Shown here piece by piece: positions 1 through 21,940 of a DNA stretch of 21,940 nt. Source of the stretch: a virus; IMG/VR virus record IMGVR_UViG_3300043137_000006, positions 1-21,940 of that record; one strand, given 5' to 3'. A model generated the notes under the pieces. The model did no database searches, was not told the DNA's origin, and saw only the letters and a program-made list of their open reading frames with translations. A program made the translations under genes and the position numbers. How positions within the stretch are numbered: position 1 is the first letter of the stretch; every line of letters starts with the position of its first letter.

Positions 1-517
1 TTGCCCTGTCGGTATATGGCGCAGCACTGATCAGCATTGCAGATGCCTCTGAGAGGCGCTGTGCGGCGATTTCAACGCTATACTCTGCCCCAGTCTCGTC
101 AGCCCATGCTTTCATCCCAAAGTGAACATCAGCGATGATGTAGCGGGGCAATAGATCGTGCGATACATTGTCGGGAATTGGTGCGGGCAATGCTTCTGGC
201 GCCGCACCCAAGGCCTCACGGAACAAATCCGCCCAAGGCGTCATTTCGTCTTGGGAAACGTCAGCCTTCCAAAAAACACTGTCCCAAGATCCCGTTTCTT
301 TGTTTTGGACGCGCCGCCACCCATGCTTGCCTGTCTCAGTGGAAAGGCCAGTGCTTTCCAGTGCAGACACAATGCCCGCATCTGCGTTTAGCCAAGCCTC
401 TGCCGCAGCGTAGGATCGGCGGACAGATTTTGGATCAACGTTTAATTCCCTAGATGCGGCGCGTTTACTGCCGAGGCGCTTAACGGCATCGTAGATTTGT
501 CTTTGTTTAGGTGTCAT
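1..517 (-). CDS. Helix-turn-helix / metallophosphoesterase-like phage protein, partial (C-terminus off the window)
   Basis: The frame stays open from an ATG at 515-517 to the window edge (172 codons), so the C-terminus is missing. Residues about 10-35 (KRLGSKRAASRELNVDPKSV) look like a helix-turn-helix. After a linker comes YIIADVHFGMKAW; the D-x-H of DVHFG matches the first metal-binding motif of calcineurin-like phosphoesterases. I recall phage proteins with this layout (HTH start, then a phosphoesterase domain with 'HFG..AW..ETG'), whose role is usually unassigned but suspected to be nucleic acid processing. The later metal ligands lie outside the window, so activity cannot be judged. The start overlaps the endolysin stop by 11 bases and has only a weak ribosome binding site, suggesting coupling to the late operon. 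Seen: frame and motifs. Inferred: function. Confidence 0.72.
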   Translation of the reverse strand, partial: MTPKQRQIYDAVKRLGSKRAASRELNVDPKSVRRSYAAAEAWLNADAGIVSALESTGLSTETGKHGWRRVQNKETGSWDSVFWKADVSQDEMTPWADLFREALGAAPEALPAPIPDNVSHDLLPRYIIADVHFGMKAWADETGAEYSVEIAAQRLSEASAMLISAAPYTDRA

Positions 518-1127
518 TTAGAACAGCCAAAGCTTGTTCGTAATGTTTCTTGCGATCATCTAAACCAATCGTGCCGCCGTTGATCAGCTTGGTCATCTTC
601 ACGATGTCGTTGGCATCACAGGCCGCGTTGATCTTGCGGCTGCTCCAATACCAGCAAGCTGATTCCAACGCGCCTTTCTTGGTGGTCACATAGTCGATCA
701 CCTGTTCCGGCGATAGCCCGACAGTTTTTCCAAACGCCGTATAATTATCGCGGCCCGTAAGTTGCACAACGCCGCGGCCACGGAAACGATAACCGTCACC
801 AGAGGCAGTATCGCCATTTCCCATTCGTGAAGCGTAGATGACATTTGCGATTTTCTCCGGCTGTTTGGCATAATCGGCGGCATTCCGGCCAGCCTTGGAG
901 AAATACTTGCTGAACAGTTTTTCCAGCGTTTCAGCCCGATAGTTCAGGTTTTCCTCCAGCACCTTGAAACCCACGCTTTCATGGCCGCATTGGGCAAAGA
1001 AGCCGGCGATGCGGTTCGCAGTGTTGATCTCGTACTTTGGCAGGATTTGCATTGCCGCGTCAGCCCATGCCGCCGCTTTTGCATTGCCGTGCAGCAAAGC
1101 CACAATCTTGTCTTTGGTCAGGATCAT
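507..1127 (-). CDS. Endolysin, GH19 chitinase-like muramidase
   Basis: A 206-residue protein with the pattern of phage GH19-family (chitinase-like, lysozyme-fold) endolysins, which cut the glycan strands of peptidoglycan at the end of infection. The conserved AQCGHES at residues 45-51 puts the probable catalytic Glu at position 50, followed by LEENLNY (57-63), which carries the likely second acidic residue. GYRFRGRGVVQLTGRDNY (112-129) is the family's substrate-cleft motif. There is no signal peptide or membrane segment, so release would need a holin, and candidates lie immediately upstream. The ATG overlaps the previous stop by 4 bases (ATGA) and is preceded by GGGG about seven bases away. 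The length is typical for a single-domain GH19 endolysin with no separate wall-binding domain. Confidence 0.9.
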   Translation of the reverse strand: MILTKDKIVALLHGNAKAAAWADAAMQILPKYEINTANRIAGFFAQCGHESVGFKVLEENLNYRAETLEKLFSKYFSKAGRNAADYAKQPEKIANVIYASRMGNGDTASGDGYRFRGRGVVQLTGRDNYTAFGKTVGLSPEQVIDYVTTKKGALESACWYWSSRKINAACDANDIVKMTKLINGGTIGLDDRKKHYEQALAVLNDT

Positions 1128-1576
1128 TTTTTCCCCATGTATTTGCTGACGGCGCGGTTGCCGAACCAGAACGAGATGATGGCAGCGAACAATCCTTTGG
1201 TTTCATCATCGAACATCAGTTCGACGCTGGTTGTCCAATCGCCGCCTTGTTCCATCACTTTCACCATGATGACCGCTTTTGTCGCCATGAATAAAGCAAA
1301 AAACATATAGGTGATAACAGGGCGCACAGATGCGGCCAATCCCGCTGCAAATCCGCTAGAAGCGTTAGCATAGTTGTATATCGCCTTGGTTTCTTCGATT
1401 TCAGCTTGCTTGTCCATGACTTGCAGTTGCAGTTGCACACCTTGTGCAGCCATCTCACCTTGCAAACGCATGGTTTCTATCTTGTTCTTATGCTCCTGCT
1501 TCTGCTGAAAGAAGCCGAGGATCTGCGGCAGGAATGATGTGCCGAAGCCAAGCAGACTGCCTAGAAGCGCAATCAC
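1124..1576 (-). CDS. Putative 3TM-type holin / lysis membrane protein
   Basis: A 150-residue membrane protein starting at GTG (1574-1576), with GAGGA six bases upstream and a 4-base overlap with the preceding gene. A short hydrophobic N-terminal segment (about 2-22) is followed by a charged, Gln/Glu-rich stretch (25-66) likely to be helical or coiled coil. Hydrophobic segments follow at about 84-106 and 126-142, and the tail is basic (KYMGKK). This layout, with SVRPVITYMFF before the second segment, resembles the 3TM holins annotated in alphaproteobacterial phages and gene transfer agents. It would sit in the inner membrane and permeabilise it or release the endolysin encoded directly downstream. 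Assignment is by topology, remembered family resemblance and position. Confidence 0.68.
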   Translation of the reverse strand: MIALLGSLLGFGTSFLPQILGFFQQKQEHKNKIETMRLQGEMAAQGVQLQLQVMDKQAEIEETKAIYNYANASSGFAAGLAASVRPVITYMFFALFMATKAVIMVKVMEQGGDWTTSVELMFDDETKGLFAAIISFWFGNRAVSKYMGKK

Positions 1577-1842
1577 TTGGTTTCCTCGTCATCTTTCTGT
1601 GGCTGTGCCTTGCTGTTGGTTGCAGCGAGAACACCGCCCAACGCACCCACGATGAAGCTGGCAATTGGTGTCAGCAATTCGAAGAACTTGCGGTCGTTTT
1701 CGCTGGATGCGCCCATAGGCTGCGACACGAAGACCAGACTGTAGAGGATCACGAAGATCGTGCCACCCAAGATGATGGTCAGCGCCACGCCGATAAAATA
1801 GCGCAGTTTGGCTTCCAGAACGCCAGCGTCATCTTTAGGCAT
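1573..1842 (-). CDS. Small two-span membrane protein, holin candidate
   Basis: An 89-residue protein with two clear transmembrane segments, about residues 15-39 and 54-75 (the second Gly/Ala-rich, FIVGALGGVLA), and a highly charged C-terminus ending DDEETK. Two-span small proteins with a charged tail in a lysis cassette are typical of class II holins or anti-holins. The ATG is preceded by AGGAG, and it overlaps the preceding gene by 8 bases and the following one by 4, so the lysis genes are translationally coupled. Which of this protein and the next one is the effector holin cannot be decided from sequence; one may be an antiholin or pinholin. The membrane topology is clear and the role is inferred from context. 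Confidence 0.62.
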   Translation of the reverse strand: MPKDDAGVLEAKLRYFIGVALTIILGGTIFVILYSLVFVSQPMGASSENDRKFFELLTPIASFIVGALGGVLAATNSKAQPQKDDEETK

Positions 1843-2023
1843 TTCCGTCTCCTACCAAGTCGTCAGGGCAATCTTTGCGGGCTGTGCAGAGCGGCGGTTT
1901 GCAGTCTGGGTTTTCCCAGTTCGTAGGGTCTTGGCATGGGTAGCGATAAAAGCCGTCACCCGAAAGAACAAGAATGCCGATCAAAGCAGCGGCGAACACA
2001 GCCCAAAGAATTTTCTCTTTCAT
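1835..2023 (-). CDS. Small Cys-rich protein with N-terminal membrane anchor, lysis cassette
   Basis: A 62-residue protein with a hydrophobic segment at residues 5-20 after a short basic N-terminus, followed by a Pro/Cys-rich domain with Cys at 30, 41, 46 and 52 (YPCQDPTNW...PDCKPPLC). The likely topology is one anchor with the Cys domain in the periplasm, where two disulfides could form. I recall similar 'RYPCQDP.NW' proteins from marine phages, without known function. The position between membrane proteins of the lysis module suggests a part in envelope disruption, possibly spanin-like, but there is no lipobox and the coiled coil of known i-spanins is absent. AAGG lies seven bases before the ATG. 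Product is real; function unknown. Confidence 0.62.
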   Translation of the reverse strand: MKEKILWAVFAAALIGILVLSGDGFYRYPCQDPTNWENPDCKPPLCTARKDCPDDLVGDGNA

Positions 2024-2034
2024 GTGTCACCCTT

Positions 2035-2277
2035 TCACGACTTGTCGGCCTTGTTGTCCAGTTTATCATAGATGCGCTGCAAACCATCGCTGACCTTTTG
2101 CATGGCTGCTGTGAAATCATCCTTGGTCGTGTAATTTTTTGGCAGATCGACCTCAAGTTGGTGAAGGTCCTTGCGCAGCTCTTTGACCGCGTCCCAAAGC
2201 TGTCTGCCGAACCAACCGATGCCGCCAAGGATAATCCCAGCCACGACATTGACGATGAATTGCGGATCAAGTGCCAT
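2035..2277 (-). CDS. Small single-span membrane protein with C-terminal helix
   Basis: An 80-residue protein. Residues about 8-24 (FIVNVVAGIILGGIGWF) form one transmembrane helix near the N-terminus. The rest is charged and probably helical or coiled coil (WDAVKELRKDLHQLEVDLP, then IYDKLDNKADKS). The 'LE..LP..Y..K.DF ... I..KLD.KADK' pattern is, to my memory, very common in small phage proteins next to tail and lysis genes, usually unassigned. The topology of a membrane anchor plus helical domain would fit an i-spanin-like or holin-accessory role, but that is inference. The ATG is preceded by AGGGGAT at good spacing. It is the first gene of the lysis block after the fibre genes. Confidence 0.62.
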   Translation of the reverse strand: MALDPQFIVNVVAGIILGGIGWFGRQLWDAVKELRKDLHQLEVDLPKNYTTKDDFTAAMQKVSDGLQRIYDKLDNKADKS

Positions 2278-2287
2278 CTGCTATCCC

Positions 2288-2611
2288 CTACGCAATATCG
2301 TCAACAATTTGAACGCTGATGTAGCTATCATTGGGGAAAGTCTCGATTGTCGCATCTGCATATGTGACCTGAAATTCGGCCTGATATGTCCCCACAGTTG
2401 CAGTGTCACCAGCGGCCCACGAATATCGCACAATGCCAGATGCTGCTGTCACAATGGTTGCCGCCGCGCTGACAACAGAAGCTGAGCCATTTACTGTTCG
2501 CATATGAAACCGAACCGATGCGCCTGTTAGGTCAATTGCTGTTCCACTTGCGTTTTGCAAAGTCGCCAACATCGCTGGGCTAGTATCATTTTGCTTGATG
2601 TAGAATGTCAT
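2288..2611 (-). CDS. BppU-like N-terminal-domain virion protein
   Basis: A 107-residue, beta-rich protein starting MTFYIKQNDTSP. The pattern 'ND..P.....L....G..IDLTGASVRFHM' followed by 'G.VRYSWAAGDTATVGTYQAEFQVTY' and a short C-terminal strand resembles the immunoglobulin-like N-terminal domain of phage baseplate upper proteins (BppU family). In marine phages this domain is often found as a stand-alone protein beside fibre genes. It is likely a virion accessory or fibre-connector protein. Its ATG overlaps the stop of the 616-aa adhesin gene by one base (TAATG) with GAGG seven bases upstream, so the two are probably made in coupled amounts and may work together. Confidence 0.65.
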   Translation of the reverse strand: MTFYIKQNDTSPAMLATLQNASGTAIDLTGASVRFHMRTVNGSASVVSAAATIVTAASGIVRYSWAAGDTATVGTYQAEFQVTYADATIETFPNDSYISVQIVDDIA

Positions 2612-4461
2612 TAAGCGGCCTCATTAGATGTTGCGACAATAATGCCGTTTGGTGTGTTCTCAGAGAGAATACTATAATTTGGATTGCCTGTCACGGAGAC
2701 AACTATATTTGGCGCATTTGATGCAATCACACTGGCATTAGACCCATCAACTGTAACAGCCACGCTGTTGGATGCTTGCGATACATGAACATCACGGCTG
2801 CGGCTGGCGTTGACGTATAGGTTGCCGATTGTTGGGTTGCCCGTAAGGATAGATACCCCAGCCAGCGTGTGCTTTTGCACGATGACAGGCGAGCCAACAA
2901 CAGGCGAACCAGCCGCGATGGATTGCAGCACCAAGTTGCTGGCTTGTCCCAGCGTTATCGCACCGACAGTTGGCGATCCTGTCTGGATGTTGTTGGCCGT
3001 GATGACGATGGTGATCTGGGCCGTGACAGAACCAACCGATGGCGCACCAGTTGCAATGTTTGCCGCCGTCAGCGTGTTTTGCTCTGAGATGACAGGCGCA
3101 CCAACGATGGGTGCTGCGGTTGCAATGTTGGATGCCGTCAGAACATTTTGCTGAACGATCGCCAGCGACCCGACTGTCGGCGATCCAGTTGTGATGTCGG
3201 CTGCGAATACAGGGGTTGTTGTGGCAGCGGTGGGCGACCCGACAACAGGCGCACCAGTTGCGATGCCTGTAGCGGCCAGCGCATGGCCCTGCGCTATGGT
3301 TGATGCTGCAACAACAGGGTTTCCAGTTGCGATAGATGTCAGGCTGACAACATGGGTCTGCGCAATGCTGGATGCGCTGACAACGGGCGATCCAGTTACG
3401 ATGTTGGATGCGTATATCGGCGTGACCAGCGTCAGGGTAGTCTGATCAACAACAGGCGCCCCAGCGTTCACATCTGTTGGCGCGATGACATGGGTTTGAC
3501 TGATGGATGCGCTGTCAACTACAGGTGCGCCTGTGGTGATGTCGGATGCTGTTAGGCTAATTGCACCTGACGGCACATAACGGATAACAATCAGGCCGTT
3601 AGCGCCAGCACCAGAAGTAATAGATGTTGCAACGCCGCGATTGTTTATACCACCGCCACCGCCACCATAGCTTCCGCCAGAATAACCTACATACGTTCCA
3701 GCATTGTTGACGGTTCTATACCCACCGCCACCACCTCCGCTACCGTATGCAGGGGAGGATGAAAATTCAAATCCATTGCCGCCGTTTGTTCCTACAGGAG
3801 AATTGGTTGCACCAGTTCCAGCAACGCCACCAAATCCTGCATCACCTGATCCACCATTTGTGCCACTGTCAGTCCCTCCACTAACGCCATTATTTCCAGC
3901 GCCTCTACAACCACCAGCCCCACCGCCTCCACTAGCAAATGCAATGTTTGCGTTAGATATGGTTTGCGCGCCACCGCTGCCGCCAGCGTATTTTGTGCTA
4001 CCGATTGCACTTGTTATAGATGCACCAGCACCCCCCGCAGCGGTCCCTGAAGTTGCGGCAATACCACCGCCCCCACCATTTGCAGCAACTTGCGATGCCG
4101 CTTGAGTAGTCGCGCCAAAAAACGTAGCCGTTCCATCGTTTCCGTTTGACTGAGCAAGAGTTGTTAATACAACAGCCGCCCCGCCAACACCTACTTGATA
4201 CGACACAGAGCCAAAAAGGCTTACGTTATTAGCCCTTGAATAACCACCACCGCCGCCGCCTGTAGTATATCTGGCACTAACAAGGTTTATGTTAGCACCA
4301 GAGCCACCAGCGCCGATAACTTCAATGCTGTTTAGGCTGTTGTTCCAATCATTTGGAACTGTCCAAGACGTTCCAGATGTTAGGAATACTGTAACGACAT
4401 TTGGATCAAGTCCCACATCATCCGCTTGTGGGGCAGCGGCTAATGGGAATGAGCCAAGCAT
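2611..4461 (-). CDS. Glycine-rich, repeat-bearing putative tail adhesin
   Basis: A 616-residue protein in three parts. Residues 1-49 are a short non-repetitive start containing a TVFLTSGTSWTVP motif like that seen before glycine-rich domains in phage and bacterial surface proteins. Residues about 50-292 form a very glycine-rich domain with many runs of 4-6 Gly, resembling the polyglycine sandwich modules of phage adhesins such as gp38 of T2-like phages (by composition only). Residues 303-555 are eleven consecutive 23-residue repeats with consensus roughly LTASNIATGAPVVGSPxIxQ plus three residues. Residues 556-616 are a Val/Asn/Ser-rich tail. There is no signal peptide. The likely role is a fibre or receptor-binding protein on the virion. 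GGAG lies before the ATG. The single Cys is at position 185. Confidence 0.75.
   Translation of the reverse strand: MLGSFPLAAAPQADDVGLDPNVVTVFLTSGTSWTVPNDWNNSLNSIEVIGAGGSGANINLVSARYTTGGGGGGYSRANNVSLFGSVSYQVGVGGAAVVLTTLAQSNGNDGTATFFGATTQAASQVAANGGGGGIAATSGTAAGGAGASITSAIGSTKYAGGSGGAQTISNANIAFASGGGGAGGCRGAGNNGVSGGTDSGTNGGSGDAGFGGVAGTGATNSPVGTNGGNGFEFSSSPAYGSGGGGGGYRTVNNAGTYVGYSGGSYGGGGGGINNRGVATSITSGAGANGLIVIRYVPSGAISLTASDITTGAPVVDSASISQTHVIAPTDVNAGAPVVDQTTLTLVTPIYASNIVTGSPVVSASSIAQTHVVSLTSIATGNPVVAASTIAQGHALAATGIATGAPVVGSPTAATTTPVFAADITTGSPTVGSLAIVQQNVLTASNIATAAPIVGAPVISEQNTLTAANIATGAPSVGSVTAQITIVITANNIQTGSPTVGAITLGQASNLVLQSIAAGSPVVGSPVIVQKHTLAGVSILTGNPTIGNLYVNASRSRDVHVSQASNSVAVTVDGSNASVIASNAPNIVVSVTGNPNYSILSENTPNGIIVATSNEAA
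2797..3555 (-). repeat. Eleven tandem 69-bp coding units (23-residue protein repeats)
   Basis: Within the 616-aa adhesin gene, the motif [TA]-[GA]-x-P recurs with its Gly/Ala at residues 311, 334, 357, 380, 403, 426, 449, 472, 495, 518 and 541, always exactly 23 apart, giving eleven units with no insertion or deletion. The units differ at many positions and at the DNA level, so the array is old and kept at fixed length by selection, not a fresh expansion. Each unit has the pattern hydrophobic-x-A-x-x-I-x-T-G-x-P-x-V, which would suit one turn or layer of a regular beta fibre. The final unit (LAGVSILTGNPTIG...) is the most diverged. Confidence 0.9.
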
Positions 4462-4466
4462 TTATG

Positions 4467-4649
4467 TCACTCCGTAGGGGGTGTGAATGTCTCACCGTTG
4501 TAAAGCCAACCAACGCCAACTTCGGTTGGTGCTGTCAGCCAATCGGCTAGATCAGCGCGATATATGTTGTTGGGAAATGGGATGTCATTGATCAGAAACG
4601 CCTCGACAACCACACCATTTTCAACCCGTGCTTTGACTATTTCCATCAT
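4467..4649 (-). CDS. Small phage tail-fibre-region protein
   Basis: A 60-residue protein ([20 protein letters not shown]...), or 59 residues if the second of two adjacent ATGs is used; GGAG lies three bases before the first ATG and six before the second, and the first overlaps the upstream stop by one base. The C-terminal GWLYNGETFTPP is a motif I recognise in many short phage proteins and tail-fibre assembly proteins, where 'G..Y.G..F.PP' ends a small beta domain. No catalytic motif or membrane segment is visible. Position between two virion-protein genes suggests a fibre chaperone or small virion component, but the function is not established. Confidence 0.6.
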   Translation of the reverse strand: MMEIVKARVENGVVVEAFLINDIPFPNNIYRADLADWLTAPTEVGVGWLYNGETFTPPTE

Positions 4650-5446
4650 TAACTCCACGGGCCATAGGTGGTCGCTGTGTCGCTGGTGCTGATACGGCGG
4701 CACATGAAATATGTGTTTATGTTTACGACAGCAGCAGAGGCTGTGACAAGTGTGATTGATGGTATGATGGTTCCAGCGACTGAAACTCTAAACGTCCCGC
4801 GAACACTTACACCCATTGCAGCGGCTGTAGCAGGGGTGACAATACTTGCAGCGGATGTGTTCCCAATCCAATACGAACTGCCAGCAGCTAAAGCACCAGC
4901 GCCGCTTGCCGCATCCGCACCGAGTCCCTGCGATAAGACACCTGTCGCAAGAGTAGCACTTCCAGCACCAAGAATACCAAATGCCGCATTGCCCGTCGTA
5001 TTTCCCATGGATGACAAATACAGAAGCGCCTCATACCGATACGTTCCTATAGGCAAAGTCAGTGCGCCGTTGGTGGAAGCGTTAAACAGTTTTTGCTGCG
5101 ATGTGTTGCTTGTCAGCGTATAGGTGGCGTTCTGCTGTATCCAAAATTCTTCTTGGACATCCTCCGCAGCCAGCGTGACATAGACCACCGCAGACCCGTC
5201 TAGCGACAGCAGCGACCCTGTGCTGGACGATGTGAGAGTGCGCGATAGGGTCGTGCCAGATGACGTATAGACACCTGTGCCGATTTCCCAGTCAAGACCA
5301 TCTTCAATCGTGTAGCGGACCATCTCGCCATCCAGCAAACCAGCCGCAGCGAATGACTGAAAGTTGCTTGACACGGAGCCAAGCGTAATTGTGCCTGTCC
5401 CCGTAGTGGCTGTCGTCATCTTGGCGCGATTGAGAAGTCTTGGCAT
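4649..5446 (-). CDS. Virion protein with phage fibre-type N-terminal domain
   Basis: A 265-residue protein rich in Thr, Ser and Ala. Its first 95 or so residues ([20 protein letters not shown]..., then [20 protein letters not shown] and a TLSRTL strand) form a domain I recall at the N-terminus of many phage tail and fibre proteins, where it probably attaches the protein to the virion. The remainder (about 100-265) is a beta-rich region ending [19 protein letters not shown], which may be a receptor-facing domain. It lacks signal peptide and membrane segments. It begins two bases after the previous stop with only a weak ribosome binding site, so translation is probably coupled. Precise role unknown; structural by context. 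Confidence 0.65.
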
Positions 5447-5448
5447 TA

Positions 5449-5820
5449 TTACACCGCAGCCGGAATGCCGATCTTGGCAGTTGACAGCGTGAAAGTGTTG
5501 CCGCTGGTGACAGCCTGAGACGCACTGAGCGAGCCTGTAGCCAGCAAGCGGCTGTTGACTGTATCCACGATGGCATAATGAGTAGCCGTGCCTGTGGCGG
5601 TCACAGAGCCGTCTGTGATAGCCGCGATGGTCACTTCACGGCCACCGCCAGATCGTGCGGCTGGTGCGCCGATTGACAGCGAGGTGCTATTGCCCAGCGC
5701 ATAGGTCGAATTGGCTTGCGTGTAGGTGGTCGCCTCTGCCGAGGTGATCAGGATTTTGTTTGCTTCAGTGTCCAGCACAGTCAGGCCGTTGTCGAAAACG
5801 CGATCTGCTAAGGATGCCAT
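5449..5820 (-). CDS. Conserved small phage virion-associated protein
   Basis: A 123-residue protein, [20 protein letters not shown]..., with a Gly/Ser/Thr-rich beta region that includes [19 protein letters not shown] and [19 protein letters not shown]. The 'LADRV.DNGL..L..EAN.I.I' start and 'AITDGSV' middle are, to my memory, frequent in fibre-neighbour genes of marine phages, annotated only as hypothetical or virion proteins. It has a good GGAG ribosome binding site seven bases before the ATG and is preceded by one of the few long gaps (90 bases) in the operon, which contains a hairpin. This could mean it is made in higher amount than its neighbours. Function unknown. Confidence 0.65.
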
Positions 5821-5843
5821 GTCAGTCTCCGTTGGTTGTTGCT

Positions 5844-5869
5844 GCGAAGTCTAGCACATCAGGCTTCGC
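5844..5869 (-). promoter_or_regulatory. Possible leader hairpin before the 123-aa gene
   Basis: GCGAAG and CTTCGC form a 6-bp inverted repeat with a 14-base loop in the 90-base gap between 5820 and 5911. It ends 23 bases before the ATG and is not followed by a T-run, so it does not look like an intrinsic terminator. Its position mirrors the hairpins upstream of the major capsid and tail genes, but the sequence is unrelated and the stem is short. The remainder of the gap holds no convincing gene. Confidence 0.3.
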
Positions 5870-5910
5870 TGGGAAATGGGTCAGTCTGGCTTCGTGGGCC
5901 AAGGCATATT

Positions 5911-6126
5911 CTACACTTTAGTCCCAACGCCATCCGTCAAGTCGGCACTGTCAATAATCCAAGAAAAGATGTCTTCAGGGATTTCCGACAGGTTCATTAT
6001 TTTGAACATCTTGCCAAATGGAACATCCTTGAAGGCAATTTGCTCAACTGTAAGGCCGCAGTCTGGCGCGGGCATCAGGACAACAGCTAGACCACCTTCG
6101 CCTTGGTAAACGATACACTTAGACAC
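5911..6126 (-). CDS. Small conserved phage protein next to tail fibre
   Basis: A 71-residue protein starting at GTG (6124-6126) with a strong AAGGAGA six bases upstream. The sequence begins MSKCIVYQGEGG; CGLTVEQIAFKDVPFGKMFKI and LSEIPEDIF fill the middle. The 'C.L..E.IA.KDVP.G..FKI....EIP.D' pattern is one I recall from small proteins beside tail fibre genes in many phages, some annotated as tail fibre assembly helpers but most hypothetical. No membrane segment or catalytic motif is seen. It ends DGVGTKV; some remembered relatives seem to run further, so a shortened C-terminus is possible. Function unknown; a chaperone or small virion part is the best guess. Confidence 0.62.
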   Translation of the reverse strand: MSKCIVYQGEGGLAVVLMPAPDCGLTVEQIAFKDVPFGKMFKIMNLSEIPEDIFSWIIDSADLTDGVGTKV

Positions 6127-6141
6127 TAGATGTCTCCTTGG

Positions 6142-6813
6142 TTAAGCAAAAATCATCACGGAGTTCCATGTTCCGCCACCACCAGCGGACCCACGATTGC
6201 CCCAATCAACCGTGACGGCGCTTGTTGACCGAGAACTTATATATGGAATGCCATAGCCACTGGAGTTTGTTGACCCCGCCAAAGCAAAGTCTGCTGTAGG
6301 CAGTGCAGTGGTGAAGTTGATTGTGAAGATGTTTGGACCACCAGATACACTGCTGACATTGCCAGATGAAAGGATGGTTCCAGTTGATCCATGCGATACC
6401 CAAGCGCGGCAAGCATAAATCGGCGCAGAGCCAGAAGCATTGATGGCCGTCTTTACAGATGCAGCATTAGCCACGCCAACCTTTGCCGTGATTTCTTGAG
6501 ACACCCGCAGCGGTGTCATGCCCTTGACGTTATCAGTGCCAGCTTCAGCTTCGGCCTGTGTCGCGGGCAGGAAATTCGGATTGAACACGTTGTTGGTCTG
6601 GTCAACTGTGCCGAGCGTGATCCAGCCCGTATTCGTCTCGTTCCGCATTTTCAGCAGATCGTTGGCTGTGTCATACCAGAACATATTGGCGACAGTGGTT
6701 GACGGCGCGGTTGCCCCGCTGTTCATGCTCATTATCGCTTGGAACACGTTGTTCAGATCAGTTCGAGCGGGAGATGCGCCTTGGTTGTCGATCACATAGT
6801 CATGCTGTGCCAT
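6142..6813 (-). CDS. Tail fibre / receptor-binding protein
   Basis: A 223-residue protein with features of small phage fibres. The N-terminal part (about 1-70, MAQHDYVIDNQGASPARTDL... then NMFWYDTANDLLKMRNETNTGWITLG) is a virion-attachment or trimer start common in marine phage fibres. PATQAEAEAGTDNVKGMTP (83-101) is the linker motif found in many fibre and collar proteins. The C-terminal domain (about 130-223, ACRAWVSHGSTGTI...GNVSSVSGG...FTINFTTALPTADFAL...WNSVMIFA) matches a terminal domain I recall from marine phage fibres, a likely receptor-binding tip. GAGG sits seven bases before the ATG. It follows the tail tip gene by 9 bases, as expected for a fibre carried on the tip. Confidence 0.8.
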   Translation of the reverse strand: MAQHDYVIDNQGASPARTDLNNVFQAIMSMNSGATAPSTTVANMFWYDTANDLLKMRNETNTGWITLGTVDQTNNVFNPNFLPATQAEAEAGTDNVKGMTPLRVSQEITAKVGVANAASVKTAINASGSAPIYACRAWVSHGSTGTILSSGNVSSVSGGPNIFTINFTTALPTADFALAGSTNSSGYGIPYISSRSTSAVTVDWGNRGSAGGGGTWNSVMIFA

Positions 6814-6822
6814 TTCTGATCC

Positions 6823-9423
6823 TCAATACTGAACGCGGGCTGTCAGGCCAGAGATGCTGGGAGAGACGCCAGCCGATGTTGATACCAGTTCTACCTTAAA
6901 TTTGAAGGCGCGTCCATAAAAGTCGCCAGCTTTGAACCGCTGCCAATCAGACCACGTTGGCGATCCAGCCGGATCGGTCTGCGTAATGGAGATATAAGAG
7001 ATCACATCCGTATCGGCGATGCCCGATGATCCGCTCCAATCGTCCCAATTCCCCGGCCACGAGTCCCACAATATGCTTGGGTCAAACATCGTGTCCCAGT
7101 TGGTGGAATTGGAATTGTATCGGGTCACGTTTATGTCAATCCGCGATCTGACGCGACGAACAGCGCCAGTGTCGATGTAACCCGTAAATTCGTAGGTTGC
7201 AGATGTCGGCGCGGGCGATGTGGTTGTGATCCGCAATTCGCTTGATGTGACAGAGCAACCTGTTTTTGTGCCGGGGAATGTCGGGCTTTCAACATCGGTG
7301 GAATTAGTGGCAAACGTTTCAAGTGCCGCCGATGGAACAACAACGCTGGCATATCCGACCGAGCCGTTGCCCGTTTTATCGTAGGCTTTGACCATGTATG
7401 TGCCGGGGCGCGTTGGCACAGAAACCGATGTGGCGGGCCGAGACACCTTTGGCACAGCAGTTGTGGCATTGCCAAACGATGCGCCCGATTCTTCGATGGC
7501 ATGGCGGACTAAATAATAGCTAAGATCGAGACTTGCCAAAGCCGACCAATCCAGATTGATCGTGCCGCCGTTTAGGTTGGCAGAAAGGTTCGAAACATCA
7601 TCAGGCGCGGTTGAAATGCCAGCGACCTGAAAGCTGGTTTGTGTTGTCCATGCAGACTGAACGCCCAACTGGCTGATAGAACGGGCGCGGATGTCGTAAA
7701 GGTCTGACGTAAGATCAAGCCATTCATATACGCCAGCAGGGCCAGACCCGATTGGCTTAAATGTGCTTTCCGATGTCAGCTTGCCTTCGACCTCAATGCG
7801 ATCAATGAAGTTTTCATCAGACACGCTGGTTGTGATCTGGATCAGACTTGTCACCTTTTCGCGGAACACGCGGTTCACAGAAACTAAACTCAGGCCGACT
7901 GTCTGCACAGCATTGGCAGATGGCAAGGTCGTATTGTTGGCGATGATGGCACTTTCTTCAGCCGTCCAATCAAACGCGGCCTCGCTTGTCTCGCGCAACT
8001 CCAAGTTGACCCGCAAATCGCCCGCATCTTGATCTGCGAAGAACCGCCAGCCCACCACCTCAAATTCTTTCGCCGTCCAGCCATAACGGCTGTTGGTGAA
8101 GGCAACGATGTCGCCAACCTGAACTTCAAAACCAGCCATGCCAAAGTCGGCGGTCAGCGTCATTTGCTCACGGCCCCGAAACAAGGTCAGTTTTGAGATA
8201 CGCTGTGCGCTTGCCGCCGATGTCGTGAATGGCAACGGCAGATCAATCGGACTGTCGATGCCGTTGTCTTCAGCCAAGAACGTGGCGCTGACCAGCTTGG
8301 GATAATCAACAGTGATGTAGCCCTGAGACGCATCGTTGAACGTGCCTGTGACGCTGTTAAAGATCGACCCCATAGATTGCCGCGTCTGCAACTGGATCGG
8401 CCCACGAAGATCATCCAGTGTCAGCGTCTTAACGGCTGGCGTGTAATACCCGACCTTCAGTTGCCATTCACCTTGCCCCCAGAATGTCGTGCCAGCGCAG
8501 CAAGTCATCATCTGTTGCAGGATGTCGCCGGGGGTTTGATCTGCGCTGATCACGCCGTTCATGGTGTAACGCTTTTCGGTCCCGCCAGCCGCCAGCGTGA
8601 CGTTCTCGTCGCACACGTTGGCCGAGGCCGAGAATGTCGTATCGTTTACCGATGTGTCGCCCAGGCCTCTGGCGTCAGTGATATAATCCCGAATGCACAG
8701 GGCCGCATTGGCTGAAAAGGCTGTGGTTGATGTGCGGGTGTCGTAGACCTTCTTGCCCTGCACGATGGCAGTGAAAAGCGGGATGCCGCTGGGGAATACG
8801 TCCTGATCGTATTCGAGGCGTATATACAAGTAGGCGATACCATTTCCGACAAATGTGCTGTTGATCTTTGCGCTTTCAGCCAACAGCAATGCGGGCGCGG
8901 TGGTCTGGTTGCCAGTATATTTGACGATGCGGATCTTGCTATCCCACGATTGCGATGTGACATAGCCGCTGCCATCCAGCGTGGCGACCTGATCGTCAAT
9001 GTAAATGTCGCCGATGGCATTTACCTCATGACCAGCCAGCGTCATTATGATATGCAAATATTTGTTGCTTGGCCCAGTGGCTTCCAGATAGGTGATTACG
9101 CCGCCCTTGCGGACAGTGCCGTAAACGTATTCATGCGCTGCGGCTGCGTCTTTGGCGTTTGCCATAAGTCCTTGGCTGCTCATGCTTGCAGCCGATGGCT
9201 TTGGATACAAAGCCTTAAGCGCCCATGATGTCACAGCCGTTGTGACAAGAAATCCAACAGCATATGCGCCAACGGCATAAGTTACGCCAGCAATGGCAAC
9301 GCTGGTCGCAGCCGTTGCCGATGCCCCAAGAATAGCCGCACCAATCGTAACTGGATCACGCGGCGCAACATTCCAGATCGACAGGCTTGTGGTTCCAAGC
9401 AGCAGCTTTTTGAGAGGTGTCAT
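6823..9423 (-). CDS. Tail tip / host-specificity protein, J-like
   Basis: An 866-residue central tip protein of the lambda gpJ type, which closes the tail end, contacts the receptor and is released to let DNA pass. Residues 25-71 are a long hydrophobic Gly/Ala-rich stretch. KKVYDTRTSTTAFSANAALCIRDYITDARG (near 224-253, split here only by description) is the signature of the hub part of gpJ-like proteins. Residues about 510-600 and 605-697 look like two fibronectin-III-type domains. The C-terminus (700-866) is Trp- and Asp-rich (NWDTMFDPSILWDSWPGNW) and is the likely variable receptor-facing part. The ATG overlaps the preceding gene by 4 bases (ATGA). Assigned by motif, size and position after the NlpC/P60-like gene. 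Confidence 0.85.
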   Translation of the reverse strand: MTPLKKLLLGTTSLSIWNVAPRDPVTIGAAILGASATAATSVAIAGVTYAVGAYAVGFLVTTAVTSWALKALYPKPSAASMSSQGLMANAKDAAAAHEYVYGTVRKGGVITYLEATGPSNKYLHIIMTLAGHEVNAIGDIYIDDQVATLDGSGYVTSQSWDSKIRIVKYTGNQTTAPALLLAESAKINSTFVGNGIAYLYIRLEYDQDVFPSGIPLFTAIVQGKKVYDTRTSTTAFSANAALCIRDYITDARGLGDTSVNDTTFSASANVCDENVTLAAGGTEKRYTMNGVISADQTPGDILQQMMTCCAGTTFWGQGEWQLKVGYYTPAVKTLTLDDLRGPIQLQTRQSMGSIFNSVTGTFNDASQGYITVDYPKLVSATFLAEDNGIDSPIDLPLPFTTSAASAQRISKLTLFRGREQMTLTADFGMAGFEVQVGDIVAFTNSRYGWTAKEFEVVGWRFFADQDAGDLRVNLELRETSEAAFDWTAEESAIIANNTTLPSANAVQTVGLSLVSVNRVFREKVTSLIQITTSVSDENFIDRIEVEGKLTSESTFKPIGSGPAGVYEWLDLTSDLYDIRARSISQLGVQSAWTTQTSFQVAGISTAPDDVSNLSANLNGGTINLDWSALASLDLSYYLVRHAIEESGASFGNATTAVPKVSRPATSVSVPTRPGTYMVKAYDKTGNGSVGYASVVVPSAALETFATNSTDVESPTFPGTKTGCSVTSSELRITTTSPAPTSATYEFTGYIDTGAVRRVRSRIDINVTRYNSNSTNWDTMFDPSILWDSWPGNWDDWSGSSGIADTDVISYISITQTDPAGSPTWSDWQRFKAGDFYGRAFKFKVELVSTSAGVSPSISGLTARVQY

Positions 9424-9848
9424 TCTTTAACCCATGCGCTGTCAATGTATTCGATGGGATAATATACCACACCTTGTTCCGAAAGGAACGCCGCACTCGA
9501 ACCGACAGATATGCCGAAGCCAACGCCCAGATAATCCGCCCGCAAACTGCTTTCGCTTGATGTCACCAAAGCACCTCGTGGCGGCACATCGTAGGCCCGC
9601 TGCATCCTGTCTTGCAGCATATCATCGACTGTCTGATACCCATATTCAAACCGAATCTGTGCGCGTGTCAGCAGCTTGTTGCCCTGCGTGTATCGGGTCA
9701 ACAGATCATCGGCCCAACCTTCGCCGTCCATGCGCCGGAAAGCCTCATTCGTAAAAATCAGGCAATCCCAAACGCCCCATTCAAACGGCCTGTGTTTGAC
9801 CTCTTTCAGGAATGAATGCAGTTGGCTTATGCGGTTTTCCGGCCCCAT
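9420..9848 (-). CDS. NlpC/P60-like tail protein (DUF6950-type)
   Basis: A 142-residue protein. RPFEWGVWDCLIFTNEAFRRM (20-40) is the N-terminal helix of NlpC/P60-like phage proteins, with the nucleophile position at Cys29. GALVTSSESS and GFGISVGSSAAFLSEQG form the later beta strands, but the catalytic His normally found there is not evident. In gene transfer agents and related phages this position holds a peptidase assisting wall passage; the His-less DUF6950-type versions may act only structurally. The start (9846-9848) overlaps the preceding gene by 22 bases and has AAGGA six bases upstream. It sits between the hub and tip genes, as lambda gpK does. Confidence 0.7.
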   Translation of the reverse strand: MGPENRISQLHSFLKEVKHRPFEWGVWDCLIFTNEAFRRMDGEGWADDLLTRYTQGNKLLTRAQIRFEYGYQTVDDMLQDRMQRAYDVPPRGALVTSSESSLRADYLGVGFGISVGSSAAFLSEQGVVYYPIEYIDSAWVKE

Positions 9849-10378
9849 ACGATGTCCTTGTCCTGAAGGTCAGCAACGAAGCTGAAGAAGGTGTCGGTGG
9901 GATAGCGGGATTTCTGGCTTTCGTGCGTGTAGCGGCGAACACGCGGGCGGTTCAGTTCGACCAGCTTGCTTTCGACTGTTAGCGTGATGTTGGATGTTTC
10001 GCCGCTGTCTTCGATTGCCATCGTGTTCATATAGCCGCCGAATATCTCGACGAAATCACTGACATCGGTGACGCCCCACAGGATGCGGCACTGACGGCGC
10101 TGGTATGGTTCAGACAGCGCCAGCGATACAATGCTACTTGCGATGCCGTTAAGCGAGATCGTGGCAGACTTGGCCGACAGGTCGTTGACCTCATCAATGC
10201 CGCTGATCGACAGCAGAGTGCCAGCGCCCAGATAAGTTTGACCATCAATCGTGCGATCTGTGTAACCCGTCCACAATCTAATCGCGCCGCTGTCGAACAG
10301 CATTTCAACTGCGTAAAACGGATAAACCTCTGGCTGGCCCAGTGCCGTAAGGATTGCCGCCGGAATAGATCGTGACAT
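9827..10378 (-). CDS. Baseplate hub protein, GTA gp13 / DUF2163-like
   Basis: A 183-residue protein. I take the ATG at 10376-10378, giving MSRSIPAAILTAL..., because it overlaps the preceding stop by one base (TGATG) and has GGAGG seven bases upstream; a longer frame upstream runs inside the previous gene. VEMLFDSGAIRLWTGYTD, GQTYLGAGTLLSISG and the beta pattern after them resemble the hub domain of DUF2163 proteins, known as gp13 in gene transfer agents and functionally like lambda gpL. That family adds a C-terminal iron-sulphur or Cys motif, which is missing here. Position between the Dit-like and NlpC/P60-like genes agrees. It would form part of the ring joining tail tube and tip. Confidence 0.68.
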   Translation of the reverse strand: MSRSIPAAILTALGQPEVYPFYAVEMLFDSGAIRLWTGYTDRTIDGQTYLGAGTLLSISGIDEVNDLSAKSATISLNGIASSIVSLALSEPYQRRQCRILWGVTDVSDFVEIFGGYMNTMAIEDSGETSNITLTVESKLVELNRPRVRRYTHESQKSRYPTDTFFSFVADLQDKDIVWGRKTA

Positions 10379-11001
10379 CAGACAGCCTCCATCGCGCTGA
10401 ATGTGATGCCGTAAATAGCCGCCTCGTTGACCGACCATGCTTGTTCGTTGCTGGACAGCCTGAACAGCCCTTTGGCGCTGCTGACAGTCACGGTGGCATT
10501 GTCAGCCGGGGCAACACGAATGTGCGGCCAGATGTCGAGCGTGACAGCCCCGCCCGCGCTGCTGTTGGCATCAGCCAGCACCTTGTGCAGACGCGACGAT
10601 GAGCCAGTTCCAAGTTGGATATAGTCGCCAGCCTTTAGCCAGCCAGTGACGCTGTTTGTCGCCCCGTCAATCACAAGCGATCCGCCAGTCTGCGATCCGC
10701 CGTTGACCAGCGGTGTGCCTGTTGCAGCACCTCTAGCCGTGGCGCCATTCGGATCACCCAGCAAAAACGTGCCTAGCTGTCCGCGCAGACTAATCAACCA
10801 AGCCACCCACTGTTCAGCATCGGCCCGCTTCATCGGCTTCAAGCTAATATCGGCTGTCCACATTTGCCCCGGATAGGCAAAAGCCTGACCTGAGAACGTA
10901 AACGGCGATCTGCTGTAGGCCACCGCGTTAATGGCTCGCAGTTCGATGGATTGAATCGCTTTTGTGGCGACAGGCAATGACAAAGGATAGGTTATAGCCA
11001 T
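10378..11001 (-). CDS. Putative distal tail (Dit-like) protein
   Basis: A 207-residue, beta-rich protein directly after the tape measure gene, where siphoviruses and gene transfer agents encode the distal tail protein (gp12-like). Two parts are visible: an N-terminal domain (about 1-85) with SRSPFTFSGQAFAYPGQMW and ADAEQWVAWLISLRGQLGTFLLGDP, and a C-terminal beta domain (about 100-207) with WLKAGDYIQLG and TLDIWPHIRVAPADNATV. Such proteins form the ring that ends the tail tube. It abuts the tape measure stop (one-base overlap) and the next gene likewise. The Dit call rests on gene order and fold-like pattern; I do not recognise a named family with certainty. Confidence 0.6.
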   Translation of the reverse strand: MAITYPLSLPVATKAIQSIELRAINAVAYSRSPFTFSGQAFAYPGQMWTADISLKPMKRADAEQWVAWLISLRGQLGTFLLGDPNGATARGAATGTPLVNGGSQTGGSLVIDGATNSVTGWLKAGDYIQLGTGSSSRLHKVLADANSSAGGAVTLDIWPHIRVAPADNATVTVSSAKGLFRLSSNEQAWSVNEAAIYGITFSAMEAV

Positions 11002-12956
11002 CAGAAGGCACTCCCGTAAGTTCCGCCGCGCTGCTTGGCGTCCAGCACAGCCCGCTTGGCGCTGTCAGCAATCTGCGGCATCAGCGATCTGATCTCTGCA
11101 CGAACAGTCTGCTGAACGCCAGTGGTTATGTTGATGGTTTGCATGACAGTCACGCCGCCATCACCACCGACAGCGGCCTTGGATTGAGGCACAGACAGCA
11201 CACGGCCCGCGCTGGAAGGCACAAACAGTTCGCGCCCATGCTCACCCACCACAGACGGCTGACCAGCCTGTAGCGGCCCGCCAGCGGCGCTGCCAGTGAT
11301 GCCCATAGCACCACCGATAAACCCAAGCAGACCAGATCCAGCTTTGCCAGCCGTGGCAAGTTGCCCAACCAGCCGTTGCACGACCAGAACGCGATACAAT
11401 TCCTTGATGATGTCAGCCGCCATACTCTTGAAAGCATCCTTGGCGCTGGATGTTCCGTCAACCATGCCCATGAACGCATCTTCCATCGACGATTGGATCG
11501 TGCTGGAAATGCTTTCAAATTCCGACAGCGTTAGGCCCAAATCCTCGACCTGACCTTGATAGACTGCCAGCGCATCTTTTGCCTTCTGCGCAGCAATGGC
11601 AGATTCGCTCATGCCTTTTGTTGCGCCTGTTTGAGCAATCTTGCCCATCTCCAAAGCAATGGTCAGTTGCTCTTGCTGTGTAGCAAGCGCAATAATGCTT
11701 TGGCGTTGTGTTTCTGAAACTGTGGTATTTGCAGCCTTTGCTTCCGTCATCAATGTTTCGATCAGTGCAGCCTTTTCGAGCGCTGCATTTTTCTTGATTT
11801 GTTCTTCTTTGCTCAAGCCAAGCAAAGAAATTTCATTCTGCAATTCAGCATTTTTGTCAGATGTTGTTTGCAAAGTAGCAGCATAGGTTGCATCCAGTGC
11901 TTTTTCTGCTTTTTCTCTATCAACAGCGGCAACAACTAAAGCCCTGTTAACTTCAACTTCAAGTTCTGCAACTCTTAGAGCATCTGCCCTATCTTGTCCT
12001 GATCGTGCGTCAAAAATTGGAGCATCCGTATTCAAAGAGTTTACTTTGCTGACCGCTGCCCCATACGCCAAATACGCATCAGCGACTTCACCAGCAGCAG
12101 TAGCCGCATAAGCCAAGGCATTACTTGATGCGACTGATCTTTGTGTGCCAGCAAACAAAAAGTCATTTACTGCTTTTGCCAACCATGCAATATCCTGCGC
12201 TGCTTCAATTACAAATGGCATAAGGTTAACAAGCGCAGCCGTCAGGTTTGCACTGACAACCATAGACATGGCATCTAGTTTATCAGCAGCTTCCGCAGCG
12301 TTTGCAATCACATCGCGGTCAATGACAACACCAAGGTTTTGAGCCTCAATCGCCATTGCATTCAGACCAGCAGAACCATCTGCCAGCATATTGACCATCG
12401 CCAGCCCGCTTTTGCCGAACAATTCGGTGGCAAGTGCGGCACGTTGCGCTGGGTTTTCAATCATGCTCATTTTGTCAGCGACAGCGCCAAGTGCTTTGTC
12501 CAGCGGCATTGCTGCAAGTGATGCGCCAGACAATCCAAGCGTATCTAGTGCCTTCTTTGCGGCAGAACCGCCCATAGCAGCATCGCCAAGGTTCTTTGAC
12601 AATTTCGCCAACGATGTTTGCAATAGATCAGCCGAAACACCGCTCAGTTGTGCGGCATAGCTCAATTCCTGCATGGCATCTGTGGTGATGCCGATGGCTT
12701 CAGATGCGTCTTTCAGGTCGCCAAGTTTGTTTGCGGCATCGCGCACCATCGTGCCAAGTTGTTGGATTGCCGCGAGCGTTGCAAATGCAGCGACACCCTT
12801 TGCCAACTTATCAAAGCCAGCACTTGCAGCACCCAAATCTTTGTTGGCATTTTTGGCGAAGCTGGCAATCCGCTTGGCGTTTTTATCCATCGCGGCGGCA
12901 AACGCCTTGTCTTTGGCGGTCAAGATGATGTTTAGCTGTTCTGCACTAATTGCCAT
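11001..12956 (-). CDS. Tail tape measure protein
   Basis: A 651-residue protein that sets tail length and is ejected ahead of DNA. I chose the ATG at 12954-12956 (MAISAEQLNIIL...) because GTGGAG lies seven bases upstream; this overlaps the preceding frame by 11 bases. Most of the protein is Ala/Lys/Glu-rich helix. Residues about 75-250 carry the pattern of tape measure N-domains (LKDASEAIGITTDAMQELSY, AELFGKSGLAMVNML-like). A Gly-rich hydrophobic patch (AGSGLLGFIGGAMGITG) precedes the typical end motif SVVGEHGRELFVPSSAGRV. At about 0.15 nm per residue it predicts a tail near 100 nm. The middle of the gene has lower GC than its flanks. Confidence 0.92.
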   Translation of the reverse strand: MAISAEQLNIILTAKDKAFAAAMDKNAKRIASFAKNANKDLGAASAGFDKLAKGVAAFATLAAIQQLGTMVRDAANKLGDLKDASEAIGITTDAMQELSYAAQLSGVSADLLQTSLAKLSKNLGDAAMGGSAAKKALDTLGLSGASLAAMPLDKALGAVADKMSMIENPAQRAALATELFGKSGLAMVNMLADGSAGLNAMAIEAQNLGVVIDRDVIANAAEAADKLDAMSMVVSANLTAALVNLMPFVIEAAQDIAWLAKAVNDFLFAGTQRSVASSNALAYAATAAGEVADAYLAYGAAVSKVNSLNTDAPIFDARSGQDRADALRVAELEVEVNRALVVAAVDREKAEKALDATYAATLQTTSDKNAELQNEISLLGLSKEEQIKKNAALEKAALIETLMTEAKAANTTVSETQRQSIIALATQQEQLTIALEMGKIAQTGATKGMSESAIAAQKAKDALAVYQGQVEDLGLTLSEFESISSTIQSSMEDAFMGMVDGTSSAKDAFKSMAADIIKELYRVLVVQRLVGQLATAGKAGSGLLGFIGGAMGITGSAAGGPLQAGQPSVVGEHGRELFVPSSAGRVLSVPQSKAAVGGDGGVTVMQTINITTGVQQTVRAEIRSLMPQIADSAKRAVLDAKQRGGTYGSAF

Positions 12957-13140
12957 CGACTTGCTCCACAAGTGCGCGATACTGGTCAGCCGTCATTGCG
13001 GTCGATCCAGCTTTTTTAGGTGCGTGGGCATCATGCCAACCTTGGAACACAAGCCACGCATCCATCGGGATCATATCACGGATTTCTTCAGGACGTAACC
13101 CAATGACAATTCCGTTTTTGACCATGCCGCGAACATTCAA
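12946..13140 (-). CDS. Tail assembly chaperone extension (GT-like), probably made by -1 frameshift
   Basis: A 64-codon reading frame (…VKNGIVIGLRPEEIRDMIP…DAWLVFQGWHDAHAP) between the chaperone and the tape measure gene. Independent starting is poorly supported: its only early starts are a TTG at 13138-13140 and an ATG at 13123-13125, neither with a well-placed ribosome binding site. It lies in the -1 frame of the upstream gene, and that frame has no stop between the A9 slippery run (13168-13176) and here. A -1 shift after Lys116 would give a fusion of about 189 residues, like lambda gpGT. In such systems the extension binds tail tube subunits while the common part coats the tape measure protein. 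Confidence 0.7.
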   Translation of the reverse strand: MNVRGMVKNGIVIGLRPEEIRDMIPMDAWLVFQGWHDAHAPKKAGSTAMTADQYRALVEQVDGN

Positions 13141-13514
13141 TCGACTAGGTCTTGGTCCTCCGTGGTCTTTTTTTTTGACGCTTCATCTAAAGCATCAGGC
13201 ATAAAGGCCACGCCGACCACCGCTTGGGCGATCTGATACAAACGCAAAAGATCAGCAGGAGTTGCCGCCGCAATCACCTTATCGGCTTCTGCGTCTTTCA
13301 TCCCGCCGCCGACCAGAGCCAGCGCCAAGATGTCACGGGTTTCTTTGCTGTTTAGCTTTGTGCCACGACCAAACAAGCCATCCCACACATCAAAGATGCC
13401 GCGATGCTTATCTTCAAACCGCTCAATCTCACGATTGCGTAGTAGGAAAACATATGAGGTGTCGCCGATATACTCGACGACACCCCCACGCGGCGCTTCA
13501 GCCGTGATGCTCAT
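13137..13514 (-). CDS. Tail assembly chaperone (gpG-like; GTA TAC-like)
   Basis: A 125-residue protein between the major tail and tape measure genes, the fixed place of tail assembly chaperones. The sequence MSITAEAPRGGVVEYIGDTS, then LLRNREIERFEDKHRGIFDVWDGLFGRG and a helical ILALALVGGGMKDAEADKVI, resembles the gene-transfer-agent family of tail chaperones, in which an early beta region is followed by helices. It would coat the tape measure during tail building and be absent from the virion. The C-terminus (SKKKTTEDQDLVD) is encoded over an A9 run suited to -1 frameshifting into the next frame. The ATG overlaps the major tail stop by one base (TGATG). Confidence 0.75.
   Translation of the reverse strand: MSITAEAPRGGVVEYIGDTSYVFLLRNREIERFEDKHRGIFDVWDGLFGRGTKLNSKETRDILALALVGGGMKDAEADKVIAAATPADLLRLYQIAQAVVGVAFMPDALDEASKKKTTEDQDLVD
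13167..13176 (-). other. Programmed -1 ribosomal frameshift site (A9-G slippery run)
   Basis: Read on the minus strand, codons 113-116 of the chaperone gene are TCA AAA AAA AAG. This contains, in the correct phase, the heptamers A_AAA_AAA and A_AAA_AAG; the latter is the classic efficient bacterial -1 site, as in dnaX. After the slip the next codons are GAC CAC GGA GGA CCA and the frame stays open into the 12946-13140 frame. A GGAGG lies six bases 3' of the run (13157-13161). I see no strong stem-loop immediately downstream by eye. The A9 run could also cause transcriptional slippage. Confidence 0.78.
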
Positions 13515-13939
13515 CAGATCGTCGTAAACGTAACAGCGCCAGTGCTTGTCAGCGACAGCGAGTAGGTTACGCCGCCTTCAGTCTCGCCGCCAAACTCCAG
13601 CGACTCGATGTAGAACGAGCCAGCATAAGTGCCGAATGCAGGAATAGTCACAGTGAAGTTGCACTTAGGGTCTGCTTGCATTGCGACAGTGTTCATCCGC
13701 AGTTCGGTGGTGCTATCTTCAAAATAGCCGTCACCAGATATGGTCACATTTTTTACGCCGTTCAGGCTTTCCGTCCACAGCGCACCAGATGGGGTGGTGC
13801 AATCAGGCGTGGTCACATCAATCATCGAATTGTTGATGGTGATTGCCTTGCTGTTCAGACCGCAGAGGTTTGCGAAGACTTCAGTCGATGCGCCATCGCC
13901 GATTTTGACAAGCAGGGCGCGTCCAAGTTGTTTAGCCAT
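13514..13939 (-). CDS. Major tail (tube) protein, TP901-1-like
   Basis: A 141-residue protein; the start MAKQLGRALLVKIGDG is chosen because GGAGG lies five bases before the ATG at 13937-13939. It is beta-rich with the pattern of siphovirus tube proteins of the TP901-1 type: NSKAITINNSMIDVTTPDC near residues 29-47, a KNVTISGDGYFEDS strand pair, and the C-terminal FYIESLEFGGETEGGVTYSLSLTSTGAVTFT. Hexamers of this protein stack to build the tail tube around the tape measure. Its position between the tail terminator and the chaperone genes agrees. A hairpin leader precedes it that is shared in part with the major capsid gene, as expected for a high-copy product. Confidence 0.88.
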   Translation of the reverse strand: MAKQLGRALLVKIGDGASTEVFANLCGLNSKAITINNSMIDVTTPDCTTPSGALWTESLNGVKNVTISGDGYFEDSTTELRMNTVAMQADPKCNFTVTIPAFGTYAGSFYIESLEFGGETEGGVTYSLSLTSTGAVTFTTI

Positions 13940-13956
13940 GATGGCCTCCATGTATA

Positions 13957-13973
13957 GGGCTTGCCCAAGGCCC
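13957..13973 (-). promoter_or_regulatory. Leader hairpin upstream of the major tail protein gene
   Basis: On the minus strand GGGCCTTGGGCAAGCCC can fold as GGG-CTT paired with AAG-CCC, with one bulged C and a GGGC loop. It ends 17 bases before the ATG and is followed by the strong site GGAGGCCATC. No T-run follows, so it is not a standard terminator. The core CCTTGGGCAAG and the GGAGGCCAT context are also found before the major capsid gene, with base-paired flanks that differ in sequence. Confidence 0.5.
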
Positions 13974-13983
13974 GTTGCTAGGC

Positions 13984-14394
13984 TTACTCAAGCAGTGCTT
14001 GAAGTGCAATTACAGCCGTATACCCACGACCATCAGGGTCTCTTGTAACCGAATACGTCTGGAAAATCAATTCGACCAGCGTAAAGCCAGTGACAGTGAC
14101 GCTTCCTTCCTGCCGATGCAGAGCTGCGCGAACAGCCTCAACCATTTGCACAGCTTCAACCCGACCCGATGCCGATCGGCTGTTGGCCTCAATGGTGATG
14201 TCCACAGCCGATCCAGCCGTGCTGTCTGTGTCAAACGCATTTGCCGTGATTTGGTCAAAACGTAGATATGGAAACACCACGTTTTGCGGTGGTTCGTCAT
14301 AGATGCGTGTGGAAACAATCGCAGAAACATCAGCATTTGCCACAAGCGTGGTTCGCAGACCCTTTTGGATTGCAAGCGCAAAGCCGTCAGCCAT
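13984..14394 (-). CDS. Tail terminator / tail completion protein (DUF3168-like)
   Basis: A 136-residue protein with the DUF3168 pattern: a helical start (MADGFALAIQKGLRTTLVAN), ADVSAIVSTRIYDEPPQNVVFPYLRFDQI at about 22-50, and a later region VQMVEAVRAALH followed by LVELIFQTYSVTRDPDGRGYTAVIAL. This family forms the hexameric ring that ends the tail tube and docks to the head. Gene order (gp10-like, DUF3168, major tail protein) is the classic HK97-type arrangement. AAGGA lies about eight bases before the ATG, and the start overlaps the preceding stop by 8 bases. Confidence 0.85.
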   Translation of the reverse strand: MADGFALAIQKGLRTTLVANADVSAIVSTRIYDEPPQNVVFPYLRFDQITANAFDTDSTAGSAVDITIEANSRSASGRVEAVQMVEAVRAALHRQEGSVTVTGFTLVELIFQTYSVTRDPDGRGYTAVIALQALLE

Positions 14395-14776
14395 TTGTCG
14401 CTTCCTTCATTCCGCGATTTACAGCCGATTTGATGCTTTTGGCAAATTTCTTGCCTTGCAGCTTTTGAGCAATGCGAATGTAAGGCTGGGCCGCAGTTGT
14501 GCCGCGATTTCCCTTTTTACGGCCAAATTCCACGGCATATGCCTTGGTTTGCGCTTCCTTTGTCGGCGGCGCAGCTTCAACAGATGCTGTCAATCCATCT
14601 GCTTCATAAACAGTGTGTATCCACCCGCGCAGTTCGCCAGATTTGGTAGGAACCAAACGCCGCGCCATGTTTGCGGCCTGTTCAGTGTTCAGTCGAACAG
14701 ACTTTACCAAATTGCGTTCAACAGCCTTTGGCATTGATTGCATCTGCTTGATCAGTTTTGAAGCATCGACCTTCAT
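14387..14776 (-). CDS. HK97 gp10-like head-tail joining protein
   Basis: A 129-residue basic protein with the HK97 gp10 pattern: a helical start (MKVDASKLIKQMQSMPKAVE), then ARRLVPTKSGELRGWIHTVYE (39-59), and YAVEFGRKKGNRGTTAAQPYIRIA, which is the family's conserved middle ('EfG...g..pa.Pf.rpA'). It acts in connecting tail to head in long-tailed phages. Its ATG overlaps the previous stop by 4 bases (ATGA), suggesting it is translated with the head-tail adaptor. Length is near the family norm. Confidence 0.85.
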   Translation of the reverse strand: MKVDASKLIKQMQSMPKAVERNLVKSVRLNTEQAANMARRLVPTKSGELRGWIHTVYEADGLTASVEAAPPTKEAQTKAYAVEFGRKKGNRGTTAAQPYIRIAQKLQGKKFAKSIKSAVNRGMKEATNG

Positions 14777-15111
14777 GTCGCCACCCCACGCTCAAGCAGG
14801 AACTCAACAACGACATCTTTCGCATCAATGTGCGTCACGTTTTTGATAGCCCAAGTGTAGCCACGGATGACAACACGATCCGCCGCCGTGATTGTGTCGG
14901 TGAAGCTGTCAGCCCGGCAGCGCATGGTTGCCATTGCAACATCGCTCAAAGCGCCGCCTTGTATAGCCTCACGGCCCGTTCTTTCGCGCATATCAGCCCA
15001 GCGCACACCAGCGTTTGACCAACCAGTGTAGACGTTGCCATAAGCATCAATCGCGCCTTGATTGAGGCGCTGGAATGTCGCTCTTTCGCTGAATGCGCCA
15101 GCTCTAGCCAT
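14773..15111 (-). CDS. Head-tail adaptor / head closure protein (SPP1 gp16-like)
   Basis: A 112-residue protein of the head-tail joining type: an early ERATFQRLNQGAIDAYGNVYTGW (about 9-31), then WADMRERTGREAIQGGAL, and a beta part with ITAADRVVIRGYTWAIKNVTHID. This family seals the filled head and presents the surface to which the tail binds. I chose the ATG at 15109-15111, which overlaps the connector gene's end by 8 bases; a TTG at 15129 would add six residues. The gene ends in an ATGA overlap with the gp10-like gene. Confidence 0.82.
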   Translation of the reverse strand: MARAGAFSERATFQRLNQGAIDAYGNVYTGWSNAGVRWADMRERTGREAIQGGALSDVAMATMRCRADSFTDTITAADRVVIRGYTWAIKNVTHIDAKDVVVEFLLERGVAT

Positions 15112-15697
15112 ACCACTGGTTCCGCTCAATGCCGATCATTTCACTGAAACCATAGGGCAGATCATACATCTGCTTTTCGGTCGCCGTTTCGCGCATATCA
15201 TACCAGTGCGCCACCAGCATCATCAGGGCATGGCGAACAGTCTCAGGAACGCTGGTAGAAGAAGATCCATAGCCGATGATGTATTCAATCTTGATGGCGT
15301 CATCACGCATTTGCGTGACAGGCCAAGCCCTGCCAGCTTTTGGCGAAACACTGATGCGGTTTGGCGTTCCAAACACGTTGAAATCGGCCAGCGTGGCGGT
15401 CTGCAATGCGCCATCAACATCATAATACTTGATTGCAGAGACAGACTGCACAGGCCCAAGCGACAAATATACAGTGCCGGGGTTTGGTGAGAGCCATTGC
15501 CCCCAAGTCTGCGTTATCATTGCCTTGCCCAGCGCACCTTGTGCATCCACAAATGCCACCGCAGAAGCAATTAACCGCTGAATGATTGCGTCATCGTCGC
15601 TGCTTTCAACGCGCATTTGTGCCTTCGCCTCCGCCAATGAAATCGGCGTGACGGCTGGGCCTGTAACCTGCACAAGTGAAAACTGCGGCGAGAGCAT
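15104..15697 (-). CDS. Head-tail connector protein (phiE125 gp8 / HK97 gp6-like)
   Basis: A 197-residue protein with the pattern of the phiE125 gp8 family: the start SLVQVTGPAVTPISLAEAKA, MRVESSDDDAIIQRLIASAV (28-47), the TWGQWL motif (about 64-69), SAIKYYDVDG, and a helical end PETVRHALMMLVAHWYDMRE. Twelve copies of this type form a ring beneath the portal, the first link between head and tail. The start has AAGGA six bases upstream and comes two bases after the preceding stop. Full family length. Confidence 0.88.
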   Translation of the reverse strand: MLSPQFSLVQVTGPAVTPISLAEAKAQMRVESSDDDAIIQRLIASAVAFVDAQGALGKAMITQTWGQWLSPNPGTVYLSLGPVQSVSAIKYYDVDGALQTATLADFNVFGTPNRISVSPKAGRAWPVTQMRDDAIKIEYIIGYGSSSTSVPETVRHALMMLVAHWYDMRETATEKQMYDLPYGFSEMIGIERNQWYG

Positions 15698-15699
15698 GA

Positions 15700-15888
15700 T
15701 TATTCCTTCACGGCTTTTTCGACCGCAACCTTTTTGACGGCGCGTTCAATCGGAGCCGATTCAACATTTTCTGCTATGCCAGCTTCGACGTAACGCAATG
15801 CCACTGCATCGGTGACATCAATAATCGAACCTTGCTCATGCACAAAATCAGCACCAGCCATCGAAGTGAGCAAACGAACTTTAGCCAT
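15700..15888 (-). CDS. Small conserved head-region protein
   Basis: A 62-residue protein, MAKVRLLTSMAGADFVHEQG..., with a short beta domain ('VRLL.SMAG......G..IDV.DA.A.R..EAGIAE') followed by a charged Val/Lys/Glu tail (ERAVKKVAVEKAVKE). I recall this pattern in small unnamed phage proteins coded between the major capsid and the connector, possibly SH3-like. It might be a head accessory or assembly protein; the function is not known. It has a strong GGGGG site five bases before the ATG in the same GGCCATCATGGCT context as the major tail gene, preceded by a hairpin. Confidence 0.7.
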   Translation of the reverse strand: MAKVRLLTSMAGADFVHEQGSIIDVTDAVALRYVEAGIAENVESAPIERAVKKVAVEKAVKE

Positions 15889-15910
15889 GATGGCCCCCTA
15901 TGGTGATGGT

Positions 15911-15932
15911 GGGCAGGACCAAAGCCCTGCCC
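15911..15932 (-). promoter_or_regulatory. Hairpin between the major capsid and 62-aa genes
   Basis: GGGCAGG and CCTGCCC form a perfect 7-bp stem (8 bp with an inner G-U pair) and a loop with CTTTGG, in the 54-base gap between the capsid stop and the 62-aa gene's ATG. It ends 22 bases before that ATG. It is the strongest hairpin I see in the window. No T-run follows on the minus strand, so it is more likely a leader, a processing site or a 3' stabiliser for the capsid message than a full terminator; partial termination cannot be excluded. Confidence 0.6.
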
Positions 15933-15942
15933 ATTTGGTTTA

Positions 15943-17196
15943 TTAGGATGCAGCGTTCTTCAGGTGCTTGATAGCGGCGGTGTTAGCCAACACGCCATCA
16001 AAGCGGACGTAGCCCAAGATGCCGTAGTCGGGAGCAAAACGCTCACGGGCCACGAACAAGGTGGGTGCGCCAACTTTACGCACATAGAACTTGGACATAT
16101 CGCCGAACAGCATGACCTTGTTGGTAGCACCCAACGAAGCCATTGCTTGGTTCACAACGACATTGTAGCCCAAGATGTTCTGCGGAACAGCGGCCTGATA
16201 GTTGCCCATCTGCCAAAGGTAGTTGCCCTGACCATCTTTCAGCTTACGAACAGCAGCCAACGTGCTGTCGTTCATCATAATCGCGGTCGAAGGCGAGGAA
16301 CGATAAGCGGGATCAACAGAGTGGATCAAGTCAATGATTTCGTCTGCGGTGATGGCAGCAACAGCAGCAGCAGTTTTGCCAGCGGTCGAATTGGTAACGA
16401 TACCCTCGACATCCGACGAACCAGAACCAGTGGTCAGCTTGGAGTTCGCAATGCGACCCAGACGCTCACCAAGCAGTTCACCAAGCAGCGATTCCATATT
16501 CAGGATGGAGTCGTTTGCAAGTTCGTAGGACCAACGAACCCATTCAGTGTCAAACGCATATGCGCCCAACGAAGCCTGACCAAAGGTCACATCAGAACCG
16601 CCATCGTCAGTGACAGTGCCGCCTTCTGTATGTGCAACAGCGACAGAAGCCGTGTCGTTTACAGTCGGAATGTTGAACGTGTTGCCGCCAGTGGTGTTGA
16701 TCACAGTGAACAGGTTCGAATCATACATCGGGCCAGAAGCAATCATTGCTTTTTCGATGAATGCAGCCAGTTCCGTGGGGACAGTGTAGCCACCAGCAGT
16801 GTTTGTGCCAGCAGTTTGTGTGCGAACTTCAGCATTACGCAAAACGGCGCGATGCTCATTGTCCAGACCATCAACACCGCCATTGGCGATCATGGCGAAG
16901 AACGCGGTGCGATAGTCAACTTTTGCGCCGTCATCAACAGCGGCAACAGAGGTGCGCTCTGCAACAGGACGCTTCGACAGGTCGATGCCTTGTGCAGCGC
17001 GAACAGCAGCGTCCACTTTTTCCATGCGCTTTGCCACGCCGTCAAGGCGGTCGTGTTCAGCCATCATGGCATCAAATTCGCGCTCGATTTCAGCGGCGCG
17101 GGCTTCGTTTGTCTTGTCCGTAGCTTCGGCAAGTTTAGAACGGGCCTCGGTGGCGATACGCGCCATTTGCTCCCGCAGGGTCTTTAGATCAGCCAT
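15943..17196 (-). CDS. Major capsid protein, HK97 fold
   Basis: A 417-residue HK97-type capsid protein. Residues 1-about 70 are a highly charged helical, coiled-coil delta domain (EARAAEIEREFDAMMAEHDR) that acts as internal scaffold and is expected to be removed by the phage protease, probably near residues 115-130. The mature part starts around AEVRTQTAGTNTAGGYTVP (122-140), continues with the E-loop region, SLGAYAFDTEWVRWSYELAN, and ends with NVVVNQAMASLG...LFGDMSKFYVRKVG and LGYVRFDGVL, the conserved P- and A-domain parts. AGGAGG lies five bases before the ATG. A hairpin leader precedes it. Codon use is even and strongly biased, giving a long spurious frame on the other strand. Confidence 0.95.
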   Translation of the reverse strand: MADLKTLREQMARIATEARSKLAEATDKTNEARAAEIEREFDAMMAEHDRLDGVAKRMEKVDAAVRAAQGIDLSKRPVAERTSVAAVDDGAKVDYRTAFFAMIANGGVDGLDNEHRAVLRNAEVRTQTAGTNTAGGYTVPTELAAFIEKAMIASGPMYDSNLFTVINTTGGNTFNIPTVNDTASVAVAHTEGGTVTDDGGSDVTFGQASLGAYAFDTEWVRWSYELANDSILNMESLLGELLGERLGRIANSKLTTGSGSSDVEGIVTNSTAGKTAAAVAAITADEIIDLIHSVDPAYRSSPSTAIMMNDSTLAAVRKLKDGQGNYLWQMGNYQAAVPQNILGYNVVVNQAMASLGATNKVMLFGDMSKFYVRKVGAPTLFVARERFAPDYGILGYVRFDGVLANTAAIKHLKNAAS

Positions 17197-17214
17197 TATG
17201 GCCTCCTACAATGT

Positions 17215-17229
17215 GCCTTGCCCAAGGGC
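17215..17229 (-). promoter_or_regulatory. Leader hairpin upstream of the major capsid gene
   Basis: On the minus strand GCCCTTGGGCAAGGC can fold as GCC-TT paired with AA-GGC with a bulged C and GGGC loop, 18 bases before the ATG and just 5' of the AGGAGG site. An alternative, longer-loop fold pairs GCCCAA with TTGGGC across 17220-17241. The core CCTTGGGCAAG and the downstream GGAGGCCAT are shared with the major tail gene leader. The gap 17197-17260 holds no gene. Confidence 0.5.
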
Positions 17230-17260
17230 TGGGGATTGGGCCAACAGCGGGAGTCCGCCG

Positions 17261-18214
17261 TTATTCGTCAGCCACGAAGTCTTTGCGTTCCCATGCTTGG
17301 CAAACGCGCAGATTGTGACAAATGAAATCCAGTTTTTCGCACCAGCCGCGACCACCGCCGTCCATATCAAATGGCGTCAGTGGGATGTCCTCCATTGACT
17401 TCAACATTTCTGGCGTATTGTTGAAATAAGAACAGTTGGCGCAGAGTTGACGGCGGGCTTCGGCTTCGTTGATGCTCCAAACATCAGCCATTTTTGCCCA
17501 GTATTCTGGGTTTGCGGCTGGATCAGACGAAGCAACTTCAGGCCCAAGGTTCCAGTTTTCAACAGCGTTCTGCATATTGATTGCATTGATGCTGCCAGAA
17601 ACGATTTCGGGCTGCTCAACTTCTGGCAAAAGATACTCATTGCGCAGATCAATGCCAGCGGCTTTGGCTTTCATACGCATGCGGCGTACAGCTTGCGATT
17701 TGATCTGTTCCTCGCGGTGCTTTTCCAGCGACCGCAAAGCAATTTCAGTGCCATCGTAAGCAGGAGTGGTTACGATGCTGACATCGAACAATTGCGCTTC
17801 TTCAATCATGCGCTTTGGCATTTTTGCGCTGTCATCCCATTTCTGACGCACAGGACGAAACGCAAATGACATCTTGTCCAGATCGCCGCGCTTCATTTTC
17901 GGCACAATGCTGCGAACATCAGGGTCAGTCTGGTCAAGCATGGCTTCCATATACAGCCCACGTTCATCTTCAACCAATGTCAGAGTGCCAGAACGAGTAC
18001 GGGCCAGCGGCAGACCTTCATGGTTGATCAGGAAAACAACATCATCCCGACCGATTGCGTTCTTAAAAGCGCCGCGAACAATCACCTCGGTGAACATTCC
18101 ACCGATATTTGTTTCTTCGCCAAACACAGCGGCATAGCCAGCAACGCGGATTTCGCCATCATCGCCTTCGCGGATTTCCACAGGAACACCACGGCGGATT
18201 TCTTTTTCAGACAT
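17261..18214 (-). CDS. Prohead protease (HK97 U35/S78 type) with Cys-rich C-terminal domain
   Basis: A 317-residue protein. The start at 18212-18214 (MSEKEIRRGVPVEI...) follows a GGGG six bases upstream; a frame upstream would run into the portal gene. Residues 1-165 are the maturation protease domain, with RVAGYAAVFGEETN, the catalytic His65 in LINHEG, and Ser116 in DKMSFAF; VTTPAYDGTEI closes the domain. It cuts the capsid delta domain during head maturation. Residues about 165-317 are an extra domain: a basic helix (RRMRMKAKAAG), YWAKMADVWSINEAEARR, then Cys258, 261, 292, 299 and 305 with His300 (CANC, WCEKLDFICHNLRVC). HK97 protease lacks such a tail; I recall similar C-terminal parts in some marine phage proteins. 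Confidence 0.88.
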   Translation of the reverse strand: MSEKEIRRGVPVEIREGDDGEIRVAGYAAVFGEETNIGGMFTEVIVRGAFKNAIGRDDVVFLINHEGLPLARTRSGTLTLVEDERGLYMEAMLDQTDPDVRSIVPKMKRGDLDKMSFAFRPVRQKWDDSAKMPKRMIEEAQLFDVSIVTTPAYDGTEIALRSLEKHREEQIKSQAVRRMRMKAKAAGIDLRNEYLLPEVEQPEIVSGSINAINMQNAVENWNLGPEVASSDPAANPEYWAKMADVWSINEAEARRQLCANCSYFNNTPEMLKSMEDIPLTPFDMDGGGRGWCEKLDFICHNLRVCQAWERKDFVADE

Positions 18215-18248
18215 ATCTGACCCCGTTTGATGTTTCGATTGTAGCACA

Positions 18249-19466
18249 TCACCCGCCATTTGCGCCACCCACTTTAGGCTGACTGCCCAAAGGCACAGTC
18301 GCGCCTTGGATTAACAGATCAGTTGCGCCCTTAGCTGGTAGGTTTTCAATGGCGCGTATCTCGTCAGGTGTGCGAATGGCGTTCTGGATTGACACTGCAT
18401 AGGCTTCCATGCGTGACTTGAGATCGCCGCGCAGCAATCCGTCCACGTTAAATTCAACGTAGAAATCTGACCCACGACCGAAGAATTTCAGGTTCATTTC
18501 CTGTTCAAATTGCTCAACCCACCGCTTCACAGTGTGCTTCACAAAATGCAAATCCTGCTGTTCCGTATTGCTGAACGTGCCATGGGTCAGGTCTTGCAAA
18601 AAAACAGGTGGCAGCGAATAGATGCGGGCGATCTGCTCAATGCTAAACCGCTGCAATTCAAGCAACTGCATATTCTCAGGAGACAGGCCAATGGTCTTCA
18701 ACTCATGGCCCAACGGCAGCGCCATGATCGGTCGGCCTTCCTTAGCCAGCTTCAGGGTCGTTGCAGCCACATCTTCAGATGCGCGGTTAGCTGCCGCGCC
18801 CGATGCAAACGGCCCTTGCAGCACAGCCGGGGGAATGCCGCCAGATTGAAACGCCTTTGACCCATAGCGGCTGGCTGCAATAGCCATGCCGATGGCGTCT
18901 TTGTTCTGCGAGATTGGCCCACGCGAATCCGTCAAGTTTGCCTTCAACATAAACGGCAGGTCAAGGATTTCGCTCGACTCGTACACCCGCGAACTGGCGC
19001 GGAAGATTTTGCGCCCATCAATCAGTCGCTCAACCCGCACCTTGGTAGGATCAAGCGGATATAGGTTTACAATCTCGCCGCTGTTGTTGCGCTCAATGTA
19101 AGTTACAGCGCGACCGCCCGTTAGCGTCTGTTCAAACGAGTATTTCCGCCATTCAAAGCTGCTCATATCGTTGTTTATGGCATCGTGCAGCATCGTAGAC
19201 AGGCCAGATTTGACCTTTTCGCGGCTTCCATCAGCCGTCTTTTGATAGACTTGCAGCGGCAAACCAGCGATTGTGCCGGCGATAAAGTTGACAGCAGCCC
19301 ACACCGCAGGAACGCCAAGCGCCGTGTCGACGTTTACAGTAACGCCAGATGATGCGTAAAGGTCGCCCCAACCCATGATTTGCAAGAAATCATTGGCAGA
19401 AACAGGCGCAGTTGGGTTTTCTAGATTGCGTTTTTCCGTTTTACGGAACCGATCAAAGAGTGCCAT
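18249..19466 (-). CDS. Portal protein, HK97 family
   Basis: A 405-residue portal of usual HK97 length. Features: an N-terminal ALFDRFRKTEKR start, VPAVWAAVNFIAGTIAGLPLQVYQK (about 53-77), GGRAVTYIERNNSGEIVNLYPLDP at 114-137, PMALPLG-type wing strand, and SIEQIARIYSLPPVFLQDLTHGTFSNTEQQ, the strongly conserved stem region, with FVKHTVKRWVEQFEQEMN after it. The dodecamer forms the DNA entry and exit vertex and works with the terminase. The ATG at 19464-19466 is preferred (GGGA upstream); a TTG nine bases earlier would add three residues. It follows the large terminase after a 41-base gap. Confidence 0.93.
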   Translation of the reverse strand: MALFDRFRKTEKRNLENPTAPVSANDFLQIMGWGDLYASSGVTVNVDTALGVPAVWAAVNFIAGTIAGLPLQVYQKTADGSREKVKSGLSTMLHDAINNDMSSFEWRKYSFEQTLTGGRAVTYIERNNSGEIVNLYPLDPTKVRVERLIDGRKIFRASSRVYESSEILDLPFMLKANLTDSRGPISQNKDAIGMAIAASRYGSKAFQSGGIPPAVLQGPFASGAAANRASEDVAATTLKLAKEGRPIMALPLGHELKTIGLSPENMQLLELQRFSIEQIARIYSLPPVFLQDLTHGTFSNTEQQDLHFVKHTVKRWVEQFEQEMNLKFFGRGSDFYVEFNVDGLLRGDLKSRMEAYAVSIQNAIRTPDEIRAIENLPAKGATDLLIQGATVPLGSQPKVGGANGG

Positions 19467-19474
19467 CTGTCCCA

Positions 19475-19487
19475 ATCCATAATGGAT
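19475..19487 (-). promoter_or_regulatory. Small hairpin upstream of the portal gene
   Basis: ATCCA-TTA-TGGAT is a perfect 5-bp stem with a 3-base loop, eight bases before the portal ATG in the 41-base terminase-portal gap. It partly covers the only purine-rich site there, so it could modulate portal translation. The stem is short and may be chance. Confidence 0.25.
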
Positions 19488-19507
19488 GCTTCAAAGAACA
19501 TATCAGA

Positions 19508-21232
19508 TTAGGCGCCTAGTGTAAATGTTGGATCATCCCAAGGCGAAGACGGCGGCTTTGTTGCTTCACCAGCCATTGCGGCACCTATCGCCATTGTTGC
19601 AGCTAACGCCATGTCGATGCGACCTGTTGCCCGTTGCTTTTCAAATCGGCGAAGGCCAGCAGGGCTTGTCCAGAAGCAAGCGGACGCAACCGCCGATCTA
19701 AGAGCGGGATTGACCTCGATGCGGATGCGCTTTTCCAAGATCAAATCTTCAAATTGATTGACGGATTGCGGCATCCACAGCGGAGTATCTTTGCGCTGGT
19801 TCGTTCCCTGCGGGTGTTCAATCAATGGCAACACGCCGCCGATCTCATCCAAGGCATTTTCGAATGTTTTAATCAGCCATCGGTCATATGAAACTGCTTG
19901 AACGTCAAACTTTGCCGCAGCGTCAACGATGTCATAAGCCAAATGGTCATAGCGAATGACTTTGCCCGGGGGTGCAATTAACCAACCATCGCGCACCCAC
20001 ACAGAATAGGGTGCTTTGTCCATCATCTCGCGCTGATCTACTGTGTCGGCTGGGGTATAGCCACGCGCAAACAATGCAAACTTTGGTCGTCCATCTTCTG
20101 TCTGACCATCTGGGAAAACATAGGCAACGCCAGTGATGTCCTTGGTTGCAGATAGGTCCAAACCTATAAAGCACGGCTTTTCAGCGAAATCATCCAGCGT
20201 CATAGACGGATCTTCGCACATTTCCCATGCTTTTCGGCTGATCCAAGCCGCATCTGCATCGGTCCAGACGCAAAAGTGCAGCCGCAAAATGCTGTTCATC
20301 TTGCCCGGAATCGCTTTTGCCTGATCGACCACGCCCTGCAAATAGCTTTCTTTCAGGATTATGCCCAACAATGGGTTCACTTTTGACCAACAAGACGGGT
20401 CATTTAACGGGTCATCGCCTTCGTCTAACGCGCAGACATAAGCAAATGTGGTGTCATCTTGCACATCACCAGCTGCGACAGCGCAAGCGTGTTCATGTTC
20501 TTCCCAGCAAACGCTGTTTCTATCTGATCCGCTGTTTGTAATCATTAGCATCAACGGCTGGTTGCGAAATTTAAAACCGCGTTCCAGCATTTCCATGATG
20601 CCGCGATCTGGGTGTTCATGCACTTCGTCGCACAAAGCAAAGTGCGGGCGTGGGCCAGATCCACTTTTGCCGCTGTCACGACTGATAGGGCGAAAGAATG
20701 ATCCAGTGCTGATGTAGGCAAGGTTCCAGACAGGGTTGACCCCAGAAGGCGTTATGCGCTTTTCCAACGCTGGTGATTGACGCACCATCTTCACGGCATC
20801 CTGAAACAAGATCATCGCCTGATCTTTTTTTGCAGCCGCAGCGTAAATCTGAGCCCCAGCTTCGCCGTCAGCCATCAAACCATATAGGCCGATGCCACCA
20901 GCAAGCGGTGATTTGCCATTTCCCTTTCCCATCTCAATGTAGCAACGTCTAAACCGACGAAATCCATCTAGCTTTTTCCAGCCAAAAATTGATCCGACGA
21001 TAAACGCTTGGCTGATGTGCAAAACAAACGGCACACCTTCGAACTGCCCTTCGCTAAGTTTCAGCACGTTATGGAAGAAACCAATGGCCCGATCAGCTGC
21101 GGCTTCGTCAAAATAGATGTCGGTGCGCTTTAGGTCGGCCAGATGTCTGCGGCATTGATTGCGAACATGCGGCCCAGCGGATATTTCGCCAGCTAAAACT
21201 TGTTCTGCATACTGATGAACGATGTGCGTCAT
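19508..21232 (-). CDS. terL: Terminase large subunit (TerL)
   Basis: A 574-residue packaging motor of the Terminase_1 (HK97-like) group. The ATPase half has the Walker A GKGNGKS at residues 102-108, Walker B HFALCDEVHE at 197-206 (Asp202, Glu203), and the coupling motif LMLMITNSGS near 227-236. The nuclease half has the first metal-binding Asp in CFIGLDLSATKD (Asp359), a second in SYDRW (Asp450), and a third in RIDMALA (Asp540), so both activities look intact. It pumps DNA into proheads through the portal and cuts concatemers. Its ATG overlaps the small-subunit stop by 4 bases (ATGA), so the two subunits are translationally coupled. Confidence 0.95.
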   Translation of the reverse strand: MTHIVHQYAEQVLAGEISAGPHVRNQCRRHLADLKRTDIYFDEAAADRAIGFFHNVLKLSEGQFEGVPFVLHISQAFIVGSIFGWKKLDGFRRFRRCYIEMGKGNGKSPLAGGIGLYGLMADGEAGAQIYAAAAKKDQAMILFQDAVKMVRQSPALEKRITPSGVNPVWNLAYISTGSFFRPISRDSGKSGSGPRPHFALCDEVHEHPDRGIMEMLERGFKFRNQPLMLMITNSGSDRNSVCWEEHEHACAVAAGDVQDDTTFAYVCALDEGDDPLNDPSCWSKVNPLLGIILKESYLQGVVDQAKAIPGKMNSILRLHFCVWTDADAAWISRKAWEMCEDPSMTLDDFAEKPCFIGLDLSATKDITGVAYVFPDGQTEDGRPKFALFARGYTPADTVDQREMMDKAPYSVWVRDGWLIAPPGKVIRYDHLAYDIVDAAAKFDVQAVSYDRWLIKTFENALDEIGGVLPLIEHPQGTNQRKDTPLWMPQSVNQFEDLILEKRIRIEVNPALRSAVASACFWTSPAGLRRFEKQRATGRIDMALAATMAIGAAMAGEATKPPSSPWDDPTFTLGA

Positions 21233-21723
21233 GTAAAATACTGCGCTGATGGGTCATTGTCGTTTGCTCTGTCGGCCTCGATGCCAAGGCGCACACGGCT
21301 AGAAGGTGTTAGCCCATATTCAGCCGCATATTTCATAGCATCACGCATCGCTGTGTTTGCCGTCCCGACCATTGGGTTTTGAACAACGTTTCCGTTTGTA
21401 GTCTGCATAATTAGCCCTCCACTCGCTGGGTTTTTCTTTGCCATCAGTTGGATTGCTTCCTCGGCCTTGCGCCAACGACCATAGGCCTGACAATACATTG
21501 CCAACCCACGCCCATCTATTTCAGTCAAGATACCGCAGCGAAACAAAGCACCACAAATATGGTTCCATTCTTCCATTGCATACTCGTCAAGATGATCTGG
21601 CGGCTGCGGAATGTCAGGCATAACCATTACAGGTTTAGGTTCGTTCCGCGCACGATTGCGCGAACGATTTTGATCAGTGATTAATTTGATTGCGGTTGGC
21701 TTTGGTTTTCTGCCTCTAGTCAT
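21229..21723 (-). CDS. terS: Terminase small subunit, P27 family
   Basis: A 164-residue protein; the start MTRGRKPKPTAIKLITDQNR is the standard start of P27-family small terminases, so I reject a longer frame to 21873, which would cover the divergent gene. Further P27 features are PQPPDHLDEYAMEEWNHICGAL (35-60), ILTEIDGRGLAMYCQAYGRWRKAEE, GNVVQNPMVGTANTAMRDAM, and EYGLTPSSRVRLG near the C-terminus. It recognises the packaging start on phage DNA and loads the large subunit. The site before the ATG is weak (AAAG). It is the first gene of the minus-strand operon in this window. Confidence 0.92.
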   Translation of the reverse strand: MTRGRKPKPTAIKLITDQNRSRNRARNEPKPVMVMPDIPQPPDHLDEYAMEEWNHICGALFRCGILTEIDGRGLAMYCQAYGRWRKAEEAIQLMAKKNPASGGLIMQTTNGNVVQNPMVGTANTAMRDAMKYAAEYGLTPSSRVRLGIEADRANDNDPSAQYFT

Positions 21724-21793
21724 GGTTTTTGTCTTTACTTTTTTTGTGGTTAATTTTACACATATTCTTGTAACAATAATATGGAGACAAAAA
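21724..21793. promoter_or_regulatory. Divergent AT-rich intergenic region, likely promoters
   Basis: This 70-base, strongly AT-rich gap separates the minus-strand terminase gene from a plus-strand gene. For the plus strand TTTACA (21755-21760) and TAATAT (21777-21782) are 16 bases apart and resemble -35/-10 boxes, though initiation there would fall so close to the ATG that the ribosome site would be lost; a more upstream start is possible. For the minus strand TTGTCT and GAATAT lie 17 bases apart. These are eye matches only. Confidence 0.4.
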
Positions 21794-21940
21794 ATGACCG
21801 CATATGAACAAATGTGCTTTGACGCTGCTGTTGTGTTTGCCGCCGTGCGTGGCGCAAAACCTAATACACGCATTCGTCAAGAATTTGCAAATTTTGCTGA
21901 CGCGCAAAGTTATGCTGCTACATTTGGCGACAAGAAAACC
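21794..21940 (+). CDS. Small plus-strand phage protein, partial (C-terminus off the window)
   Basis: Forty-nine codons open to the window edge from an ATG at 21794, with GGAG seven bases upstream. The product MTAYEQMCFDAAVVFAAVRG, then KPNTRIRQEFANFADAQSYAATFGDKKT, is soluble, helix-prone and lacks recognised motifs. I have a faint memory of similar short proteins in marine phages. It is read away from the terminase, so it belongs to another transcription unit, maybe the early or middle genes. The clear ribosome site and phage-like composition support a real gene. Function unknown. Confidence 0.68.
   Translation, partial: MTAYEQMCFDAAVVFAAVRGAKPNTRIRQEFANFADAQSYAATFGDKKT

Follow-up and report, generated by a model that had tools for sequence, protein, structure and literature searches.

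How a single operon can yield hundreds of capsid and tube subunits and about a dozen portals is still poorly explained. The locus considered here lies in a window of 21,940 nucleotides (the whole stretch analysed) from the virus record IMGVR_UViG_3300043137_000006. According to a preliminary description, most genes of its minus-strand operon overlap or touch; this is broadly so, apart from an additional 32-nt gap between terminase and portal. The three gaps singled out there are real: 17197-17260 (capsid), 15889-15942 (62-aa gene) and 13940-13983 (tail tube), the last provided that the tail gene begins at the conserved ATG at 13939 and not at 13951. All three gaps close with a Shine-Dalgarno (SD) box and ATGGCT. 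The sequence CCTTGGGCAAG, noted in both the capsid and the tail leader, has exactly two occurrences in the window.

Structure of the capsid and tail-tube leaders

One RNA element is common to these two leaders (Table 1), and sequence comparison gives good support for its predicted fold. This is an H-type pseudoknot whose helix P2 would be formed by an upstream GCCN and the NGGC of a conserved loop. The consensus order in about 220 relatives is GCCN, a linker of 3-13 nt, a stem of 3-4 bp, NN, UNGGCAA, the other stem strand and a strong SD box. The helix order a-b-a'-b' (GCCN...P3a...NGGC...P3b) is found in all 108 distinct elements. P2 has 3-4 bp, P3 is a covarying stem of 3-4 bp, and the loop UNGGCAA is conserved; its AA forms the third loop of the pseudoknot in the capsid leader. 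Some leaders contain an additional hairpin P1 before the pseudoknot or a GNRA-like hairpin P4 after it. P1 was found in 73 of 74 distinct capsid leaders, and all its distinct versions keep every pair. In the forms without P4, the end of P3 is mostly 17-19 nt from the AUG.

Table 1. Genes and predicted leader elements of the operon (positions in the window)
Feature	Positions	Strand	Remarks
Major capsid protein gene	15943..17196	-	417 aa, HK97 type, phrog_10
62-aa gene	15700..15888	-	phrog_25242; start context GGGGGCCATCATGGCT; without pseudoknot element
Major tail (tube) protein gene	13514..13939	-	phrog_1407; conserved start ATGGCTAAACAA
Capsid P1, 5' strand, AACGGCGG	17255..17262	-	starts with the final AA of the protease stop TAA
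Capsid P1, 3' strand, CCGCTGTT	17243..17250	-	
Capsid P2, 5' strand, GCCC	17238..17241	-	
Capsid P3, 5' strand, GCC	17227..17229	-	
Capsid conserved loop, TGGGCAA	17218..17224	-	GGGC at 17220-17223 is the P2 3' strand
Capsid P3, 3' strand, GGC	17215..17217	-	ends 18 nt 5' of capsid ATG
Capsid SD box, AGGAGG	17202..17207	-	
Hairpin TGGGCAGGGC-TTTG-GTCCTGCCCA	15910..15933	-	separate; after capsid stop, before 62-aa gene
Tail P2, 5' strand, GCCT	13980..13983	-	directly 3' of tail-terminator stop TAA
Tail P3, 5' strand, GGGC	13970..13973	-	
Tail conserved loop, TGGGCAA	13961..13967	-	GGGC at 13963-13966 is the P2 3' strand
Tail P3, 3' strand, GCCC	13957..13960	-	ends 17 nt 5' of tail ATG
Tail-tube SD box, GGAGG	13945..13949	-	

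The preliminary description had drawn both leaders as simple bulged hairpins with a GGGC loop. Neither hairpin is stable alone: they are not energy minima of the leaders, and MFE folding favours other pairings (z = -0.99 and +1.35). Nor are the inner TT/AA pairs and the "bulged C" conserved, as the bases at these positions vary among the tail copies. GGGC is not a mere hairpin loop, but is predicted to pair with a GCCC or GCCU located 6-8 nt 5' of the stem, a pairing that had been missed. On the other hand, the exchange of GCC/GGC for GGG/CCC that preserves pairing is genuine, with all pair types seen in relatives, and the stem pairing, on whose conservation the earlier reading had been staked, is indeed retained in them.

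The P2 helix is supported by several observations. GCC occurs upstream of P3 in 108 of 108 distinct elements, compared to about 34% expected. Where the loop contains GGGC, the partner is GCCC or GCCU in 116 cases out of 116; for CGGC loops GCCG is the commonest partner (37/80), and AGGC with GCCU occurs in one named phage. The three inner pairs of P2 are invariant and thus provide no covariation evidence. The fourth is of the CG, UG, GC or UA type, and in a sizeable share of the UCGG class P2 has only 3 bp. In P3, the CG, GC, AU and UA types all occur, and there are no broken cells at the two variable inner pairs. The fourth P2 pair is formed in 157 of 202 cases (shuffle mean 105.6, maximum 126) and none of 500 shuffles reaches the covariation score of P3, although such shuffle counts overstate independence, since the sequences are kin. 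Versions of the stem slid along the sequence collapse. Between the related Rhizobium phages RHph_TM3_3_3 and RHph_N28_2, GCCG:CGGC is changed to GCCU:AGGC, and the stem GCGC/GCGC to GCAC/GTGC.

Where this P2 triplet falls on the final sense codon of the preceding gene, the codon reads GCC in 77 of 77 cases, compared to 51 of 253 (20%) other nearby alanine codons, and it is retained even where the stop codon moves upstream of it. The reversed-sequence control produced 4 matches against 97 for the real sequence. In 87 of 107 cases, energies estimated by hand favour the pseudoknot over the most stable nested fold. A role of the C-rich linker as an anti-SD sequence was dropped, because the tail copy in the window has AGCAAC at this place.

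The same data make it very improbable that the leaders carry a DNA-level or transcription signal, that is, a promoter, operator, terminator or antitermination site. Covariation through four pair types and wobble pairs is sensible on this RNA strand alone, the spacing is tied to the SD box and AUG, and no T-run follows the stems. The single weak sigma-70-like match over the capsid leader (17224-17195) is no more than is seen in shuffles, and neither promoters nor terminators are in excess above them.

Distribution of the element

A gene-blind pattern search, which located the candidate element without regard to the downstream gene, shows that it is strongly restricted to genes of high-copy virion proteins in many unrelated phages. 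The genes downstream belong to the capsid families phrog_10, 264 and 1005, the tail-tube families phrog_1407, 13196, 158, 807, 8234 and 290, and the sheath family phrog_23. Thus the earlier suggestion of a signal devoted to such proteins is strongly supported by the distribution, with capsids, tubes and sheaths from many unrelated families, but the 62-aa gene falls outside the set. Within the window's clade, the majority of long contigs carry the element twice, before the capsid and before the tail-tube gene. Named phages with the element are RcapNL, AmM-1, phiLM21, RHph_N28_2, RHph_TM3_3_3, Pan4 and Mae-JY02. BLASTN of the leader sequences yielded mostly chance matches, with the exception of Pan4 and Mae-JY02.

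Among distant relatives, the element was not found in Rhizobium 16-3, Labrenzia V1, gene transfer agents (GTAs), RDJL Phi 1 and KPP23. Its absence from about 30 GTA-type tail-gene leaders (Rhodobacteraceae GTA clusters) rules out a GTA regulatory element. A host regulatory element was rejected as well: the R1 search, with 16 candidates scored per genome, matched 14 of 397 Rhodobacteraceae genomes, which is chance-like, and the matches lacked matching start sites. The pattern search in 367 alphaproteobacterial genomes produced four matches, one of them ahead of a tail-like gene (L469).

Rfam 15, where phage-associated motifs and the known small riboswitches with pseudoknots would be expected, contains no credible match to the window leaders at E <= 10 and nothing at the gathering score in 12 element-carrying loci. 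With the covariance-model scores below gathering, no known Rfam family was identified. No prior description was found in the open-access PMC literature, and the predicted pseudoknot family is apparently undescribed so far.

Several small riboswitches are small H-type pseudoknots with invariant loop bases upstream of the SD box, and the element shares all these features. However, an aptamer sensing a ligand or ion is highly improbable here. No Rfam riboswitch matched even at E = 10, no metabolic genes were seen downstream of the element in the loci examined, there is no conserved alternative structure sequestering the SD box, and virion genes suggest no obvious ligand.

The hairpin downstream of the capsid gene

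The leader of the 62-aa gene had been grouped with the other two, but one motif for all three does not hold. The GCCN...UNGGCAA core was not found in this leader, and it has only the SD and start context in common with the others. Its hairpin is of a different kind: in relatives it is long, covarying, mostly UUCG-capped, and situated 4-16 nt past the capsid stop codon, with 47 distinct pairing-preserving versions. It is not an intrinsic terminator. No T-run follows the stem on the minus strand or in the relatives, and the terminator listing shows it on the plus strand only.

One possibility is that RNase E cuts upstream of the pseudoknot, which then halts 5' decay, while the post-capsid hairpin halts 3' decay, so that the capsid and tail messages would be long-lived. 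The conservation of the latter hairpin without a T-run is consistent with this. Intercistronic hairpins that act on decay set unequal output in an alphaproteobacterial operon, puf of Rhodobacter, where segmental stability determines gene ratios (PMC6238624). RNase J is present in R. sphaeroides (PMC6238624), and bacterial RNase J1 can be blocked in vitro by compact folded RNAs (PMC5760640). The puf hairpins serve host genes, and no pseudoknot or UNGGCAA motif has been described in them (PMC6238624). Against such a barrier, the tail-tube gene has no gap for a 3' hairpin, as its stop codon overlaps the next gene, and a nuclease barrier needs no fixed distance to the start codon, yet the forms without P4 have one. 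A stabiliser or processing barrier is a rather improbable explanation.

Possible function

By a small margin of belief, we favour the view that the leader is a cis-acting RNA pseudoknot boosting the yield of high-copy virion genes over that of their operon neighbours, a boost that we infer. The compact H-type pseudoknot predicted here sits just 5' of a strong ribosome-binding site. The likelier route would be translation initiation: at the border of the 30S footprint, a rigid structure would keep the SD-AUG segment free and favour independent re-loading after the ribosome of the upstream gene departs. Less likely, the pseudoknot would form the 5' boundary of a processed capsid or tail transcript and protect it from decay, and the capsid hairpin would form the 3' boundary.

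Simple insulation of the SD box was rejected. Predicted SD-AUG accessibility, with the pseudoknot left out, is slightly above that of shuffled elements in capsid leaders (22/27), but not in tail leaders (17/37). This gain is weak and confined to the capsid, and therefore does not support insulation. Further, leaders with P4 place the pseudoknot about 30-45 nt from the SD box, so docking at the ribosome edge could not be universal.

Since the element is common to phages with unrelated capsids and tails, a trans factor, if any, is more likely a host component than a protein of the phage. Tentatively, and with somewhat less confidence than in the boost itself, the element may represent a widespread family of phage mRNA pseudoknots that non-homologous virion genes have acquired independently, as a portable module for expression acting via the host ribosome or RNA-decay machinery and setting virion stoichiometry. 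A single conserved RNA fold marking high-copy virion genes in unrelated phages would make the stoichiometry question directly testable, would help to recognise genes for capsids and tails in metagenomic data, and would be a portable expression part for alphaproteobacteria.

The closest precedent is the autoregulatory pseudoknot of gene 32 in T4, T2 and RB69, also an H-type fold in a phage mRNA leader 5' of the ribosome-binding site of a highly expressed gene (PMC3014915); a 2010 review considered the T4 case as possibly the sole viral pseudoknot used in translational autoregulation (PMC3014915). By analogy with gp32, a late-accumulating virion or assembly protein, or a host RNA-binding protein, could recognise the pseudoknot and the UNGGCAA loop and lower translation. 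Indeed, the loop bases U, GGC and AA are strictly conserved, more than pairing requires. However, the gene 32 leader serves one gene, for a replication protein, and its pseudoknot, 67 nt upstream, nucleates binding over an A+U-rich stretch that spans the ribosome-binding site (PMC3014915). Here unrelated phages have the element in front of capsid, tube and sheath genes, its P4-less form mostly keeps the short distance to the start codon given above, the SD box is outside the structure, and unstructured A+U-rich repeats are absent, the leaders running straight into GGAGG(CC). The capsid, tube and sheath families being unrelated, a common phage-encoded ligand is unlikely, and repression by the downstream product in the manner of gene 32 would be unlikely for the same reason. 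On the whole, a repressor or timing site seems an unlikely explanation.

Conserved pseudoknot leaders are rare in phage messages. To our knowledge, the leader of T7 gene 10 (major capsid) contains no pseudoknot and has no sequence relation to the element, and we know of no leaders of this type common to tail genes. It is nevertheless similar in being devoted to a high-copy capsid gene and in its layout, with structure in the 5' part and a strong SD box behind it.

Structure of the leaders

The window, a 21,940-base IMG/VR virus fragment, carries an HK97-type structural operon on the minus strand, with genes for the terminase, portal, protease, capsid (phrog_10), a 62-aa product (phrog_25242), adaptors, tail terminator and major tail protein (phrog_1407). 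The intergenic gaps previously reported before the capsid, 62-aa and tail genes are present, and CCTTGGGCAAG is common to the capsid and tail leaders and occurs at no other site in the window. The tail gene start is set downstream of the ATG chosen by the ORF caller, as many relatives have ACG at the latter position. The hairpins proposed in the preliminary description are not favoured when the isolated leaders are folded, and the stability of these leaders is not unusual. The 62-aa leader, assigned there to the same set, instead has a structure of its own: a hairpin located beyond the capsid stop codon.

Coordinates of features in the window
Feature	Position	Strand	Remark
Tail gene start	13939	-	
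Upstream ATG	13951		ORF-caller choice, overlaps the Shine-Dalgarno box
62-aa leader hairpin	15910-15933	-	
Hairpin P1	17243-17262	-	
Diverged 69-nt repeats	2888-3540		23-codon units within the 616-aa ORF
616-aa ORF	2611-4461		tail module, close to its end

The pattern is far clearer in the leaders of relatives, collected by capsid- and tail-protein searches (80 IMG/VR loci from each), than in the window alone. The order is GCC[C/U], 3-13 nt, a stem of 3-4 bp (P3), two free bases, UGGGCAA, the second stem strand, GGAGG (mostly 6-10 nt further) and the start codon. Versions of P3 include GCC/GGC, GCGC/GCGC, GGGC/GCCC, GCAC/GTGC, GTGC/GCAC, CAGC/GCUG, GUC/GAC and GACC/GGUC. The conservation of stem pairing suggested by the two leaders of the window thus extends to relatives: in an alignment of 40 sequences the two inner variable pairs use CG, GC, AU and UA and are never broken. 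The covariation score of 0.578 was matched by none of 500 shuffles and fell to about 0.10 or less when the stem was slid.

Pairing of the upstream GCC and the following base with the loop (helix P2), which forms a pseudoknot, is well supported by sequence comparison. GCC occurs 3-13 nt upstream of the stem in all 108 distinct elements (about 34% expected from shuffled flanks), and the base after it mostly matches the loop base. In tail leaders, the preceding gene usually ends with this GCC as its final sense codon (Ala-stop); last-codon alanine is encoded by GCC in 77 of 77 cases, compared to 51 of 253 other nearby alanine codons. In 12 leaders, including that of the window, the stop codon precedes GCC, which is retained outside the coding sequence. 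In distant Rhodobacteraceae (pro)phages the loop reads UCGGCAA, and the upstream strand is mostly GCCG. Among 223 distinct elements from all loci, loop G corresponds to upstream C or U (116/116) and loop C to upstream G (37/80); the fourth P2 pair is formed in 157 of 202, whereas 2000 shuffles averaged 105.6 and never exceeded 126. A double exchange distinguishes two related Rhizobium phages, RHph_TM3_3_3 (GCCG...GCGC-CU-UCGGCAA-GCGC) and RHph_N28_2 (GCCU...GCAC-CU-UAGGCAA-GUGC). In a gap-free alignment of 33 sequences covering both helices, 96% of the cells are paired, compared to 77.5% after shuffling and at most 36% in slid versions. Because the three inner pairs of P2 are invariant, they provide no covariation. 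A hand energy estimate (an approximate sum using one fixed penalty, and no pseudoknot program) ranks the pseudoknot above the best nested alternative in 87 of 107 cases.

Capsid leaders in the window's clade open with an additional hairpin, P1, whose first bases lie within the protease stop codon. It is kept in 73 of 74 leaders, with wobble exchanges compatible with this RNA strand; a ribosome terminating on the protease gene would melt it. Many leaders contain a further hairpin, P4, between the pseudoknot and the Shine-Dalgarno box; its loop is often GUGA or GCGA and its stem often CGUC/GACG, and it stands before genes of unrelated families. In loci L134 (1650-1690), L409, L456, L364 and others, P4 with a GNRA-like loop (CGUC-GUGA/GCGA-GACG) is followed by UUCCC..GAUGGAG, and the whole stretch is very similar among leaders whose capsid and tail genes are unrelated. 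Where P4 is absent, the 3' end of the pseudoknot is mostly 17-19 nt upstream of the start codon, approximately at the expected upstream edge of the 30S footprint.

The 62-aa leader hairpin, conserved and covarying, lies 4-16 nt downstream of the capsid stop codon in the window and relatives. Pairing is kept in each of its 47 distinct versions, most of them UUCG-capped, and no T-run follows it. It may delimit the capsid message on the 3' side.

Distribution

With a covariance model built on the stem region, two strong copies were found in most long contigs of the window's clade, before the capsid and tail genes; neither phage 16-3 nor V1 had one. A gene-blind search for the GCGC-stem pattern added more viral contigs, and copies followed by an open frame nearly all precede capsid or tail genes. 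A second gene-blind search (GCCCTTCGGCAAGGC-N10-40-GGAG, 103 stretches, plus three of the GCGC form) yielded 106 copies, 94 of them followed by an open frame 60 codons long or longer. Representative downstream genes encode capsid proteins (phrog_10, phrog_264 (PF09950), phrog_1005), tail-tube or major tail proteins (phrog_1407, 13196, 158, 807, 8234, 290 (PF18906)) and the tail sheath (phrog_23); a few have no assigned family. The full scan for pseudoknot, Shine-Dalgarno box and frame produced 97 hits, compared to four on reversed sequence.

Among named phages, the element precedes the tail gene in Rhodobacter phage RcapNL, Rhizobium phages RHph_N28_2 and RHph_TM3_3_3, and Pan4 and Mae-JY02, and the sheath gene in Aurantimonas phage AmM-1; Sinorhizobium phage phiLM21 also carries it. 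Pan4 and Mae-JY02 (L470, L471), cyanobacterial by label, combine a structural module resembling gene transfer agents (GTA) with a pseudoknot otherwise seen in alphaproteobacterial phages, and their host labels may be worth checking. The element was not found in Rhizobium phages 16-3, RHph_TM3_3_14B and RHph_Y3_1, Labrenzia V1, Acinetobacter 5W, Brevundimonas Strzyga (partial), the partial records of RDJL Phi 1 and KPP23, or about 30 GTA clusters; hits in host genomes were near chance. The capsid leaders of RHph_TM3_3_14B and RHph_Y3_1 (L158, L160) contain a different long inverted repeat, AGGACG...CGTCCTGCC, with inner CCGGC/GCCGG, possibly another structured leader.

Possible function

The element's confinement to genes for the capsid, tube and sheath, which are the highest-copy virion parts, together with the strong Shine-Dalgarno box, suggests that it boosts expression. 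By analogy, it could instead be a repressor lowering the output of the downstream gene, as in the T4 gene 32 precedent (PMC3014915). A phage-encoded ligand is unlikely, since the element is common to phages with unrelated virion proteins; this points to the host ribosome or RNA-decay machinery as the acting partner. The element may act at translation initiation, which we would place somewhat ahead of a model where it sets message lifetime. The latter has precedents in the segmental decay of the puf operon (PMC6238624) and in the arrest of RNase J1 by folded RNAs (PMC5760640). Predicted accessibility of the Shine-Dalgarno box does not decide between the two routes.

No Rfam 15 family matches the element and none of the searched open-access papers describes it. 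We class it as a new RNA family among the structured leaders of phage mRNAs, a kind already known; its unusual feature is the re-use of one element by non-homologous virion genes.

In the 38-kb contig IMGVR_UViG_3300046028_000962 (L009, L051), one capsid region is repeated at both ends, suggesting that the genome is circularly permuted or terminally redundant.
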